In this document: in pieces, positions 1 through 64,000 of the stretch
How positions within the stretch are numbered: the first letter of the stretch is position 1
Layout of the letters: each line of letters starts with the position of its first letter
IMG/VR virus record: IMGVR_UViG_3300043570_000570
Location: 52,183-116,182 of that record
Reading direction: 5' to 3' (one strand)
Source of the DNA: a virus
Length of the DNA: 64,000 nucleotides
Program-made: the position numbers and the translations under genes
Notes under the pieces: model-generated
Databases searched by the model: none
The model's input: the letters and a program-made list of their open reading frames with translations, nothing else
What the model was told of the DNA's origin: nothing

Positions 1-409
1 TATCATCTAGATACTTAGTAGTAAGTTCTCCGTGTCTAATTAAGTCTATGGTTATTGGCTCAGAACATTTGTTTTCTTTAGCTATAGCGTAAGACGAAAT
101 ATAGAACATATAGTTTACTGCATCTTTCAAAGGGCAGTCATAGCCAATGTGAAAGAGATCGTTTGTTTTAATTGGTTTTAAAAGAACGTTAGATTGTTTT
201 AAGACTTGTAAGTCGTCAATCCGTTTTCTGATAGAATCATACCCTACTCTATAAACGTTGTTAGGATTAAGTTTAGTTTTAACCCAACTAACTTGAGCTT
301 TGTTGAGATAAACCATAATGTCTTCAATCGGGATATCAATGTTATCCTGACGGTTGACTTTGTTTATGGTTAGTTTAAACTCATAGATGAGTTCCTCAAC
401 TGAGATCAT
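1..409 (-). CDS. Partial structural-type protein, C-terminus off window
   Basis: An open frame starts at an ATG at 409 and is still open at base 1, so about 136 residues are visible. It opens MISVEELIYEFKL and carries a segment MVYLNKAQVSW. It is the most distal visible gene of the leftward capsid block, where crAss-like phages usually encode head-neck (connector or ring) proteins. That placement is the only basis for a role. No catalytic motif is visible. It is not in the supplied gene list because it lacks a stop here. Confidence 0.75.
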   Translation of the reverse strand, partial: MISVEELIYEFKLTINKVNRQDNIDIPIEDIMVYLNKAQVSWVKTKLNPNNVYRVGYDSIRKRIDDLQVLKQSNVLLKPIKTNDLFHIGYDCPLKDAVNYMFYISSYAIAKENKCSEPITIDLIRHGELTTKYLDD

Positions 410-424
410 AGTTTTTGTTTATTT

Positions 425-1363
425 TTAGAGAGCGTCAATTCTAGCTTTATTCTTTAACTTATCCTTAAAGGAATCGTATTCTTCAGTGTGTTTAGGGTCA
501 GTTAAGAAAAGTTCAAACTCTTCAATTGACTTAGCCCATACATGCTCACCTTCGTATATGATAGAACCTTTAATTCTTACTATGTTTTTGTCTACTAGGT
601 CTTTAACAAGAGCCTTAACATCAAGCAAGTCATCACTATAAGAAGTGATTTTTGCAAACTGTTCAATAGGATCTCTGTCCATTGCACTAGCAGGTGTACG
701 TAAGAATTCATCTATAGCATTATAAACTTCTTCTTCTGTACTATCCATTGGCAATCCTAAGCCGATAAGTTTCTGAATCTTCTTACGCTTAACTGCAGTC
801 ATCTTATCAAGAGATGCAATAGCGCTGTTGATCTTTTTCTTGCGTTCAAAGGTTACCTTTGTTTCAACTTCTCCATTGTAAACATAAAACTTTACAATTG
901 AGGTGTCTACTTTTCCACTTTCAATGTCATCTAATGAATTGGCTACCATATCAGTCTCCATAATCCAATAGAAATTTACAGCTTCACGGGGGTTCTCCAT
1001 GTTAAAGATGTTTTCACCATCTTCTAGGGTAACTCCGTTTTCTTTCATTTCGTCATAGAACGTACTATTAGGTTCTAAAGATTCGTCAAGGATCGACTCA
1101 TAGTAATCTTTCAATTGCTTGATTCGTTGTACCTCAGCTTCTTTTACTTTAGGATCAAAGATGGCTCTGATTTTTGGAGAGTTCTCATCTAATCCTGTCC
1201 TAATAACTCCACGTGAATCTACACGAGGATAAAACTTTCTTGTTGTTCCTGGAATGAATGAATATCCATTCTGGTACAATGATCCTTCTAACGTACGCAT
1301 GTTAGAGGGTTCTCTTTTGTAAGGGCGAATAATGCGCATACCCTTAATGTTGTTGTTACTCAT
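425..1363 (-). CDS. Hypothetical protein downstream of major capsid gene
   Basis: 312 residues, soluble, charged, with no signal peptide or membrane segment. It lies directly downstream of the capsid gene, separated by 82 bp that contain a GC-rich hairpin. The C-terminal 90 residues are rich in Lys, Asp and Glu and probably helical. I do not recognise the family. Position suggests a head-associated or head-completion protein, but an internal virion protein is equally possible. Confidence 0.8.
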   Translation of the reverse strand: MSNNNIKGMRIIRPYKREPSNMRTLEGSLYQNGYSFIPGTTRKFYPRVDSRGVIRTGLDENSPKIRAIFDPKVKEAEVQRIKQLKDYYESILDESLEPNSTFYDEMKENGVTLEDGENIFNMENPREAVNFYWIMETDMVANSLDDIESGKVDTSIVKFYVYNGEVETKVTFERKKKINSAIASLDKMTAVKRKKIQKLIGLGLPMDSTEEEVYNAIDEFLRTPASAMDRDPIEQFAKITSYSDDLLDVKALVKDLVDKNIVRIKGSIIYEGEHVWAKSIEEFELFLTDPKHTEEYDSFKDKLKNKARIDAL

Positions 1364-1409
1364 TTGGTTTGGTTTTTGGTTTAGGGGTTCTAATCTTTAT
1401 CTATTTGGG

Positions 1410-1434
1410 AGGAGTGATTAAACCCCTCCCTTAT
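1410..1434 (-). other. GC-rich hairpin after capsid gene
   Basis: On the minus strand GGGAGG and CCTCCC enclose a 12-nt loop just after the capsid stop codon. It is the only G/C-rich block nearby. No T-run follows, so it is not a typical intrinsic terminator. It could slow 3' decay or be a processing site that lets capsid mRNA outnumber the distal genes (inference). Confidence 0.45.
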
Positions 1435-1445
1435 AGAATCGTTAA

Positions 1446-2975
1446 TTAGATACGAGGGAATTCTTTAATGATTACTGACTTAGTAGGATCTTCCAAGAAG
1501 ATACCGCAGAAGTCTTTCATCATGTAGGTGGAGTAAGGATCTTTGCTAGCAACAACAGTTTGTTGGCTTCCGAATCCTACTGAACCTGGGATATACTGAT
1601 AGTACATGTTAGGACGAGTAGACAATTTCACTTCACGAATTCCAGCGTCATCTTGACCACTGATATCCAAAATGATAAAGATTGGAGGAGTCTTCTTGTT
1701 AGGACCCAATTCCAAGAAAGTTGCATGCTCATTCAATTGCTCTAGTTCTACGAACTCAACTGGACCAGTTTCAGTAGTCATGAAGTGATCAAATTGGAAA
1801 GCATAACCTTGCTTCAAACGATCTTTACCATCCATGAACTTACCTGCATCTACCATGAAGTTCTGACCGTTGAAGTCTTTACGGATAGCAGTAGCTGCTA
1901 ATTCCATACCAGAACGGTTAGTGTAGATTTTAACGCTACGATCTTTGATCAACACACGGTTGTAGAACAAATCTCCAACAGCAGCACGAATCAAGTTCAA
2001 AGAGAACTGACCACGATCATAATAGATAACGTTACCCAAGTGAAGTTGTTGCCACAAACCTTGCTTAGCACGAGTTGGACGACCTTTTTCATCTTTAGCG
2101 TTACCTTGACGACCCCACATCAATGTGTTGGCCTTCATACGCATCATCTCCATACGAAGCAAACGAGATACTGTAGGCTCCCAACCAACAATCTTGGTCT
2201 TTTCGCCAACAGCCATAGCATCAGTTACAGAATAATAAGTAATGTCTAAAGGATTGCCTGTAGCATCTGTCTGCATACCCAATTTGGTTGCATCAGCCCA
2301 GTCAGTGATAGTGTGTTCAACACCATACTGTTGCAATACATCAGCCATAACTTCTAAGTTACCATCAAACAATCCCAAGCTAGAGAAAGAAGTGGTGAAT
2401 TCACCCAAGATGTTACCAATCTTGAAGTACTCAGTACCGATTTGTAAGAAACGTTGGTTAACGAAATCAGAACTAGAAGCACCAATTGCACGAGCACGGT
2501 ACTTAAAACCATTCTGATACTTTTCACCTTCAGCTACAACTTGGATCTGAGTTTCTTGCTCATAACGATGTGCAGTGATGATATCGTTTACAACGAATAC
2601 ATTTTTGTCAAACACAATCTCGAACTCTTGTCCATCAATACCAGGTTTAGCAATGCTAGAAGCCAAGTTAACAATAACTTTAGGCAATTCAGCACGCTTC
2701 TTGATTTTGTAAGTGAACACACCATTAGGATCGTTAACCATGTAGGGCTTACCGCTCTTCATAACTAGGTCGATCAAATCGTTAGAATACAATTTAGTGT
2801 CAGTGAATAGACGGATCATCATTTTGTCATACTGGTCAGGCTTAGTGCGCAACATAGTTTCTACAAAATTCTTGTCAGTCAATTTACCCAAACCATTCTT
2901 AGAATAGAATGAGCTGGTCATGTGGGCGTTAGCTATAACTCTCCCGTTAACCCTTGGAATACTTTGATTAGGCAT
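1446..2975 (-). CDS. Putative major capsid protein
   Basis: 509 residues, mixed alpha/beta, no membrane segment. The size fits the HK97-fold capsid proteins of crAss-like phages (about 490-510 residues). The order TerL, portal, acidic scaffold-like protein, then this gene is the usual packaging-capsid order in tailed phages. It shares a promoter (4178-4207) with the scaffold-like gene and is followed by a hairpin. Codon use is cleaner and its GC content a little higher than neighbours, as expected for a highly expressed gene. The call rests on position, size and composition; no short diagnostic motif exists. Confidence 0.72.
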   Translation of the reverse strand: MPNQSIPRVNGRVIANAHMTSSFYSKNGLGKLTDKNFVETMLRTKPDQYDKMMIRLFTDTKLYSNDLIDLVMKSGKPYMVNDPNGVFTYKIKKRAELPKVIVNLASSIAKPGIDGQEFEIVFDKNVFVVNDIITAHRYEQETQIQVVAEGEKYQNGFKYRARAIGASSSDFVNQRFLQIGTEYFKIGNILGEFTTSFSSLGLFDGNLEVMADVLQQYGVEHTITDWADATKLGMQTDATGNPLDITYYSVTDAMAVGEKTKIVGWEPTVSRLLRMEMMRMKANTLMWGRQGNAKDEKGRPTRAKQGLWQQLHLGNVIYYDRGQFSLNLIRAAVGDLFYNRVLIKDRSVKIYTNRSGMELAATAIRKDFNGQNFMVDAGKFMDGKDRLKQGYAFQFDHFMTTETGPVEFVELEQLNEHATFLELGPNKKTPPIFIILDISGQDDAGIREVKLSTRPNMYYQYIPGSVGFGSQQTVVASKDPYSTYMMKDFCGIFLEDPTKSVIIKEFPRI

Positions 2976-3004
2976 AGTAGTAATTTATTTTTGTTTTGTT
3001 TTGT

Positions 3005-4156
3005 TTATTTGAAATACTTTGAGAAGGCATCTTCGTTTGACTTGTTAGACGGTGAAGACTTCTTACTCTTAGTTTTAAGATTGTTGAACAGAGAATTGGT
3101 TTCATCTGTTACTGCTTTTCTTTTTACAGGAGACAAGTCCAAATTGCTTTGAACTAGTTTTGCTACAGCTAAGAACTTACTAGGATCTTCTTGACGCATA
3201 CGAGCTAGTTTGTATTCAAACTCACTAATACGTTGTCCGTTTGGAAGAACATGAGGCTTAGAAAGAACAAAGTCAAATAGTTCGTTTGCAGCTTGCTCAT
3301 TGATAGGATAACCTTCAATAGAACCTGAAGCAATTGCTCCATCTAATACATCTGCATATAACTGTTCTCTTTCTTCTTCTTTCTGTCTCATCACTTGAAC
3401 CCTTGCTTCACTCTCTTGGGCAAGTACTGCTCTTTCCTGTTGCATTTTCTCTACAAGTTTACCGTGGTATTTTTGAGAGTAGGCTTCTAAGCGATCATTG
3501 TCCCTAGCGTAGTTAAGTTGATCTTGGATTTCATCTTCGTCCATTCCTGTTTTAGCTAGATACAAACGGAAAACTCTTTCCTGATTTGATTCTACACTCA
3601 AGTCTACATTTTCTACAATCTGTTCGTTAGAGAACTTCTGTAAGTATTCTTGTACTGGAACTTTATTAATGAAGATATCTTCGATCATCTGTACTCCTGC
3701 TTCTCCGTAGGTTTCTGTTGCAAGTTGCTCTAGTTGATTCCAAGCCTTGTCTTCGATGGTATCATTCATCTTAGCTAAGAAGGTTTGTTCATTCCATTCG
3801 ATTTCTTCGCCTTCTTCTACATTAAGCATTCCTGCTTGTATAAGACCATTGGCAAAAACCTCAAATTGATTCTCTTCTCCTTCTTCATCTTCGTCATCCT
3901 CTAGGTTTACTTCTTCTTCCTCTTCTTCTGCAGGTGCAGGAGTAGTTTTCTTTTTAGGTAAAGGTAAATCATCATCTCCTAAAGGATCTTCAGAACCTTC
4001 TGGCTCTGTTTCCTCAGCTAGGGGATCGTAATTTTCCCCATTTAAGATGTCTGGTTTGACGTTGGCATTGGGATCTTCTGCGGCATCCTCGAAAGGATCA
4101 TCCACGGAAAAACTGTCAAAGAACTCTAAGTTCTCTAATGGATTATCATTAGTCAT
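3005..4156 (-). CDS. Putative capsid scaffold, acidic coiled-coil protein
   Basis: 383 residues. Residues 1-110 are extremely acidic, with a long Glu/Asp run around residue 80. Residues 190-280 are Gln/Glu/Arg rich and predicted helical. The C-terminus is Lys/Ser rich (KTKSKKSSPSNKS). Acidic helical proteins between portal and capsid genes commonly act as scaffolds or capsid-assembly chaperones in tailed phages. It is the first gene after a terminator and a strong promoter, so scaffold and capsid are transcribed independently of the portal. Scaffold function is inferred from position and composition. Confidence 0.6.
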   Translation of the reverse strand: MTNDNPLENLEFFDSFSVDDPFEDAAEDPNANVKPDILNGENYDPLAEETEPEGSEDPLGDDDLPLPKKKTTPAPAEEEEEEVNLEDDEDEEGEENQFEVFANGLIQAGMLNVEEGEEIEWNEQTFLAKMNDTIEDKAWNQLEQLATETYGEAGVQMIEDIFINKVPVQEYLQKFSNEQIVENVDLSVESNQERVFRLYLAKTGMDEDEIQDQLNYARDNDRLEAYSQKYHGKLVEKMQQERAVLAQESEARVQVMRQKEEEREQLYADVLDGAIASGSIEGYPINEQAANELFDFVLSKPHVLPNGQRISEFEYKLARMRQEDPSKFLAVAKLVQSNLDLSPVKRKAVTDETNSLFNNLKTKSKKSSPSNKSNEDAFSKYFK

Positions 4157-4177
4157 AATGGTTAGTTTGGTTTAATT

Positions 4178-4207
4178 CAAAAATAGTATTTTAAAAAATT
4201 AACACAA
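4178..4207 (-). promoter_or_regulatory. Bacteroidota-type promoter for scaffold-capsid genes
   Basis: On the minus strand TTG (4207-4205) is followed by 19 nt and TATTTTTG (4185-4178), matching TTG-N19-TAnnTTTG. The first ATG downstream is at 4156. It lies just past the terminator after the portal gene, so it gives the capsid genes their own transcript. Confidence 0.75.
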
Positions 4208-4246
4208 GAGATTAATTATTTATGATACGTTATATACAATATGTTG

Positions 4247-4278
4247 AAAAGGGGGATTTTGTAGCTCATAAACCCCCC
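4247..4278 (-). terminator. Intrinsic terminator after portal gene
   Basis: Reading the minus strand, GGGGGG-TTT pairs with AAA-T-CCCCC around a loop of about ten bases and is followed by TTTT. It separates the packaging genes from the capsid genes. Confidence 0.65.
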
Positions 4279-4292
4279 AATTTCAGATCATT

Positions 4293-6746
4293 CTAGCGCT
4301 TTTTTGAGCCAGAATCGTATTTGTTTTTATTTGTTTGAGCTATTTTTAGCTTAGTGTCGATATCTTTCTCCTTGAGTGCTAGCTCTTTCTCTTTCAAACT
4401 CAGCTCTTTATTCTTAGTTACTTTCTCGAAAGTTTGTTTAGAAATATCTTGAGCTATTTTAGTTTGTTCAATTAAAAGTCCAGTAGTATCTACTTCTGGA
4501 TTATAAGAACCTTCGTTAGCAATACCTTGAAGTTGAACAATCTGAAGTTTGTTCTCACGATCTAACTGTTTGTTCATGTCATCACGTTGAGCTTCTTTCT
4601 CATCTTGGGCAGCTTCCATTTGCATCTTCTGCTGGAACTGTTCTTGTTGTTGTTGCAACTCTTGCTGTTTAAGTGCTTGATCTTGTTGACGGATAGCTTC
4701 TTTACGTTTCTGTACATCACCTAATGTCTTACGAAGACTTCTCTCAGAGTTAGCTGTAAACAAGTCTACCATTTCAGAAAGCTCTGCTCCATTCTGCATT
4801 GCAGGCTGAGCCAATTGCTTTAACTGCTCTAGAGTTACTTTGTCTTCTGCGTATGAGGATACAAATACAAACAACTCGTGAAGTAGTTCGTTCTTGCTTA
4901 CTCGTAGAAATACATTCTCTAATTCAGAGTTAAGATAGTTAAGCGTAGAAGTAGGTTTCTGCAATTCAATGTACTGAGCCATATCTAGAATAGTCTGATA
5001 TACTCTTTGAAGTACGTTGTCATGCCAAGCAAACCAAGTTTCTGTTTGAGCAAAAGATTGAATCAAAGCATTGTTAGCAGCTGTTGCTGTATCTGATGCC
5101 TGTGAGTTACCTAGACGTTGACGAGTAATACCCACTAACTCATAGGCCTCTAGACGAAGTTGTTGAGCTAATTGGATACGTGCTTGGATTTCTTGAGAAC
5201 GTGTAAGGTCAATACGAGAGAACTGGTTAAACTGTACAGCTCCTCCTGTATTCTCAATTGAAGTATCAATCAAAAGAGTACCTCTGTTCTTAGCATTCCA
5301 TAACATTGTCTCAATGGGATCTTGAGAGTCTTTTTTAGGAACTACCTTTAAGTCACCTAAGAATACAACACCAATCTCTTTTTCAAGTAATTCCCATAAC
5401 TGGTTCATACAAATGTTATAAAGAACCTGGTAAGGCTTAAGAAGATCTAGAAGAGATTTACCTTGAGTATTACGAGAAGTATTAATGATTCCTACTAATG
5501 GACAATCTTGGATAAACTCTAGAGGTTCTACGTTTACGTAGATATTAGCTCCAATTTTGATTCCTCTCCACCACTCATTGATCCAAAGTTCTTCAACAGA
5601 AATATCTCCTAGAGTTTTATCCATTTTGTACTCTTCAGATACAAACATCTCTTGTTGGTATCCTTCTTCATCTAGGTAAGTTCTTTTAAAGATTTTTTTC
5701 TTAGACTGCCAGTACGAAGTAATTACCGTATAGGCATGCTGAGAGTTAAAAGAAAATACGTTGTGATCAATACCTCCATTAGCAAAGTCACCTACGTTCT
5801 CAAACGTTAATTGCCACAAAGGATCGTTAGGATCTGGAAGTGCAGGAGCCATAGGAGAGTATTCGTTATTCCTTAAGTTCTGAAGAGAACGATCTCTTAA
5901 GTGTTCTACTTCTTCTCCTGTTAAGGTGTAGCGATCTACAATCTCAGTCATAGAAAGAACTTCAATAAGTCCTAGTGCCCAACAGTCTGTAGTGTACTGA
6001 GCATTACGATTGCCTAAGTACCATACGTTAGAAGGGTTCTCTACTTTATAATTAAATCCTAAGCGAGAATTATCAGGGTAGAAGTGGTGAAACTCTTTAC
6101 CTGTTACTAAGAAGTCTAGAAATGATTGTTGAGATTTATCTCTAAAGTTAAAATGATATTTAAGAGCATTAAGAGTTTTGTTACCCCATTCTTCAGCAAC
6201 TGAAGTATAATCCAAGATTTTATTCTGAATGTCTTGCTCCATCTGTGCTCTTTGTTCAGGATCAATTTCTTGTCCTTCTAGCTGAGCTTCTAAGTTTTTT
6301 AAGAAGTGTTCTTTAATTAACTCTGTTCTAAAGTCAATAGTTTCGTTAATCGCTTCATCATCTACAGCTTTTACTTTGTATTTGTGAGGACGGTTAATCA
6401 ACTCTCCTTTTAACTGATTGATAGGAGGGTTTACTATTGGATAGTGCTTTAAGTGCTGAGGAACATCTGGATCCTGGTTAGGAGCATCTTCCAAGTAACT
6501 AATTAGCTCTTGATAGTCTGCTACGTTTGTATAGTCAGCAAAGTTAAATTCACCGTTAAGTAAGCGGTAGTTCTTTCTAAATTCTACGTTCTGCTTGTAT
6601 TGTGCAAATGCAATATTTGCAAAGTAGTCCATAGTAGACTTTACCCAATGCTCAGACTGCTTCTCTTTTAAGCTTACAAATTGCTCAGGGTAGAAGTAGG
6701 CATGATTGACAGGGTCAGTATGCTCTTTAAATGCTTCAATAATCAT
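4293..6746 (-). CDS. Putative portal protein
   Basis: 817 residues, directly downstream of TerL. The last ~130 residues form a Gln/Glu/Lys-rich coiled coil (EQFQQKMQMEAAQDEKE). Large portals with a Gln-rich helical tail next to TerL are typical of crAss-like phages. The middle (about 430-560) holds segments such as LLKPYQVLYNICMNQLWELL and a Thr-Ala-rich stretch usual in portal barrels and crowns. It would form the dodecameric DNA entry ring. Assignment comes from synteny, size and tail composition. Confidence 0.75.
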   Translation of the reverse strand: MIIEAFKEHTDPVNHAYFYPEQFVSLKEKQSEHWVKSTMDYFANIAFAQYKQNVEFRKNYRLLNGEFNFADYTNVADYQELISYLEDAPNQDPDVPQHLKHYPIVNPPINQLKGELINRPHKYKVKAVDDEAINETIDFRTELIKEHFLKNLEAQLEGQEIDPEQRAQMEQDIQNKILDYTSVAEEWGNKTLNALKYHFNFRDKSQQSFLDFLVTGKEFHHFYPDNSRLGFNYKVENPSNVWYLGNRNAQYTTDCWALGLIEVLSMTEIVDRYTLTGEEVEHLRDRSLQNLRNNEYSPMAPALPDPNDPLWQLTFENVGDFANGGIDHNVFSFNSQHAYTVITSYWQSKKKIFKRTYLDEEGYQQEMFVSEEYKMDKTLGDISVEELWINEWWRGIKIGANIYVNVEPLEFIQDCPLVGIINTSRNTQGKSLLDLLKPYQVLYNICMNQLWELLEKEIGVVFLGDLKVVPKKDSQDPIETMLWNAKNRGTLLIDTSIENTGGAVQFNQFSRIDLTRSQEIQARIQLAQQLRLEAYELVGITRQRLGNSQASDTATAANNALIQSFAQTETWFAWHDNVLQRVYQTILDMAQYIELQKPTSTLNYLNSELENVFLRVSKNELLHELFVFVSSYAEDKVTLEQLKQLAQPAMQNGAELSEMVDLFTANSERSLRKTLGDVQKRKEAIRQQDQALKQQELQQQQEQFQQKMQMEAAQDEKEAQRDDMNKQLDRENKLQIVQLQGIANEGSYNPEVDTTGLLIEQTKIAQDISKQTFEKVTKNKELSLKEKELALKEKDIDTKLKIAQTNKNKYDSGSKKR

Positions 6747-6775
6747 TTTAGTATATTTGTTTTAGTTTAGTAGTA

Positions 6776-8785
6776 TTAGTATCTAAATGGGGATGAGGTT
6801 GTACGGAACAATGAGTTTCCTTTCTTCTCTCGGAAGTAAGCTTGGATTCTATTGTCGTCACTAGAGTTTGAAATAATAACCTGTGTAGTAAGAGTCTTAG
6901 CCATAGCTAAAGTTAATCCGAATGAAATAACTCGGTCAACGTTTAACTTAGGTGTAAACTTAATTAACTCCTTAATCAAGAGAGGATCTAAGATTCTAGT
7001 TACACCTAGTCTTTCTTTTATGATAGCTCCGTCTTCATCTCTTTCTACTTCTATTACTTCGGTTATGTACTCGATGATAAGAGACATCAAATAGTTCTTA
7101 ATGTCTTTAGTCATGTGAATACCATAGTCACGATTAACTGTAGAGTTAGGGTGGATATCATTTAGGAACTTAGGCGTCTTCTCTAGGACTTTAGGAGACT
7201 CGTTCTTATCTACACAATGCTGTATAAAACCATAGTCCATGTTTTCACAAAGAGTCTTAGCATTATAATACTTAAGAAGCATCTTAGTTGTCTCATACCA
7301 AGTCTCAATTTTCTTAGGACGACCTGTGTAACAAGCTACAACTATATTCTGCCAGCCTTCTCCACTTAAGTTATGGACCCTCTTATAAATATAAGTAGAA
7401 CCCAAAGAAGTTGAGTAGTGTGCCTGTGATTGTTTGTAAGGATCCGTTCCTGCTGTATAAAGTCCATAGGGGGCTTCTGAGAGAGGATATTCCCAAATCT
7501 GAACACAACCCTCAATAGGATCTGTAGACTTAACAGGGAAGTTAATAACAGGCTTCTTATCTGTAAACTTGTGTCTGATCTTTCCTTCAGAGTTAATGAA
7601 AAGTTCTACGTTGTCTGCTTGAATTTCTTGGGCACTTAGTTTCTGTAGTTGTTCTTGAAGTAAGTCTACAGGGAATATGTTCTGAGATAGTTCTAAGAAA
7701 CACTCTTCGTGATTTAAAGGATAGTACATTACTTCTTTTAAGTAAGCTTCTAATCCGTTTGATTTCTTAGTCTGTTCTCTAGACTTTAAGATAAGTTCTT
7801 TTCCTTTTTCTTCATCTGCTACCCAGATCTTAATTAGATCTAACTCAGAAGGATTTTCTTTACCTAAGTAAAGTCCTAGAGGAGTTTCTTGCTTTGGAAC
7901 TTTCAAAGAACGTGTACCTGGAATAAAGAGTCCATAAGACTTTCCTGTTTCATTAGATTCTACAGGAAGGAAGTTATAGGCTTCAGGATTGTTAAAGAGT
8001 TCTTCTAGGTCTGCTGCCTTAGTCATATCTCCAGAAGTTCCGATGACAAAAGGAGAACAACGCCATCCAAATGGACTGTCAAAACAAGGAGTAGTTGCCG
8101 CTAAGCAAGAAAGGATCTTTCCTTTTCCTCCTTCTTCTAAGAGAAATGAAGATAGAGTAAGACCTGCCGCTGCCTCCGTATTGTTGCCTTCATCAAAGTT
8201 ACGTACGTGGAACTTAGACCACTCATTACGAGAGTTAGTTCTCTTGTCTTTAAATCCTAAAGTTACCTGTCTCTTCCAGTCATCCTCAATACGAGGAAAT
8301 CTAAAGTAGTCAGGAAGGTTTCTAATACCTAAGTCTACGTAATCTGTGATTACTTTTAAGTCAGGTTGGTTAAGCGCAGATATCAAATTGTCAGAACCTT
8401 TCTGTGTAATGGCTTTGTGAGCCATATAAGAAGAAGTTAAAACTGACTTAGAGATACGTCTTGATCCTACCATCACAACTCCTTTCTTTCCGTCTACGTG
8501 ATTTTCTGCTTTGTGGATAGTCTCGTCTACTGCTAAATAGGTATCCCAAAGCTGAGGTTTGTCTAGCTTTCTAATTTGACGCTTACCTACCATTGTATCT
8601 ATGTATATAGACCAGTAGTTTAAATGCCAATAAATAAAAGGCGAGAAATAGAATCCATTAATAGTTACACCTTCTGTAATCTTTTTGTCTTCATTCTCCC
8701 AAAATGCATCATACTCCTCTGAGCCAATCTCAGGGAAGGACTTAACATTAATAAAGAATTCTGGACTTTCTAGATTAGCATGCAT
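6776..8785 (-). CDS. terL: Terminase large subunit
   Basis: 669 residues. The ATPase half has a Walker A-like GSRRISKSV (about residues 107-115) and a Walker B-like SFLLEEGGKGK (about 213-223). The nuclease half opens with YTAGTDPYKQS (about 440-450), followed by LCENMDYGF, as in RNase H-fold terminase nucleases. It cuts and packages genomic DNA through the portal encoded just downstream. The Walker A departs from GxxxxGK[ST], which is common in phage terminases. It is 2 bp from the preceding gene, so the two are probably co-transcribed. Confidence 0.9.
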   Translation of the reverse strand: MHANLESPEFFINVKSFPEIGSEEYDAFWENEDKKITEGVTINGFYFSPFIYWHLNYWSIYIDTMVGKRQIRKLDKPQLWDTYLAVDETIHKAENHVDGKKGVVMVGSRRISKSVLTSSYMAHKAITQKGSDNLISALNQPDLKVITDYVDLGIRNLPDYFRFPRIEDDWKRQVTLGFKDKRTNSRNEWSKFHVRNFDEGNNTEAAAGLTLSSFLLEEGGKGKILSCLAATTPCFDSPFGWRCSPFVIGTSGDMTKAADLEELFNNPEAYNFLPVESNETGKSYGLFIPGTRSLKVPKQETPLGLYLGKENPSELDLIKIWVADEEKGKELILKSREQTKKSNGLEAYLKEVMYYPLNHEECFLELSQNIFPVDLLQEQLQKLSAQEIQADNVELFINSEGKIRHKFTDKKPVINFPVKSTDPIEGCVQIWEYPLSEAPYGLYTAGTDPYKQSQAHYSTSLGSTYIYKRVHNLSGEGWQNIVVACYTGRPKKIETWYETTKMLLKYYNAKTLCENMDYGFIQHCVDKNESPKVLEKTPKFLNDIHPNSTVNRDYGIHMTKDIKNYLMSLIIEYITEVIEVERDEDGAIIKERLGVTRILDPLLIKELIKFTPKLNVDRVISFGLTLAMAKTLTTQVIISNSSDDNRIQAYFREKKGNSLFRTTSSPFRY

Positions 8786-8786
8786 A

Positions 8787-9104
8787 TCAACTGAATTGTT
8801 TCATCTTACCATTAATCTCTTGAGAACCTCTAGCTTCTGCTTTCTGTTCTTCCTTCTCTCTTAACCTATCTACTACTTCTAAAAGAGCTAAGTACTCTTT
8901 CATAGTATCTCTCAAAGATTTGATTTGAGATTCTTGGCTAGCAATAACCATAGGCATAGTTCCACCTTTAGCTGTTGGCTTCCATTCAATTCTATCTTTC
9001 AAAGAGTTAATAGGGTTGTTATCTATATACCCTCTCCACTCAGTTAAGCGTTGTTCTGCCCACTCTAGTTCTGCTGATATGTATGATAATTTCTTAACGG
9101 CCAT
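8787..9104 (-). CDS. Small helical protein upstream of TerL
   Basis: 105 residues, almost entirely helical and charged (SLRDTMKEYLALLEVVDRLREKEE). It ends 1-2 bp before TerL and overlaps the preceding gene by 11 bp. A small helical protein directly before TerL could be a terminase small subunit, but I see no helix-turn-helix that would secure that. It could equally be a head-assembly factor. Confidence 0.75.
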   Translation of the reverse strand: MAVKKLSYISAELEWAEQRLTEWRGYIDNNPINSLKDRIEWKPTAKGGTMPMVIASQESQIKSLRDTMKEYLALLEVVDRLREKEEQKAEARGSQEINGKMKQFS

Positions 9105-9297
9105 TTGAGTATTTCTTTAAAAATTCTTCTTGAGACATATTCATGATGTCTTCTAGCACACGTGCATAGAATTCTTCATCTCTGCCTGTTTTACTATATG
9201 AGTATCCTGCTTTCCAAAATATCTTAAACGTCTCGAATAAGTTATCTTGTAAAGTAAAGTTTACATATGGCTGGGAGGTTGGTTGGTTGTCTGTCAT
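9094..9297 (-). CDS. Small hypothetical protein in packaging operon
   Basis: 67 residues, soluble, aromatic-rich centre (TFKIFWKAGYSYSK). It overlaps the next gene (9104) and begins just downstream of the 42-aa gene, so it looks translationally coupled. No family recognised. Confidence 0.65.
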   Translation of the reverse strand: MTDNQPTSQPYVNFTLQDNLFETFKIFWKAGYSYSKTGRDEEFYARVLEDIMNMSQEEFLKKYSNGR

Positions 9298-9298
9298 C

Positions 9299-9427
9299 TT
9301 ATTTTGCTTTAGAAGAAACCTTAGTTAAAGGTTTGTCGGCAGGCAAGAAGTAGATCTGAACTCCACACTTGCTACCTGGTTTTTTGTCGCAACCGTTCTT
9401 GATGGTTACTGTTCTGTGCTTTTCCAT
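9299..9427 (-). CDS. 42-residue basic protein, Cys pair
   Basis: Short frame: ATG at 9427, TAA at 9301-9299. It reads MEKHRTVTIKNG and continues with two cysteines, CDKKPGSKC. It fills what would otherwise be a gap between two close-packed genes and its ATG overlaps the end of the zinc-type gene at 9406. Too short for the supplied gene list. Function unknown. Confidence 0.55.
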   Translation of the reverse strand: MEKHRTVTIKNGCDKKPGSKCGVQIYFLPADKPLTKVSSKAK

Positions 9428-9783
9428 TTTAATTCTATTTTATGTAAAGGGTGTTCTGCGTTCCAATCTGCTATTCCACAATCTGAAGATAGAGATGCCG
9501 TTTTGTAGGTAGCGATGCAGCCACAAAACGAACAGTGAAGTTCACTTCTGTTAGTGCTGTAGTGCTTGCCTGTGAGTTGTACATACTCGGCAGAAGTGAC
9601 TGCGTTTCTCGAATTGTAGGGACAATTAATGCAAATGTCCATTCTGTCTGCGATAATGTTCTTCTTTTCATTGCTCAGTAGTTTGAATTGATTCGCTGTC
9701 TTCGTTGCTACTCCCTCCAATACTTTGTTCAAATTCTTTAGCCCCTTCAGGCTCAGGGCCATGTACTCTTTGTAAGGATTCAT
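9406..9783 (-). CDS. Small zinc-ribbon-like phage protein
   Basis: 125 residues. Residues about 51-105 hold CINC, then CSFCGC, then SSDC before a Trp. This CxxC...CxxCGC...C pattern recurs in small tailed-phage proteins (NxCxxCxxS...CGCPL...S...CP type). It is expected to bind one zinc; its role is unknown. Its start overlaps the 3' end of the IHF-like gene by 116 bp. The N-terminal helix (MDICINC region and upstream) fits the family, so I keep the long start. Confidence 0.75.
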   Translation of the reverse strand: MNPYKEYMALSLKGLKNLNKVLEGVATKTANQFKLLSNEKKNIIADRMDICINCPYNSRNAVTSAEYVQLTGKHYSTNRSELHCSFCGCIATYKTASLSSDCGIADWNAEHPLHKIELKWKSTEQ

Positions 9784-10228
9784 ATAATTTCTGGTGGTTT
9801 AATATTTGTGTCTGGTATGTTCTATCCATATACTCTATTGTTTGTTGGTTGTAGAGTTTTTTAAATTGTCCTCTTTCGTATCTGTCTTTAAATAGTTTAA
9901 GCCAATCTCCCAGCATGTAGTAGTTAGCATAACCTCTGATTGCTGTGAGTCCTTGTCTTTCTGTTTCATAAGTTAACAGATACTCTGACTTAAGTTTCTT
10001 AGCTATTACCTTGATTGCTCTAGAAGGGTTAAATACTAAAACTCCTAATCCAGATAATCTTACTTTAACTGTAGGTAGTTCTACTATGTCCTCAATAGTC
10101 TTTTTTAGGTACCACTCGTATACAGTACTTACTTTATCAATAGTAAGACCCATTTCTTTTGCTACATCAGAGTAGGCAGCGTAAGTCTTAATTTCAATAG
10201 TTTCGTATGTATCTCTTATTGAGGTCAT
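9668..10228 (-). CDS. IHF/HU-like DNA-binding protein
   Basis: 186 residues. Residues about 15-90 resemble an HU/IHF fold: a helical N-terminus, then VKVRLSGLGVLVFNPSRAI, matching the beta-strand GLG/GFG core with an aromatic or hydrophobic and Arg/Lys pattern. crAss-like phages commonly carry IHF-like genes near the packaging block. It probably bends DNA for packaging or transcription. The C-terminal 40 residues are Ser/Glu/Gln rich and low in complexity, where the downstream gene overlaps. It is coupled to the winged-helix gene (overlap at 10225-10228). Confidence 0.65.
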   Translation of the reverse strand: MTSIRDTYETIEIKTYAAYSDVAKEMGLTIDKVSTVYEWYLKKTIEDIVELPTVKVRLSGLGVLVFNPSRAIKVIAKKLKSEYLLTYETERQGLTAIRGYANYYMLGDWLKLFKDRYERGQFKKLYNQQTIEYMDRTYQTQILNHQKLYESLQRVHGPEPEGAKEFEQSIGGSSNEDSESIQTTEQ

Positions 10229-10578
10229 GCAGTTGCTACAGCTTCTTGTTTAAGAACAGGTTGATCTAAAGTAGAAAGAACCAGAGTAAGTGTGACACCT
10301 TGCTTGCTAGTAGGACACAATCTTGGGTTGACTGCATTCTTTTCTAAGATGCCCATCTTTCTTAACTTTGTTATCCCGTTAGAGATAACTTGGATTGATG
10401 TGTCAAACTCACTGGCGATTCTTTCTTTTACTACTTTATCTAAAGTACCGTAAAATGAACTATGGGCTAATATACTGGTGTACAGATCGGATAATCTATA
10501 TCCCGCAAGTCTTAGTAGTACATCAATGTATGCCTGATGTAACTTAACTCCTTCTTCGTATTTACGTGCTACTTTCAT
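10225..10578 (-). CDS. Winged-helix regulator-like protein
   Basis: 117 residues. Residues about 48-80 (KERIASEFDTSIQVISNGI then TKLRKMGILEK) read as a helix-turn-helix followed by a wing, as in MarR/GntR/RepA-type folds. It is the first gene of the leftward capsid operon and sits beside a control region with six TTAAC boxes, so autoregulation is plausible. Alternatively it could be the small terminase subunit, since many use such DNA-binding domains. Confidence 0.7.
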   Translation of the reverse strand: MKVARKYEEGVKLHQAYIDVLLRLAGYRLSDLYTSILAHSSFYGTLDKVVKERIASEFDTSIQVISNGITKLRKMGILEKNAVNPRLCPTSKQGVTLTLVLSTLDQPVLKQEAVATA

Positions 10579-10601
10579 TGGTTGGTTTGGTTTAACATGA
10601 A

Positions 10602-10631
10602 CAAATATACTATCTTAACAAAAAAAGTCAA
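10602..10631 (-). promoter_or_regulatory. Promoter of the capsid-packaging operon
   Basis: On the minus strand TTG (10631-10629), 19 nt, TATATTTG (10609-10602), then the ATG at 10578. A textbook TTG-N19-TAnnTTTG arrangement. Confidence 0.8.
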
Positions 10632-10749
10632 GTTATATGTTAACTCAAAGAATACTTTTAACTTAAGATATTAACCGTGTTAACCCAACTCTTAACACCT
10701 ATGGTTATTTTAGTGAAAAACTATCTCTAGACAAAAAATAATTTAAGAT

Positions 10750-10773
10750 TATATTTGTACAAGGAGGATTTGT
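10750..10773 (+). promoter_or_regulatory. TATATTTG box and Shine-Dalgarno for lone plus gene
   Basis: TATATTTG at 10750-10757 is followed by AAGGAGG at 10761-10767 and an ATG at 10775. The -33 box is weak. A full Shine-Dalgarno is unusual here, because most genes in the window lack one. Confidence 0.65.
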
Positions 10774-10774
10774 T

Positions 10775-11047
10775 ATGTCGATGGATAAAATTAAAAAACC
10801 AAATGCCCAGGAAGTATTTGATATTTTCTTACTAGCACTCCAAGATGAGCAAGTAAAGCTAGAAGGAGATATAGGAGGATTTAAATTAGCTCTCTATGAT
10901 GGCTTTAAAACATTTACTTATCGTAAGAAGTATAACGAAGAGATGCTATTTGACTACATTGAAGAAGCTTTAACAGAACTTTTAGATGAAGATCAACCTA
11001 TGCAACAGACTGACTACATGCATGCTCAGAAGTCAGCAGGAATTTGA
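10775..11047 (+). CDS. Small acidic protein, isolated rightward gene
   Basis: 90 residues, soluble and helical, with an acidic C-terminal half (YIEEALTELLDEDQP). It is the only rightward gene within the left 26 kb. It has its own TAnnTTTG promoter, a consensus AAGGAGG site, and a following 338-bp non-coding stretch. Such an isolated, well-expressed small gene opposite the late operon is typical of early regulators or host-takeover factors, but no family is recognised. Confidence 0.75.
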   Translation: MSMDKIKKPNAQEVFDIFLLALQDEQVKLEGDIGGFKLALYDGFKTFTYRKKYNEEMLFDYIEEALTELLDEDQPMQQTDYMHAQKSAGI

Positions 11048-11385
11048 TTCCACAATTTATCCACAGAGCAAACAGTTGACTACAAAATGTAGTTACCTTC
11101 GTAGTGACATCACATCTTTGTGTTCGCAGACGAGGATTTAAAAGTAATCTGCTAGAAGTTGGATTGTATGAGTAGCCCTCAGAGGTGAAAAGAGGTTTCT
11201 CCGATAGTGTCAAAATGTTCTAATAAAGTTTACAGTGCTCTAACCTACAACTAATAGACCGTAGGCAATAAGTGGACAGAATAGAGACTTAGCTTCTGAG
11301 AGGCTATTTGGTTAAAAACTGCTGTAATATAAGTTAGAATAGAAAGTCAAAATAGACTACTTCTCGAAGAGAGAAGGAACCTATC
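11048..11385. other. Non-coding stretch with several short hairpins
   Basis: 338 bp without a convincing ORF, between convergent genes. ACTAC-aaaat-GTAGT lies near its left end and CCTAC...GTAGG in the middle. A strong nested stem is at 11342-11400. No T-run follows any stem on the plus strand. It may be the 3' UTR of the plus gene or a small RNA. Confidence 0.5.
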
Positions 11386-11400
11386 CTATTTTAAACTTTC
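11342..11400. other. Nested stem-loop at end of secreted-protein gene
   Basis: Three nested stems on the same axis: GAAAGT 11342-11347 with ACTTTC 11395-11400; AAAATAG 11349-11355 with CTATTTT 11386-11392; CTTCTC 11360-11365 with GAGAAG 11371-11376 around loop GAAGA. That makes 19 pairs with small internal loops. It covers the stop codon of the minus gene at 11386. Confidence 0.6.
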
Positions 11401-11832
11401 AAACCCATTCTTAAACGACTTCTCTAAAGCCTTAGAATAAGCTTTTCTGTTATGAGGAATACCTTCTACAGAAATAAACATAGCATTAACGTAAACTACT
11501 TTACTAGCTTCTCCTTGAAGAAGAATTCCATTTACGTTAATTTCTGTACTTACAATATATTCTCTTTTAAGAAACTGTAAGCCTACAATATTTACAAGTT
11601 GTTCAGGCATTGCAATGGATTTGATTTTTCCTGAAATAGGACTGCCCTCATTACATAATTGGTACTTTGAAGAAGCAATCTCTTCTAGAGTAGTTTGTGC
11701 TCCAAAGATTATAGGTCTTCCTCCTATCTCTGTTACAGTTGCAATTGAAGTTACAGTGTCAATCTTGTAGCATTGAGCACTCAGAGAAGTCATCATAGTG
11801 ACTAAAGCGGAAAGTATAAATAGTTTTTTCAT
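11386..11832 (-). CDS. Secreted or periplasmic protein, unknown
   Basis: 148 residues with a Sec signal peptide (MKKLFILSALVTMM..LSA, cleavage near residue 19). The mature part has alternating beta-type segments and a Lys-rich C-terminal helix (SKALEKSFKNGFESLK). It has its own promoter at 11857-11887 and ends in a strong stem-loop. It lies at the distal end of the surface-protein cluster. It could be an accessory of the CsgG-like lipoprotein, but I see no clear CsgE or CsgF signature. Confidence 0.75.
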   Translation of the reverse strand: MKKLFILSALVTMMTSLSAQCYKIDTVTSIATVTEIGGRPIIFGAQTTLEEIASSKYQLCNEGSPISGKIKSIAMPEQLVNIVGLQFLKREYIVSTEINVNGILLQGEASKVVYVNAMFISVEGIPHNRKAYSKALEKSFKNGFESLK

Positions 11833-11856
11833 GTTTTAGGATAATTTATATTCTGC

Positions 11857-11887
11857 CAAAAGTATAAAAATAAAACAGTTTTGGCAA
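11857..11887 (-). promoter_or_regulatory. Promoter for the 11386-11832 gene
   Basis: On the minus strand TTG (11887-11885), 20 nt, TACTTTTG (11864-11857), upstream of the ATG at 11832. Confidence 0.65.
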
Positions 11888-11896
11888 CCTATAGGT

Positions 11897-12880
11897 TTAG
11901 TAAGTTACTGCTCCAGAGTATCCAGGAGCTATTATGTAGAGATTTAAAGTTCCTCCACTAGTTAAAGTAGAAGTTGTATGAGTGGAAACTCCAGGATACG
12001 TTCCTCTTACATTAGTAGCTGCGGCTTTGATAGCATTGTATTCAGTTAAAGTAAAGATACGTACATCAGGAGCTGTTCTCCATTTAGAAAATCTTCCTGC
12101 TTTTCTTGCAGCTACATAATACTTATCTGCTACAGAGATTATCTTGTCATCATTGACATCAAACATATGGAAAGATAAACCATTTCTACTAGTCTTATTT
12201 AAAACTACATTGGCTACTGCTTGAATATCTGTATTAGTGTAGGCTTGGATTCTAGTGGGAGCATTTACTTCTATATAATATTCTTTAGAAGGATCATAAG
12301 CTTCTGAAATCGAGTAGTAGCCAGCAGAGTTAGTATAGATTGTTTTGTAGAGAGCCCAAGAAGAAGTTGTAACTAAATACTCAAACTCTAGTACGTAAGC
12401 TAGATTGTTATTATTGTTTAGGTCATTCCATCTACCATTAGATACAAACTGTACATAGTCTTCATTACCTGAGTTGTTAGGTTCTCCACTGTTCCAGTTC
12501 TTATAAGAGTAAGTTTCTCCTGTTACCCATCTCCAAGTTCCTTCTGTTACTTCATCTGTTAAACCTATCCAGCCAGAAGGCCATAAAGCAAATAAAAAAC
12601 TTTGTTCTCCTGATGTTGTAATAGTTACTAAGTGACCACCCATATTAGAACAGTTAGTTCTAGCTGTAGTCCAAGTAGCACTACCTGTAGAACGGTAATA
12701 AGAGTGTCCTCCGTAGTTCTGTTGATTAGTGAATCCTGTAATGGTTTGGTTTGTTCTTCTGTAGAGCTTTATAGCCACATTAGAAGCACCAGAACCATTT
12801 GCATTATACAAGTATCCAGAGTAGGTAAATTGTGCACTCAGTGAGTTCACAAAGAAGAATAGAATAACAACCCATCTCAT
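11897..12880 (-). CDS. Secreted C-type lectin domain protein
   Basis: 327 residues. A signal peptide (1-16, cleaved after LSA) is followed by the start of a beta-sandwich (20-48), a C-type lectin domain (about 55-168) and the rest of the sandwich (175-210). The lectin core reads GGHLVTITT, WIGLTDEVTEGTWRWV, then EPN (133-135) and WND (151-153), the calcium and mannose-type sugar-binding signature. Only one cysteine (C77) is present, so the usual disulfide is absent. Residues 238-325 repeat a module of the T9SS-tailed protein at 15666. It is probably displayed on the cell or virion surface and binds glycans. Confidence 0.8.
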   Translation of the reverse strand: MRWVVILFFFVNSLSAQFTYSGYLYNANGSGASNVAIKLYRRTNQTITGFTNQQNYGGHSYYRSTGSATWTTARTNCSNMGGHLVTITTSGEQSFLFALWPSGWIGLTDEVTEGTWRWVTGETYSYKNWNSGEPNNSGNEDYVQFVSNGRWNDLNNNNNLAYVLEFEYLVTTSSWALYKTIYTNSAGYYSISEAYDPSKEYYIEVNAPTRIQAYTNTDIQAVANVVLNKTSRNGLSFHMFDVNDDKIISVADKYYVAARKAGRFSKWRTAPDVRIFTLTEYNAIKAAATNVRGTYPGVSTHTTSTLTSGGTLNLYIIAPGYSGAVTY

Positions 12881-14349
12881 ATTAATAACTTTGCTCCCAT
12901 TAAGATTTGAAAGTTAAGAATGTCTTGACCTGCAACATAAGTTCCTCCTCCTGTAATACCTAAGCCAAATGTCTTTGTCATTTTCCAGGTCAAATTTACA
13001 AAAGGAATTACAATCGGTTTAGCTTTAAATAAAGATTCTGTATAATACTTAGAATAAGGAGAATAAATACCAGCCATAATAACTGTAGCATCTATATGCT
13101 TAGTGAGTTTTCCTTTGTACATAAAACCTCCTATAACAATAGTAGAGATCATTTGTTCTCCATAGAGTTTACCGTAAGTTCCAGCAACTCCGTAAAGTGC
13201 TGTAAGATTCTTAATTGAATTTACTCTAACAAACAGAGCTGTGTTAGAGAAGGCTTTAGGCATCAGACTCATTCCATCTGATACTACACTAATGTGTTTA
13301 TGCCCTTTTTTGTTTGCTCCTATCCAAGAGCGTACGCATGAGATATTACCGATCTTAGCATTAAGCATGTAATCGGCTGAAAACCCAAGAGAAGAAGTAC
13401 CATCCCCTTTTACTCTTGTAAAGGAAGCAGTACCTCTTGCATCTTGTGCTCCATCAGACTTAGTCTGAATACCAACTAAATCACCAGTTACTAAGATCGC
13501 AGGCTTAGCAACTTCGGCTTTAGCTTTATTGGCTGCTTTCGCAGTACCACTAGACTGAGACTTTTGTTGCTCAGTCTTAGTTTCTTCTACTTTTTGTTCT
13601 GAGGGTTTCTCGGTTTGTACTTCCGTTTTTTCTTCGGTTTTACCACTACTTCCTGAGCCACTTCCGCTCCCACTGCTACCACTGGAGCTTCCACTACTGC
13701 TTCCGCTACTACTTCCACTACTGGAGCTGGAGCCACTGCTTCCTGAAGTACCATCTCCGCTGCTTCCTGAATTGGGATCTGGGGAATTTCCACTTGAGGT
13801 TCCTGAGGTTTCTGAGGAGTTAGATCCACCGTTTGTTTGTCCACTTTCTCCTGACGAGCTGCCAGAAGAATTAGAATTACTAGAGCTACTGCTAGTACGA
13901 TTCCGAGAGTTAGTTCGATTGTCATTGTTATTGGTTTTATTGTTGGTTCCTACGTTAGTCCCTGAAGAAGTACTTCCACCTACATCTACGTTAACACTTC
14001 CTACATTTGATATAGCCCCTAAGTTCATAACATTACTTACAATGTTTAAGGTCGCATTTGTAGTCGTGGTTGTTGTAGTGGTTACTCCAACTCCTTGACA
14101 GGGTGATGTATTTTTATACTTCAAATATACACTATTTATCCAACTATCAAATGTTCCGTCTGTTAATTCTGTATAAGAGAAAGTTTGGACCTGTCCATAG
14201 TAAGCAATTACTATAGGACTAGACATATTTGCGTTAATAAATTTTAATTCCTGCGTGCAAGGGTCTGTGTATGAATACATAAAGCTCTGACCTTTTAGGG
14301 ACAGAGCTAGTATGCAAAAGATTAATAATATTTTAGTTTTTAAATACAC
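12877..14349 (-). CDS. Exported protein, Ser/Gly linker and beta-barrel-like end
   Basis: 490 residues. A signal peptide (1-20) is followed by a small N-terminal domain (22-87; begins FMYSYTDPCT), a run of eight Thr (about 90-97), a Ser/Gly/Asn linker (125-236), a Lys/Glu/Gln stretch (237-270) and a C-terminal part (283-490). The C-terminal part alternates polar and hydrophobic residues (GLGITGGGTYV, FQILMGAKLLI), as in outer-membrane barrels. It overlaps the lectin gene by 4 bp and the CsgG-like gene at its start, so it is co-expressed with them. A second open frame is nested in the linker. Barrel topology is inferred. Confidence 0.7.
   Translation of the reverse strand: MYLKTKILLIFCILALSLKGQSFMYSYTDPCTQELKFINANMSSPIVIAYYGQVQTFSYTELTDGTFDSWINSVYLKYKNTSPCQGVGVTTTTTTTTNATLNIVSNVMNLGAISNVGSVNVDVGGSTSSGTNVGTNNKTNNNDNRTNSRNRTSSSSSNSNSSGSSSGESGQTNGGSNSSETSGTSSGNSPDPNSGSSGDGTSGSSGSSSSSGSSSGSSSGSSSGSSGSGSGSGSSGKTEEKTEVQTEKPSEQKVEETKTEQQKSQSSGTAKAANKAKAEVAKPAILVTGDLVGIQTKSDGAQDARGTASFTRVKGDGTSSLGFSADYMLNAKIGNISCVRSWIGANKKGHKHISVVSDGMSLMPKAFSNTALFVRVNSIKNLTALYGVAGTYGKLYGEQMISTIVIGGFMYKGKLTKHIDATVIMAGIYSPYSKYYTESLFKAKPIVIPFVNLTWKMTKTFGLGITGGGTYVAGQDILNFQILMGAKLLI
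13587..13925 (-). CDS. Nested overprinted membrane protein candidate
   Basis: 112 residues in another frame of the same strand, inside codons about 142-254 of the exported-protein gene. It has an N-terminal membrane helix (LTLGIVLAVALVILILLAA), a Pro/Glu/Val/Ala-rich stalk and a very basic end (KPKKKRKYKPRNPQNKK). This is the layout of a real inner-membrane stalk protein, not of a random alternative frame. Its ATG follows an A-rich leader (AATAACA) like true starts here. The Ser/Gly linker in the host frame could be the by-product of overprinting. Spanin-like function is possible but unproven. Confidence 0.5.
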   Translation of the reverse strand: MTIELTLGIVLAVALVILILLAARQEKVDKQTVDLTPQKPQEPQVEIPQIPIQEAAEMVLQEAVAPAPVVEVVAEAVVEAPVVAVGAEVAQEVVVKPKKKRKYKPRNPQNKK

Positions 14350-15022
14350 CTGCCTTAATGAGATTTTGAATCACATTAGTACAAGCAGTTTCTAGAGACT
14401 TTCTGGTAGCTTTACCGACAGTACTTTGAGAAAATTTCATATCGTCAAGAGACTTTAAGAAAGATTCGCCTATCTTTTGTGATTCGCCTTCTCCAGATCC
14501 AATGTATATCTGACCTGTCTTTGCGTCAACAAAACGGACTTGTAAGCGAATAAAGGTAGTGACAGCAACTTTTGACTTAAGACCTTCAGCTTGCTCGTCT
14601 TCATCAACAGCAAAATCAGCCACAGTAACATACACAAAATAGTGAGCAGGTTTAATCTTACCTTTTCCATCAATGGGTTCATCAAATACACCTTTCTTTG
14701 AAGCTTTGAACTGAGTCACCATCCTCTCCTTGATTTCAGCCTTCTCCTCAGTAAATACAAAACGATTTGTTTCATCTAAATAGTCTAATACGGATTCTGC
14801 AAAACCTAAGCCTACGTTCTTTTCCTGTAAAGCAGGATACAAACTTAAGACTTTTGTCATGTCTACACTAACTACTTGAACTGTTTTTTTAATAGAATCT
14901 GTATAACCAGATACACTAGAGATGTCCTTAGATACTACAGGCTCATCATCTGTGGTTGTTTTCATACTACCACAACCAAACAATACAACAGTCAATAACA
15001 GACTACCAAGGCTCTTCATCAT
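14333..15022 (-). CDS. CsgG/HfaB-like outer-membrane lipoprotein
   Basis: 229 residues when started at the second available ATG region (MMKSLGSLLLTVVLFGC). This gives a signal peptide ending in lipobox LFGC with Cys17. The body matches the CsgG pattern: 'sly...glgf' start, FVFTEEK, YFVYVTVADFA, then RLQVRFVDAKTGQIYIGSGEG and a C-terminal helix with VGKATRKSLETAC. CsgG forms the curli export pore in the outer membrane. I keep the call at family level because pore-forming residues cannot be checked by eye. Longer upstream starts would remove the clean signal peptide. It overlaps the next upstream gene by 20 bp. Confidence 0.6.
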   Translation of the reverse strand: MMKSLGSLLLTVVLFGCGSMKTTTDDEPVVSKDISSVSGYTDSIKKTVQVVSVDMTKVLSLYPALQEKNVGLGFAESVLDYLDETNRFVFTEEKAEIKERMVTQFKASKKGVFDEPIDGKGKIKPAHYFVYVTVADFAVDEDEQAEGLKSKVAVTTFIRLQVRFVDAKTGQIYIGSGEGESQKIGESFLKSLDDMKFSQSTVGKATRKSLETACTNVIQNLIKAGVFKN

Positions 15023-15314
15023 CTGGCTTTGGTTTAGTTGCTGGAGCAGGAGCAGCTGCAGGAGCAGCCTTCTCTTTAATAATGACAGTGTTACCACCAC
15101 CAGTATTTGCTTGTTGCTTTTGTTCGTTGTTCGTAGTGATGTTAATCACAGGTGCAGGGGCTGCTACAGCAGTTGGAGTTTCTGGCTTTTCATCTTCGCC
15201 ACCACCTAAGTGAGTAGCAAACCAAGCACCTCCTGCTGTAACAGCAGTGGTGATTGCTCCAATGATTGTTTTTTTGATAGCGGACATACCGCTTTCTTCT
15301 TTTTCTTCTGACAT
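15003..15314 (-). CDS. Membrane-anchored Ala/Pro-rich protein
   Basis: 103 residues from the ATG at 15314 (MSEEKEES). An upstream ATG would add an unrelated 16 residues and overlap the preceding gene. A Gly/Ala membrane helix (residues 17-35, IIGAITTAVTAGGAWFATH) precedes a Pro/Ala/Glu-rich tail with a central ITTNNEQKQQ segment. It overlaps the CsgG-like gene, so the two are translationally linked. The topology resembles small phage envelope proteins (spanin-like or Ig-like stalks), but no family is certain. Confidence 0.65.
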   Translation of the reverse strand: MSEEKEESGMSAIKKTIIGAITTAVTAGGAWFATHLGGGEDEKPETPTAVAAPAPVINITTNNEQKQQANTGGGNTVIIKEKAAPAAAPAPATKPKPDDEEPW

Positions 15315-15318
15315 GATA

Positions 15319-15669
15319 TTATGAATTAGTTGTGTTTGATAGTGATTCTCCGTCTTCCTCATCGACCTTCTGTATTAACATCTTGTCTCTGTCTTCAGAG
15401 TTAAACCAATAGTCAACTACTTTGTTTAAGTTACCTACAAAGGCACCCAAGAGAATAAGTAGCAATTCTTTCCAGTCTTCTCCAATAGAAGCTCCCATAA
15501 ATACTGCTGCATTGATTCCAAGAATAATTAAAGTAAACAAACCTAACACAATAGCGGTAATTTTCCAACGATTGGCTTGCATTTGTTGTAGCATGTAGTA
15601 GAACCTGTTTTTAGGATCTACTGCTACTGGTTCTGCTTGGGTAAGACCAAGTGCTTTTTTTATGTTCAT
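15319..15669 (-). CDS. Two-helix membrane protein, holin-like
   Basis: 116 residues with two strong membrane helices (about 36-60 and 69-82), then VGNLNKVVDYWFNSEDRDK and an acidic tail. The second helix followed by a Trp-Phe and a charged Ser-Glu-Arg-Asp-Lys motif resembles the '3TM holin' type found in many phage lysis cassettes. It overlaps the cohesin/T9SS gene by 4 bp and is 5 bp from the next gene. Here it may serve envelope remodelling rather than lysis. Confidence 0.6.
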   Translation of the reverse strand: MNIKKALGLTQAEPVAVDPKNRFYYMLQQMQANRWKITAIVLGLFTLIILGINAAVFMGASIGEDWKELLLILLGAFVGNLNKVVDYWFNSEDRDKMLIQKVDEEDGESLSNTTNS

Positions 15670-17567
15670 TTTTGTACAATTATTTTAGAATGTAATACTT
15701 CTGTCTCAGTAGTTACAGAAAGAATATAAACGCCATCAGAGAGACGATCTAGGTTTGCACTATACTTGTACTTACCTGCGGGCATACGTTGTTTTAAAAG
15801 AGTCTCTATGCGTCTTCCTACCTCATCTGAGATAGCCATGTCTACGTTAGAGTCTTCTTTAATCTTGAATTGGACTTGGATGTTTCCTTCTGTAGGGTTA
15901 GGGAATACTATAATAGAGTTTAAGTCGTTAAGCGAAATAGTTCCTTTGTTGACTCTACGAACTTCAATGATTCCCATAGCAGGAGTAATGTTCATATCCT
16001 TAGAGTCTTTATCTCCTACGTATTTAGCACCTGTCCACAAAGCTGCACTTGCCCAAGAGTCTTGGGGTTTTTTAGCAATGAACTGAACTTTAAAAGCTTG
16101 TTCTCCATCGTTAAGCATGTTCTCGTTAGTTAAGTCAGCACCTCCCCAAGAAACCATTCCATTAGAAGGGTTCATGTAGGTAGTCCACTTCATCATCTTT
16201 TCAGAGTTCTCAATACCTTTAAACTCTAAGTAAGCTGTGTCGTACCTAAGATCTAACTGTAATGCACCTAAGTTCTTTCCGTTAGTCAAAACTTTAACAG
16301 GAACGTTAACTAGGTTTCCTTCTTCTACACTTACTTTAGGCATATTTACCTCAATAGTTTCTGCAGGGAAATCATAACTTACAGTTTCGTCAATAATGTA
16401 ACGCTTTGCGTTAGCTTGATTAGTAATTTTAATAGGAGTCAAACGAGCCATCTTAAATCCTGTAGCATTGGCGTCTCCCTTAACAGCTACGTAGTAAGTG
16501 ATAGAATCATTACCATCTACACTGTAAGTAAAGTTATTTATAGTAGAGTATGTGGAGGTCAAGTTAGATGTGGCGCCATTGATTGCATTGTATTCAGCAA
16601 CTGTAAAGAACATTACGTCTTTTTTAGAGTTAGGCCATGCAGTAAATCTACCTGCCAATCTTCCGTAAACAGCGTATACGTCAGCAATAGAAATATCTCC
16701 AGTAGTTCCGTTTACATCCATTGTGTAGTAATCAAAGCCTGTAGGAGTGTATTGACCTAAGATAGATTGATTAATCTTCTGTGCATCTGCAGTAGAGAAT
16801 ACATTACCTGGGATCATTGTGTCTCCTTTAACTACAATGCGTACATCCCAATAAGTAGTATCTAGGAATTTCTTAAACACAGTAACACCCAATGAGTTAG
16901 TCTTTTGTGAAGCAATCTGAGACCAAGTTGAAGAACCTTTAGCTCTCTTCTCTAAACTAACAGTTAAGTTCTTAGCATCTGTACCAGTTACGTTTTTAAA
17001 CTTAGTAGCAAAACGCAATACTTTCTGATTGAAACGTCCACCGTAAGAGTAAACTACCAAAGTAGTATCGTTACCCCAGTTAGTAGCAGCTCTGTTAGAG
17101 AATGACTTAACACCTGATACTTTTAAAGTCTTGATAGAATCTAAACTATTCCATACAGTTTCACCTGCGTGAGTAAAAGTCAAATCAAATGTAGCTCCGT
17201 TAGAATAGTTAAAAGTAGAACTAGATCCTGTGTAAGCCAAAGTAACTGTCAAGAATCCTTGTAGGTTACTATCTACATACTGAAGGTATTGATCAGAAGC
17301 AGAAATCTTAAGAGAAGGCACAACTCCTGTAAAAGCAGTCTTATCATAGAATACACGGAATTGCATACCTGTAATCTTCTCTGAAGTAGAAGTATTGTAG
17401 AAATGCAGAGGAGCAACTGTTTGACCTACAGTAGTTGTTGCTACTTGATAGCCTGAGTCAATTACTACCCAGTGACCTGTACCTGGAGAGGTAGCAGAAG
17501 ATTGTGCTGATGCATTGCCAACCAACAATGTGAGCACTCCGATGAGGACTTTGATTATTTTATTCAT
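15666..17567 (-). CDS. Secreted cohesin-type protein with T9SS sorting tail
   Basis: 633 residues: signal peptide 1-21, cohesin-like beta-sandwich (about 40-170), spacer, module shared with the lectin protein (275-375; DVNGTTGDISIADVY resembles a dockerin or EF-hand repeat), second cohesin-like domain (405-535; VPVKVLTNGKNLGALQLDL), and a type A T9SS C-terminal sorting domain (550-633; VFPNPTEGNIQVQF, AGKYKYSANLDRLSDGVYI, HSKIIVQK). In T9SS bacteria this tail sends a protein across the outer membrane and anchors it to the surface. Its presence on a phage predicts surface display on an infected host that has T9SS. Followed closely by membrane and lipoprotein genes. Confidence 0.85.
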   Translation of the reverse strand: MNKIIKVLIGVLTLLVGNASAQSSATSPGTGHWVVIDSGYQVATTTVGQTVAPLHFYNTSTSEKITGMQFRVFYDKTAFTGVVPSLKISASDQYLQYVDSNLQGFLTVTLAYTGSSSTFNYSNGATFDLTFTHAGETVWNSLDSIKTLKVSGVKSFSNRAATNWGNDTTLVVYSYGGRFNQKVLRFATKFKNVTGTDAKNLTVSLEKRAKGSSTWSQIASQKTNSLGVTVFKKFLDTTYWDVRIVVKGDTMIPGNVFSTADAQKINQSILGQYTPTGFDYYTMDVNGTTGDISIADVYAVYGRLAGRFTAWPNSKKDVMFFTVAEYNAINGATSNLTSTYSTINNFTYSVDGNDSITYYVAVKGDANATGFKMARLTPIKITNQANAKRYIIDETVSYDFPAETIEVNMPKVSVEEGNLVNVPVKVLTNGKNLGALQLDLRYDTAYLEFKGIENSEKMMKWTTYMNPSNGMVSWGGADLTNENMLNDGEQAFKVQFIAKKPQDSWASAALWTGAKYVGDKDSKDMNITPAMGIIEVRRVNKGTISLNDLNSIIVFPNPTEGNIQVQFKIKEDSNVDMAISDEVGRRIETLLKQRMPAGKYKYSANLDRLSDGVYILSVTTETEVLHSKIIVQK

Positions 17568-17578
17568 GTGTTTTAGTT

Positions 17579-18043
17579 TTACTTAATTTTACTTAGTTTG
17601 TGTATTTGTTCTACAGCGTTTGCCTGTAACCAAGGCTCTGGGGTTGGTAGTTTGTTTATAAAACTTAACTCGTATATGTAGCACTTAAGTTCTTCTTCTT
17701 CTAGACTCTGAGTTACTGGATGTAACAAATAGTTTAAGTGAAGACTCTCATGTACTAGAACGCAAGCTAAGTTGGCTATTGAGTTCATCTTTGCATCTCC
17801 TACGGCTATGTAAATAGTGTTTCCGTCTTGAGAGATGTTATTAGAAGAATAGGGACTAATCCAAAAGTCTACTATGTCGCAGACATCTATTAATCTAATG
17901 TATACATTGACATCTGTTTGAGCAATTAATGCTAAGGCTGAGTCTACCTTTAAATCCCAACCATCCCCTGCCTTCATCACTTTAATCTGAGAAAAGCAGG
18001 GAATAGAAAGAATTAGAAAAAGACTAATTAGTACAGATTTCAT
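17579..18043 (-). CDS. Secreted zincin-like protein with HExxH motif
   Basis: 154 residues. Signal peptide 1-18 (FLILSIPCFSQ). Residues about 92-112 read NLACVLVHESLHLNYLL, giving the HExxH zinc-protease motif HESLH, followed at a helix distance by EEEELKCYIYELSF that could supply the third ligand Glu. A small exported metallopeptidase is the best reading; substrate unknown. It overlaps the GIY-YIG gene by 20 bp and precedes the T9SS-tailed gene by 11 bp. Confidence 0.65.
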   Translation of the reverse strand: MKSVLISLFLILSIPCFSQIKVMKAGDGWDLKVDSALALIAQTDVNVYIRLIDVCDIVDFWISPYSSNNISQDGNTIYIAVGDAKMNSIANLACVLVHESLHLNYLLHPVTQSLEEEELKCYIYELSFINKLPTPEPWLQANAVEQIHKLSKIK

Positions 18044-18710
18044 AATCTTCTACTAGATAGATTCTTTTTGCTTTATGTTTTAATTTCTTACATTCTCTGA
18101 TATTAGAAGCAGCCACTCCTACAAACTTTGCAGCTTCTTTAGAGTTTAAGAAGATGTGGGTTTCTCCTGTAATAGTGTTAGTTAACTTAAGATTTTTTTT
18201 ACTATTAGAAATACTTTGTTTTATAAGATATTCTTCTGTCTGTAGTTTTCCTCCATAATTAGGATTGTTACTACCAGAAGAAGATTCTGATATCTTACTT
18301 AAAGACTCTGTAGAGTGTCTCTTTCCATAGAACGCATTGTTTATTCCTATAGCTTTTAAAGACATAAGTTGTTTTGTACCTAATGACAAAACTTTTTTCT
18401 TTTCATGCGTAGGGGTTAGATAACAGTTTAAACCATTCTCTACACTACAAAAGTGTTCTTGATAGTATCTTTCTCTTTCTAATAGATTTTCACTAGAACA
18501 AAATTCTAGTATTTCAATCTTGTGTAAGTCAACACCATGCTTTACCAAAGAATTATAAATAGCTCTTTGTTTCTTAACTCTATTTGGGGTTAAGTAGTAA
18601 CTACAACGTATACGCAAGTTAACAGCCTCACCTACATAGATTTTGCCTGTAGGAGAAGTTATCTTGTATATACCTGAGGTACTAGGAAACCCCAAAATAG
18701 AATCATGCAT
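18024..18710 (-). CDS. GIY-YIG homing endonuclease
   Basis: 228 residues. The N-terminal catalytic domain has SGIYKITSPTGKIYVGEA (GIY...YVG), Arg in LRIRCSYYL and Glu in LERERYYQEHF. The C-terminus carries NUMOD-type DNA-binding repeats (GKRHSTESLSKISESSSG, then KEAAKFVGVAASNI). This matches free-standing mobile nucleases of the Seg type. Spacing to both neighbours is 1-20 bp, so it sits inside an operon without an obvious intron. It is likely a recent insertion: codon use is more A/T rich than neighbours. Confidence 0.85.
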   Translation of the reverse strand: MHDSILGFPSTSGIYKITSPTGKIYVGEAVNLRIRCSYYLTPNRVKKQRAIYNSLVKHGVDLHKIEILEFCSSENLLERERYYQEHFCSVENGLNCYLTPTHEKKKVLSLGTKQLMSLKAIGINNAFYGKRHSTESLSKISESSSGSNNPNYGGKLQTEEYLIKQSISNSKKNLKLTNTITGETHIFLNSKEAAKFVGVAASNIRECKKLKHKAKRIYLVEDYEICTN

Positions 18711-18711
18711 A

Positions 18712-19269
18712 TTATTTAATGTCTTCTGATTTAATCAAAGTGTAGGTAAAAGAATCTCCCTGTAATTTAGCACCTTTCTCGCAGATTGCAAGAAATTTAT
18801 CAAAATCAGCAATCTTTTTAAACACCTGGCAACCATGTGACCAGTCGCCAACTTGCTGACTATCAACTCCTGCTTTGTGAATGTTGATACCAAATACACC
18901 AGTCTCAGTTTTATCTTCTTGGTATACTCCGTCTTTAGTATAGTCACGGAATACAGTAAGAGGAGCTTTCTGCTTAAGACACTTGTATTTACCTTGGTGA
19001 AGACCTACACCATGTGATCCTGGATATTGTCCTGGTTTAACACGAGCAGTTCCACCACCGTTATCTGTGGTACAAGGCCAGATATGGAACTTCCATTCTC
19101 CGCCTTCTTTATAGCTCAAAGTCATCCAATCATCAAATGCATTGGTAACTTTTTGTCCTGTAGCACTATTACGAATACCAATTACATTGATATTAAATTC
19201 TCCGTTCTCGAAGTATTTGTGCCCTTTAGCTTTAACAGCTGCTTCGATTTGTTCTCTAGTAAAACTCAT
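18712..19269 (-). CDS. L,D-transpeptidase-like (YkuD-type) cell-wall enzyme
   Basis: 185 residues. FGINIHKAG (about 123-131) and DWSHGCQVF (about 143-151) match the YkuD catalytic layout with His ~30 residues before SHGC and the nucleophilic Cys. The usual Arg after SHGC is replaced by QV. It acts on peptidoglycan cross-links or peptides. With the small membrane proteins just upstream it may be a lysis enzyme or a wall-remodelling factor for infection. No signal peptide is visible, consistent with holin-dependent export. Confidence 0.65.
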   Translation of the reverse strand: MSFTREQIEAAVKAKGHKYFENGEFNINVIGIRNSATGQKVTNAFDDWMTLSYKEGGEWKFHIWPCTTDNGGGTARVKPGQYPGSHGVGLHQGKYKCLKQKAPLTVFRDYTKDGVYQEDKTETGVFGINIHKAGVDSQQVGDWSHGCQVFKKIADFDKFLAICEKGAKLQGDSFTYTLIKSEDIK

Positions 19270-19311
19270 AGTATTTTATATTTTAGTTTATAGTTTATAG
19301 TTTATAGTAAA

Positions 19312-19560
19312 TTAATCTTCGCTAGGTGCTTCTGGCTTCTTCATAATCTTCTCAACAGAAGTCAAACCTAAACAACCAAAAGCCAACAAAGCAACTGCAT
19401 CCACCAAAGGAACAGAAGGAGCAAAGTGAGCTTCGGTAAAAGAGTTAGCGTACAATGTAGCGCATAGTGTAACTGTGCATGCTAATCCGCACAATCGTTT
19501 CATGGAGACAACACCCTTCTCATCTTTGAAGAGTCCGCCAATAAAGTTTAATAGTTTCAT
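19312..19560 (-). CDS. Small two-helix membrane protein, holin-like
   Basis: 82 residues with two membrane segments (about 22-42 and 50-68) and charged ends (KIMKKPEAPSED). It lies upstream of the YkuD-like wall enzyme, the position expected for a holin. Its start overlaps the stop of the 40-residue membrane ORF. Confidence 0.6.
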   Translation of the reverse strand: MKLLNFIGGLFKDEKGVVSMKRLCGLACTVTLCATLYANSFTEAHFAPSVPLVDAVALLAFGCLGLTSVEKIMKKPEAPSED

Positions 19561-19679
19561 ATGTTACCTTTTTTATTCTTTAAGAATTTAATAATGTCTT
19601 CTATGACCCACTTAGAAAGTAGGACAGTGAGAAAAACAGTTAAACTCACCAATACAGTAATATCTGAGAAAATGTTCAA
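19557..19679 (-). CDS. 40-residue membrane peptide, TTG start
   Basis: Frame from a TTG at 19679 to TGA at 19559-19557: N-terminal helix LVSLTVFLTVLLSKWVIED, then a basic tail FLKNKKGNI. No ATG is in frame, which makes the start uncertain. Its stop overlaps the ATG of the next gene (ATATGA), a coupling layout. It is the first possible gene after the promoter at 19732-19761. Confidence 0.45.
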   Translation of the reverse strand: MNIFSDITVLVSLTVFLTVLLSKWVIEDIIKFLKNKKGNI

Positions 19680-19731
19680 AGCAACTTCGGACTTTCATAG
19701 ATAGTAGAGGTGAGAAAAGGTTGGTTATGGG

Positions 19732-19761
19732 CAAAGATAAAACTTTAAAAAAATAAGTCAA
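19732..19761 (-). promoter_or_regulatory. Promoter for wall-enzyme and membrane-protein genes
   Basis: On the minus strand TTG (19761-19759), 19 nt, TATCTTTG (19739-19732). It lies just after the terminator at 19772-19805 and restarts transcription for the genes to the left. Confidence 0.75.
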
Positions 19762-19771
19762 CTGCTTAACT

Positions 19772-19805
19772 ATAAAACAAAAAACCCCCAGATTTCTCTG
19801 AGGGT
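19772..19805 (-). terminator. Strong intrinsic terminator
   Basis: On the minus strand ACCCTCAGA pairs over nine positions (one G-U) with TCTGGGGGT around a GAAA tetraloop, followed by TTTTTTGTTTT. The clearest intrinsic terminator in the window; it ends the unit carrying the 19829 gene. Confidence 0.9.
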
Positions 19806-19828
19806 CTTAATAAATTACTTAATGTTAA

Positions 19829-20122
19829 TTAAAGTACTTCTGCTTGCGTAAAGGGAACAACAGGGGTCTCATCAGACTCAGTAGCAATGTGCTCATAAGT
19901 CTCCAAGTTGATTTGACCTTTACCGTAGGTCTCTTCAATCTTCTTAAAGAATTCGGTTTGTTCTTTGTTTACTTCTTTCATTATGTCCATTACTTGAGCT
20001 TTTACAGACTCAAGATCAGACAATTGAAGTTCAATTTTACCCAAGTCCATAATTACGTTCTGGGTTTTCTGTTGGAAGCCTTTGATTGCTTCGATTTCTT
20101 GTTGGTTTAATTTAGTTGCCAT
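19829..20122 (-). CDS. Coiled-coil phage protein, unknown role
   Basis: 97 residues, helical (QQEIEAIKGFQQKTQNV, LSDLESVKAQV), then YGKGQINLETYE. Short coiled-coil proteins of this type with a conserved YGKG near the C-terminus are frequent in tailed-phage structural regions. It has its own TATATTTG promoter and ends at a strong terminator, so it forms a one-gene unit and is probably abundant. Function not known. Confidence 0.75.
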   Translation of the reverse strand: MATKLNQQEIEAIKGFQQKTQNVIMDLGKIELQLSDLESVKAQVMDIMKEVNKEQTEFFKKIEETYGKGQINLETYEHIATESDETPVVPFTQAEVL

Positions 20123-20156
20123 AGTATCTTTAATATAAATTTAGTTGGTTTATGCA

Positions 20157-20189
20157 AATATAATTCCTTTTGATAGATTAATGACAAAT
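20157..20189 (-). promoter_or_regulatory. Promoter for 19829-20122
   Basis: TATATTTG at 20164-20157 on the minus strand with TTG at 20189-20187. The 22-nt spacer is longer than in the other promoters. Confidence 0.5.
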
Positions 20190-20200
20190 TGTCTAAACAA

Positions 20201-20488
20201 TTAAGCTTTTTCTAAGCCCAATTCTTCGATAGACCAATCAGCAATTACTGAATCATCAGTACCCCAAGTAGATACAATTGCTTCAGGAACGCTTAAGTTA
20301 CCTTCTGTCAAAGTGGCACCTACGCTTACTACTTCAACTCCTTCAGAGTCAGTAGAGGTAGATTCAGCTTTGATAGCCCAGTACAAAGAGATGCTACTAG
20401 GAAAAAGAGAGAAAGAAAGAACTGTTAAGTCCAAGTACTCGCCAGCACCTTTACCAGGTACGTTAACGGATTTAATTTTTGTTGCCAT
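20201..20488 (-). CDS. Small hypothetical protein, virion-type
   Basis: 95 residues, soluble, beta-rich, with a Trp-Gly near the end (STWGTDDSVIADW). It starts MATKIKSVNVPGKGAGEYLDL. It lies between small structural-type genes. Small beta-rich proteins next to tail-fibre genes are often fibre chaperones or decoration proteins, but the family is unrecognised. Confidence 0.7.
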   Translation of the reverse strand: MATKIKSVNVPGKGAGEYLDLTVLSFSLFPSSISLYWAIKAESTSTDSEGVEVVSVGATLTEGNLSVPEAIVSTWGTDDSVIADWSIEELGLEKA

Positions 20489-20554
20489 AGGTATAAAAGA
20501 ATTATATAATATTTATTTTACAGTTTAAATTTATAAAAATAAGTCAAGCACTAA

Positions 20555-20629
20555 TTACACCAAAAGAAAGGTCAGCATAATGACTGACGCAATTATCAAA
20601 GCGATCCAACTACGACCGCTTAGTTTCAC
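20555..20629 (-). CDS. 24-residue membrane micropeptide, GTG start
   Basis: GTG at 20629 overlaps the TGA of the upstream gene (GTGA). Product: a short basic start (MKLSGR) and one membrane helix (SWIALIIASVIMLTFLLV), stop at 20557-20555. Stop-start overlap and pure membrane composition argue against chance, but the size makes it tentative. Confidence 0.35.
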   Translation of the reverse strand: MKLSGRSWIALIIASVIMLTFLLV

Positions 20630-20967
20630 AAAGTGATGATTTCTACCTGTGTTGGATAAATCAAATCCAAAGCATTGAATACTGCGTTCACCAAAAGCAC
20701 TTCGGCTGATTTGGTTTCGTAATCCGCAACACTCAACTCCAACCCTGAGAAAGTAGTGTTAAAATCCTCAATCCCTTGAATCGGTGCTTTGCCTTCTGCC
20801 AATGCTTGTACACTTGCAAAAACAAATGTTGCGATTTGGGCGGGGATGATTCCGTCTTTTTGACTTTTTACATCTGCGTAACCTTCTGCGATTACAACGA
20901 TTGAACCCGATGGGATTGATAAACCGCTTGTAAGGTTTACGCTTGTATTGATTTGAATTGCTTTCAT
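20626..20967 (-). CDS. Small structural-type protein
   Basis: 113 residues, beta-rich N-terminus (SVNLTSGLSIPSGSIVVIAEGYAD), helical middle. It sits directly downstream of the tail-fibre-like gene and shares its higher-GC codon use. Similar proteins next to fibre genes are commonly virion-associated. No enzyme motif. Confidence 0.7.
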   Translation of the reverse strand: MKAIQINTSVNLTSGLSIPSGSIVVIAEGYADVKSQKDGIIPAQIATFVFASVQALAEGKAPIQGIEDFNTTFSGLELSVADYETKSAEVLLVNAVFNALDLIYPTQVEIITL

Positions 20968-20988
20968 ATATTTACAAAATTAAGTGTT

Positions 20989-22485
20989 TTACGCTAAAAG
21001 GATTTTTTGTGCTACCCCGTTAATTATTACATCCCAAGTTTTTGTTTGTAATGCGGTTGCAGTTGTTACTGCACCTGCGTTTGTTCCTGTACTACCGAAC
21101 ACACATTGGTTTGCTGCGGTTGCAGTTGCGTCTTTACCAAGAATTACGCTTCCACTAAAATTACCGCTTTGACAATTTTCGCCAATAGCGGTATTTGAAT
21201 TTCCTGTAGTGTTGTTTGACAATGCTTGTCTGCCTACTGCGGTATTAAAAGCACCCGTAGTTGAAGTTAACGCCGCATAACCTAATCCTGTATTTCTTGA
21301 ACCTGCCGCACCTGCTAACGCCTGATAACCTAATGCTGTAGTTTGAGTTCCTGTGGTAATATTAAGTCCTGCTTGATAACCTACTGCGGTATTTTCACCT
21401 CCCGTACTTAAAAGCAAAGATTGATAACCAATTGCGGTTACACCCGTGCCTGTGGAGTTGGCTTTTGCGGCTTCATAACCAACTGCCGTATTATTCTCAC
21501 CTGCGTTATTAAACAACGATGAATGACCGATTGCCGTACTTTTCGCACCTCCGCCTTGTCTTAGCGCCTGATAACCAATAGCGGTAATTCCCGAACCAAA
21601 AACATTGGAAAACGCTGCCTCATAACCTACCGCCACATTGCTTGTTCCATTTTGGTTTGAATTCATACTACTAAATCCAAATGCAGTATTATAAACGCCT
21701 GTGTTGTTTGCATTTAAAGAAGATTGACCCATTGCAGTATTGCCCGAACCCGTGCTATTGGCAATTAAAGCCAATCTACCAAATGCCGTGTTTGATGCTA
21801 TTGCGTTTTTCCCTAAATTGTAAACGCTGCCATCATCAGTTACTTGCAAACTTGCAACTCCGCTACTATTCTGTACCAAAAGCGATGTAGTGGCGGATGT
21901 TGAGCCACTGCCACGAACTTGTAAACGAGCGGTAGGTGCTGATTGTTGACCAATGTATACACCTTCGGGGTAAAGTCTACCACCGCCTGACCCTTGATAG
22001 TTAGCCCATTGCATTGCATATGTACCAACACCCGAACCCGCATTTAATAACATACCAAATCCACCCGCATTTGTATTTCGTAACCGAGCAAATACATCAC
22101 CATTGATATTTTGCGAAACATCTAATCCACAAAGTGGCGAATTAGTCCCAACTCCCAACCTATTATTGGTATCATCCCAAAAGAAGTTAGCGGCATCACT
22201 TGAAAATGCAGAGCCATCGCTGAACTGAATTGCACCTGCGACTCCGCTTGGGTTTGCTGCGATTGTTATGTTGCCACTTCCCAACAAACTTGTTGAGTTT
22301 ATTGTCTTGATATTCGTTCCCGAAACAAGTGAATCTTGTTTGGTAGCAAGAGCCGTAAGAGCAGGAAGAGAGATAGGAAGGTTGTCTAGCTTTACCTTCT
22401 TAGTTAGGTCGTTAGCTATATCTACTGTTACAAGTAAGTCGTTACCTGTTGGAGCAATTAACTCTGGAAAGTCTGTTATTCTCAT
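20989..22485 (-). CDS. Tail-fibre-like protein with YadA-type head repeats
   Basis: 498 residues. N-terminus (MRITDFPELIAPTGNDLLV) looks like a virion anchor. About residues 190-205 read SGSTSATTSLLVQNSSGV, a module also in the 59075 fibre gene. Residues about 225-440 are ~14-residue repeats of the type NTAVGYEA / TAIGYQAL / NTAFG, the left-handed beta-roll of trimeric adhesin heads. The product should trimerise and bind host surface receptors. Codon GC rises sharply inside the gene (20.6-22.3 kb) compared with both ends, a sign of module exchange. Confidence 0.8.
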   Translation of the reverse strand: MRITDFPELIAPTGNDLLVTVDIANDLTKKVKLDNLPISLPALTALATKQDSLVSGTNIKTINSTSLLGSGNITIAANPSGVAGAIQFSDGSAFSSDAANFFWDDTNNRLGVGTNSPLCGLDVSQNINGDVFARLRNTNAGGFGMLLNAGSGVGTYAMQWANYQGSGGGRLYPEGVYIGQQSAPTARLQVRGSGSTSATTSLLVQNSSGVASLQVTDDGSVYNLGKNAIASNTAFGRLALIANSTGSGNTAMGQSSLNANNTGVYNTAFGFSSMNSNQNGTSNVAVGYEAAFSNVFGSGITAIGYQALRQGGGAKSTAIGHSSLFNNAGENNTAVGYEAAKANSTGTGVTAIGYQSLLLSTGGENTAVGYQAGLNITTGTQTTALGYQALAGAAGSRNTGLGYAALTSTTGAFNTAVGRQALSNNTTGNSNTAIGENCQSGNFSGSVILGKDATATAANQCVFGSTGTNAGAVTTATALQTKTWDVIINGVAQKILLA

Positions 22486-22489
22486 TTAG

Positions 22490-22540
22490 TTTAGTTTTTA
22501 ATTATACTTTAATTATACTTTAGTTGTACTTTAGTTACAC
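22490..22540. repeat. Tandem ACTTTA-type repeats before fibre gene
   Basis: An 11-bp unit close to ATTATACTTTA is repeated about four times with drift (ATTATACTTTA, GTTGTACTTTA, GTTACACTTA). It lies in the leader of the fibre gene. Slippage here could alter expression. Confidence 0.6.
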
Positions 22541-23188
22541 TTAAGCAGTATAGGTTCTAGTGTATGATGTTATGGCTGCTCCTTTAGCAAGAATAGGCAT
22601 TAGATTAGTTCTGTTGTAGAAGCTACTTGTTAGGCTTTTTCCTGAAGAGTCACTTATAGGTACTCTAGCCTCGTAAGTATATGTAGGCATTTCTATAGGT
22701 TGGTAGCTTTGAGTTTGGATAGATTCGTTACTTTGGCTCTTCAAGGAGACAAAGGATGGGCCAGATTGGCTTTCTATAGTAACCTCTTCGTAGGTTCCTT
22801 GTGTAGTTATAGTTAAGAAAGCCTGACTCTGTAATTCTCCTTCAGCATAGTTTCTTATTGCTTCTTCTACGTATTCTGCTTGTGTGTAGGTACCTTCAAA
22901 TAAAACTGTGTTTAATGGAAGAGAGTTATTTGCTAAGAGATTAGATTCTATGTAGATCTCTACAAATAGTTCAAAATCTTTGGGGTTTCTTATTTTATTT
23001 CCTGTCTTAACTTTAAGTTTAGTTTTAGTGCTATCTAAAGTTATTTGAGGATGAAAACTGCCTATTAAAGTAAACTTCAACCTACTTAAGTCTGCATTGT
23101 TTAAATAAACAGACTTAGGTTTATCTTTTATTACAAGAGACAGTAGGTTTTCTAGAAAATTATTAGATATAGTATATCTAGTAGACAT
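22541..23188 (-). CDS. Hypothetical protein, beta-rich, possible tail component
   Basis: 215 residues, beta-rich, many Ser/Thr/Gln in the second half (SLKSQSNESIQTQSYQ), no signal or membrane segment. It heads a unit with its own promoter (23214-23243) and is followed by the fibre gene, so a tail-tip or fibre-assembly role is reasonable but unproven. Confidence 0.7.
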   Translation of the reverse strand: MSTRYTISNNFLENLLSLVIKDKPKSVYLNNADLSRLKFTLIGSFHPQITLDSTKTKLKVKTGNKIRNPKDFELFVEIYIESNLLANNSLPLNTVLFEGTYTQAEYVEEAIRNYAEGELQSQAFLTITTQGTYEEVTIESQSGPSFVSLKSQSNESIQTQSYQPIEMPTYTYEARVPISDSSGKSLTSSFYNRTNLMPILAKGAAITSYTRTYTA

Positions 23189-23213
23189 TAGTAGAGATCA
23201 ATACGTATTATTA

Positions 23214-23243
23214 CAAAGATATAAAAATGCAAAATAAAGTCAA
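23214..23243 (-). promoter_or_regulatory. Promoter for tail-type unit
   Basis: On the minus strand TTG (23243-23241), 19 nt, TATCTTTG (23221-23214), ahead of the ATG at 23188. Confidence 0.75.
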
Positions 23244-23294
23244 GGGAAGTGCATAGATGGGTAGCAGAAGATAGTAACTCTTACTACTATGATC

Positions 23295-23870
23295 TTACTT
23301 CTGAAACCTCAGATAATCTGTAGTACCTGGATCTTCGTTCTTGAAATAATAGACTTCCTTTACTTTACCGTACTTGATAGTCTTTAAAAATCCATCAGGG
23401 ATAGTAGCTCCTGTTGGTAATCTTAAGCTAGTTTTAGAGTAGACCATCTTGATCTCTACCTCAACACTCTGACTCTTAGAAAGCTCTCTTTCTCTTACTT
23501 CTAATAGTCTCCAAGCTCCTCTGTTTAACTTCTCGTGCTGAAGAACACAGTTAAGGTAAGAAAAGGTTTGCCATAAGGTAGGTCTATCACAGTTAAAATC
23601 AGCTGCTGGAGCACAATGTCCCTTATCCCATACATTTCCTTCATAGTCTTTTCCGTCTGAAGTCTTAATAGAGTCGTTAGTGTAGAAGTCCATTCCCTTT
23701 CTAGGATAAGAACCCAAGGGACATTGGACAATGTACCAAACTCGCTTAGGCTGTTGTAAGATCTCTGAGTAAACACAAGAGTATATAGGAGTCTTTACAA
23801 AGACAGAGTCTCTCTGAGAGTAACTAGTACCTAGTACTAGAAAACTTAAAATAAAAAGTAATTGTTTCAT
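23295..23870 (-). CDS. Secreted NucA/EndA-type non-specific nuclease
   Basis: 191 residues. Signal peptide 1-19 (FILSFLVLGTSYSQ). The catalytic segment WDKGHCAPAADF (about 81-92) matches the DRGH[LM]APAAD motif of DNA/RNA non-specific endonucleases. The downstream SYLNCVLQHEKLNRGAWRLLE supplies the metal-binding Asn and the usual NRG-W-LE motif. Arg in DRGH is replaced by Lys. The enzyme should cut nucleic acid outside the cytoplasm. It is the last gene of the kinase cassette. Confidence 0.85.
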   Translation of the reverse strand: MKQLLFILSFLVLGTSYSQRDSVFVKTPIYSCVYSEILQQPKRVWYIVQCPLGSYPRKGMDFYTNDSIKTSDGKDYEGNVWDKGHCAPAADFNCDRPTLWQTFSYLNCVLQHEKLNRGAWRLLEVRERELSKSQSVEVEIKMVYSKTSLRLPTGATIPDGFLKTIKYGKVKEVYYFKNEDPGTTDYLRFQK

Positions 23871-23897
23871 TGTTTAATTTTTTAGTTGTTTCATTGT

Positions 23898-24065
23898 TTA
23901 ATTAAAAGTGTTTCTGTCTTTCTTAGCAAACGCTTGATCTATAAAAAAAGTTAGACCAAACATAATAATAATAGTCATTGCTGCATTAAAGACGCTTACA
24001 ACATACATCTCTGCTTCTTTAGAAGTTTCTACTACTGATAGTAACGTGGATAAAATTAGTGTCAT
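23898..24065 (-). CDS. 55-residue single-helix membrane protein
   Basis: ATG at 24065 overlaps the TGA of the preceding gene (ATGA), stop at 23900-23898. Sequence: a short polar start, then helix AAMTIIIMFGLTFFIDQAF and a basic end (KKDRNTFN). Overlapping start, full use of the gap and clear membrane content support it. Too short for the supplied list. Probably part of the kinase cassette. Confidence 0.6.
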   Translation of the reverse strand: MTLILSTLLSVVETSKEAEMYVVSVFNAAMTIIIMFGLTFFIDQAFAKKDRNTFN

Positions 24066-24646
24066 TTTTTTGAGTCTTTTGAATCTTTTGAATCTTTGGA
24101 GTCTTTTGAATCTGTCATGTGTTTAACTCCCATTATTGTTCCGATAATAGAAAAACAGTTGGTTAGAATAATACCAAACATATTACTCCAGGTACTCTCG
24201 ATGATCTTAGAGTCTAGTCCTCTGCTTAGTACGAAAAGATAAAGTACAGTAGTAAGTATACAAACAGCACCTACAGCTCCCAAAGCTACCTTTACTATCA
24301 AACCAATAAGCTCAAACTGGGTTTTTTTCTGAAGTGTTTCTAAATCATCAACTGCCAATTCTCTCAACTTCTCAGACTCAGACAAAGCCTGCTTTAGTTC
24401 AAGCATTAGTTTTTCTTTCTCTGCTTGGCTCTCTATTAGGTCTTTGTTCTGGGACTGTACTTGCTTAGTTACTTCTAGTCTTTTTCTACGAGTGTCTTGG
24501 TCTTTGGTCTTAGCCTCGTCTAAGTAGTCTTGAAAGTTTTTATCCTGAGTTTTTACTACCTTAAGTAAGTTTCCCTCTAATGCAATCTTCTTAGATTTGT
24601 AGAGGGAGACAAGAGAGCTTTCAATATCTTTACCAAAGGATATCAC
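24062..24646 (-). CDS. Coiled-coil protein with two membrane helices
   Basis: 194 residues. Residues about 20-110 form a long charged coiled coil (KRLEVTKQVQSQNKDLIES). Two membrane helices follow (115-140 and 155-173; a TWSNMFGIILTN segment bridges them). The tail is a tandem DSK repeat (179-193) encoded by a 9-bp repeat. It directly follows the receiver gene (1-bp gap) and overlaps the next small membrane gene. Such a layout could pass a signal between cytoplasm and membrane, for example as partner of the receiver. Function is inference; no named family. Confidence 0.75.
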   Translation of the reverse strand: MISFGKDIESSLVSLYKSKKIALEGNLLKVVKTQDKNFQDYLDEAKTKDQDTRRKRLEVTKQVQSQNKDLIESQAEKEKLMLELKQALSESEKLRELAVDDLETLQKKTQFELIGLIVKVALGAVGAVCILTTVLYLFVLSRGLDSKIIESTWSNMFGIILTNCFSIIGTIMGVKHMTDSKDSKDSKDSKDSKK

Positions 24647-25084
24647 TTACTTATATACTTTAAAGGAAGCAGTTTTATTCTTATACCCCTCATAGTCCTT
24701 ACGAAAAGATTCTAGTCTAGGTTCAATCTCATCTGACTTGATGATCCAGAACTGAGCACCTACAGCTTTTGCTTTTTCTATTTCTTGTTTATCATCAGAA
24801 CTAGAAATAATCCCTATCACCACTCCGTTGCCGTACTCAAAGTTAATCTTACGAATCAACTCTATGCCGTCAAAAGAAGAACCAATAATATTAAGGTCTA
24901 CAAAAACGCATTCAGGTCTTTCATCTGCAGGTCCTTCAACAAACCATCTCTTAAACAATCTATCAGCTTCATCAGAAGAAGTTAGAGTTTGCAGAGAAAG
25001 AGTAATGTCTAATAAGCTACAAGAATCCTCAAACACTAAGTGAAAAAGGTCTTCGTCATCTACGAGTAATATTGAGTCTATCAT
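24647..25084 (-). CDS. Stand-alone response-regulator receiver domain
   Basis: 145 residues, one receiver domain only. Acid pocket LLVDDED (D9, D10), phospho-acceptor D63 in CVFVDLNI, switch Ser in IISSSDD (about 94-96), conserved Lys116 in WIIKSDE. There is no DNA-binding or enzymatic output domain, so it is CheY/Spo0F-like. It lies 7 bp after the histidine kinase gene and is read together with it. Output must come through protein contact, possibly the coiled-coil membrane protein encoded next. Confidence 0.9.
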   Translation of the reverse strand: MIDSILLVDDEDLFHLVFEDSCSLLDITLSLQTLTSSDEADRLFKRWFVEGPADERPECVFVDLNIIGSSFDGIELIRKINFEYGNGVVIGIISSSDDKQEIEKAKAVGAQFWIIKSDEIEPRLESFRKDYEGYKNKTASFKVYK

Positions 25085-25091
25085 ATTTTGT

Positions 25092-26294
25092 TTATTTTAC
25101 TTTTATCTTAAGTTTAGTTCCTGTTTCTGGTTCTTCTAGTTTCTCAGCTGTTACTTCAAACTTATGTTCTTCCATAATAGCTGTACATATGTTTAACCCT
25201 AGTCCTGTACCTGCCTCTGTCTGACCTTCTTTCCTCTTATAAGGCTTAGACCACTGTACAAAATCTTCCTGAGACATTCCCCTTCCATTATCTTCAATAA
25301 CTAAAAAATTCCCTTCAGCAAAAATACGTACTAACTTAGTGCTAGAGTCGTTATATTTTAAACCGTTTCTTATTAAATTATCAATCGCTGTACAGAACAA
25401 AGATTCGTTTACTTCAATCTCAGGTAACTCTTCAATAACTACTTGCTTCTCGTAAGAAGTAGAAGATAGGTAGCTGTGTAGAATGTCTTTTAGATTGTGT
25501 TGCTGAACCTCTAAGTGAGCATCTTGCTTAACCAAGTTAGTAAACTCTTTAACTCCGTTATAAACCTTTTGAGTGTGAATCAATCCTTCTGTAATCATTC
25601 TTAGCGGAGCATCTATCTTTAACTCTTTAATCTGCTCTTCAGTCAGTCTTCTTTTTAAGGAAGAAAGTCCCCTAGGAATATAAGTGTTAATTCCTGAGTG
25701 CATATCATGTCTTAAAATCTTAGCAGCATGTTCCAAATAGGAATTCTTTTTAGCAACCTCTGCCTCAATTCTCTTTTTCTCAGTAATCTCCGTAGCAATT
25801 AAAAGAATTTTATAAACCTCTCCGTAAGGATCTTTAATAGGATTGAAGTTTCCATAAAGCCAAGTATTGCCAAACTCATACTCTCCTTGCTTGAAATAGC
25901 CTATTCTTAAATGTGTCCAGAACTCTAACCAATCTCTCTTAGAAGAGTTGTCTAACTCCCTATGACTTTTAACCTCACCAAATATTCGCTTAAACCTGTC
26001 ATTCATACTTAACACTTCTCCATAAGTATCAAACTCTACTAGTAAGTTAGAATTATTAATTGCTTTAAAAGTAGCATCTACACTCTGAAACTTATACCTA
26101 GCTCTCCTTACAAACTCTATAGCAGGATAAAAGAAAAAAGGTAAAAACCCTACTATACACCAATACCCTACTAAATCCCGCTGGTAACTAGAATCTGTGT
26201 ACTTGAAAACAATAGCACTCTGAAAACTTAAATAAGCCAACATTATCACAGAAGCAATAACAACTGATACCTTAGACCTTATACTTAGTTTCAT
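25092..26294 (-). CDS. Membrane PAS-domain sensor histidine kinase
   Basis: 400 residues. Two membrane helices (about 9-30 and 43-60) with a very short outside loop; PAS domain (about 75-175; LLVEFDTYGEVLSMNDRFKRI, ends ITEKKRIEAEV); dimerisation helix with acceptor H196 (ILRHDMHSG); ATPase with N box (DNLIRN, N306/N310), G1 (EDNGRGM, 334-340) and G2 (GTGLGLN, 362-368). All catalytic boxes are intact. It would autophosphorylate and pass phosphate to the receiver encoded 7 bp downstream. The tiny periplasmic loop suggests sensing through the PAS domain or the membrane. Confidence 0.9.
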   Translation of the reverse strand: MKLSIRSKVSVVIASVIMLAYLSFQSAIVFKYTDSSYQRDLVGYWCIVGFLPFFFYPAIEFVRRARYKFQSVDATFKAINNSNLLVEFDTYGEVLSMNDRFKRIFGEVKSHRELDNSSKRDWLEFWTHLRIGYFKQGEYEFGNTWLYGNFNPIKDPYGEVYKILLIATEITEKKRIEAEVAKKNSYLEHAAKILRHDMHSGINTYIPRGLSSLKRRLTEEQIKELKIDAPLRMITEGLIHTQKVYNGVKEFTNLVKQDAHLEVQQHNLKDILHSYLSSTSYEKQVVIEELPEIEVNESLFCTAIDNLIRNGLKYNDSSTKLVRIFAEGNFLVIEDNGRGMSQEDFVQWSKPYKRKEGQTEAGTGLGLNICTAIMEEHKFEVTAEKLEEPETGTKLKIKVK

Positions 26295-26317
26295 CTTTTA
26301 AAGTTAATTGGATGACA

Positions 26318-26346
26318 CAAATATAAGCTAACTTTAAATAAATCAA
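26318..26346 (-). promoter_or_regulatory. Promoter of the kinase cassette
   Basis: On the minus strand TTTG with TTG at 26346-26344, 18 nt, TATATTTG (26325-26318), ATG at 26294. A near-perfect host-type promoter, so the cassette can be transcribed by host RNA polymerase. Confidence 0.8.
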
Positions 26347-26369
26347 AGTCTTGTCTCTGAAAACTTATC

Positions 26370-26580
26370 TCCCCAAAATTTTTAGACCCCCCATCCCAAA
26401 ATTTCTCCCAAAATTTTTTCTAAAATTTTTAGACCCCTAAAATTTTTTATGTTCATAGGAGGGTGGGACCAAAATTTTATACCCCCGTCAACTTGATTAT
26501 ATCTATATGAGGGTGGGGGACACCAATTTAACATACCCCATCCCAAAATTGGCGCTAGGGGTACCCCCTATAAAACGCTA
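26370..26580. repeat. Iteron-like AAAATTT and CCCC repeats at divergent hub
   Basis: Seven AAAATT(T) units at 26375, 26398, 26410, 26422, 26439, 26471 and 26545. AAAATTTTTAGACCCC occurs exactly twice (26375-26390 and 26422-26437). CCCCATCCCAAAATT occurs exactly twice (26389-26403 and 26536-26550). GAGGGTGGG occurs twice (from 26459 and 26509). GGGGTACCCC near 26558-26567 is palindromic. Lies where leftward and rightward transcription part, so it is a candidate origin or operator array. Confidence 0.7.
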
Positions 26581-26590
26581 TAAAAAAAAT

Positions 26591-26914
26591 ATGAAAACAA
26601 ATCTAGACTTCGATGGTAAGACAATCAATGAGATTGGCTTAGAAATGACAAATGTGTTTCGTACACAAGGTGCAACAAAGGCTCCAGGCTTCAACATTCT
26701 CACGGGTGAGAAAGATGAACAAGGCAAAGAGCAAGTGGTGTTTGTTTGGTTGAGTAAGAATTTGAATGCTCAATGGGAAGATGAACGCTTTAAAACGGTT
26801 GCTGGCAACTCAGTGGTTCTTGAAGTAACCTTCAAGGAAACAGGGCATAAGGCACTTGTTTGTTGTACTCCTCAAATCCGCAACAAAATGGCGGATGCAG
26901 AAGTGTGGGATTAA
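26591..26914 (+). CDS. First rightward gene, unknown
   Basis: 107 residues from the ATG at 26591, which follows an A-rich leader (TATAAAAAAAATATG). Longer upstream starts would read through the repeat region and are rejected. Beta-rich, Cys pair (ALVCCTPQ). GC content is higher than in the following small genes. First in the rightward early direction; no family recognised. Confidence 0.7.
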   Translation: MKTNLDFDGKTINEIGLEMTNVFRTQGATKAPGFNILTGEKDEQGKEQVVFVWLSKNLNAQWEDERFKTVAGNSVVLEVTFKETGHKALVCCTPQIRNKMADAEVWD

Positions 26915-27365
26915 CCCACACTTTGTGGGACAAAGGGTAACTTAACTGTTTAACCTTGCCATTTTACTGTGCATTCTTCTCATTTATCTATGAAATGATA
27001 GTTTTTTTGGTCTCAGCCCGGTAAATAACGAGACAAGACTAAAGAATTCTATCATTTTATGGTATATATGTAGTGGTAAATAGTGGGGAATCACTCCCTT
27101 CAATCTTCTATTTATCACTTAAAAGTGGGTAATTGTGGGGTTGACATGGTACGTTATGAATAATTTGTTGTTCTTATGTTAAATTAGACAACTATTAACC
27201 TCTATAACCTCATTACCCTGTCTTATGCTTTTCTCTTATCTTCTCTTACGTAGTAATCATCATTAGCCTGATGATTCCTTAACTGATTCTAAGCGAACTT
27301 TACGCTTGGTCGACTATGCGACCTTAAATAGCCTTTAGGCATAGTGCGTCACTATATGAGTGGGT
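26915..27365 (+). other. Structured untranslated region with chain of hairpins
   Basis: About 450 bp without a gene. Stems: CCCAC/GTGGG (26915-26929); AAATGATAG 26993-27001 with CTATCATTT 27049-27057, enclosing GTCTC/GAGAC (27010-27034); GTGGTAAATAG 27073-27083 with CTATTTATCAC 27108-27118, enclosing GGGA/TCCC; AATCATCA/TGATGATT (27255-27276); AAGCG/CGCTT (27291-27307); GGTCG/CGACC (27308-27323); GCC/GGC (27331-27340); ATAGTG/CACTAT (27341-27355). No T-runs follow. Probably a stable leader or a non-coding RNA. Confidence 0.65.
27141..27167 (+). promoter_or_regulatory. Weak promoter-like sequence
   Basis: TTGAC at 27141, then TAATTTG at 27161. One base short of the TAnnTTTG form. Could drive the small early genes downstream. 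Tentative. Confidence 0.3.
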
Positions 27366-27524
27366 ATGGAAACAATAATTAAAGAGTATTACTTAACTGA
27401 AGGAAGTAAGTTAGTAAATTATAGCATAGGTACTAATGGTGTTGATTGTTGGTTTGATACTAATGATATTAGACAACACAGATGTTTATCTATTGAAGAT
27501 TTTGAACTTATTAAGGGGGCTTAA
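27366..27524 (+). CDS. Small hypothetical protein (52 aa)
   Basis: ATG at 27366 directly after the hairpin chain; 52 residues, acidic, begins METIIKEYYLTEG. Spacing and codon use match the following small genes. Function unknown. Confidence 0.55.
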   Translation: METIIKEYYLTEGSKLVNYSIGTNGVDCWFDTNDIRQHRCLSIEDFELIKGA

Positions 27525-27554
27525 TCGCCTCCTTTAAACTTTAATAAAAAGAAT

Positions 27555-27686
27555 ATGAAAACAATAGAACAAACAATTGATAGTTTAGAACAGCAAGTAA
27601 GAGATACATATCCTTCATGGAATAATGAAATGATTAGGTCTAAGGCTGTTAGAATGTATTATTTAAATGAAGAGTTGGGAGCTTAG
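27555..27686 (+). CDS. Small hypothetical protein (43 aa)
   Basis: 43 residues, helical (EQTIDSLEQQVRDTY). ATG after AAAAAGAAT, the usual A-rich leader. Function unknown. Confidence 0.55.
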   Translation: MKTIEQTIDSLEQQVRDTYPSWNNEMIRSKAVRMYYLNEELGA

Positions 27687-27712
27687 TCTCCCTTTACTTT
27701 AACTAAACAAAT

Positions 27713-27862
27713 ATGAAAAACTATAGAGTCACCTACTATAATACAGAATATAGCATTAAGTCTATTTCTGTTATGGCTTTTACTCAAGAAGAAGCAAGAA
27801 CTTATGTATATAGTCACATAGAAGATTGTGTTCAAACACTCTCTGCTGAATATATATACTAA
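27713..27862 (+). CDS. Small hypothetical protein (49 aa)
   Basis: 49 residues, Tyr-rich (MKNYRVTYYNTEYS), mixed alpha/beta. ATG after CTAAACAAAT. It is followed directly by the kissing-loop RNA. Function unknown. Confidence 0.55.
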   Translation: MKNYRVTYYNTEYSIKSISVMAFTQEEARTYVYSHIEDCVQTLSAEYIY

Positions 27863-27867
27863 ACATT

Positions 27868-27969
27868 ATCAAAGAGTAGTAACACTGCATGTAAACTGGT
27901 TATCCTTGATTACAGTATGCAGACCTTTACATAGTAAATCAAGCTATGTTATGTATTGGACTCTTTGAT
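27868..27969 (+). ncRNA. Three-way-junction RNA with complementary loops
   Basis: Outer stem P1: ATCAAAGAGT 27868-27877 with ACTCTTTGAT 27960-27969 (10 perfect pairs). P2: CTGCAT 27885-27890 with ATGCAG 27917-27922. P3: ACATAG 27929-27934 with CTATGT 27944-27949. The P2 loop has CTTGATT (27905-27911) and the P3 loop has AATCAAG (27937-27943), seven pairs that could form a loop-loop contact. Topology resembles purine-riboswitch-like junctions, but the sequence is not that family. No ORF spans it. Confidence 0.65.
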
Positions 27970-27989
27970 TACTTTAATGCATCATAACC

Positions 27990-28113
27990 TACTTCACAAG
28001 GGTAGGCAGTTGTAATAACAGTATAGAGTCTGGAGAACCAAGCGTAAGCTGGACATAGGTAGTTCTCATGAAGCTGCGGAAGCTACTATTACAACTGAAT
28101 GCAGAGTGAAGTA
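27990..28113 (+). ncRNA. Long-stem RNA domain with GUAA tetraloop
   Basis: Outer stem TACTTCAC 27990-27997 with GTGAAGTA 28106-28113. Inner stem CAGTTGTAATA 28007-28017 with TATTACAACTG 28087-28097 (11 pairs). Inside: GAGAAC 28033-28038 / GTTCTC 28062-28067. A tip hairpin CCA-A-GC-GTAA-GC-TGG (28038-28052) has a GNRA tetraloop and one bulged A. AGCT-gcgga-AGCT lies at 28072-28084. Dense nested pairing is hard to explain by chance. Confidence 0.65.
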
Positions 28114-28183
28114 AACTACAAGGTATGGTATATCCTACTAACACGTCTAGAGGACCTTGTAGTTCTTTTATACCTAAGGGTAT
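28114..28183 (+). ncRNA. Third RNA hairpin domain before next gene
   Basis: AACTACAAGGT 28114-28124 pairs perfectly with ACCTTGTAGTT 28154-28164 (11 pairs). A second hairpin ATACC-taag-GGTAT follows at 28170-28183. It is placed 28 bp before the next ATG, so it may belong to that gene's leader. Confidence 0.6.
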
Positions 28184-28211
28184 TATACCAACTAGTATAA
28201 ACTAAACAGAT

Positions 28212-28424
28212 ATGAAGAAATTTATAATATTCTCTACGTTAAGTCAAGCAAAGAATTACATTAAGCGTAATCTTCCCACCTATAACCATGATGATGGATG
28301 TGGGTGTTGCTATAGTTATTCTTATCCTTTAATACAGGGTAAGCGTATTGTCTATGTTAATAGTTATTCTAACATGGGTAATCCAACTACTGAAGTAACT
28401 GTCATTGGCAGATACAAAAGATAA
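28212..28424 (+). CDS. Small Cys/Tyr-rich protein
   Basis: 70 residues. CGCCYSYSYP in the centre gives a cysteine cluster that may bind metal. C-terminal half beta-rich (RIVYVNSYSN). Leader is A-rich (ACTAAACAGATATG). No family recognised. Flanked on both sides by structured RNA. Confidence 0.65.
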   Translation: MKKFIIFSTLSQAKNYIKRNLPTYNHDDGCGCCYSYSYPLIQGKRIVYVNSYSNMGNPTTEVTVIGRYKR

Positions 28425-28557
28425 ACACTCTACTGGCTATAGAGTGTATAAAATGTCGTGATTGGCCACACGTCAAGGCAAATGAAGATGTCTTTGAAAC
28501 ACAAAGATGTTTCTAAAGGGGATTAGTGAACTAATGATCTAATCCCTCATCTTTTTT
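28425..28557 (+). terminator. Structured 3' region with terminator-like stem
   Basis: ACACTCTA 28425-28432 pairs with TAGAGTGT 28440-28447 right after the stop codon. Further on AAGATG 28504-28509 pairs with CATCTT 28548-28553, enclosing GGGATTA 28519-28525 / TAATCCC 28540-28546, and is followed by TTTT. It can act as an intrinsic terminator; TTAG-tgaa-CTAA is an alternative inner hairpin. Confidence 0.5.
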
Positions 28558-28581
28558 AACTAATTAACTAATTAAAAAAAT

Positions 28582-28809
28582 ATGAAACTACTTATACATT
28601 TTGGGAAGTCACTGTTGATGATAGTGATCCCTATTGCTTTTGCTGTTGTGTCTTCTATTATTATAAGCGCAATGTTCGCCTGTGTTTCTGTTCTTATGGG
28701 ACATAACACTTTCTTTAACTCTTTTCAAGCATTAATAGCCAATGTCACCTTTGTGATGTCTATTATTACCTTGATTATGTGGCTTATCTATCAATCTAAT
28801 GAACTTTAA
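28582..28809 (+). CDS. Small membrane protein, two helices
   Basis: 75 residues: helices at about 10-35 and 48-70 (IIISAMFACVSVLMG; FVMSIITLIMWLIY). Leader AATTAAAAAAATATG. Probably an inner-membrane early protein; function unknown. Followed by another small two-helix protein. Confidence 0.7.
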   Translation: MKLLIHFGKSLLMIVIPIAFAVVSSIIISAMFACVSVLMGHNTFFNSFQALIANVTFVMSIITLIMWLIYQSNEL

Positions 28810-28822
28810 ACCAAACAAAAAT

Positions 28823-29026
28823 ATGAAAATTAAACCGTCCACATTCTTACTTGTCATCGCTGTATGTGCAGGTATGGTATTTATCATGGCTCTTCCTGAT
28901 GTTATTAGTAGCATGGGAACACAAGCCTTTACTTATGTGTTTACTACAGAAGTTTTAACTTTATGTTTACTTACAGTAGTAGGACACTTTTATCTTAAGT
29001 CTCTTAAAGAAGAAGGTAATGATTAA
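28823..29026 (+). CDS. Small membrane protein, two helices
   Basis: 67 residues from ATG 28823 (MKIKPSTFLLVIAVC), chosen because it follows AAACAAAAAT; the 28799 start would overlap the upstream gene. Helices about 7-27 and 38-58, charged end KEEGND. Overlaps the next small ORF. Function unknown. Confidence 0.7.
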   Translation: MKIKPSTFLLVIAVCAGMVFIMALPDVISSMGTQAFTYVFTTEVLTLCLLTVVGHFYLKSLKEEGND

Positions 29027-29159
29027 TCAACAAGTACTAAGCGTTATGAAGCCTAGAATCCCTTCAGGTAAAATCCTTGCAAGAGGATATGACAAAGAAG
29101 GTAGATTAATTATGGTAAGACTTAATAGTGCTGGCTTTAAAGGCTGGCACTTTCTCTAA
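29019..29159 (+). CDS. Small basic protein (46 aa)
   Basis: ATG at 29019 overlaps the end of the preceding gene; stop 29157-29159. 46 residues, basic, with MKPRIPSGKILARGYDKEG and a beta-type end. Not in the supplied list because of size. Function unknown. Confidence 0.5.
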   Translation: MINQQVLSVMKPRIPSGKILARGYDKEGRLIMVRLNSAGFKGWHFL

Positions 29160-29169
29160 AACTAAAACT

Positions 29170-29367
29170 ATGAACTACGATTCAATTCAAGATGAGCTTA
29201 CAGAACTCTATCAAGAGTTAAATGCTGCAGAAAATGACTTACATATTTCTTGTAAGTCATCTCTTTTATTAGATTCAGGAGAAGAAAACTGGGTACGAGA
29301 TCAACAACGTTTAATTGCTGCTCTGCGTGCTAAAATTCAATCTTTAACTATTTTAATATCAAAGTAA
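29170..29367 (+). CDS. Small coiled-coil protein
   Basis: 65 residues from ATG 29170 (MNYDSIQDELTELYQELN), mostly helical. The longer 29128 start overlaps the preceding ORF and lacks an A-rich leader. Stop TAATGG overlaps the next start. Function unknown. Confidence 0.65.
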   Translation: MNYDSIQDELTELYQELNAAENDLHISCKSSLLLDSGEENWVRDQQRLIAALRAKIQSLTILISK

Positions 29368-29462
29368 TGGAAAAACAATTATTTATCATTGACGGCTACA
29401 GAATCTGGGCTTTGACCTATGAAGATGCTTATGCTAACTACTTAGTAATTTCAAGACTATGA
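29367..29462 (+). CDS. 31-residue peptide
   Basis: Starts in the TAATG overlap with the preceding gene and ends at TGA 29460-29462, which overlaps the next ATG (CTATGA). Begins MEKQLFIIDGYRIW. Perfect chaining with both neighbours is the main support. Confidence 0.45.
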   Translation: MEKQLFIIDGYRIWALTYEDAYANYLVISRL

Positions 29463-29635
29463 AACCAGAAAATCCTTTTAGCGAAAGTACGGCCTTCAAA
29501 GCCCTTGTATGGTTCTCTTTAATAACTGTAATTTGCATTTGTTTAGAGAGTTGTGCAACTTCTAAAAATGTACCACATGGTTGTGGTAAAAAATCTAAGC
29601 GTTACTATCACGGAGAATTCCTAGAATATAGATAA
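29459..29635 (+). CDS. Small putative lipoprotein
   Basis: 58 residues. One membrane helix (about 15-29) ends in LESC-ATS, a fair lipobox with Cys32, then a short basic, Cys/His/Tyr-containing tail (VPHGCGKKSKRYYHG). Overlaps the preceding ORF by 4 bp. A small lipoprotein made early could act in superinfection exclusion (inference). Confidence 0.55.
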   Translation: MKPENPFSESTAFKALVWFSLITVICICLESCATSKNVPHGCGKKSKRYYHGEFLEYR

Positions 29636-29642
29636 CCTTAAT

Positions 29643-29714
29643 GTCCCTTTCGTCTATTGGTAGGACAGCAGGATTTCATCCTGTTAAAGGTGTGTTCGAT
29701 TCACCCAGGGGATA
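29643..29714 (+). tRNA. tRNA-Glu (anticodon UUC)
   Basis: 72 nt folding as a full cloverleaf: acceptor GTCCCTT with AGGGGAT (7 pairs incl. two G-U), D arm GTCT/GGAC, anticodon stem GCAGG/CCTGT with loop ATTTCAT (anticodon TTC), T arm GTGTG/CACCC (one mismatch) with loop TTCGATT. CCA is not encoded, as is usual in Bacteroidota. It decodes GAA/GAG. The only tRNA I found in the window. Confidence 0.9.
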
Positions 29715-29729
29715 CTAAACTAACTAACT

Positions 29730-30044
29730 ATGAAAAAACTGTTCTTAATCTTAATCGTATGTGGCTTCAGTAATCTGAAAGCCCAACTATTCCCTATTAA
29801 AAGTCTAGAAGGTATGATGCCTCTTACTTTATCCGATACAATGTTTGTAGAGGATCTAATAGGCGAAGGAAAACATCCTTCACCTAAAGTTTTAAATTGC
29901 TTTGTCTTTAAATTCTCTGAATGGAACTACGTTATAACATATAAGCTAACAGATCGTGATCAGCTATATATTATTAAGGATGGTTACATAGGAGATATTT
30001 ACATATTCAAGGATAACAAAGTAGAAATACTTAGAGAAGATTAA
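29730..30044 (+). CDS. Small exported protein
   Basis: 104 residues with a signal peptide (1-18, FLILIVCGFSNLKAQ). Mature part beta-rich, ends DNKVEILRED. No Cys except one; function unknown. Follows the tRNA by 15 bp, perhaps on the same transcript. Confidence 0.7.
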   Translation: MKKLFLILIVCGFSNLKAQLFPIKSLEGMMPLTLSDTMFVEDLIGEGKHPSPKVLNCFVFKFSEWNYVITYKLTDRDQLYIIKDGYIGDIYIFKDNKVEILRED

Positions 30045-30098
30045 ATTAGATTAAACATTAAACAAACAAACTAAAAACAAAAAACTAAAAACAAAATT

Positions 30099-30722
30099 AT
30101 GACTTACGAAGATTTCAAATCAACAAACCTTGCTTTTGCTAGTAAAGCCTTCCGCAACTCTGGTATCAAAGCACCAATTACTGTTATGTTCGAGTGTTAT
30201 ACTCCTGCTAACCTATCTGTTCACCAACGTATGATTAGCCGTGGTCTTGGTGGTAATTTAACCAACCGTATGACTGCTCTATTAAACTTCACAGAAGAAA
30301 ACTTCAACAGCGACTTTGGTCAGTTTGGAATTAACGCTGATGATGTAACTGGTGATTATTCAACAGCTATTCCTGTTAACGTAAACACTTCTCAGTTGTA
30401 TGGTGAAGACTTAATCCTTCGCAGGGTAGATACTACTGATTCTGCTATTGTAAGCAATCCTGATGGTTCTATTAAGCCTCAGTGGTCTATTAAGACTGTT
30501 AATGGTCAAGAATTGACTTTTGAAGGTGCTCTTATCTACACTACTGTAGAGTTTGCTGAGCCAGGTATGTCTAACGCTACTATTAAGCAAGATCAAAACT
30601 TGTCTCGTAGTATTACTAATATGTCTAGTGGTGCTTCTATTGGTGCTCTTAAGGAAAATAAGGCTCCTAAAGCAAAAGTAACAGAAGAAGTACTTGCTGA
30701 TAATACACAAGCAGCATTCTAA
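30099..30722 (+). CDS. Abundant-type early protein, unknown
   Basis: 207 residues, soluble; Asn/Thr-rich beta segments and a Lys-rich C-terminal tail (KENKAPKAKVTEEV). Preceded by a long A-rich leader with repeated CTAAAAACAAAA and followed by a structured region and terminator. Codon use is like that of the capsid gene, suggesting high expression. A nucleic-acid-binding role would fit the basic tail and position, but no family is recognised. Confidence 0.75.
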   Translation: MTYEDFKSTNLAFASKAFRNSGIKAPITVMFECYTPANLSVHQRMISRGLGGNLTNRMTALLNFTEENFNSDFGQFGINADDVTGDYSTAIPVNVNTSQLYGEDLILRRVDTTDSAIVSNPDGSIKPQWSIKTVNGQELTFEGALIYTTVEFAEPGMSNATIKQDQNLSRSITNMSSGASIGALKENKAPKAKVTEEVLADNTQAAF

Positions 30723-30892
30723 TTAACAAGGCCATAAACTAATAATTATTTATTATTGGTCTTAAGTCAGGATAGATTAGCGTTTATCCTGACTACCAAG
30801 AACTAACAAACGTTAGTTATCTTAAACTATTGCTGAACTCACACTATAGTTTTTCATATTTTCTATATTAAAGCAATCATATCTGTTAGGGT
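30723..30892 (+). other. Structured 3' region upstream of terminator
   Basis: Four hairpins in series: ACTAATAAT-tattt-ATTATTGGT; GTCAGGATA/TATCCTGAC (9 pairs); AACTAAC-aaac-GTTAGTT; AAACTAT 30824-30830 with ATAGTTT 30846-30852. The last has a 15-nt loop that ends in CTCACACT (30838-30845). This is complementary over eight bases to the loop of the following terminator. Confidence 0.65.
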
Positions 30893-30925
30893 AAAAAGGG
30901 GAAGAGTGTGAGCTTCCCTTTTTTT
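30893..30925 (+). terminator. Intrinsic terminator with kissing-capable loop
   Basis: AAAAAGGGGAAG pairs with CTTCCCTTTTT; loop AGTGTGAG (30905-30912); T-run 30919-30925. The entire loop is the reverse complement of CTCACACT at 30838-30845. Confidence 0.85.
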
Positions 30926-30977
30926 ATTACTTTATTGCTTTAATTTATCTCGAACCTAATAATTAAACCTATACAGA

Positions 30978-31352
30978 ATGAGAAAAAGAATTATCAAAGC
31001 AGAAAAAGTGTACTCAGCTAGTCCTGAGTTTCCTATCAATGTACTTCCTATTCAAGGAAGGACTAAGCGATTTATCTCTAAAAAACTAGAGAGAGTTAGA
31101 GAAGTTGAAATCAGTAACATGTTTAAACATCTCACCATTGACTCTATCTTAGATGAGAAAAGGTATTTAAAGACCTTAACTCAGCTTCCTACTAAACAAA
31201 CTATCATTCCTGTAAGGGAAGAAGTAGTTGTACCTCAAGACTACGAAGTAATACCAGACATTGTTCTAGGTAATATTAGAGTAGGTAAAAACTATCTTAA
31301 GACTTTTATTGAGCGACTTGAAGTTGTATCAGTAATTGATTGGCAAGACTAA
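30978..31352 (+). CDS. Hypothetical basic protein
   Basis: 124 residues, Lys/Arg/Glu rich, no membrane segment (KRFISKKLERVREVEISNMF). First gene after the terminator; leader AATTAAACCTATACAGA. Function unknown. Confidence 0.7.
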   Translation: MRKRIIKAEKVYSASPEFPINVLPIQGRTKRFISKKLERVREVEISNMFKHLTIDSILDEKRYLKTLTQLPTKQTIIPVREEVVVPQDYEVIPDIVLGNIRVGKNYLKTFIERLEVVSVIDWQD

Positions 31353-31372
31353 AACAAACTAACAGATAAATT

Positions 31373-31903
31373 ATGTCATTTAACTTTCAAGACTATTCAG
31401 TCAAAGAAGATGTCAGAGAGATTATCAGTCAGAAGTACACAGGTGGGGATATATTATCCCTGCCTGCTGACAACTTTCTCTTTGAGTCTAAGTTTCCTAA
31501 TGCTAAAATCACTTGTTGTGAACTAGACACAGAAACTTACAAACGTGGTAGAAAATTTAAACCACAGAATGTAGAGTATTTAAACAGAGACGTCTTCACC
31601 CTTAAGGGCAGATATGACTTTGTATGGCTAGACTTATGTATTAATCTAAGTCCAATGCTTGTAAATACCTTCATTTCTTACTTTCAAGATTCAACAGCTA
31701 AGACTATTTGTCTAACCATTCAAGGTAAAAGAGAATTATTTGGAAACAAATTAAAATTCTATGGAGCTAAAGATCTTGATGACTTTCGTTACAATGTATT
31801 TCCTAAACTATTAGAAGACTTTAGTGGATACAAAGTAACTGAAATCTACCGCTATCTAAGCCCTAACAAGAGCCCAATGATAGTGTATTCATTTGAAAAA
31901 TAA
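31373..31903 (+). CDS. Putative class I methyltransferase-like protein
   Basis: 176 residues. Order of elements fits a Rossmann methyltransferase: GGDILSLPADN (glycine loop), ITCCELDTETYKRG (acidic end of strand 2), VEYLNRDVF, then YDFVWLDLCINLS (motif IV-like). The classical GxGxG is weak, so it may have lost SAM binding or have another function. Lies 20 bp after the previous gene. Confidence 0.55.
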   Translation: MSFNFQDYSVKEDVREIISQKYTGGDILSLPADNFLFESKFPNAKITCCELDTETYKRGRKFKPQNVEYLNRDVFTLKGRYDFVWLDLCINLSPMLVNTFISYFQDSTAKTICLTIQGKRELFGNKLKFYGAKDLDDFRYNVFPKLLEDFSGYKVTEIYRYLSPNKSPMIVYSFEK

Positions 31904-31950
31904 CAAAAAAACAAAAACAAAAACAAAAACCTAAAAAAAAACAAAAAATT

Positions 31951-32397
31951 ATGGAAAATCAAACACAAACAATCAATTACAAGCCATTTCACAAGTTAAA
32001 CTTTAGTGAGCAGGCAATTAGTGAGTTACTTACAGAGTTTAAAGCTGGTAAAAAATCTTCTGAGGTAAAAGCTAAGTATCCTCAGTATTTTGAATCAAGA
32101 AATGCAGGTATTATTTATGTTGTAAGAACTGAAATGATTAAACAAGGTTTAATTTCAATGAGTGAACCTGCAGCAAGAATGGTTGCAACTAAAAGGCGTT
32201 TGCAGAAACAAAAAGCACGTAAAGCATATAAAATGGCTTTAGGAGCTATCCAAACACCTACAGTAGCTCCTAAAGTATCTACAATCAAAGAAAGCGTAGC
32301 TAATTCTATGATTAAGATAGATTTCCACGGAACTATCATCCATATCGAGAGAACTAGTAGTATTATTATTACTAAAGATCAAATTGTAGTTCGTTAA
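31951..32397 (+). CDS. Hypothetical regulator-like protein
   Basis: 148 residues; N-terminal half helical and could be a helix-turn-helix (SEQAISELLTEFKAGKKSSEVKAKYP), middle very basic (ATKRRLQKQKARKAYK), C-terminal beta strands. Leader is a long run of A-rich AAAAAC repeats (31904-31950). DNA or RNA binding is plausible from charge alone. Confidence 0.65.
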   Translation: MENQTQTINYKPFHKLNFSEQAISELLTEFKAGKKSSEVKAKYPQYFESRNAGIIYVVRTEMIKQGLISMSEPAARMVATKRRLQKQKARKAYKMALGAIQTPTVAPKVSTIKESVANSMIKIDFHGTIIHIERTSSIIITKDQIVVR

Positions 32398-32406
32398 TTA
32401 ATCAAT

Positions 32407-32432
32407 CTAGGGTAGGAGAGATCTTACCCTAG
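32407..32432 (+). other. Hairpin after 31951 gene
   Basis: CTAGGGTA 32407-32414 pairs with TACCCTAG 32425-32432. No T-run follows. Probably a 3'-end or leader structure. Confidence 0.5.
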
Positions 32433-32489
32433 GTTCCAATTGGCATAGTTGTTGCCTTAATTTATGTTTAACCTCTAATATTAAAAATC

Positions 32490-32987
32490 ATGTATTACAA
32501 ACAAAATCAAGACCTTAGCTTTTCAAAAGTGCCAAATTTCAGAAACCTATTCTACGGTTCTTTAATTATTAATGTTATCTTTGCTGTACTTCTGTTTATG
32601 GCATTCACAACTCCAGATAAACCTATCTACAAGACTAAAATTGTAAAAGAAATCGTAACAGAAAAAGATGTAGTTCTTAATGATTCAGGTATTACAGCTG
32701 AGTTGACAAAGAGTGGAGTAATCTTAGCTGCTGTTGCATGTTTACAGTCTAAAATAGAAAGCAATCATGGTAAGTCTAACGTAGGTATCCAAGCAAAGAA
32801 CTTGTTTGGTATTACCTATCACAGATGTAAACATGTAGCTGGTAAGCATGGAGTTTATGCTCGTTATGATAGCTATCGAGACAATATCAAATGCTATGCT
32901 CACATTCAAGCTAGATATCTTAAAAATATTGATGGAAAATATGCTTCCGACCCTGGATATGTAGAAAAACTTAAATCATTTAAGTAA
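32490..32987 (+). CDS. Membrane-anchored glucosaminidase-like protein
   Basis: 165 residues. One N-terminal membrane helix (about 25-45, GSLIINVIFAVLLFMAF), a linker, then a GH73/FlgJ-type core: LQSKIESNHGKSNVGIQAKNLFGI with catalytic-type Glu, YARYDSYRDNIKCYAHI, and YASDPGYVEKLKS. Cleaves peptidoglycan glycan strands. Its place among early genes and its membrane anchor argue for a signal-anchor-release lysin or a local wall-opening role during infection rather than a classical late endolysin. Confidence 0.7.
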   Translation: MYYKQNQDLSFSKVPNFRNLFYGSLIINVIFAVLLFMAFTTPDKPIYKTKIVKEIVTEKDVVLNDSGITAELTKSGVILAAVACLQSKIESNHGKSNVGIQAKNLFGITYHRCKHVAGKHGVYARYDSYRDNIKCYAHIQARYLKNIDGKYASDPGYVEKLKSFK

Positions 32988-32991
32988 TTAC

Positions 32992-33021
32992 TTGACAAAT
33001 GGGGAGTAATGCGTATATTTG
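32992..33021 (+). promoter_or_regulatory. Promoter for the homing endonuclease
   Basis: TTG 32992-32994, 19 nt, TATATTTG 33014-33021. The ATG used (33027) is only five bases after the box, so the mRNA would be leaderless or nearly so. Confidence 0.75.
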
Positions 33022-33026
33022 TACAT

Positions 33027-33815
33027 ATGAAAAGACTTACCCCTGAACAAAAAGCAGAAATGATTGAACTTTACACTTCTGGTCAAATAAAAGTACCTAA
33101 AAAATTAGATGAAAAATACAATATCTTTCCAGGATCATGCTACAATCTCCTAAAAAGAAGAGGTCTTATTAAATATAGTATAGCAGATCAACTGAGATGT
33201 TTTAATGAAAATTATTTTGATAAAATTGAATCAGAAAAACAAGCTTATTTTTTAGGATTAATTGCTGCTGATGGCACTGTATCTAGTAGTAAAAATACTA
33301 TATCTATTACTTTAAAAGTAGAGGATGGATTATATTTGTTAGAAGAACTCAAAAAAGAAATTAGTTCAACAGGTAAAATAAGTATTTATAACGACAAAAG
33401 AGATAATTATGTAAGAAAACCTATGTGTATGATGCAATTTACCAGTATGCATACCAAAACAGTTTTTTGTGAACTAGGAATATCTCCGAATAAAACATCT
33501 AATCTATGCTATCCTAAAATAAACAAAGAATTAGATAGACACTTTATAAGAGGATTTATAGATGGAGATGGATCTTTTCACTATAAAAGAGGAATACTTG
33601 TTTTTGCTTTAGTAGGCACAGAAGAAATCTTAAGAAGTATTCAGGATATATTCTACACAGAAATAAACGTAGAATATACAAAACTTATACAACATATTAC
33701 TGGAGTATACTATTTAAGATTAGGACACAAAAACACATTAAAGTTAAGAGAGTGGTTATATAAAGACTGTTCTGTAGCAATGAAACGAAAACAAAATTAT
33801 AACGACAGATTATGA
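33027..33815 (+). CDS. LAGLIDADG-type homing endonuclease
   Basis: 262 residues from ATG 33027 (MKRLTPEQKAEMIELY); a start at 33009 would overlap its own promoter. Two catalytic motifs: FLGLIAADGTV (about 74-84) and FIRGFIDGDGSF (about 177-188). N-terminal helix-turn-helix. Free-standing gene between glucosaminidase and helicase, with its own promoter; its stop overlaps the helicase start (ATGA). A/T-richer than neighbours, as expected for a mobile gene. Confidence 0.85.
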   Translation: MKRLTPEQKAEMIELYTSGQIKVPKKLDEKYNIFPGSCYNLLKRRGLIKYSIADQLRCFNENYFDKIESEKQAYFLGLIAADGTVSSSKNTISITLKVEDGLYLLEELKKEISSTGKISIYNDKRDNYVRKPMCMMQFTSMHTKTVFCELGISPNKTSNLCYPKINKELDRHFIRGFIDGDGSFHYKRGILVFALVGTEEILRSIQDIFYTEINVEYTKLIQHITGVYYLRLGHKNTLKLREWLYKDCSVAMKRKQNYNDRL

Positions 33816-34882
33816 TAACAAGAGACCTAGTACAACATCAGGCTTTAAAAGAAGCCATGCAATTTAAAAGAAGTGGATTACAACTGGCAACAGGTGCAGG
33901 TAAGACAAAAGTAGGATTAGACTACATAACTGTCTTACCTGATACTTATAAAGTGCTAGTAGTAGCTCCTAAAGTAGATATCTTTAAGTCTTGGATTGAT
34001 GACGCTAAAAAGTTTGAAGTAGAAGAACTCCTAGATAGGATTACATTCTCTACTTATCTTTCTATAACTAAGCACAATCCTGAGGAGTATGATATTGTTA
34101 TCTTAGATGAAGCACACTCTCTTAAAGCGACTGCTTTACCTTTTCTTAATAGTTACAGAGGAAGGATTCTAGGCTTAACAGGAACTCCTCCTAAGTACCT
34201 GACTTCAGAGAAAGGTCAACTTATGATGGAATACTACCCTATTAAGTATGTATTTAAGACAGACAAAGCTGTAGAGAATGAGATTCTTAATGACTATCAC
34301 ATATTCGTTCATTACTTAGATTTAAATAGAAATAAAACTATGCAAACTAAGCAAGGATGGATGACCAGTGAAAGAGCACAGTATGATTGGATTACTAGAG
34401 AGATTGATGGAGCTATTGGAAACAGTCTAATGTTTAAGACTATCCAAAGAATCAACTTCTTAAAACAGTTTGACACTAAGGAACATTATGCAAAGAATCT
34501 TCTAGAAGAACTAGACCAAAAAGAAAAAGTTATAATCTTTGCAAACACCATAGATCAAGCTGAAAGACTGTGTAAGCACTCTCACCACTCTAAGAACAAA
34601 AATAGTCCCTTAGAAGGCTTTAAAACAGGTGAAATCACTAGATTATCTTGTGTAGAGCAACTAAGCGAGGGTGTTAACATCCCTAATCTTAAAAATGCTA
34701 TCATTCTTCACTCTTATTCAGGAGGTTCTCCTAAAGCTCAACAGAAGTTTGGGCGTATGTTACGCTTACCTACAGATCAGACAGCTACAGTTCATATACT
34801 TTGTTATCGTAACACAGTAGATGAGAAGTGGGTATCAGATAACTTAAAGAATTACGACCAGAACAAAATAACTTACATTTAA
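33812..34882 (+). CDS. Superfamily 2 DNA/RNA helicase
   Basis: 356 residues, two RecA domains. Walker A ATGAGKTKVG (about 27-36), DEAH box VILDEAHS, motif III-type GLTGTPPK, motif V VEQLSEGVNIP and motif VI KFGRMLRLP. A compact SF2 enzyme of the UvsW/SNF2 type, probably for branch migration or replication restart. Overlaps the homing endonuclease gene by 4 bp. Confidence 0.9.
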   Translation: MITRDLVQHQALKEAMQFKRSGLQLATGAGKTKVGLDYITVLPDTYKVLVVAPKVDIFKSWIDDAKKFEVEELLDRITFSTYLSITKHNPEEYDIVILDEAHSLKATALPFLNSYRGRILGLTGTPPKYLTSEKGQLMMEYYPIKYVFKTDKAVENEILNDYHIFVHYLDLNRNKTMQTKQGWMTSERAQYDWITREIDGAIGNSLMFKTIQRINFLKQFDTKEHYAKNLLEELDQKEKVIIFANTIDQAERLCKHSHHSKNKNSPLEGFKTGEITRLSCVEQLSEGVNIPNLKNAIILHSYSGGSPKAQQKFGRMLRLPTDQTATVHILCYRNTVDEKWVSDNLKNYDQNKITYI

Positions 34883-34899
34883 CCTAAAACTAACTAAAT

Positions 34900-35118
34900 A
34901 TGAAATCCTCAGAACAACTATTACATGAATTAGACCTGCTAATTGAAGCAGACTTCCAGAAAGCAAAAGCTGAATTGGAGCAATTAAAGAACAGTCCTAG
35001 TGTGTTTACTATCTTTACATTAGAAGAAAATAATGTAGATGAAACTTTTGACCAAATTAATAGTATATTTGCTATTGATGAAGACTCTCACGACAATGCA
35101 AAAGATACATTCGCTTAA
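34900..35118 (+). CDS. Small acidic helical protein
   Basis: 72 residues: helix LLHELDLLIEADFQKAKAELEQ then an acidic end. Leader CTAACTAAATATG. Function unknown. Confidence 0.65.
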   Translation: MKSSEQLLHELDLLIEADFQKAKAELEQLKNSPSVFTIFTLEENNVDETFDQINSIFAIDEDSHDNAKDTFA

Positions 35119-35125
35119 GAGCAAG

Positions 35126-35251
35126 ATGACTCCTGCATTCATTGACCACTGTAACGAGAAAGGAATTGACCTTGTTAAGTGGTACAGGTGGCAGCTTCAC
35201 TTAATCTGGGAACAAAGAAAAATAAATAGAAAATACACTAATCTACACTAA
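35126..35251 (+). CDS. Small basic protein (41 aa)
   Basis: 41 residues from ATG 35126 (MTPAFIDHCNEKGIDL), rich in Trp, Arg and Lys (VKWYRWQLHLIWEQRK). Earlier starts at 35039 or 35096 would overlap the preceding gene. Function unknown. Confidence 0.5.
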   Translation: MTPAFIDHCNEKGIDLVKWYRWQLHLIWEQRKINRKYTNLH

Positions 35252-35263
35252 CTTAAACTAATC

Positions 35264-35494
35264 ATGTACAGAGTTAATTACCAATTCGACAAACACAACG
35301 TATCTATCTTAATGTTAGCTATCAAAGACGGAGATTCATGGAAGCAATTAAATGATCCCGAACTAGAAGATAAGATTAACGCTAGGATTAAAAATGTATC
35401 TCAAACCTATGACACTGATAAAGGTGGCTTTGGAGAAATGCATTTAACAGATAAGTTGACTTTCATCACAGGTACTATAGATCTAAACAAATAA
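35264..35494 (+). CDS. Small hypothetical protein (76 aa)
   Basis: 76 residues, soluble, beta ends and a helical centre (KINARIKNVSQTYD). No family recognised. Confidence 0.65.
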   Translation: MYRVNYQFDKHNVSILMLAIKDGDSWKQLNDPELEDKINARIKNVSQTYDTDKGGFGEMHLTDKLTFITGTIDLNK

Positions 35495-35497
35495 AAC

Positions 35498-35725
35498 ATG
35501 GAAACTCTTATTATTGGATTATGTATCCTAGTTAGTGTGTCTGCAGTATCTATGGCTGTTCTTTTTCTTTTTTTTAGGGGAAAAGTTAACAATATGCCTC
35601 AAGGAAATATTGTGTATGATCACATAGCAGAAGAATTGCCTAAGAAAGTAGTTAAGCGAAAAAAAGCCACTACTAACGCTAAACGTAAGTATAAAAAGAA
35701 TGATGAAAAAGGTTCTGTGGCTTGA
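35498..35725 (+). CDS. Membrane protein with basic tail
   Basis: 75 residues: N-terminal helix (ILVSVSAVSMAVLFLFF), then a basic tail KRKKATTNAKRKYKKND. This helix-plus-basic-tail layout resembles the nested ORF at 13587-13925 in miniature. Overlaps the next gene by 26 bp. Confidence 0.65.
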   Translation: METLIIGLCILVSVSAVSMAVLFLFFRGKVNNMPQGNIVYDHIAEELPKKVVKRKKATTNAKRKYKKNDEKGSVA

Positions 35726-36047
35726 TGATATTAGAAAGCCCTCTGATCCACTCTTTAAGATTTGGATTGCAGTAGCCTTCGGAGAGGACGTAGATGTTAT
35801 TTGGGTAAAGAGTTACAATGAGTATGTAAAATACTTAACCAATAACTCTATGCCTTACGGAATTTCATTCGATCATGACTTAGGAGCAGAACTCTCAGGC
35901 TTAGATTGTGCTAAGTGGCTAATAGAATACTGTATGAACAATGCAGTCAGGCTACCGAAATACTTTGTACACTCAGCCAATCCTGTAGGCAAAGAAAACA
36001 TACAGGGTTATTTAGATAACTATTTAAAATTTACAGAGCCCTCTTAA
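35700..36047 (+). CDS. Cyclic-phosphate-processing receiver-like protein (cREC)
   Basis: 115 residues. KVLWLDDIRKP at the start, then ISFDHDLGAELSGLDCAKWL and YFVHSANPVGKENI. This pattern (LDD-RxP, SFDHDLG, G-DCA-WL, HSxNPxGxxNI) is that of the cREC receiver-fold domain proposed to act on nucleic acids with cyclic phosphates. The pattern fit is good, but the activity has not been shown here. It ends inside the loop of a terminator. Confidence 0.7.
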   Translation: MMKKVLWLDDIRKPSDPLFKIWIAVAFGEDVDVIWVKSYNEYVKYLTNNSMPYGISFDHDLGAELSGLDCAKWLIEYCMNNAVRLPKYFVHSANPVGKENIQGYLDNYLKFTEPS

Positions 36048-36061
36048 CTGAGGGCTTTTTT
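36037..36061 (+). terminator. Intrinsic terminator
   Basis: AGCCCTC-ttaact-GAGGGCT followed by TTTTT. The stop codon of the cREC gene (36045-36047) lies in the loop. Confidence 0.9.
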
Positions 36062-36066
36062 GACTT

Positions 36067-36144
36067 ATGAGAAACTTAATTAAAAAACTTAACTTCTTGT
36101 GGACTATAGACACTCATGTGCATATGACCCAAGGTAAACTTTAA
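36067..36144 (+). CDS. Possible 25-residue peptide
   Basis: ATG just after the terminator T-run; MRNLIKKLNFLWTIDTHVH and a short end. Fills the gap to the next ATG at 36148. Support is weak beyond spacing. Confidence 0.3.
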   Translation: MRNLIKKLNFLWTIDTHVHMTQGKL

Positions 36145-36147
36145 CTT

Positions 36148-36771
36148 ATGAAAATTAATAAAGATAGTAAATTCTACAAACCGCTTACTTTACAAGAACG
36201 TTTACAGAATCTTAAGTATTTCTTTCTGTTCTGGAAAGGACGTAATAAAGGTATAGTTTGTACCCGCAGTATTAAATTAGATGACCTACGCTATATCTTC
36301 TTTCCTAAAGACTTTCATGAGAAGTATAGCTACTTAGGTTCAGTACCTTACAATGAAGACGGCTCATACTTTAAAGCATTGTTTCCGTTAGTATTAGCAA
36401 TGGATTATGAAGGAAGACATAAACTATGTCCTAAGTGGTTTTTACGTTTCTTAGAAGTGTTTGGTAATGACAGATCTATTGTTAGAGTTCGTAACTTTAC
36501 TTTGCATAACCTGCACAGGAAACTAACTAAAGGCATGCGTTTTATTGATTATAAAACTAAATGGGAGGACTATGACTTAAGGATTAGTATCTCAGCGCCT
36601 AAACACTTACAAGATCTAGCTGATGACATAGAACACGGTTATTACAGTAGGGGTAAACAAGAAGAGTTAGTAGCTGACATTAAGAAACTAGATCCTAATG
36701 CAAGTATTATCTGGGGTAGCGTTGATAGATTACATAAACAATTAGAAAAATTAGAAGAAAAACAACCGTAA
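36148..36771 (+). CDS. Hypothetical protein (207 aa)
   Basis: 207 residues, basic, aromatic-rich (NLKYFFLFWKGRNKG), C-terminal helix rich in Lys/Glu. Soluble. No family recognised. Confidence 0.7.
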   Translation: MKINKDSKFYKPLTLQERLQNLKYFFLFWKGRNKGIVCTRSIKLDDLRYIFFPKDFHEKYSYLGSVPYNEDGSYFKALFPLVLAMDYEGRHKLCPKWFLRFLEVFGNDRSIVRVRNFTLHNLHRKLTKGMRFIDYKTKWEDYDLRISISAPKHLQDLADDIEHGYYSRGKQEELVADIKKLDPNASIIWGSVDRLHKQLEKLEEKQP

Positions 36772-36830
36772 AAATGGCAAAACTAAAAAAAGAGATACAA
36801 ACAGTGACAAACAATAAACAAAAACCAATT

Positions 36831-37292
36831 ATGAAAAAATTACTAATCATCGCCCTCTTATTTGTCTCTAACTTAAGTTACGGACAGTGGATAGTTAAAA
36901 CTGTCGACAACAAACTAGACAATCCCTACAAGATTGCTTACTGCATGACCTCTGACAAGAAGGCATTACTTAAACTAGAAAAAGTAGGAGATCAACTCTA
37001 TTTCTACTTAACAGGAAGTTACTTCTGTGATGAGTCTTTACAAACAGACATAGCCTTGATAGTAAACGGAGAGTCAAAGCGTTACACTTTCACTTGTACT
37101 AAATCTGCCGATAACAACACTGTGTTTATCCTAGATGACATTACCTCATTATTTAACGATGACTTCCTCACAGACTTTAAGAAATGTTCTTCTGCCATAG
37201 TAAGAGTAAATGAAACCTACTGCACAACAGAAGTCTACAAGTTTACAATGTCTGGTTCCACCAACGCCATTAATGTAATGTCTAAGCAATGA
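36831..37292 (+). CDS. Exported protein, beta-rich
   Basis: 153 residues from ATG 36831, which yields a clean signal peptide (MKKLLIIALLFVSNLSYGQ). The 36774 start adds 19 basic residues and hides it. Mature part has alternating strands and Cys residues that could pair. Stop overlaps the next ATG inside a 42-bp repeat. Unknown function. Confidence 0.65.
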   Translation: MKKLLIIALLFVSNLSYGQWIVKTVDNKLDNPYKIAYCMTSDKKALLKLEKVGDQLYFYLTGSYFCDESLQTDIALIVNGESKRYTFTCTKSADNNTVFILDDITSLFNDDFLTDFKKCSSAIVRVNETYCTTEVYKFTMSGSTNAINVMSKQ

Positions 37293-37326
37293 CAAACAAT
37301 AAACAACAGACGGCAGTGGAGTGGTT
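37285..37326 (+). repeat. 42-bp direct repeat, copy 1
   Basis: Exact match to 38294-38335; starts AGCAATGACAAACAATAAAC. Covers the start of the first MTNNKQQTAVEW gene. A shorter 16-bp part also occurs near 36806. Confidence 0.9.
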
Positions 37327-37558
37327 GGCAGAACAAATGGAAATTTTACATTATGATTATTGGGCTGAACATATATCAAAAGATGAAAAAAATCAAAGGT
37401 TAAAGCAATTAAAAGAACAAGCCAAAGAAATGGAGAAGGAAAGAATTGAAACTGCATACAACAAAGGAACAGTTCATGGAATTGATTATCCTGAAAGTAC
37501 ACTACCAATAACTGGTGAACAATACTACAACAAAACCTACGGAGGAGATGAGCAATGA
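37289..37558 (+). CDS. MTNNKQQTAVEW-family protein, copy 1
   Basis: 89 residues; starts MTNNKQQTAVEWLAEQME, helical, ends KTYGGDEQ. The C-terminal YGG is encoded by TACGGAGG, which also serves as the Shine-Dalgarno of the following gene. Paralogue at 38298. The family is found widely in Bacteroidota phages (recollection); function unknown. Confidence 0.75.
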   Translation: MTNNKQQTAVEWLAEQMEILHYDYWAEHISKDEKNQRLKQLKEQAKEMEKERIETAYNKGTVHGIDYPESTLPITGEQYYNKTYGGDEQ

Positions 37559-37782
37559 CATATGATGAATTAATGGCTGATATTGTATTTAAAATAGAGG
37601 AATACGAATCACGAAATAATAAAAAGCCGATTGGTATTTTAATGAATGAATCAACAAAAGACTTCATGATAAGGTCTGTTATTAAAGACTATGAAGGTAT
37701 TGTAAAAGTTGAAACATTTATGGGTATTAAAATATTCATTTCTAACCATTCAGGAATAGCCCAAGTAAATTTAGTAATTTAA
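37555..37782 (+). CDS. Small hypothetical protein in SD cassette
   Basis: 75 residues, alpha/beta (ELMADIVFKIEEYESRNNKK, GIKIFISNHSG). ATGA overlap with the preceding gene and GGAGG eight bases before. Unknown. Confidence 0.7.
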   Translation: MTYDELMADIVFKIEEYESRNNKKPIGILMNESTKDFMIRSVIKDYEGIVKVETFMGIKIFISNHSGIAQVNLVI

Positions 37783-37798
37783 CATACGGAGGTAACAA

Positions 37799-38011
37799 AT
37801 GATTGAAACAAAACGATGTTACGTAAAAAGTGGAGCAGAAAGATGGGATTATGATTTGAATCCTCCCCAATGTGAAGTCATTGACTATTGGGTTATGCTT
37901 GGAGAGCAAAAAATATTTAATTTCCCTTATTATGAAGATGCGCTTGATTACGCAAACAAATTAAATAATGCCATTGATTCGGTTAATAAAACATACAGAG
38001 GTAAGAAATGA
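37799..38011 (+). CDS. Small hypothetical protein in SD cassette
   Basis: 70 residues, aromatic-rich (CEVIDYWVMLGEQKIFNFPYY), ends KTYRGKK. Preceded by ACGGAGGTAACAA. Unknown. Confidence 0.7.
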   Translation: MIETKRCYVKSGAERWDYDLNPPQCEVIDYWVMLGEQKIFNFPYYEDALDYANKLNNAIDSVNKTYRGKK

Positions 38012-38301
38012 AACTATACACACAACATCAATTGCTAAACACTGCTGAGGCAATCAAAAATTACTACGAGAATAATCCAGATACTGCACAAGAAATGGTA
38101 AAAAAACATCTTATGAATTTGTCACCCGTTACTAAAAAAAGAACTCTCATCATCTACAATACCAAAGAAACAACTGAAGAAGAAGCAAGGCATCTATTAG
38201 AGATTTTAAATTGTGATGATTCAACCTTATGGGATAACGCAGACCATTGCGGAGTTCAAGTAATTGAAGTACCATTAGACAACGGAGGAGGTGAGCAATG
38301 A
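38008..38301 (+). CDS. Small hypothetical protein in SD cassette
   Basis: 97 residues, helical start, then KRTLIIYNTKETTEEEARH and an acidic end. Overlaps both neighbours by 4 bp. Preceded by AGAGGTAAGAA. Unknown. Confidence 0.7.
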   Translation: MKLYTQHQLLNTAEAIKNYYENNPDTAQEMVKKHLMNLSPVTKKRTLIIYNTKETTEEEARHLLEILNCDDSTLWDNADHCGVQVIEVPLDNGGGEQ

Positions 38302-38335
38302 CAAACAATAAACAACAGACGGCAGTGGAGTGGTT
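38294..38335 (+). repeat. 42-bp direct repeat, copy 2
   Basis: Second exact copy, 1009 bp downstream of copy 1, at the start of the second MTNNKQQTAVEW gene. Confidence 0.9.
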
Positions 38336-38522
38336 AATTGAAAAGTGTGCTTGTGCAGATTTAAGACCTGAACTTTGGGAGATCATCAAACAACAAGCGA
38401 GGGAGATGCACAAACAGGAAATAACCCAAGCGTGGAAAAAAGGAGATGGGGAATTTGATAAAGTATCGGATAAAATGAGTTTGGAATACTACGAACAAAC
38501 CTACGGAGGTAACAATGACTAA
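38298..38522 (+). CDS. MTNNKQQTAVEW-family protein, copy 2
   Basis: 74 residues, same start as the 37289 gene, diverging after residue 13; ends QTYGGNND. Helical with Cys-Ala-Cys (KCACADLRP). Paralogue within one cassette. Confidence 0.75.
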   Translation: MTNNKQQTAVEWLIEKCACADLRPELWEIIKQQAREMHKQEITQAWKKGDGEFDKVSDKMSLEYYEQTYGGNND

Positions 38523-38841
38523 AGAATCTATATCTTCCTTTATTGAAAAGCTACTTAGTGAAGTATCTCCTGAACAAATGGAAGCTACAAGCAAACAAAT
38601 GGAGCCTCTAGGTCCTAAAGCAGAAGCTCATGACTTAGTTCTATCTTTTTATTACAGCCTTCCTAATAACGGAAGTTTAAATCATGGTATTAATAGCTGT
38701 GACTCTCGTTATAAGGAAGGTGTTGTATGTGCTGGACTAGCTACTAAGCGAATTATCTTAGCCCTAGAAGCCCACAGTTGGCAAAACAGAAATGAAATAG
38801 CACACTATAAGGAAATTTTAAAAGAAATAGAACTACTATGA
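38515..38841 (+). CDS. Hypothetical protein (108 aa)
   Basis: 108 residues, helical with Cys (INSCDSRYKEGVVCAGLAT). ATG after ACGGAGGTAACA, overlapping the preceding gene by 8 bp. First gene after the SD cassette. Unknown. Confidence 0.7.
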   Translation: MTKESISSFIEKLLSEVSPEQMEATSKQMEPLGPKAEAHDLVLSFYYSLPNNGSLNHGINSCDSRYKEGVVCAGLATKRIILALEAHSWQNRNEIAHYKEILKEIELL

Positions 38842-39188
38842 GTAAAATAAAACAAACTAAAATACCAATGCTAATGACTACAGATAATGTACTTAAGGTT
38901 GCTGTTCAGCAAGGAGTAATTGAGGATGATTATAATTGGAAGTTAGTTAGAGAACGTGATGGCTTAGTTAATCAATCTAAAGAAATTCTTTGGTTAGAGT
39001 TTGATGAGAAAGGTAACTTTAAAGAGAAACATGATGAGCCTGCTATAGGACGTGGATTACTTATGTCTCCTTTTAATCCTTACTTTACTTGGCAGACAAC
39101 TTCTGTCACAGAAATCTATGAGCAGAAAGAAAACTATCTTAAATTTAAAACAGGTAATAGCGTTTATGAACTCTACAAATTAACTTAA
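38838..39188 (+). CDS. Hypothetical protein (116 aa)
   Basis: 116 residues, soluble, beta-rich, TTSVTEIYEQ near the end. Overlaps the preceding gene (ATGA). No family recognised. Confidence 0.7.
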   Translation: MSKIKQTKIPMLMTTDNVLKVAVQQGVIEDDYNWKLVRERDGLVNQSKEILWLEFDEKGNFKEKHDEPAIGRGLLMSPFNPYFTWQTTSVTEIYEQKENYLKFKTGNSVYELYKLT

Positions 39189-39191
39189 TCT

Positions 39192-39368
39192 ATGAAAACA
39201 CTATTACTATTTATTTTTAAACTGACTTTATTAATCTGTTTATTTTTCTTAGGATTTATAGGGCTTATAGTCAACATAGGCTACCTATTTATAGAACTAT
39301 TTGATAGTTGGATTAATGCTGTCTGTGGTAAAATAGAAGATAAACTTGACAAATTAAGAGTACTTTAG
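39192..39368 (+). CDS. 58-residue membrane protein
   Basis: Not in the supplied list. ATG 39192, stop 39366-39368. A long hydrophobic N-terminus (about 3-37, LICLFFLGFIGLIVNIGYLF) and a charged tail KIEDKLDKLRVL. Fills the gap between two genes. Confidence 0.6.
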   Translation: MKTLLLFIFKLTLLICLFFLGFIGLIVNIGYLFIELFDSWINAVCGKIEDKLDKLRVL

Positions 39369-39374
39369 ATTATT

Positions 39375-39596
39375 ATGACAATAGAAACAGAATTAAAACT
39401 AGATTTACAAGGTTATACTCCTAGACAATATGCTGCTCTTATTCTAAAAGATGACTTTGGCTACAGCCATGAGAAAGCAGGAATACAACTAGGTATTAGC
39501 CGTTATGCATTTGCTATACTCTATAAAAGAGCTAAAACTAAACCAGACACCCTCTATGCTCACAGAAATATCTTACTACTGCGAAAAGCGACCTGA
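39375..39596 (+). CDS. Small helix-turn-helix protein
   Basis: 73 residues. YAALILKDDFGYSHEKAGI then QLGISRYAFAILYKR reads as a helix-turn-helix like sigma-70 region 4 or small regulators. Overlaps the acetyltransferase gene by 41 bp. Confidence 0.6.
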   Translation: MTIETELKLDLQGYTPRQYAALILKDDFGYSHEKAGIQLGISRYAFAILYKRAKTKPDTLYAHRNILLLRKAT

Positions 39597-40032
39597 GTTC
39601 TTTGACTTTATCTCAAACCACTTTAAAGTTGTATTTACAGAGAAATCCTTTAATGATTCCAACTTATCCGTGCATGCTATCCAAGATGGATATGATATAG
39701 CAGCTGTATTGTTAATGAAGAAGAAAAAAGTAGGATACCGTATTACCTTTATTCACGTAGCAGAGAAGTATCAAAGACAAAGAATAGGTAAGTTTCTTTT
39801 ATCTTTAGCTCATGAACATGCTTTAAGGGAAAATAAGAGCCCTGTGAATATAATCACTAGAGTTAAAGCAAATAACTTAACTTCGTTAAACTTCTTTATT
39901 AATGCAGGATACACTTTTAAAACTTTTGAGTGTAAACATGAAACAATTGAGACTAACGGAGACATTACAACAACAACTAAACCAGCTTATATATTAACTT
40001 ATGACTTCAGAAACGAGATTATTGTTAAATAG
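39556..40032 (+). CDS. GNAT-family N-acetyltransferase
   Basis: 158 residues from ATG 39556 (MLTEISYYCEKRP). Acetyl-CoA loop in HVAEKYQRQRIGKFLLSLAHEHA (Q/RxxxIG), then TRVKANNLTSLNFFINAGYT, the usual N-x-x-S-x-x-F-Y/F-x-x-x-G-F/Y end of GNAT folds. Substrate unknown; phage GNATs may modify host proteins. Confidence 0.8.
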   Translation: MLTEISYYCEKRPEFFDFISNHFKVVFTEKSFNDSNLSVHAIQDGYDIAAVLLMKKKKVGYRITFIHVAEKYQRQRIGKFLLSLAHEHALRENKSPVNIITRVKANNLTSLNFFINAGYTFKTFECKHETIETNGDITTTTKPAYILTYDFRNEIIVK

Positions 40033-40402
40033 GATTAAAACTCCTGATGGTACTATTTTGACTTCTTACAATAGACATGACTACCTAACCCATAAAGACA
40101 CTATAACCAAAGAGGTTCTTATGGTAGATGGAGGTAATGACTATATAAGAAGGCATGTAGGTACTTACGAAGAGCTAAGCGTCTATGACGATGGCTCACA
40201 CATTACTAGAAGGTCTGCTTTACATTGGGGTACTAGAGGTAGGGATGGTAAACAACCCTTAGTTTATAAACCAATCAAAGACCTAGACTCAGATCATATA
40301 GAAGCTATTCTAAAAACACAAACCCAACTCTCTGAGTTTTATAAGGAAGTGTTTAAAGAAGAGTTGAAATATAGATTTGACGAAAAAGCAGAAAAGCTTT
40401 AA
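40001..40402 (+). CDS. Hypothetical protein (133 aa)
   Basis: 133 residues; contains VDGGNDYIRRHVGTYEELS and a Lys/Glu-rich C-terminal helix. Overlaps the acetyltransferase by 32 bp. Small tailed phage genomes often hold proteins of this kind; function unknown. Confidence 0.7.
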   Translation: MTSETRLLLNRIKTPDGTILTSYNRHDYLTHKDTITKEVLMVDGGNDYIRRHVGTYEELSVYDDGSHITRRSALHWGTRGRDGKQPLVYKPIKDLDSDHIEAILKTQTQLSEFYKEVFKEELKYRFDEKAEKL

Positions 40403-40411
40403 CTTTGAGTT

Positions 40412-40633
40412 ATGTCACCAGAAACTCAAGCCCTTGCCTTAGAGATTGAAATCAAAAGTTTAGGATTTCAAGTAGATAGAGCAATGTACAGAAAAATTGC
40501 TAACCTTATAATAGACAAGATTATACTAGAGTACGAAGATATGTCTAAGTACTTTGATGGAAATAACAAGTCTATTAACAATGCTGTATTATATTGGAAA
40601 CAAGTTAAACAACACACTAACGATGAGGTGTAA
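40412..40633 (+). CDS. Small hypothetical protein (73 aa)
   Basis: 73 residues, helical (IANLIIDKIILEYEDMSKYF). Overlaps the start of the next small gene. Unknown. Confidence 0.65.
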   Translation: MSPETQALALEIEIKSLGFQVDRAMYRKIANLIIDKIILEYEDMSKYFDGNNKSINNAVLYWKQVKQHTNDEV

Positions 40634-40787
40634 ACTTAGACTGATTAGATTTAAAATAAACAACACTAACTGTATGAGTAGCACTCAGTTCCTCGCCTAC
40701 TCTCTTCTCTCTATTTCCCTTTTGTCCATAGTAATAGCATTGTTTGCTAATCTATGGAGTATCTTTGTGGAATGGAGTACACACTAA
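40623..40787 (+). CDS. Small membrane protein (54 aa)
   Basis: From ATG 40623, overlapping the preceding stop. Basic start (MRCKLRLIRFK) and a membrane helix (FLAYSLLSISLLSIVIALF). The longer upstream frame would overlap the previous gene fully. Confidence 0.55.
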   Translation: MRCKLRLIRFKINNTNCMSSTQFLAYSLLSISLLSIVIALFANLWSIFVEWSTH

Positions 40788-40969
40788 GTGAAGAAGGTAC
40801 AGTCATTGAATTTCATCTGATTGTTAAGACAATGCACAAAAACGAAGATTACAAGTTTTACTCGGAAAAAGAACGAGATAAAGCACACAAGAAAGCCCTA
40901 GGAGAAAAGAATTTATTACTCGTTCATTGTTACAAACACGACAGCGAAGAAACACCAGAAAACACTTAA
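40772..40969 (+). CDS. Small hypothetical protein
   Basis: 65 residues from ATG 40772 (MEYTLSEEGTVIEF); a start at 40754 adds six residues. Basic, His-containing end. Last gene before a terminator. Confidence 0.6.
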   Translation: MEYTLSEEGTVIEFHLIVKTMHKNEDYKFYSEKERDKAHKKALGEKNLLLVHCYKHDSEETPENT

Positions 40970-40991
40970 ACTAAACTTAAACTTAAACATA

Positions 40992-41015
40992 AAGCACCTC
41001 TAGGGGTGCTTTTTT
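40992..41015 (+). terminator. Intrinsic terminator
   Basis: AAGCACCtctagGGGTGCTT stem (loop about TCTAG) followed by TTTTT. Closes the small-gene block. Confidence 0.88.
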
Positions 41016-41046
41016 CATTTAAACTAAACTAAACTAAAACCAAAAT

Positions 41047-43047
41047 ATGCCAAACCAACAAATTATTGATGATCCATTCTCCTCGGAGTTTATGGAAACT
41101 GCAAACAAAGAAATGCAAACTATTCATGTATCTGCTGCATCTCTTCGTAAAAGAAGAGTAAGGCAGGATAAGTTTGTTCTACACCCTGACTTAAAGAAAA
41201 GATTAATTAAACTTATTAGTACTAATGTACCTGAGCAAGTGAAAGCAATTGCTCAGCAAATTATAGATTTAACGCATGTACCTACTTTAAACAAGTATTG
41301 TAACTATCTAGGGTTATCTCAAGCTGACTATACTAAAATTTCTTATTTAGATGAAGACCGTAAGAATCGTTTAAATGGTCAAGTGGGTATTCAACACATT
41401 ATTAAGCCTGGAACAGAAGCTGTATTTCATTATAAAAGAAATTACGTAAGTCATGAACCTAATCATGGTCACTATGATTGTAAACTAGTTTTAACTGCTA
41501 GACACTTAGGAGGAGATGTTTTTCCTATTAAGGGATTTGTACTTGAAAACAAAGAATTTACAGTAACTTCTTATCTATGGGAAAATAGCCAAAGAACACA
41601 GAATGAACATGTTTTTAACTTTGAATTTAAAAATACCTTCTTGGAAAAAGATTCAAGGCCTCTAAGGATTAGAAACTCTAGGTTAGTGTCTAGTGCATCT
41701 TTTCATGTAGATCAATCAGGATACGAAGGTACTGGAGGATATAATCTATTAGGCGTAAGTTTTAATAAAACTGAAACTAAAGTTAAAGAAGTATGGAACT
41801 ACAAACAAAGATACCACACTTCAGTAGGTAAGATTGTTCGTAGGTTATTTGGAGATACTTATAGCGATAGAGATATTACTGCTTTTGCAGAAGCCTATGC
41901 TAGTCTAATTACTGTAAGCAACCCTTTGTATGATTTTGCTATTATTGACGGAGATGCTATCAAAGATGCTTATCATTTTGAGAACTATGCAGCTCAATCA
42001 GGTACTCTAGGAAGCTCTTGTATGCGTCACAGATCATGTCAAAACTACTTTGACATCTATACTAAGTTTCCAGACAAAGTAAGGATGGCTGTACTTAAAA
42101 GAGGTGGTAAGATTGCTGCTCGTTCTATTATGTGGAACATTGAAGGTAAGTTTATGTTTGACCGTATTTACTATACAACAAACGAAACACAAAACTTACT
42201 CAAGAACACATTAGAAGCTGCAGGATACTCTACTCTTTTCTCTGTAGGAAGAATCTACTCTATGGAGATAGATTTAGAAGGAATAAATAAATTCCCTTAT
42301 TTAGATACTTTATGTAACTATGACCTAGCTAGAAAAATACTTACCAATGGTTGTATAGATGGTCTTCGTTATGAGTTTAGAAACACTGGGGGTGATTACT
42401 ATCAATATAATTGTCAGGGTGAAGAGGAGGATAGTGACTATACCTGTAGTTGCTGTGATAATACTGTACATTATGATACTACTATTTACGTTGAGAGAGG
42501 TCAATATCGTGATCTAAGAGTATGTGAAGATTGTGCTATTTACTCAGATTCAACTGGAGAGTATCATACCATTGAAGATGACACAGTTATCACTTATCAA
42601 GATGATTCTATCTTAACAGATGAAGGTATTAGGTTAATTGATGATAGATGGGCACACCAAGATGATCCTGAACTTAGGCAATTTGAGAATGGCTTTGGTT
42701 ATTTTATCTTAGATGAACATGACTATCTAACTGATGGCAATGTATATTATTATCCAAATGATGAGACTAAGCCAGAAAATCTTTATGATAGTGAAGAAGT
42801 AAATAGGAGAAACAGCAAGAGACTATCTGAGATTATAACAAATAATTCTATTATTAACATCCATAGTAGTAGTAATGTTGGTATTGGAAGTTTAGGTATT
42901 GGAACCTATCTACTAAATACAAATACTATTACTAGTACTACTAATTACTCAAATTTTTCTTTTGTAAACGAAAATCAACCTGAATCAGAAGAAATAATAG
43001 AAGTAGAAGCGATGGTACAAGACAATAATGAAGAACACTTAATTTAA
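41047..43047 (+). CDS. Large conserved-type phage protein with zinc ribbon
   Basis: 666 residues. Middle has TLGSSCMRHRSCQNYFDIY (about 323-341), a Ser-Cys-Met motif seen in uncharacterised proteins of large phages. About 460-495: CSCCDNTVHYD then CEDC, a four-Cys zinc ribbon. The C-terminal 60 residues are Asn/Ser/Glu rich and disordered. No signal peptide. It opens the replication block and is followed 12 bp later by the peptidase-like gene. Function unknown; likely cytoplasmic. Confidence 0.75.
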   Translation: MPNQQIIDDPFSSEFMETANKEMQTIHVSAASLRKRRVRQDKFVLHPDLKKRLIKLISTNVPEQVKAIAQQIIDLTHVPTLNKYCNYLGLSQADYTKISYLDEDRKNRLNGQVGIQHIIKPGTEAVFHYKRNYVSHEPNHGHYDCKLVLTARHLGGDVFPIKGFVLENKEFTVTSYLWENSQRTQNEHVFNFEFKNTFLEKDSRPLRIRNSRLVSSASFHVDQSGYEGTGGYNLLGVSFNKTETKVKEVWNYKQRYHTSVGKIVRRLFGDTYSDRDITAFAEAYASLITVSNPLYDFAIIDGDAIKDAYHFENYAAQSGTLGSSCMRHRSCQNYFDIYTKFPDKVRMAVLKRGGKIAARSIMWNIEGKFMFDRIYYTTNETQNLLKNTLEAAGYSTLFSVGRIYSMEIDLEGINKFPYLDTLCNYDLARKILTNGCIDGLRYEFRNTGGDYYQYNCQGEEEDSDYTCSCCDNTVHYDTTIYVERGQYRDLRVCEDCAIYSDSTGEYHTIEDDTVITYQDDSILTDEGIRLIDDRWAHQDDPELRQFENGFGYFILDEHDYLTDGNVYYYPNDETKPENLYDSEEVNRRNSKRLSEIITNNSIINIHSSSNVGIGSLGIGTYLLNTNTITSTTNYSNFSFVNENQPESEEIIEVEAMVQDNNEEHLI

Positions 43048-43059
43048 AAAAACAAAAAA

Positions 43060-44481
43060 ATGACTTATAAATATAAAAGCAAAGAACTAGGTGAAGTAGA
43101 TGATACATTAAAAGGAAATTTCCCTGTAGACTTTGATCTACTGTTTGATATTATGTATCAACAAAGCCCCACCTACCAGCCAGAGATGGAGAAGCTTAAA
43201 AAGGATTGGCTTATTAATCTTATTTCTCAAATAGACGGAGTAACAGTAGAAGAGAAAGGCGGTAATATCTATTGCACAAAAGGAGAAGCTGAGTATTATC
43301 CTACTGTAGTAGCTCATTATGACACAGCTCAAGACTATCATGTAGGCATGCGTATCTTTAAGACAGATAAGTGGATTTTCGGCTTTGATGACTTCAGAGG
43401 CGAACAATGTGGCTTAGGTCTCGATGACTCTGTAGGTGTATGTTTTGCTATTCAAATGCTTAAGATGATGCCTGTATGTAAGGTATTCTTGCCTTATGGT
43501 GAAGAAAGGGGTTTATTAGGTACTAACTGTTGTGATATGACTTTCTTTAACAACTCTCTAGTAGTTACTCAGCTAGATCGCAGGTCTTATACAACAGACT
43601 TCATCCAGTATACTAATGGGTATCAAGTGTGGAATCCTGAACATCTTACCCTTATTAAACCTTTGATGGACAAATATGGATACAAGCCTGCTTCAGGTAC
43701 AGCTACTGACGTAGGTGGACTTCGTAGAAGGGGACTTAAAGTTTCTTCTCACAACTTATCTTGTGGTTATTTTAACGAGCATGGAGATAGTGAGGTAGCT
43801 AGTGTTAATCTAATGATTAATGCTTTTAGCTTTGCTTATGAGATGCTTACAATGTTGGCTGAAAGAAACATTCCACTCGAATTTCCTCTTCCTTCTTTTG
43901 ACCTTCCTAAGCATTCTGGTAAAAAGTCACATAGTAGTGAATCTCATCTAGGCTTAGGTGCTAAGCAAATTAGCATGTGGGACGTCTATGATGATTATTA
44001 CTACGATCAGGTTAAGGGAGACTTTGTAAAAATAGAAGATAAAACAAAAGATCCCTTCTATTGGGAAGATGATGGGAAGACCTCTAAAGACGTTAAATCT
44101 GTTGAAGATGACATGGATGACCTTGAAGCCTATGAAGCCTACAATGAATGGGTTATGAGTGTTTATCCTGAGATGTCTTTACCTGCACATAGGAAAGAAC
44201 TTACTCACCTCTCTCACTATTACTGTGCAGATGGAGTAGACTTTAAAGTAAAAGACCTATCCTCTACAACAGTAGATGAAGCTCTTATGGATGAAGGTGT
44301 ATGTCCTATTTGTTTAGGACATGCTATACATATCACGAATGACTTGTTACTTGAAACTTCCTGTTCAGATTGTGAGAGTATTTTTAACATACCAAAAGAC
44401 ATGGTAGAGTCCTATGAATACGACTTTCACCAAGTATGGCTTGGTAAGAAGGATTTCTTAGAGATTAGAGGATTAGCTTAG
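43060..44481 (+). CDS. M20-like metallopeptidase fused to zinc ribbon
   Basis: 473 residues. Metal ligands in order: VVAHYDT (H86, D88), GLGLDDSVG (D122), LPYGEERGLLG (E148/E149), QLDRR, and a late His in CGYFNEHGDSE. This is the peptidase T / M20-M28 layout with all parts present. A C-terminal extension has CPICLGH...CSDC, a zinc ribbon. It is probably an intracellular aminopeptidase or dipeptidase-like enzyme. Such an enzyme next to replication genes is unusual. Confidence 0.75.
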   Translation: MTYKYKSKELGEVDDTLKGNFPVDFDLLFDIMYQQSPTYQPEMEKLKKDWLINLISQIDGVTVEEKGGNIYCTKGEAEYYPTVVAHYDTAQDYHVGMRIFKTDKWIFGFDDFRGEQCGLGLDDSVGVCFAIQMLKMMPVCKVFLPYGEERGLLGTNCCDMTFFNNSLVVTQLDRRSYTTDFIQYTNGYQVWNPEHLTLIKPLMDKYGYKPASGTATDVGGLRRRGLKVSSHNLSCGYFNEHGDSEVASVNLMINAFSFAYEMLTMLAERNIPLEFPLPSFDLPKHSGKKSHSSESHLGLGAKQISMWDVYDDYYYDQVKGDFVKIEDKTKDPFYWEDDGKTSKDVKSVEDDMDDLEAYEAYNEWVMSVYPEMSLPAHRKELTHLSHYYCADGVDFKVKDLSSTTVDEALMDEGVCPICLGHAIHITNDLLLETSCSDCESIFNIPKDMVESYEYDFHQVWLGKKDFLEIRGLA

Positions 44482-44535
44482 GCTATTCCTTTAATCGTAA
44501 ATCATCTATTAAATAAGTAGAATCAAAAGAATATT

Positions 44536-44805
44536 ATGGACATAGAACATTATGGAGATAGTCTGGAATCAACCCCAGACTATCTTTTTATGAGAAAAAT
44601 GTGGATAGAAGACTTGGAAAAAGTTGAAGAATCCCTTATCTTTGTAGACCCGCCTAAGTTTAATAAAGAGAAATTATTCAAAGGCATAAACGTAATTTTA
44701 ACCACAACAGAAAATGAAGAAAACATTCTACGAAGTCCTATGGGAACTAGCAGTCAAAGAGAAAATGATAGACAAGTGGATTTACGAAGACAAACTTCTG
44801 AATAA
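44536..44805 (+). CDS. Small acidic protein, overlaps next gene
   Basis: 89 residues. Residues 1-60 acidic and plausible (DYLFMRKMWIEDLEKVEES). The last 30 residues overlap the following gene by 92 bp in another frame and look like out-of-frame sequence (SSQRENDRQVDLRRQ). Either a true overlap or a recent stop loss. Confidence 0.55.
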   Translation: MDIEHYGDSLESTPDYLFMRKMWIEDLEKVEESLIFVDPPKFNKEKLFKGINVILTTTENEENILRSPMGTSSQRENDRQVDLRRQTSE

Positions 44806-45262
44806 TGGAACCACTTTTAGTTGGACACCTAAAGCACTAGAAGAACTTGACATAAGTCAGGTAATATCTGCACTTAAAGTTGCTAGACACTCTGATCCTG
44901 TTAAAGTAATTGCAAATCCAACACCACAACCTGAAATACCTATTACATGGGTAACAGAGTTTATCGCTAAGTTTAGTACAAAGAACATAGGAGTATCAGG
45001 AAAGACTACTGACAAGGTAAGTGTAGTTAAGCGATTGATTAAATTCTTAACAGAGTACGACTATACCTTAGACGAGATAGCCAGAGCTACTGACCTTTAC
45101 ATAGATACCTTGAAAGGACAAGGATCTATTAAGTTTATCAGAGAGTGTGGTTATTTTATCTCTAAGAAGATAGATGGAGTGGAACAAAGCGACTTAGCTA
45201 AGTGGTGTGAAGAGTTAAAGAATGGTAGTGGACCTGCCTATAATAGTCATCAAATCTTATAA
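44714..45262 (+). CDS. Hypothetical replication-block protein
   Basis: 182 residues, helical, with ISQVISALKVARHS and a C-terminal helical bundle (EIARATDLYIDTLKGQGS). Directly before the DnaB-like gene (2-bp gap), so it may be a helicase loader or partner. No motif proves it. Confidence 0.7.
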   Translation: MKKTFYEVLWELAVKEKMIDKWIYEDKLLNNGTTFSWTPKALEELDISQVISALKVARHSDPVKVIANPTPQPEIPITWVTEFIAKFSTKNIGVSGKTTDKVSVVKRLIKFLTEYDYTLDEIARATDLYIDTLKGQGSIKFIRECGYFISKKIDGVEQSDLAKWCEELKNGSGPAYNSHQIL

Positions 45263-45264
45263 GG

Positions 45265-46371
45265 ATGAACTTTGAAAGTATAATAGCTCAGATTGAGAGA
45301 AACAAAGAAATTAAGGATGCAGGAGGAATAACTTCTATTGCTCCTCCATTTCCTAGGTTGGCTCAATACTACGGAGGCTTTACTAAAGGTTCTATTACTT
45401 GTATTACTGCTGCATCAGGTGTAGGTAAGTCAAAGTTTGCAAAATACATGACTATCGTAAACATCTATAAAGCAACAAGAAATACAGAAATCACTCCTAA
45501 GATATTTTATTTTGCCTTAGAAGAGAGTGCTACAGATTTCTGGATGTCTTTTATATCTATTTATTTACATCAGAATTACAATCTTACTGTCACTGTACAG
45601 CAATTAAAGTCTATAGGAAACTATAAAGTAAGTTCTGAGTTAATGACTAAGATAAAAGCTGCAGAAACCTTTATCACTAATTTACAAAACATTGTAGATG
45701 TAGTAGATTATATAAGGAATCCTACAGGTATAGCTAAGTATGTAAAAGCATACTTTGACAACCCACAGATAGGAGAAAACATCTACAAAGACTTAGATGA
45801 TGGTAGAAGAATTACTACAGGCTACAGATACAGATCTGAAGACCATTGGGTATTCTTTGTACTAGACCACATTAGTCTCTTATCTAATGAGATAACTCCT
45901 GACACTAAGATGAAGTTAAGTTCTTATCAGACTTTTGACTTTATGATTAAGGATTATGTGCTAGACGTGTTTTCTAAGCGATATAAGATGGCTAATATCA
46001 TTGTCCATCAGCAGACTCCTGCATCAGAAAAGCAAACTTACACTTACAAGGGACAGTTAATGGAAGAGAAACTAGAACCTTCTATGGAAGAACTCCACAT
46101 TAACAAAGGTGTACACCAAGACTACGAAGTAGTTCTGGGTATATTTAGTCCTGCAAGATATAACATAGCAGTTCATAATGGCTATGATGTATCTCTATTA
46201 GGTAACAAATACCGCTCTCTTAAATTCCTTAAAGACCGCTACTATGGCTTAGAAAATTCAAGCGTAGGACTTTACTTTAATGGAGCTAACGGAAAGTTTG
46301 ACGAGTTACCAAAGCCTGAAGAGATGAATAATCCTGTAGGCAATCATTATGAAAGATATTTAAAAATGTAA
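45265..46371 (+). CDS. DnaB-like replicative helicase
   Basis: 368 residues, RecA-type motor. Walker A TAASGVGKSKFA (about 48-59), KIFYFALEES, Walker B VFFVLDHISLL (about 210-220), HQQTPASE, then an Arg-finger-type end KFLKDRYYG. Lacks the N-terminal helical domain of bacterial DnaB, as in many phage helicases. Stop is followed by a short tandem repeat. Confidence 0.8.
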   Translation: MNFESIIAQIERNKEIKDAGGITSIAPPFPRLAQYYGGFTKGSITCITAASGVGKSKFAKYMTIVNIYKATRNTEITPKIFYFALEESATDFWMSFISIYLHQNYNLTVTVQQLKSIGNYKVSSELMTKIKAAETFITNLQNIVDVVDYIRNPTGIAKYVKAYFDNPQIGENIYKDLDDGRRITTGYRYRSEDHWVFFVLDHISLLSNEITPDTKMKLSSYQTFDFMIKDYVLDVFSKRYKMANIIVHQQTPASEKQTYTYKGQLMEEKLEPSMEELHINKGVHQDYEVVLGIFSPARYNIAVHNGYDVSLLGNKYRSLKFLKDRYYGLENSSVGLYFNGANGKFDELPKPEEMNNPVGNHYERYLKM

Positions 46372-46395
46372 AATTGTAAAATTGTAAAATTGTTA
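46366..46395 (+). repeat. Tandem GTAAAATT repeat
   Basis: Three exact GTAAAATT units and a fourth GTTAAAAT directly after the helicase stop. Slippage-prone leader of the next gene. Confidence 0.7.
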
Positions 46396-46401
46396 AAATC
46401 A

Positions 46402-46722
46402 ATGAATAAAAAAGAAGAGTTTAGTCCAGAATTAGTCCAAGTACTCACCCATATGTGTAGTATGATTGGAGAAAATTACGAGGAAGTAGATTTTAATTCT
46501 CCTACCTGGTATTGGGAACACACTTGGACAATGGAGAAGGAAGAAGAGTTTATAGATTGGCTAGCTAAATTACTTTATGACAACAGTAAAGTAAGAAAAG
46601 CAATCTTAAGTTTCCCTTCTAAAGATAAAAAGCGTTGCCAAGCAGGAGCAAGATTCTTTGCTTCTATGTACGGTTGGAAAATAATAACTGAAGATTTAGA
46701 TAAACTACTAGAGACAAAATAA
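46402..46722 (+). CDS. Small helical protein (106 aa)
   Basis: From ATG 46402 (MNKKEEFSPEL); a TTG further up is rejected. Helical with Trp/Tyr (SPTWYWEHTWTMEKEEEF). Between helicase and Sak4-like genes. Unknown. Confidence 0.7.
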   Translation: MNKKEEFSPELVQVLTHMCSMIGENYEEVDFNSPTWYWEHTWTMEKEEEFIDWLAKLLYDNSKVRKAILSFPSKDKKRCQAGARFFASMYGWKIITEDLDKLLETK

Positions 46723-46740
46723 ACAAAATAAACTAACTAT

Positions 46741-47445
46741 ATGTCAAGCAAACTAATCGCTATCGTAGGTCCCTCAGGTACTGGTAAATCCACATCTGTA
46801 AGGACTCTAGACCCAAAAGAAACATTTATTATTAATGTAGCAAGGAAAGAATTGCCTTTCAAAGGAGCAGAAAAACTTTACAATCTCGAATCTAAAAATT
46901 ACATGGAGGTAGATGACATCAATCAAATCACCGCATTGTTACAACAGATTAGCGAGAAAGCTCCTCACATCAAAAACATCATCATGGATGATGCTATCTA
47001 CTCTATGTCTTTCCTTATGATGAAGAAAGCCAATGAGATCGGTTTTGGTAAGTTTGTTACCCTTGCAAAAGATGTAACTAATATGCTTACTAGTGCTCGT
47101 AAGCTTCGTAATGACCTTAAAGTATTCTACATCACCCACTCAGAGAACATTGAAGATGATGGACATATCGTAGGTCAGAAGATTAAGACAATAGGCAAAG
47201 CATTGGATAACCAAATCGTACTAGAAGGATTGTTTACTATCTGTCTTTATACTCACGTAGGTGAAGATAAAGATGAGAAAGCAACTTATCACTTTGTAAC
47301 CAATCGTTTTAAGAATTACCCTGCTAAAAGTCCTATGGATATGTTTGCAGAAACTCTTATCCCTAACGACTTGCAAACAGTATGTGATACAATAGATAGT
47401 TATTATGCAGAAGAAGTACCAGTACCCGTAAAAAGCAAAAAATAA
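46741..47445 (+). CDS. Sak4-like AAA/RecA-family ATPase
   Basis: 234 residues. Walker A GPSGTGKSTS (about 10-19), Walker B NIIMDDAIY (about 80-88), sensor-type VFYITHSEN, C-terminal YHFVTNRFKNYPAKSP. Fits the Sak4/RecA-like single-strand annealing ATPases that work with a phage SSB, encoded next. Ends in a KSKK tail. Confidence 0.75.
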   Translation: MSSKLIAIVGPSGTGKSTSVRTLDPKETFIINVARKELPFKGAEKLYNLESKNYMEVDDINQITALLQQISEKAPHIKNIIMDDAIYSMSFLMMKKANEIGFGKFVTLAKDVTNMLTSARKLRNDLKVFYITHSENIEDDGHIVGQKIKTIGKALDNQIVLEGLFTICLYTHVGEDKDEKATYHFVTNRFKNYPAKSPMDMFAETLIPNDLQTVCDTIDSYYAEEVPVPVKSKK

Positions 47446-47474
47446 AACAAAACAAAACAAAACAAAATTAAATT

Positions 47475-48320
47475 ATGAAATTCGATCAATTAGAAACCAG
47501 AGAGCCTGGAGCAGGCAAGAAAATGTACACAGGATTTGCTCCTGTTCAAGTTGTAAGTGTTAATCCTACAGCTAAAGAACTTGCAAAAATCCTAGGTATT
47601 GAAGAGGACAAAGTTAAAGAACCTACCTATGAGTCAGAGAACGGAATGCGTCTTGACTTTTGGTATGTAAATCATCCAGACTTTAAAACAGATTTGCGTG
47701 GTAAGTTTACTTTGTGGGTAAACAATGACACCCGTATGTCTCAAGCAGGTAAGAAACAATTCATTGACAACTACACTAAGACTTCGTGGGCTGAGAACCT
47801 TGCTACTTTAAGTGAGTATCAAGCATCTATTGACCCTTCTCGTAGTTTAGATATGAAGAGTGTACGTGAAGCTAAGGGCGGTGAAGAAACAGTTTATTCT
47901 TTGCTTAAGGCTTATGGTAACATCTCTCCTAAAGAAAAGCCATTTGTTCTTGACAACTGGGCTTCTATTGCTAAAGGTAAAGGCAATGAGTTAGTAGACT
48001 TCTTTGCTCACTTTAATAAAGCCAACATGGGTGTTAAAGTTCTTTTAGGAATTAAAGACGAAAAATATCAAGACGTATGCACTAAAGTATTTGTTAACGT
48101 ACAAGGTAAAATTACCGACTATGTAGCTAAGCAAATCACTGGTGAGTATGGCTTTAAGAGTTTCTACGGAAGTTTTACTTTCAAAGAATACACTGAGAAT
48201 AATGCTCCTGACGCAAATGAAACTGAAACTCCTTTCAAAGAGTCAGAACCTATGATGAGTTGGGATACTAGTGAAGTAGCAACTAGTCCTGTTAGCACAG
48301 ATATCAACGATATCTTCTAA
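47475..48320 (+). CDS. Putative single-stranded DNA-binding protein
   Basis: 281 residues, beta-rich core (RLDFWYVNHPDF, GKFTLWVNNDTRM), acidic C-terminal tail (ETETPFKESEPM.. ending INDIF), like other SSBs with an acidic tip. crAss-like phages place this SSB-like gene after the Sak4-like ATPase. A-rich leader with five AAAAC units, strong terminator 30 bp after: likely abundant. OB fold inferred. Confidence 0.65.
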   Translation: MKFDQLETREPGAGKKMYTGFAPVQVVSVNPTAKELAKILGIEEDKVKEPTYESENGMRLDFWYVNHPDFKTDLRGKFTLWVNNDTRMSQAGKKQFIDNYTKTSWAENLATLSEYQASIDPSRSLDMKSVREAKGGEETVYSLLKAYGNISPKEKPFVLDNWASIAKGKGNELVDFFAHFNKANMGVKVLLGIKDEKYQDVCTKVFVNVQGKITDYVAKQITGEYGFKSFYGSFTFKEYTENNAPDANETETPFKESEPMMSWDTSEVATSPVSTDINDIF

Positions 48321-48349
48321 AATTAAAAGTAATCTATTCTCTTTTTTAG

Positions 48350-48379
48350 AAAAGGGGTTACTTTTGTGACCCCTTTTTT
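48350..48379 (+). terminator. Strong intrinsic terminator after SSB
   Basis: AAAAGGGGTTAC-tttt-GTGACCCCTTTT, 12 pairs with one G-U, then a T-run. Confidence 0.9.
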
Positions 48380-48406
48380 ATTGAAGGAGGGTTAAAAACA
48401 ACACTT

Positions 48407-49396
48407 ATGGATCTCTCAAGCATTGAAATAAGACCTAATGTAAAGACGTTATACGCTTTACTAGGGCAAGAAAACCTAATGTCTTTTTACTTCGGTGAGA
48501 AAATAGACTTGAGAAAGAAATATAAGAATCCATTCAGATCTGATAAGCATGCTACCTGTTTCTTTAAGTGGAGTCAAGGAGGTAATCTGTATTTTGTAGA
48601 TTATGCTACGGAGAAAGTACACTACAATGCAATTGACATAGCTCAAATGAGTACTAGCTACGAGTATCCAGACATTCTATATAAAATAGAATCAGATTTC
48701 CAACTTAAGAACTTTAGTTTAGAAGATAGACTTAGACTAGAGATGGAAGTATCCACTCTTAAAAGTGCTAAGCCAGCAGAGGTAAAGCCTGCATCCATCA
48801 AAGTTACAGTTACAAAATTTACACAGAAAGACTTAGAGTACTGGCTTCAATTCGGAGTAACAGAAAAGATTCTTAAGTTCTATGATGTAAGGAAAGTAGA
48901 CAAAGCTTGGATAGCAGATAACATCTGGTACATTAGTAATACGTTTGACCCCTGTTATCGGTATAAGGAAAAAGATAAGTTTAAACTTTATCGTCCCTAT
49001 GCAGAAAAGAAAGTTAAATTTAGAACTAATTTCTTTGGAGGTATGCTAGAGGGTTATACTCAGCTACCACACAAAGGAACTATTCTAATCATTACTAAAG
49101 GCACTAAAGATGTTATGACCTTACACTCTATTGGAGTGAATGCTGTTGCTGTTAGAAGCGAAACTACACCTATATCAGAGAATGCTTACGAGTTACTTAA
49201 AGCAAGATTTGATAATATGTATGTATGGTTTGACGCTGATAGAGCAGGAGAAGAAGGAGCAAAGAAGATTTCAGAGACGTATGGCATTCCTGTACTATAC
49301 CACCACGGGAGTTTAGGAAAAGACATAAGTGATATTTACAAAAACCACGGAAGAGAAAAATTAATAAAGATATGCCAAGAATTAAGGATATTATAA
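48407..49396 (+). CDS. DnaG-like primase with Toprim domain
   Basis: 329 residues. N-terminal domain (1-85; NPFRSDKHATCFFKW, FVDYATEK) resembles the CHC2 region but lacks zinc cysteines. Toprim from about 220: ILIITKGTKDVM then VYVWFDADRAGEEGAK (DxD intact). The Toprim glutamate (normally EG) is Lys (KG) here. Would prime for the DnaB-like helicase. Overlaps the DnaA-like gene by 25 bp. Confidence 0.8.
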   Translation: MDLSSIEIRPNVKTLYALLGQENLMSFYFGEKIDLRKKYKNPFRSDKHATCFFKWSQGGNLYFVDYATEKVHYNAIDIAQMSTSYEYPDILYKIESDFQLKNFSLEDRLRLEMEVSTLKSAKPAEVKPASIKVTVTKFTQKDLEYWLQFGVTEKILKFYDVRKVDKAWIADNIWYISNTFDPCYRYKEKDKFKLYRPYAEKKVKFRTNFFGGMLEGYTQLPHKGTILIITKGTKDVMTLHSIGVNAVAVRSETTPISENAYELLKARFDNMYVWFDADRAGEEGAKKISETYGIPVLYHHGSLGKDISDIYKNHGREKLIKICQELRIL

Positions 49397-49986
49397 ACGA
49401 AGCTTTAGAAATTGCTTTTGACAAGTTAGAAGTAGAAGCACTAGTACGATATAATATTATGTTGTTAGTTTTAAAGAAAACTAAAAACAAACAGTATTAT
49501 AGTAAAGTAATAAATGACATCAATCCAGAAGAGCTAAGATTAAAACGCAAGTTGGCAATGATAAAAGCACACGAACTTAAAGTAAATTTAGATAAGTTTT
49601 CAGAGTTTGAGTTGGGAGTCATGCATATTGTTTGTGATATAAATGCAATGACTGTAAAGGATTTTACAATAAATAGCCGTAAACGTGAGCTAACAGAAGC
49701 AAGATTTCATTTTGCAGCTGTACTTTTAATACACTTTAACTACACTTACAAGAAGGTAGGTACTTTGTTAGGAAGAGATCACTCTACGATTATACATTCT
49801 ATGAAACAACATTTAAACTTTTCTAGTTCTATTAAAAGTTACAAAACAAGATACAATCAAATCATAAACATGATGGAAGAAACGTATCCAGGACTTATGA
49901 GTACTACTCTTAATCCTAATATTATTGTTAGAAGGACTCCGCTCAAAAGAAGTAAGCTAATCAATAAAGATGCAAAAACTAATTGA
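49372..49986 (+). CDS. DnaA domain IV-like DNA-binding protein
   Basis: 204 residues. Residues about 100-155 match the DnaA C-terminal DNA-binding domain: KRELTEARFHFAAVLLIHF, YTYKKVGTLLGRDHSTIIHSM. The GRDHSTIIHS string is nearly the DnaA signature. No AAA+ ATPase part. Basic tail (RRTPLKRSKLINK). It could bind DnaA-box-like sites for origin use or for host-replication control. Confidence 0.75.
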   Translation: MPRIKDIINEALEIAFDKLEVEALVRYNIMLLVLKKTKNKQYYSKVINDINPEELRLKRKLAMIKAHELKVNLDKFSEFELGVMHIVCDINAMTVKDFTINSRKRELTEARFHFAAVLLIHFNYTYKKVGTLLGRDHSTIIHSMKQHLNFSSSIKSYKTRYNQIINMMEETYPGLMSTTLNPNIIVRRTPLKRSKLINKDAKTN

Positions 49987-50671
49987 TATTCCAGACGATT
50001 GGTATCATCACTTAAAAGACACAATAGAAAGTCCTTACTTTAATACCTTAGGAAGATTCATTGCTAATGAGAGAAAAACTAAAACTATCTTTCCTTACAA
50101 GGATGAAGTCTTTAAGGCTTTTAATTTAACTCCTTTTCAGAAAGTAAGAGTTGTTATCTTAGGAATGGATCCTTATCCAGGTAGAAATGTAGGGGAACCT
50201 ATTGCTCACGGATTAGCTTTCTCTCCTAGAAAGAAAACTTATGTGACTCCGTCTTTAAGAATGATCTACAAACGAATCAAAGAAGACATTTATCCTGATG
50301 AACTAAGCTTCCCCACTGATATGAATATAGAATCATGGGCTAAGCAAGGAGTTCTTATGCTAAATGCTGCTTTGACTATCGAAGAAGGTAAGTCAGGTTC
50401 TCACTTAGAGCCTTGGAAACAGTTTACAGAAGCTGTATTCAAAACACTAAACGAGAATACTGCAGGACTTATTTTCTGTTTCTGGGGAAAGGACGCTTTA
50501 AAGTTTGCTCCTCTTATTAACGATGATGTACACCACGTATTAGTAGCATCACATCCTGTTTCTGCCGTATACAAAGGTGGAGATTGGGAGTGTGATCACT
50601 TTAAAAGAATTAACCAAATACTCATGGCCAGTAATCCAGACGATATAGACTGGCTAGAGAACTTAAAATAG
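49970..50671 (+). CDS. ung: Uracil-DNA glycosylase
   Basis: 233 residues, family 1 UDG. Catalytic water motif GMDPYPGRNVGEPIAHGLAFS (GQDPYH-type; final His is Pro-Gly here), VLMLNAALTIEEGKSGSH, LIFCFWGKDALKF, and VLVASHPVSAVYKGG (HPSPLS-type with changes). Removes uracil from DNA. Several substitutions in catalytic motifs are noteworthy. Overlaps the DnaA-like gene by 17 bp. Confidence 0.85.
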   Translation: MQKLIDIPDDWYHHLKDTIESPYFNTLGRFIANERKTKTIFPYKDEVFKAFNLTPFQKVRVVILGMDPYPGRNVGEPIAHGLAFSPRKKTYVTPSLRMIYKRIKEDIYPDELSFPTDMNIESWAKQGVLMLNAALTIEEGKSGSHLEPWKQFTEAVFKTLNENTAGLIFCFWGKDALKFAPLINDDVHHVLVASHPVSAVYKGGDWECDHFKRINQILMASNPDDIDWLENLK

Positions 50672-50691
50672 ATTAAAATAAAACAAAGAAA

Positions 50692-50895
50692 ATGAATTGG
50701 CAAGATTACGAGTCCTTAGGACATTTAGAATTAAAAGGAAAATTAGTAGAGTATCTATCTAATAGAACTAAAATAATAAAAGAAATGGAGCAAAGCAGTG
50801 AGTATGAGTACTGTGAGATCCAAGGAAGAATTAAAGAATTAGACGAATTAATCAACTTTATCGAAAATATTAAAAAACAAACCACTAAATTATGA
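50692..50895 (+). CDS. Small coiled-coil protein (67 aa)
   Basis: 67 residues, acidic helices (GRIKELDELINFIENIKKQ). Overlaps the DUF932 gene (TATGA). Unknown. Confidence 0.65.
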   Translation: MNWQDYESLGHLELKGKLVEYLSNRTKIIKEMEQSSEYEYCEIQGRIKELDELINFIENIKKQTTKL

Positions 50896-51740
50896 ACAAA
50901 CAACAATTGCTAGAATCATCTAGAACGAATTGGACTGTAGCAAAGAAACCTTTGTTTGGTCCTGATGGAGAAACTACTCCTGCTTATGGAGTATTCCGTG
51001 AAGACAACAATAATTGTCTTGGTGTAGTAGGATCTAAATATGTTCCTACTCAGAATGAAGAAATCCTTGATATGCTTTTAGAAGCTGCCGCTAGAGTTAA
51101 TATTTCTGGGGAAAGAGGTGGGTTTCTGGGGAATGGACAAAAGGTCTATTATCAGTTTCCTTTAATGGATGTACAGATTGGAGGATCCTTTAACAAACGA
51201 TTCCTAACAGCTCTTACTTCACATGATGGTAGTGCTCCTATGGGCTTTGGAACTACTAACGTAACTGTAGTATGCTCTAATACTTTTTATATGGCTCTTA
51301 GAGACTCTCAACGTGTAAGACATACTAAGAATTCTCATGAGCGTTTAGGCTTGATCATCTCTCAGTTGCAAAACTCTCTTACACAAGAAGAACAGTTTAT
51401 CGAAAAGCTAGTAGAACTTAGTAAGATTTACATTCCTGAAGCAGTTACAGATGAATTTATCATTAACATTATAGGAGGAGACGGTGAAGCTTCTAGGGGT
51501 AAAAATCGTATTAACGACTTTAGAACAGCTTTGACTACCGAATATGAGACACACGAGAACACAGCTTACGCTTTGTTTAACGCTACTACTCGTTTCACTA
51601 ACTATATGATGGGACATAAGAGTATTGAAGCTAAGCGTGAGTCTCTAATTCACGGAACTGCCTACAACATTAACAACAGAGGCTTAGAATTAATTTCTGA
51701 AACCTACACCCCTCTCTACACACCTGAGTTATCTTTGTAA
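50892..51740 (+). CDS. DUF932 family phage/plasmid protein
   Basis: 282 residues. SKYVPTQNEEIL, GQKVYYQFPLMD, TSHDGSAPMGFGTTNVTVVCSNTF and RHTKNSHERL match the DUF932 family common in phages and plasmids; role unknown, perhaps in DNA replication or conjugation-like functions. Followed by a terminator. Confidence 0.85.
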   Translation: MNKQQLLESSRTNWTVAKKPLFGPDGETTPAYGVFREDNNNCLGVVGSKYVPTQNEEILDMLLEAAARVNISGERGGFLGNGQKVYYQFPLMDVQIGGSFNKRFLTALTSHDGSAPMGFGTTNVTVVCSNTFYMALRDSQRVRHTKNSHERLGLIISQLQNSLTQEEQFIEKLVELSKIYIPEAVTDEFIINIIGGDGEASRGKNRINDFRTALTTEYETHENTAYALFNATTRFTNYMMGHKSIEAKRESLIHGTAYNINNRGLELISETYTPLYTPELSL

Positions 51741-51766
51741 CTGTCTCTTGCATGCCAAATAAGATT

Positions 51767-51789
51767 AGGGGGTCATTAGATCCCCTTTT
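51767..51789 (+). terminator. Intrinsic terminator after DUF932 gene
   Basis: AGGGGGTC-atta-GATCCCCT (one G-U), then TTTC. The next promoter box starts seven bases later. Confidence 0.82.
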
Positions 51790-51795
51790 CTTTAT

Positions 51796-51803
51796 TATAT
51801 TTG
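51796..51803 (+). promoter_or_regulatory. TATATTTG promoter box, leaderless start
   Basis: TATATTTG six bases before the ATG at 51810. The -33 box is not clear because the terminator fills that stretch. Transcription starting at the usual distance would put the ATG at or near the 5' end. Confidence 0.6.
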
Positions 51804-51809
51804 TATACT

Positions 51810-52457
51810 ATGTTAAAGAGAACAGCAACAAAAAAGATTCCAGTCAAAGGAATACCTGAACCTAAGGAAATTCAAAAGCCTTGTTCAGACTGTGGGAAGG
51901 TAAAAGCCATAGCCAACAAAACAAAGAGGTTATGTGCTACGTGTGTAATGAAGGACAAGAAAGAAAAGCAGAAAGTCCGTAAAGAGATTAAGCGTAAATT
52001 AGAAAAAGAAACAATCAGTCAAAGTAAACTAGACCAGATAACTTCTTGGTTAGTTAGAGGAGCACATATTAATAAATGCCATGCTTGTGAAATCACACTA
52101 GATCCTAAAGGACTACAGTGTGCTCACTTTGTAGGTAGAACTAAGGTTGCTACTCGCTACCACCTAACTAATCTTTTGCCTGCTTGTCCTAGATGTAATC
52201 TATATACTCCTCACCACGTGTGGAACTTAGGTAAGTCTTTAAACAGGATATGGGGAACTGATACTACGGAAGATATGCTACAGCTTTCTAATAAGATTTT
52301 AAAATTAAGTAACTACGATAGAAAACTTATCTATGACGTTTATAGAACCTGCCTTACAGATATCGAACAAGGAAACTATAGCCAAGATCAGAAGTATCAA
52401 AAGTTACACCAAGCACTGAAGGATTATAACAAGATAGTGGAACCCTTATTAAAATGA
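51810..52457 (+). CDS. NinG/Rap-like recombination nuclease
   Basis: 215 residues from ATG 51810 (MLKRTATKK); an upstream TTG lies in the promoter. Zinc pairs CSDCGKVK and CATC, then HACEITLDPKGLQCAHFVGRTKVATRYHLTNLLPACPRCN, an HNH-type centre of lambda NinG. Resolves recombination intermediates. Stop overlaps the polymerase start. Confidence 0.85.
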   Translation: MLKRTATKKIPVKGIPEPKEIQKPCSDCGKVKAIANKTKRLCATCVMKDKKEKQKVRKEIKRKLEKETISQSKLDQITSWLVRGAHINKCHACEITLDPKGLQCAHFVGRTKVATRYHLTNLLPACPRCNLYTPHHVWNLGKSLNRIWGTDTTEDMLQLSNKILKLSNYDRKLIYDVYRTCLTDIEQGNYSQDQKYQKLHQALKDYNKIVEPLLK

Positions 52458-54424
52458 TTTATCTAGTAACAAAACAAAACATTTCCCTACCTGATATAAC
52501 TCTCTGCACAGTACAAGAATCTTTAGATTACCTTAAAGACCTAGAATGGGTTGCTATAGATACAGAAACTTCTGGATTTGATGCATATACCTGTAAGCTA
52601 TACACACTTCAGCTAGGTGACAATGACAATCAGTTTGTAGTTGACTTGACTACGATTGATATCAATGACTACAAACAGCTCTTAGAGACTCAAGGAGTCA
52701 TTGGTCATAACTTAAAGTTTGATTTAAAGTTCTTATATCATCAGAGAATTGTACCAACTAAGGTATACGATACCTTTTTAGGCGAAAAAACATCTCGTTT
52801 GGGTATAGAAAGTCATAGGTGTTCCTTAGCTGCTTGTGTAAAACTACATTGCGGAGTTATATTAGACAAAGAGGAAAGAAAACATATTACAGGCAATCTA
52901 ACAGAAGGCTTTGTAAAGTATTCTGCTTATGACGTAAAATACCTACATTCTATTAAAGATGCTCAAGAGACAATTCTATTTGCTGCTGGTGCTAAAGTAT
53001 CAATCGAGTTAGATAATCGCTTTGTTTTAGTTTTAGCTTACATAGAGTATTGTGGTATGAAGCTAGACGTAGATAAGTGGACTAACAAGATTCACAAAGT
53101 ACAGACTCAAGCAGATGCAGCTACTAGAATGTTGAATGAGTTTATCTTTCTTAACAACATGGATAAATTTATTGACTATCAGCTAGATATTTTCTCTAGT
53201 CAAAACAAAGTCAAGATTAACTGGAACTCACCTTCTCAGGTAGTGCAGTTCTTTGAGACTATTGGAGTAAATACTACTGTAGTTGACAAAGGAGTTAAGA
53301 AGCATACAATAGAAGCAAACCACTTAGTAAAGTTTCAAGACAAACATCCTATTATTAAGATTTATCTTTCCTTTAAAGAAGCCCAAAAAGACATAGGCAC
53401 CTATGGTTATAACTGGATTGAGCAAATCAACCCTATAAGCGGTAGAATACACACTCAGTTCAAACAGTTGATGAACACAGGTCGCTTATCTAGTGGAGGT
53501 AAGTCAGGAACAACCAAGAACTTTAACTTCCAAAACATTCCCTCAGATGAAGAAACACGTAGTTGTTTTGTAGCAGAAGAAGGAAACTCACTAGTAGGCT
53601 GTGACTATACAGGTCAAGAACAGATTGTACTAGTAAACAAGTGTTTGGATGATAACTTACTTGAGTTCTATGATAAAGATTTGGGTGACATGCACGCTTT
53701 TATTGCCTCTAAGATGTATGAAGAGTTGGATGGAATGGATTTAAACGAGATTAAAAAGAAACACAAAGAAAAAAGACAGGCTGCTAAGGTAGCTGGCTTT
53801 GCTATTAACTATGGAGGGTCAGGAATAGGTATAGCAGAACAACTAGGACTAAGCGTAGAACAAGGTAATAAAATTTATGAATCCTATTTTCTAGCATTTC
53901 CTGGGCTTAAAGCATACTTTGACGAAACTAAGAAGTTCGGAATTGAGAATGGTTATGTATTAATCTCTCCTGTTACAGGCAAGAGATCCTACGTAGATTA
54001 TTACGATGAGTTTTTACAAGTTAAAAACGAACTAGACAAAGACTTCTGGGAAAGATATAAAAAGATCAAGAATTCAAACACTCCTACAGCAGTTGCTATG
54101 AAAGAGAAAGTTTCTAAATTCTTTAGCAAAAGGGGAGACATAGAAAGAATGTCCCTTAACTATGGAATACAAGGAGAATCTGCAGAGATAACTAAACTAG
54201 CATGTGTTTACTTTTGGTCAAGGTATCTAGTACCTAATGATCTTTTATTTAAAGTTAAGATTGTTAACGTAATTCATGACGAGATTCTAGTAGAGTCCCC
54301 TGAGGGGATTGTGCAACAAGTTGCTGCACAATTAGAAAAATCAATGGTAGATTCAGGAGCTAAGTTTTGTACGAGAGTACCACTTAAAGCAGATCCTTGT
54401 ATATCGCCTTATTGGAGTAAGTAA
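52454..54424 (+). CDS. Family A DNA polymerase with 3'-5' exonuclease
   Basis: 656 residues. Exonuclease motifs: VAIDTETSGFD (Exo I), IGHNLKFDLKFL (Exo II), YSAYDVKYL (Exo III). Polymerase motifs: A VGCDYTGQEQIVLV (DYTGQE instead of DYSQIE), B KRQAAKVAGFAINYGGS, C NVIHDEILVESP. All catalytic acids are present. Replicates the phage genome. Coupled to NinG upstream and to the next small gene by ATG/stop overlap. Confidence 0.92.
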   Translation: MIYLVTKQNISLPDITLCTVQESLDYLKDLEWVAIDTETSGFDAYTCKLYTLQLGDNDNQFVVDLTTIDINDYKQLLETQGVIGHNLKFDLKFLYHQRIVPTKVYDTFLGEKTSRLGIESHRCSLAACVKLHCGVILDKEERKHITGNLTEGFVKYSAYDVKYLHSIKDAQETILFAAGAKVSIELDNRFVLVLAYIEYCGMKLDVDKWTNKIHKVQTQADAATRMLNEFIFLNNMDKFIDYQLDIFSSQNKVKINWNSPSQVVQFFETIGVNTTVVDKGVKKHTIEANHLVKFQDKHPIIKIYLSFKEAQKDIGTYGYNWIEQINPISGRIHTQFKQLMNTGRLSSGGKSGTTKNFNFQNIPSDEETRSCFVAEEGNSLVGCDYTGQEQIVLVNKCLDDNLLEFYDKDLGDMHAFIASKMYEELDGMDLNEIKKKHKEKRQAAKVAGFAINYGGSGIGIAEQLGLSVEQGNKIYESYFLAFPGLKAYFDETKKFGIENGYVLISPVTGKRSYVDYYDEFLQVKNELDKDFWERYKKIKNSNTPTAVAMKEKVSKFFSKRGDIERMSLNYGIQGESAEITKLACVYFWSRYLVPNDLLFKVKIVNVIHDEILVESPEGIVQQVAAQLEKSMVDSGAKFCTRVPLKADPCISPYWSK

Positions 54425-54693
54425 TGAAAGTTGAAGAAATTAAGGAGGTAAGAAGAACTTATCTCCTAGCGAGAGCATTAAACACACAGTACCAGTTCAT
54501 TCGTGAGTTTGTTAATCCTGATTTAAAGAAAGCAATTAATGAAGCTAAGGCAAAGAATGCCCACTTTATTAAGATTCTAGACGGATATCTAGAAAAGAAA
54601 GATTTAAATCAAATTGCAGAAGACGAAGAACTGGCATTTTTATTATTAGAAGAATTAGAAGAATTAGAAAAACAAAAACAAAACAAAAATTAA
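54424..54693 (+). CDS. Small helical protein after polymerase
   Basis: 89 residues, helical, ends in Glu/Lys repeats (EELEELEKQKQN). Starts at the last base of the polymerase stop. Possible polymerase partner; no evidence beyond coupling. Confidence 0.7.
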   Translation: MKVEEIKEVRRTYLLARALNTQYQFIREFVNPDLKKAINEAKAKNAHFIKILDGYLEKKDLNQIAEDEELAFLLLEELEELEKQKQNKN

Positions 54694-54698
54694 AAATT

Positions 54699-55244
54699 AT
54701 GGGATCAACTACATTTTATGAAAGAAAAATAGCGGCTAGTATGAAAGACGCTTACAACAATGCAATAGAAGACGCTACTGATGAGTACGGTAATGATCCG
54801 TACAATGGAACCATTAGTACAACTAATGGTTTTGTAGACGTTACTAAGAAGTTTAAAGAGTCAGGCAAGAAACTAAGTGAATTTATTGACTCCGCACAAG
54901 ACGTTATGGATAAAAGAGATTGTTGGGGTATCTGCACTGTAGAACCTAAATTAAACAGCAACAAGATTAAAAGCCAAGTAGAAATAATTCCTCAGGTAGG
55001 TAGACGTGTTTGGGAAACTAGATACGAAGTACAGGCAGAAGGAAGACTTATTGGAAGTCATCCATTACAAGCAGGAGCAATTAAGATGGCCAGAGACTAC
55101 ACAGAACGTACTAAGATTAGTAGTCACATTACTAGAGTTAACGTTTTAAAAGAAGGCGAGAAAAATGTAGCCTTTGTAAACTATAAGCCTAGTAGTGATG
55201 AACGTCAAGGAGAATATGTATTCTTTGGTTGGGCAGCAGACTAA
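54699..55244 (+). CDS. Hypothetical protein (181 aa)
   Basis: 181 residues, alpha/beta (TTFYERKIAASMKDAYN, RVNVLKEGEKNVAFVNY). No membrane segment or catalytic motif. Located in the replication block. Confidence 0.7.
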   Translation: MGSTTFYERKIAASMKDAYNNAIEDATDEYGNDPYNGTISTTNGFVDVTKKFKESGKKLSEFIDSAQDVMDKRDCWGICTVEPKLNSNKIKSQVEIIPQVGRRVWETRYEVQAEGRLIGSHPLQAGAIKMARDYTERTKISSHITRVNVLKEGEKNVAFVNYKPSSDERQGEYVFFGWAAD

Positions 55245-55264
55245 TAATAAACAATAATTAAACA

Positions 55265-55702
55265 ATGATTAACCGCATCTATATGCCAGCTACTCTCTCC
55301 CTTAACATAGATGGAACTATTCATCTTAAGGGAGATAGAGAGTTGATGCAGTCGTACTTTAGAGAATTGACAAAAGGAGATCCTGCGGTGGATGTAGAAG
55401 TTTGTATAACTAGATTAGATTCTAAAAAAACAAACCCTCAGTTGGCTTATTTCTACAGCACTCTAGTACCTATCATTCGAGGAGGATTTGAAGCCCTTAC
55501 AGGCGAAGTATACACCAAAGAAGAGGTAGTCACTTATCTTAAGGACAAGTTCTTCTACGAGGAGATTATGTTCCAAGGTCAATTTATTAAAACACCACTC
55601 TCACTTTCCAAAGGAAAAAAAGAAGAAGTTAATGAATTTATTAAGCAAGTAATTAACTTTGCAACAGATACTCTTGGAGTGCCTGTACCTGAATTAAATT
55701 AA
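55265..55702 (+). CDS. NinB/Orf-like recombination mediator
   Basis: 145 residues. KTNPQLAYFYSTLVPIIRGGFEA, a central helix, then LSLSKGKKEEVNEFIKQVINFATDTLGVPVPE. Length and the final helix followed by 'G-V-x-(V/I)-P' resemble lambda NinB (Orf) proteins, which assist RecA-like loading. Motif fit moderate. Confidence 0.6.
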   Translation: MINRIYMPATLSLNIDGTIHLKGDRELMQSYFRELTKGDPAVDVEVCITRLDSKKTNPQLAYFYSTLVPIIRGGFEALTGEVYTKEEVVTYLKDKFFYEEIMFQGQFIKTPLSLSKGKKEEVNEFIKQVINFATDTLGVPVPELN

Positions 55703-55715
55703 TTAAACTAAAATT

Positions 55716-55982
55716 ATGTTATATATAATAGAACCAAGAACAGAAACAGACAGAGTGGAAGCCGTGGGCTTACCTGATGTCAACTATCATTACGGAGAAA
55801 ACATTGTTACCTACAATGACCATGAATCAAGCGAAAGTATTCAATTGGGTACTCTTGTTAACTGCAATGGAGTAACTTGTGTAGTTACTGAACTATCTTC
55901 AATGAAGTTTGGAAGAGTTGTCTTAACTGTAAAACCAGTAGATGCTACTCCTAAAACTACTACAGGTGCTTTAATGCGTTAA
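55716..55982 (+). CDS. Small beta-rich protein (88 aa)
   Basis: 88 residues, starts MLYIIEPRTETDRVEAVG, barrel-like strand pattern (CVVTELSSMKFGRVVLTVK). Unknown. Confidence 0.65.
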   Translation: MLYIIEPRTETDRVEAVGLPDVNYHYGENIVTYNDHESSESIQLGTLVNCNGVTCVVTELSSMKFGRVVLTVKPVDATPKTTTGALMR

Positions 55983-55984
55983 TC

Positions 55985-56308
55985 ATGACTGAACAAGCTT
56001 TACGTTACAACACAGGAAAGAGACAATGGTCTTTAGTAGACTTTAAGTCTCTAGAGTCTATGGTAGAAGTCCTTGAGTTTGGTGCAGAAAAGTATGAGCG
56101 ATTTAACTGGTATAAAGGTATGCCTGTAACACAACTAAGCGAGAGTTTGCTTAGGCATATGTTTGCTTTTCTTTCAGGAGAAGACAAAGACCCTGAATCA
56201 GGAGTAGATCACTTAGGTCATATTATGTGTAATGCTATGTTTCTCTCCTACGTAATGAGAGAAAAGTCTCACTATGATGATAGAAACCATGAAATTTCAA
56301 CTAAATAA
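55985..56308 (+). CDS. dATP/dGTP diphosphohydrolase-like (MazG-type)
   Basis: 107 residues. LRYNTGKRQWSLVD, then EVLEFGAEKYERFNWYKGM, LLRHMFAFLSGEDKDPESGVDHLGHIMCNAMFL. This is the phage dATP/dGTP diphosphohydrolase pattern (GAxKY..NW, RH..A...GE..D..SG..HL...N). Removes canonical dNTPs, often linked to base-modified DNA in other phages. Catalytic Glu/Asp/His are present. Confidence 0.75.
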   Translation: MTEQALRYNTGKRQWSLVDFKSLESMVEVLEFGAEKYERFNWYKGMPVTQLSESLLRHMFAFLSGEDKDPESGVDHLGHIMCNAMFLSYVMREKSHYDDRNHEISTK

Positions 56309-56468
56309 CTTCTTTTATGGAACCAGAGGACAACGAGGTTATCCTTATTGGTTCTTTTATTTAATACCAACGATAAGCATAAGCCGTACATCTTCGTTAT
56401 ATAACTTTAATATACACTTATGCTTTCTTTGGTTTGTTTTAACCGTATCAATTGAGAAAAAGAAATGA
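56289..56468 (+). CDS. Small membrane-associated protein (59 aa)
   Basis: From ATG 56289 (MKFQLNNFFYGTRG). Aromatic membrane-type core WFFYLIPTISISR then NIHLCFLWFVLTVSIEKKK. Strand-like hydrophobic halves resemble a small phage protein type I have seen with 'YLIPTI' motifs. Overlaps the preceding gene by 20 bp. Confidence 0.5.
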   Translation: MKFQLNNFFYGTRGQRGYPYWFFYLIPTISISRTSSLYNFNIHLCFLWFVLTVSIEKKK

Positions 56469-57433
56469 TTTTAAATCAAGATTACCTAAGCAGTAGAGCA
56501 ATAAGTCAAAGTAGGCTTAAAAAAATCCTACAACATCCTAACCTATACTATAATTACGATCCTAAGTCTGACACAGAAGAACCAGCAGATGTAACATTGA
56601 TAGGAGATGGAGTAGACTTAATTATTACACAAGGAGAAGAAGTCTTCCAAGAAGAATTTCTAATCAGCACAGTAGAAAGACCAACAGCTCAGATGGGAGA
56701 CTTTGTATGGAACCTATTTATCAATAGACATGATTCCAATGCAGAACAAATCGCTTATGAGACTGTAGGGTTTAAAAGAGATACTCTTCCTAAAGTAAGA
56801 GAAAGATTTGAGAAAGAAGGTAAAGCCTATTATGATCACCTAATTGAAGCAGATGGAAGAAAAGTAATTTCTCCAGCACAATTAGCTACAATCTATAATC
56901 TGGTAGAATCTTTGAAGAATCATCCTTTTAGTTCTAAGTTTATCTTAGGCAATGACCAATATAAAATCTTTACACAGCAGGCCCTTACTTTTGAGTACTT
57001 GGGATTTGAGTGTAAGGCTCTTTTAGACTTAGTAGTTGTGGACGTAGACAATAAGTTTTTATATCCTATTGACTTAAAGACTACTACTACTTCTTTAAAC
57101 TATTGGACAGACACTCTTATGAAGTATCGTTATGATCTTCAGGGAGCATTCTATACAGAAGCTTTAAAGCAAACAGATACAAGTATCTATGGAGAAGGTT
57201 TAACTGTTAAGAACTTTAGGTTCTTGGTAGAAAGCCAAAAATTCCCTGGTAGTCCGCTTATCTATGAGTTATCAGATGAAGCAATGACAGTAGGTAAAGA
57301 AGGAGGAGTATATCAAGGTAAGAGTTACGAAGGCTTTCATCAAGCCCTAGAACGTTTACGTTGGCATATTGACAGTGATTTGTGGAACTATACTAGAGAA
57401 GACTATAGAAACAATGGAATCAGAATTGTATAA
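56465..57433 (+). CDS. PD-(D/E)XK exonuclease, RecE/Cas4-like
   Basis: 322 residues. SRLKKILQHPNLYY start typical of phage exonucleases; LIGDGVDLIIT; FECKALLDLVVVD then LYPIDLKTTTTS (D..K, PD-ExK core); QGAFYTEAL near the end. Resects DNA for annealing by the Sak4/SSB pair. Start overlaps the previous stop (AAATGA). Confidence 0.82.
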   Translation: MILNQDYLSSRAISQSRLKKILQHPNLYYNYDPKSDTEEPADVTLIGDGVDLIITQGEEVFQEEFLISTVERPTAQMGDFVWNLFINRHDSNAEQIAYETVGFKRDTLPKVRERFEKEGKAYYDHLIEADGRKVISPAQLATIYNLVESLKNHPFSSKFILGNDQYKIFTQQALTFEYLGFECKALLDLVVVDVDNKFLYPIDLKTTTTSLNYWTDTLMKYRYDLQGAFYTEALKQTDTSIYGEGLTVKNFRFLVESQKFPGSPLIYELSDEAMTVGKEGGVYQGKSYEGFHQALERLRWHIDSDLWNYTREDYRNNGIRIV

Positions 57434-57875
57434 TAAAGTAGTGGATACGAGTTTAAACTATACTACAAGATTTCTAAGCCCCTTGATATTTACAGCAAGG
57501 GGTGATGAGTCTTTAAGAGTATTGTTAAACTTCGGCTTAATTAATGTTTATGTAGATGACTACGGATACAAGTCTAAGTATCTATACTGTCTTTTTTACT
57601 TGTTTAAGCCTACAGACAAAGCTGCGTTTGAGGAATTCCAAAAGAAGATTACCAGCTTTGACTCTTTCTATGACTACTATGAGGTAGAAGATAAGATAAT
57701 GTTTGTCTTTAGAGTTAATTCTATCTACAGAAGAGACATTGAGATGTTTAAGCAGAATAGATTCCATGACATGTCTGAAGATTATAAACTTCTATTTCAC
57801 AGAAATATAAAATTTAATGACATAGATATGGATTTACCAAAAGAAATTTATAGATTTGAAGAGTTTTTAACATAG
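57414..57875 (+). CDS. Hypothetical protein (153 aa)
   Basis: From ATG 57414 (MESELYNKVVDTS); a 57369 start would lie deeper in the exonuclease gene. Aromatic-rich alpha/beta protein (KYLYCLFYLFKPTDKAAF). No family recognised. Confidence 0.65.
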   Translation: MESELYNKVVDTSLNYTTRFLSPLIFTARGDESLRVLLNFGLINVYVDDYGYKSKYLYCLFYLFKPTDKAAFEEFQKKITSFDSFYDYYEVEDKIMFVFRVNSIYRRDIEMFKQNRFHDMSEDYKLLFHRNIKFNDIDMDLPKEIYRFEEFLT

Positions 57876-57878
57876 ACA

Positions 57879-58319
57879 ATGCATAAGATACCAATCATTT
57901 ACAGCTCAAAAGTAGGAAATAAAGCACTTCTTTACTTAGATTTAACTAAAAGAATTGCTCAAGAATCTTACTGTGAAAGACTCCAAGTAGGAGCTCTTAT
58001 TGTAAAGAATGGAAACATTATCTCCTTTGGTTATAATGGAACACCTTCAGGATTTCCTAATGTTTGTGAAGTAAACAATGTAACTCTTGAATACGTGTTA
58101 CACGCAGAATCTAATGCAATCACTAAAGCATGTAAGAGTCCCATAAGTACAGAAGACGCAACTATGTACTGTACTCATGCATGCTGTGTGCATTGCGCTA
58201 AGTTGGTAATTCAAAGTGGAATCGTTACATTTGTATACATTGAAGACTACAGAGATAGATCAGGACTAGAACTCTTGATTGCTGCAGGTCTAGATGTAGT
58301 AAAAGCAGAACTAAAATAA
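57879..58319 (+). CDS. Deoxycytidylate deaminase
   Basis: 146 residues. SYCERLQVGALIVKNGNIISFGYNGTPSGF, catalytic HAESNAI (HxE) and zinc pair CTHACCVHCAK (PCxxC-type with changes, CxxxCxxC here). Converts dCMP to dUMP. With the UDG it affects uracil balance. Confidence 0.9.
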   Translation: MHKIPIIYSSKVGNKALLYLDLTKRIAQESYCERLQVGALIVKNGNIISFGYNGTPSGFPNVCEVNNVTLEYVLHAESNAITKACKSPISTEDATMYCTHACCVHCAKLVIQSGIVTFVYIEDYRDRSGLELLIAAGLDVVKAELK

Positions 58320-58327
58320 AAAGAAAA

Positions 58328-58609
58328 ATGAGCATAAAATTATTTGGACACAGAGTATTACTTAATCGTCCTAAGAGAGAAGAAAGACTTATCCAACTTA
58401 CACCAGAGATGGAAGAAGAAATGAACATGAAAGAACTAATAGGTTTAAAGCACTTAGAAGTTCATACTGTTGGAGAAGAAGTAACCAATGTAAAAGTAGG
58501 CGATGTAGTGTACGTAAACTTAATGTATCTTCAGTCTGCTGAACTAGTAGAAGTAGATGGTGCAGAAAGAATCATGGTAAGAGATAGCGATATTGCTTTC
58601 ACTTGGTAA
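58328..58609 (+). CDS. GroES-like co-chaperonin
   Basis: 93 residues. GHRVLLNRPKREERLIQLTP, VHTVGEEVTNVKVGDVVYVN, then ERIMVRDSDIAFTW: the order and glycine positions of GroES (mobile loop between about 15 and 45). May replace host GroES to fold the capsid protein, as T4 gp31 does (analogy). Confidence 0.75.
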   Translation: MSIKLFGHRVLLNRPKREERLIQLTPEMEEEMNMKELIGLKHLEVHTVGEEVTNVKVGDVVYVNLMYLQSAELVEVDGAERIMVRDSDIAFTW

Positions 58610-58627
58610 TCAATTAAAAATAAAAAT

Positions 58628-58954
58628 ATGTTATTCTATTATACAGAAAGAGAAAAAATCGAGAGTGGAGAAGAGATGGAACTTATCATTAAGAAAGGTT
58701 ACTCCTTCGAACTCAGTAAGGTCTTAATGACCTACCCTACAGATGATGGCTTAGCTATTGTTCTAGAAGGAAGTGCTGACAAACTTAACCCTGTAGACTA
58801 TCAATATAAAATTGATCCTGCTACTAAGCAAAAAGTTCCAGTAAAAATCACTAAATTTGAAACCACCAGTGAGCCTATAGTATTAGAGTTGAAGTCAAAA
58901 GAAGAAATTCTTGCATTCTTCAGCCTAACAGGAGGACCACAGGAGGTTAAGTAG
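58628..58954 (+). CDS. Hypothetical protein (108 aa)
   Basis: 108 residues, beta-rich (ELIIKKGYSFELSKVLMTY), no motif. Ends before a tandem-repeat and terminator block. Unknown. Confidence 0.7.
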   Translation: MLFYYTEREKIESGEEMELIIKKGYSFELSKVLMTYPTDDGLAIVLEGSADKLNPVDYQYKIDPATKQKVPVKITKFETTSEPIVLELKSKEEILAFFSLTGGPQEVK

Positions 58955-58995
58955 TTTTAGTAATTTTAGTAATTTTAGTAATTTTAGTTTTAGTT
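58955..58995 (+). repeat. Tandem TAATTTTAG repeat
   Basis: A TAATTTTAG unit is repeated three times between AGTTTTAG and AGTTTTAGTTTATTTAG. Slippage-prone, non-coding. Confidence 0.7.
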
Positions 58996-59018
58996 TATTT
59001 AGTTTTTTAACCAACCAG

Positions 59019-59045
59019 GAAGGGGAATCAAAAGTTCCCCTTTCT
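59019..59045 (+). terminator. Intrinsic terminator before fibre gene
   Basis: GAAGGGGAA-tcaaaag-TTCCCCTTTC, then TTTATTTTTTT. It insulates the replication block from the fibre gene. Confidence 0.85.
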
Positions 59046-59062
59046 TTATTTTTTTAATCTAT

Positions 59063-59070
59063 TATATTTG
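59063..59070 (+). promoter_or_regulatory. TATATTTG promoter box, leaderless fibre gene
   Basis: TATATTTG four bases before the ATG at 59075; follows a terminator by about 20 bases. As at 51.8 kb, the message would start at or next to its ATG. Confidence 0.6.
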
Positions 59071-59074
59071 TGCT

Positions 59075-61462
59075 ATGGCTGGAAATCCGCTTAATATAGA
59101 CGAATTAAAGCAGTATACTGTACAATTTCCAGGGGTACCACAATTACCTTCTGGATATTTCTTTGCTACTCCTGTAACAGGAAATGGTCCATTAGCCTAT
59201 CGTTTGTTTGATGCTTCTTATATTTCTTTAGGAATCATCGACCCTAATAGATTGGGAACAGGATCTACAGGAGCAGGTAATCTTTACTTAGCAGATGATG
59301 GGACTTGGAAAGCTGTTCCAGGTGGAGTAACTACTCTTGATGGATTATCAGATGTAACAATAAGTGCACCTGCTAATGCTCAAGTCTTAGCTTATAACTC
59401 TACTACTTCTCAGTGGGAGAATCAAACTCCTGCTGGTGGTGGAGGTGGAGGCGACATGAGTAAGAGCACGTATGATGTCGATAATGACGGAGTAGTAGAT
59501 AGTGCTGAGACCATCCAAATTGTAGTAAGAAATTCTACTGGCACTACTTTAACTAAAGGTACAGTAGTTTATTTAAGTGGAGCAACAGGCAACAGACCTA
59601 ACGCTGTAAGAGCACAGGCTGATACCGAAGCTACCTCTTCTAAGACAATAGGTATAGTTGTAGCAAACATCACAAATAACGCAGATGGTTATGTTGCAGT
59701 AAATGGAACTCTTCACGACTTAGACACTTCTGCATTTACGGCTGGAGATTCTGTTTGGTTGTCTGCCGCTACAGCAGGGGCATTTACAAGTACAATTCCA
59801 GCAGAACCCAATCATACAGTATTTATCGGGTATATTGCTAGAGCTCACCCTACTCAAGGTCGTTTGGTTATCTTGATTCAGAACGGCTATGAGTTGAATG
59901 AGTTACACGGAGTTCAAATTGCTTCTGAGGCCAACAACGACCTCCTTGTCTACGAGTCTTCAACTACTCTTTGGAAGAACAAAAGCATATCTACCATCTT
60001 CGGAGGTACTCCCCTCATCACAGTTCCTACCCTAGCACAAGTAACCACAGCAGGGAACACCACCACCAATGCGATTACTGTAGGTGGGCTTACGGTTGCT
60101 ACTAATCTTATCTACACAGATACGGTTAATGGGAGAGTTGGTATTGGTACAACGGGAACTGTCCCTGGGATTTTACTAACAATAAATGGAAGTGTTTCAA
60201 TTGCGGCAGGTCAAAGTTTGAAATTAGACCCTAGTGCAAACATATATATGGTTGCCGCTTCTAGTCAATTTAGAGTGTATACTGGCTCAATAGCAGCAAT
60301 ATCTATACCGAATACTGGCAACGTCCTCATAAACTCTACTACCGATGCAGGATATAAGTTAGATGTAAATGGGACTGCTAGAATACAAGGTAATACAACA
60401 ATTACAGGTTCAGCAACTAATAGTTTATTAGTAAAAGGATCAGGAACAACTTCTTCTACAAATGCTTTTGTTGTGCAAAATAGTGCTGGGTCAACATTTT
60501 TAACAATTACCGATGATGGCGTATTTAAATGGGGTGTAAATAATAATAGTTTTTGGTTAAATAGCGGTACTACATTTTTTAATGCAAATGGAACAACCTC
60601 ATATTTTCAACCAAGTAGTGCGGGATTTAGATTTTACAATGTTCAAACTGGTATTTTTGGATACAGTGGTAATACAATAGCTCAATCATATTTCAAATTA
60701 ATTGCAGATACTTTTGTATTAGGAATAAACAGCACAATTAACAATTCAGCCCAAGTTCAATTCGATTCAACAACAAAAGGTTTCCTACAACCAAGAATGA
60801 CCAATGGGCAAGTGTTAGCAATCACTACGCCTGCGACTGGTCTTCAAGCATACGACACCACAAACAACAAAAACTTAGTCTACAACGGAACTCTTTGGCA
60901 GAACATAGCAACTGAAAGTTGGGTCTCAGCACAAGGTTATACTAGTAATGTAGGAACAGTAACTTCAATAGTTGCTGGTACAGGTTTAAGCGGAGGAACT
61001 ATAACAACCACTGGAACAATAGCGTTGGCAAATACTGCTGTAACAGCAGGTGCTTATACTAACGCAAACATCACCGTAGATGCTCAAGGTAGGATTACTT
61101 TGGCAGCTAACGGAAGTAGTGGAGGTGGAGGTAGCTCAACTACCGTAGTAGTAAATGGAATGTCTACTAATACTATTTTGTATCAGTCTGCTACTAGTTT
61201 CTTTGTAGGTTTACTTAAGATAGAATACTACGCTGTTGACAATGTAACTCAAGACAAACAAGAAGCAGGTATGTATGTAGCGACTTTTAATAATGCAGCT
61301 ACTCCTCAATCTAGCATAAGTCAAGCAGGTGTAACAACAATAGGAGGGGGAGTGATTCTGAACTTTACTTCAGGATTTGTAGGAGGAACTATTCCTACTG
61401 TCTATGTAGACAATAATAATCTAAATGCTTACTCTGTAGTATTTAAAGTTACTGAACTTTAA
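59075..61462 (+). CDS. Tail-fibre-like protein, rightward
   Basis: 795 residues. N-terminal anchor (LNIDELKQYTVQFPGVPQL), DGTWKAVPGG collar repeats, then MSKSTYDVDNDGVVDSAETI typical of Bacteroidota phage fibres. About 440-475 read VKGSGTTSSTNAFVVQNSAG, a module shared with the 20989 fibre. C-terminus beta-rich (GGGVILNFTSGFVGGTIPT). Receptor-binding role inferred. Central codons (60.1-61.1 kb) differ from both ends, suggesting module exchange. It runs opposite to the other fibre gene. Confidence 0.8.
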   Translation: MAGNPLNIDELKQYTVQFPGVPQLPSGYFFATPVTGNGPLAYRLFDASYISLGIIDPNRLGTGSTGAGNLYLADDGTWKAVPGGVTTLDGLSDVTISAPANAQVLAYNSTTSQWENQTPAGGGGGGDMSKSTYDVDNDGVVDSAETIQIVVRNSTGTTLTKGTVVYLSGATGNRPNAVRAQADTEATSSKTIGIVVANITNNADGYVAVNGTLHDLDTSAFTAGDSVWLSAATAGAFTSTIPAEPNHTVFIGYIARAHPTQGRLVILIQNGYELNELHGVQIASEANNDLLVYESSTTLWKNKSISTIFGGTPLITVPTLAQVTTAGNTTTNAITVGGLTVATNLIYTDTVNGRVGIGTTGTVPGILLTINGSVSIAAGQSLKLDPSANIYMVAASSQFRVYTGSIAAISIPNTGNVLINSTTDAGYKLDVNGTARIQGNTTITGSATNSLLVKGSGTTSSTNAFVVQNSAGSTFLTITDDGVFKWGVNNNSFWLNSGTTFFNANGTTSYFQPSSAGFRFYNVQTGIFGYSGNTIAQSYFKLIADTFVLGINSTINNSAQVQFDSTTKGFLQPRMTNGQVLAITTPATGLQAYDTTNNKNLVYNGTLWQNIATESWVSAQGYTSNVGTVTSIVAGTGLSGGTITTTGTIALANTAVTAGAYTNANITVDAQGRITLAANGSSGGGGSSTTVVVNGMSTNTILYQSATSFFVGLLKIEYYAVDNVTQDKQEAGMYVATFNNAATPQSSISQAGVTTIGGGVILNFTSGFVGGTIPTVYVDNNNLNAYSVVFKVTEL

Positions 61463-61474
61463 GAAGATTTAAAG

Positions 61475-61705
61475 TTAAAGTCTTAATAGTCTTGGGTATT
61501 CTAATCCATTTGCTATAACCACATCCATTCCTAGTATGCTTTCTATTGTAATGTCTTCTTCATCTTCTACACCCATTTCTTTCAGTATCTCTTCAAACTG
61601 ATCCTCTGTGATTAGTATTACGTTAGGTCTTATTCCTAGCCCATCTTTTTCTGAGTCTAAGTAAAACTTATTTTTTAATTTATCTATATCTGCTAGGGTA
61701 ATCAT
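61475..61705 (-). CDS. Small acidic protein (76 aa)
   Basis: 76 residues, acidic (ITEDQFEEILKEMGVEDEED). Last gene of the right leftward arm, meeting the fibre gene end-on across 12 bp. Unknown. Confidence 0.65.
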   Translation of the reverse strand: MITLADIDKLKNKFYLDSEKDGLGIRPNVILITEDQFEEILKEMGVEDEEDITIESILGMDVVIANGLEYPRLLRL

Positions 61706-61718
61706 AACTTTTTTAATT

Positions 61719-63053
61719 TTATTTAAAGCGAATATAAAACGAATATATTAAATCCGTATCTTTTTCTACTAAATCAAATGAAACTCCTGGATATCCTGGA
61801 CCAAAGTTATTCATTACCCACTTAGAAGAGCCATACATAGAGAGAACATTACGGTATCTAAACTTATAGACTTGTTGCATACTCTCTGTATGTAAGTCTC
61901 CTTTTACTATCGAAATATTTTTATTCTCTCCTAGACCATGGTGATCTATGTATTTATTAAGGAAATTTTCTGCTTTTTCTGTTAAGAAAAGGGGAAGACC
62001 ATGCTTAAGATCCTCAGAATCTTTGCCATGAGTAAAGATAAACGTGTGTTTGCCATAATCAAAATGTTCTAAAAACTTCTCCATTATCGTTACTTTGATA
62101 AAAGGATAAGCTGTATTTAAATAAAGAGTGAGTGCTTGATTTGTAATATAACCAAAGGAACCTGAGTGGTTGTCCTCTGTCTGCATAATTGCATGAATGT
62201 TATTTGCAAGATTCTTTTCTTGCAATTCATCGAAAAATCTTTTGTGAGCATAAAGGTAAGTCATAAAAGACTCCTTGTTGTTCATGTTTTGAGGTAGTTG
62301 GTGTCCTCCTCTAGTAGTTAAGCCACTCCAACCATCTAATGAATCTCCTAAATCACAAATAAAAAGATCTTCTAGTCTTCCGTAGATCTTTACTTGCTTC
62401 TCTATCTCTTCTAATACTCTCATCATTCTTACTTCGAAGATGTCTTCGTTGTATTCGTTGTTGAAAATAGAGTTAGGGTGAGTAAGCGCTCCTACATGCT
62501 TGTCACTCATATAGACAAATAAAGCCCTTTTAGAGGCCACAGGAGTCTTCTTAGGAGTAGGGCAAGGACTTATGTTAGATTCTAAGAAAACCTCTCTTAG
62601 AACGGCTTCTATGTCTTCAGGTAAACTATCCTCAGGCTTTATAGAAGCAAATAAGGCTGACACTAGCCAACCTGATTGTTTTTCTTTACTCCAATACTGT
62701 ACTAATCTCCACTTAGTAGTATCTATTTTGTGGATCTTAATAATCTCTTCAGCAGATCTAGGTTGCTCAGAGACTAGTTTAGATACTTCTAGAGTACCTT
62801 TATCTAAGTTCTCATCGTAAGTTCCTAGAGTATGGTTAGACAACACAGGAGAAGTAGCAGTTGGCTGATATAAAGAATCCTCCCTAAGTAGATGAGCCAT
62901 TGCTGTTCTTTTTAAGTCACGAACTCTTTTTCCTCTTAGAAGATTGTTTATTTCTGGCTGATAGTTGAAGCGGATAGCAACTTCAACAGCTGTCTCGGTT
63001 GTATTTGGATTGTCAATGTAGTATTGAACAATCTGTTTAGAGATTGGGATCAT
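61719..63053 (-). CDS. Calcineurin-like metallophosphoesterase
   Basis: 444 residues. N-terminal helix-turn-helix-like part (1-70). Metal motifs: FVYMSDKHVGALTH (D-x-H), ICDLGDSLDGWSG (GD), QTEDNHSG (GNH-type, here DNH), FIFTHGKD and VKGDLHTES. Acts on phosphoesters, probably nucleic acid or nucleotide. The DNA-binding-like start suggests a recombination-type nuclease such as Mre11/SbcD relatives; substrate unknown. Confidence 0.8.
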   Translation of the reverse strand: MIPISKQIVQYYIDNPNTTETAVEVAIRFNYQPEINNLLRGKRVRDLKRTAMAHLLREDSLYQPTATSPVLSNHTLGTYDENLDKGTLEVSKLVSEQPRSAEEIIKIHKIDTTKWRLVQYWSKEKQSGWLVSALFASIKPEDSLPEDIEAVLREVFLESNISPCPTPKKTPVASKRALFVYMSDKHVGALTHPNSIFNNEYNEDIFEVRMMRVLEEIEKQVKIYGRLEDLFICDLGDSLDGWSGLTTRGGHQLPQNMNNKESFMTYLYAHKRFFDELQEKNLANNIHAIMQTEDNHSGSFGYITNQALTLYLNTAYPFIKVTIMEKFLEHFDYGKHTFIFTHGKDSEDLKHGLPLFLTEKAENFLNKYIDHHGLGENKNISIVKGDLHTESMQQVYKFRYRNVLSMYGSSKWVMNNFGPGYPGVSFDLVEKDTDLIYSFYIRFK

Positions 63054-63063
63054 AGGCAGAGAG

Positions 63064-63423
63064 TTAAAGTATTAACCCTATGGTTAACAAAGCTATAGCA
63101 ATTAATCCACCTTTCAAAACATTTTTAAGTGTTTTAATAGTTTCTGCTTGAGATTTAACTTTAGTATCTAAGCGAACTATCTCTACTTTAGCGGTATCTA
63201 GAGCTAATCTAAAGTTAGGAATAATAGAATCTTTATATAAAGATAACTGTACACTGTCAGTCTTAACAATTTTTTTAAGACTTACTACTCTCTCACGTGC
63301 TTGAATTCCCTTAAGGAATTCGTTATTCAACTCCTTTAGCGGTAAGCTGTCTAGAGATTGTGAGTAGATACTTTGTGCCGTCAATATCAGGCATAGTGTC
63401 AATAGCGATTTGAATGGTGTCAT
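63064..63423 (-). CDS. Spanin-like exported coiled-coil protein
   Basis: 119 residues: signal peptide (1-21), helical middle (KTDSVQLSLYKDSIIPNF; RLDTKVKSQAETIKTLK) and a C-terminal membrane helix (GGLIAIALLTIGLIL). Overlaps the next gene by 101 bp in another frame. Together with that gene it resembles an i-/o-spanin pair. Lysis role inferred from holin next to it. Confidence 0.6.
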   Translation of the reverse strand: MTPFKSLLTLCLILTAQSIYSQSLDSLPLKELNNEFLKGIQARERVVSLKKIVKTDSVQLSLYKDSIIPNFRLALDTAKVEIVRLDTKVKSQAETIKTLKNVLKGGLIAIALLTIGLIL

Positions 63424-63640
63424 ACTTTAAGGTGATTTTTTCGTAAGTTCTATACTCTTCGTGTTTTATGTGCTCTAAGGAGTCTATCTTCTCAAAGTAA
63501 GTATCATTTGCTTTATCAATAGAATCTATAAAAGAGATTACTTGATTGGTGTCTTGTTCTTGTACGTACTCATACCTGTATAAAAGGTAGACAATAGCAA
63601 AGAAGAAGATAAAGTTAAGTTTAATCGAGAGGTTTTTCAT
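63323..63640 (-). CDS. Spanin-like membrane-anchored helical protein
   Basis: 105 residues: N-terminal membrane helix (about 9-21, FIFFFAIVYLLYR) and a long helical domain (DSIDKANDTYFEKIDSLEH). Lies between holin and the gene at 63064, overlapping both. Fits an inner-membrane spanin. Confidence 0.6.
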   Translation of the reverse strand: MKNLSIKLNFIFFFAIVYLLYRYEYVQEQDTNQVISFIDSIDKANDTYFEKIDSLEHIKHEEYRTYEKITLKYDTIQIAIDTMPDIDGTKYLLTISRQLTAKGVE

Positions 63641-64000
63641 TATCGTGCTTGAATTTGTGTTGATCTATCTTTTCTAAAATTTGAGAGAGTACACTGTTGT
63701 CTATGATTCCTACTGTGTGAGCATTTTTAAGCGCACTTATCAGCTGAAAAACAATAAAGGGAGCACATAAAGTTTCGCTTAGCCAAAAAGTTCCATCAAA
63801 CCCCTTCTCAATCATCAAGACACCCGTAAGTATAATTACCCAAGCAAACAAAGTCTGAAGTACCTTAAGTGCTTTTCTAGTTTGAAAACCAATCTTTTTA
63901 GTTCCTGCCCATACCCCAAAAAATCCATCTATAAACACAACAGCAACTACAGCTAAGTACTGTTCAGCATTATCTGCTCCTAGATTAAGGAAGTAAGCTC
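63621..64000 (-). CDS. Phage holin, N-terminus off window
   Basis: The frame stays open to the window end. About 126 residues are visible, reading AYFLNLGADNAEQYLAVVAVVFIDGFFGVW onward in pieces. The GTG at 63938 is internal, not the start. FIDGFFGVWAG, then SRK-type QTRKALKVLQ and membrane segments fit the toxin-secretion/phage-lysis holin family (holin 4 type). Opens the inner membrane for lysis. Neighbouring spanin-like genes support this. Confidence 0.75.
   Translation of the reverse strand, partial: AYFLNLGADNAEQYLAVVAVVFIDGFFGVWAGTKKIGFQTRKALKVLQTLFAWVIILTGVLMIEKGFDGTFWLSETLCAPFIVFQLISALKNAHTVGIIDNSVLSQILEKIDQHKFKHDNEKPLD

Follow-up and report, generated by a model that had tools for sequence, protein, structure and literature searches.

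A conserved kinase, receiver and coiled-coil protein cassette in uncultured phages as a candidate control of lysis timing

When phages lyse their hosts is a long-standing question, and the sensing that is known, such as T4 lysis inhibition, works through direct contacts between holin and antiholin. The locus considered here raises the question of what a phage could do with a complete histidine kinase and an adjacent receiver that carries no DNA-binding output. It lies in a 64-kb stretch of a 116-kb virus record, hereafter the window. Matches to a major capsid protein (PF23898, E=3.4e-27), a terminase (phrog_6681), a portal protein (phrog_6547) and a family A DNA polymerase identify the source virus as a crAss-like phage. 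The genes of the window are arranged in two divergent arms, of which the minus-strand arm opens with the cassette. A first-pass annotation, made from the letters alone, had described a cassette of five genes here, and all five open reading frames were recovered on the minus strand with unchanged coordinates.

The first gene, HK (26294-25092), encodes a histidine kinase of 400 aa with a two-helix membrane hairpin, a short PAS-like region, a dimerisation domain containing H196 and a HATPase_c domain. It is followed by RR (25084-24647), a single-domain receiver of 145 aa with D9, D10, D63, S94 and K116 and without an output domain, and by CC (24646-24062), a protein of 194 aa with a GTG start that combines an N-terminal EGN/RRKRLEVTKQVQ module, a coiled coil and two membrane helices. 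The last two genes encode a 55-aa single-helix membrane protein (24065-23898) and a DNA/RNA non-specific endonuclease of 191 aa with a signal peptide (23870-23295; Endonuclease_NS, E=1.5e-18). Kinase and receiver are adjacent, as had been annotated, and the gaps between the five genes, in order, are only 7, 0, -4 and 27 nt, which suggests that they form an operon. The membership of this group had to be narrowed, because its last two members are accessories of subclades, the nuclease of the window's own; of the 93 viral loci having more than 2 kb downstream, the 55-aa protein was found in 35 and the nuclease in 16. The five-gene unit was consequently rejected, and the conserved unit is formed by the first three genes, HK-RR-CC.

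A similar narrowing applies to the promoter. The site TTTG-N18-TATATTTG (26347-26318, minus strand), which ends 23 bp upstream of the HK start, matches the Bacteroidota type, in line with the host-type promoter first annotated, but it is not conserved upstream of the kinase genes of relatives. A strict match was found in only one of 48 HK upstream regions (0.28 expected), that of the window itself, and the site is regarded as local since a similar one precedes only one or two of the 48 HK genes; a conserved dedicated promoter was rejected for the relatives. Beside the promoter, between the divergent arms and near the minimum of the cumulative GC skew, positions 26372-26550 contain CCCAAAATTTTT repeats and a 46-nt imperfect pair, a possible origin or shared control region.

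The kinase has a HATPase_c domain (E=1e-12) and a weak PAS match in Pfam, and PDB profile matches extend over its PAS and kinase regions. The phospho-accepting histidine and the N, G1 and G2 boxes, which in the window are H196, N310, DNGRG and GTGLGL, are invariant in an alignment of 38 sequences, confirming the complete two-component kinase of the first-pass annotation. The receiver matches Response_reg over residues 5-117 with E=6.5e-7, a score 0.3 bits below the Pfam cut-off, and its D9, D10, D63, S94 and K116 are invariant among 15 diverse relatives, as expected for a receiver; D63 and K116 had been assigned correctly. Response_reg is the only domain found in its 145 aa, and a LytTR DNA-binding output domain was not found in it with Pfam. 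HK and RR thus have the defining sequence features of a two-component system with a single-domain response regulator. As for the input, the aligned forms of HK other than those of two loci (L129 and L130) begin with a hairpin of two helices joined by a short loop, behind which most have the PAS region. Several loci (L046, L048, L050-L053, L055 and L101) have the hairpin and kinase only, an arrangement that resembles intramembrane-sensing kinases. Among the PDB matches, 3ewk and Aer are nearest to the PAS region; both bind FAD, so that redox or energy state is at most a reasonable guess for the signal.

In a search of 2.9 million viral contigs, the kinase was detected at 56 loci and a receiver relative in 454 stretches, of which the best 80 were retrieved. 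HK is directly upstream of RR in all 109 viral loci with enough flank, and CC lies within 700 bp downstream of RR in 114 of 115 loci, the remaining one having it 1.1 kb away behind an insertion. Homologues of the three genes therefore do co-occur in phages, and in the same order in 99 of the 99 testable viral loci, although these counts include near-identical copies and correspond to approximately 56 loci distinct by receiver DNA. This agrees with the dedicated phage system that had been proposed. In contrast, the accompanying remark that a kinase with a matching receiver is rare in phages does not hold in nature, given the 454 viral-contig stretches that encode a receiver relative; the pair is absent only from the 50,697 deposited phage records, which gave no RR match, no CC match and four HK matches, all partial, and no cultured carrier phage. 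The carriers are many unrelated uncultured phages, judged by at least two terminase types and by records of up to 294 kb: among 40 viral carrier records, six have a crAss-type terminase and nine a phrog_2 terminase (including those of 252 kb and 294 kb), the latter type being also found in the L129 genome bin. RR is the most conserved component, with a mean amino-acid p-distance of 0.19 compared to 0.40 for HK and 0.42 for CC. Median dN/dS values of approximately 0.09, 0.05 and 0.07 for HK, RR and CC, respectively, indicate that all three are under strong purifying selection, and their three distance matrices are correlated. No paper describing HK-RR-CC was found among those on phage two-component systems, including ones with crAss or lysis, in a search whose coverage mostly excluded subscription papers.

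Outside the viral collections the family is very rare. A single profile scan covering the genomes of 84,980 species of bacteria and archaea gave three loci (L129, L130 and L131), a number that comes from a different search pattern and is not strictly comparable with the 454 viral stretches. In L129, a PhoH-like protein adjoins HK-RR-CC and a terminase is encoded on the same contig, so it looks like a phage contig in a genome bin. L130 and L131 are apparently bacterial sequences of Bacteroidota, in which a multi-PAS HK is followed by RR; they share a homologous kinase core and a receiver of 64-69% identity with the viral cassettes. L130 is without CC, and the N-terminal module of CC is found in L131 only. 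When CC was sought in 395 Bacteroidota genomes and RR in 291 from the order to which L131 belongs, only the genome of L131 matched. In a tree of the kinase core and receiver, the two bacterial loci are split from all 49 viral ones with support of 100/99. A recent capture of a host locus is rejected by this tree and by the rarity of the family in bacteria, and descent from a single recent host locus, which would have spoken against a dedicated phage system, is contradicted likewise. The data fit an ancient acquisition from Bacteroidota and later diversification within phages, a direction that we infer, and the hosts of the carrier phages are probably Bacteroidota.

The conservation of CC behind the receiver draws attention to what this protein could do. 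CC consists of the N-terminal module, with the motif EGN.LK...RRKRLEVTKQVQ.QNK.L, and a coiled coil of variable length that runs into two membrane helices, the second of which is almost invariant (WSNLFGILLTNSFSIIGTIMGVK). In the window its hydrophobic segments span residues 113-131 and 156-174, separated by about 24 residues, and AlphaFold2 predicts a single helix from 36 to 142 (pLDDT 76; pTM low, 0.32), in accordance with the coiled-coil protein with two membrane helices first annotated. No Pfam match over the cut-off, no PHROG match and no match to holin profiles was obtained, sequences of solved structures gave chance-level matches only, and fold searches returned no PDB match and one in BFVD, the uncharacterised phage protein A0A6J5PRT3. 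By these searches CC is outside the known holin and antiholin families.

The best evidence for CC as the missing output of RR is the fusion in L131, in which the N-terminal module (E=6e-21) is joined to HisKA and HATPase domains directly behind RR. What stays constant is thus the module beside the receiver; what varies is the output, a second kinase in the bacterium and the membrane hairpin in phages. Since L131 swaps the output and keeps the RR-adjacent module, CC is probably the output arm of the receiver, that is, a receiver-driven membrane effector, and the three genes very probably constitute a dedicated module with CC as its output. The earlier idea that a receiver without an output domain signals to the membrane protein is thereby upheld, with CC as its most likely partner. 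Two further genes were observed near CC. In one lineage (L030-L033 and L126) RR and CC are separated by an inserted gene for a protein of 163-167 aa, which may be a further membrane regulator, and in L046, L048, L053, L104 and L121 a conserved membrane protein of 330-408 aa with no assigned function is encoded downstream of CC.

Known signalling systems resemble the cassette in part. CheY and Spo0F are single-domain response regulators. Such a receiver, also represented by the Caulobacter MrrA system (PMC5964349), is fed by a histidine kinase, has no output domain and acts by protein contact; HK-RR-CC differs in being encoded by phages and in its dedicated, linked membrane coiled-coil protein. 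The membrane kinase of LytSR, proposed to sense membrane electrical potential, is linked to the holin/antiholin-like proteins LrgAB (PMC4830213), which provides a likeness in connecting a membrane kinase with such proteins. However, LytR is a bacterial DNA-binding LytTR regulator, whereas the viral cassette has no DNA-binding domain and is not of the LytSR type. Phages also encode receiver-like cREC domains, described as never found with histidine kinases (PMC7824862); RR shares the phage-encoded receiver-like domain but is set apart from cREC by the kinase directly upstream.

Clustering of the neighbours of 60 representative loci revealed recurrent holin, amidase, phrog_3000 and spanin-like genes, the spanin-like matches being weak. 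Among 40 whole records, the holin Phage_holin_4_1 (PF05105) occurs in eight, once each and always 1.1-1.8 kb from RR, and the phrog_3000 family occurs in 13, in eight of them at most 2.1 kb from RR; products of gaps calculated for these records serve as description and not as p-values, the lineages being related. The endolysins adjacent to the cassette belong by sequence to several unrelated families: besides Amidase_2 endolysins, they include a phage lysozyme (L042), an SLT (L120), an M15 (L039) and a PG_binding_1 with phrog_3000 (L041). A lysis gene lies within 4 kb in 28 of 56 representative viral loci, always on the cassette strand, in a set whose lineages are related, and in part counted more than once, and so are not independent; the other half has no recognised lysis gene within this distance, many loci being cut short. 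L109 had initially been labelled as having an SLT; this assignment was not upheld, and the locus was dropped from the count. The adjacency may partly reflect the clustering of late genes, as lysis genes are often near tail-fibre genes. In the window, a candidate peptidoglycan enzyme of the phrog_3000 family (P185; 18712-19269, minus strand) is encoded on the same strand as CC, 4.8 kb downstream. It has similarity to the phrog_33083 endolysin and an invariant H131 and SxGC (S144, G146 and C147), and a homologue is fused to PG_binding_1 in L041; a fold search gave no match with E <= 0.001. The family also occurs in cultured Bacteroides phages and crAss002, and this gene is probably the lysis gene of the window phage.

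Because the cassette adjoins holins and endolysins in many phages, a role in lysis is deduced, and we favour, with a probability of roughly 55%, the reading that HK-RR-CC is a self-contained phage two-component system with a membrane rather than a DNA output, which controls the timing of lysis. Control of infection timing, one of the roles first suggested, is favoured by the same neighbourhood. The membrane kinase, with or without PAS, would monitor the inner membrane or the state of the cell and, as its invariant catalytic residues imply, could phosphorylate RR on D63. Gene order, conservation and the fusion of the CC module to a kinase in the bacterium lead to the expectation that the phosphorylated receiver would bind the N-terminal module of CC and thereby change the long coiled coil that runs on into the two-helix membrane hairpin. 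CC might then restrain or release the lysis machinery, in an antiholin-like or holin-modulating manner that the holin and endolysin genes nearby suggest. We give even odds to the further proposition that this is an undescribed and widespread way of controlling lysis, whereby a complete two-component system of the phage would register the membrane or redox state of the host and, through a receiver without an output domain, directly switch a lysis-gating CC. With a kinase-receiver circuit, a phage could integrate a physiological signal and respond rapidly at the post-translational level. HK-RR-CC is found repeatedly in crAss-like and other phages from many metagenomes and so may be one of the important traits of uncultured phages, and it offers a directly testable three-protein system in which a receiver has a dedicated viral membrane effector.

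T4-type lysis inhibition by the holin T with the antiholin RI (PMC11413866) and that of ICP1 by TeaA/ArrA (PMC7182436) may share with the cassette a function, that of responding to a condition by holding back or releasing lysis, but both operate by direct holin-antiholin contacts, with neither kinase nor receiver. Moreover, T4 RI works on the periplasmic side, while for the conserved portions of CC a location in the cytoplasm or the membrane is predicted; with its helices at 113-131 and 156-174, CC does not have the signal peptide or anchor and periplasmic holin-binding domain of an RI-type antiholin.

The same proteins could be read in other ways. Exclusion systems commonly include membrane proteins with two helices, and a membrane sensor with a membrane effector, encoded in the late arm, could serve superinfection exclusion or membrane defence, with HK sensing the DNA injection or envelope damage of a second phage and phosphorylated RR causing CC to block entry. 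Exclusion genes are usually early and phage-specific, whereas HK-RR-CC is conserved across unrelated phages and situated with lysis genes, and we consider superinfection control, the other role first suggested, possible but doubtful; it would also overlap with lysis timing, given that T4 lysis inhibition joins the sensing of superinfection to the timing of lysis. Alternatively, CC itself could be a holin or pinholin, with the receiver controlling when it is triggered. Its two membrane helices with a short loop, the almost invariant second helix and the lack of a recognised holin in some cassette loci are in keeping with this, but phages with a canonical PF05105 holin retain CC, its long conserved cytoplasmic part is unlike known small holins and no holin profile matches it. 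A gated holin is thus unlikely, and the presence of both CC and a canonical holin in several phages makes it improbable that CC is just the main holin.

Two other explanations place the function of the cassette in the host or deny it one in the phage. If RR intercepted or fed host kinases and regulators, and CC only anchored the pair at the membrane, the receiver would be expected to be the most conserved component, as it is, and related HK-RR pairs do occur in two Bacteroidota genomes. Such reprogramming of the host is unlikely, since the obligate linkage to CC and the CC-kinase fusion point to CC as the partner, close host homologues are very rare and no widely shared host pathway is evident. 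That the genes were recently captured from bacteria and have no phage function, or that the contigs are mis-sorted bacterial ones, could be argued from the same two genomes, but it is hardly credible in view of the well-supported split of the bacterial sequences from the 49 viral ones, the low dN/dS and the terminase, capsid and portal genes on the same records.

Several other features of the window were observed. A Pistol self-cleaving ribozyme (Rfam RF02679, 47.8 bits) is located at 27308-27369 on the plus strand, at the start of the plus-strand arm, and a single tRNA gene, tRNA-Glu (TTC), is found at 29643-29715 on the same strand. On the minus strand, several adjoining late genes between 11386 and 18043 encode proteins with apparent signal peptides, among which is a protein with a C-type lectin domain (11897-12880; PF00059, E=1.5e-17). 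Another, of 633 aa (15666-17567, minus strand), has a signal peptide, a Cohesin domain and a C-terminal Por_Secre_tail, a sorting domain of type IX secretion, and from these domains this virus protein looks addressed to a Bacteroidota secretion system. The window phage seems to export many proteins, the nuclease included.
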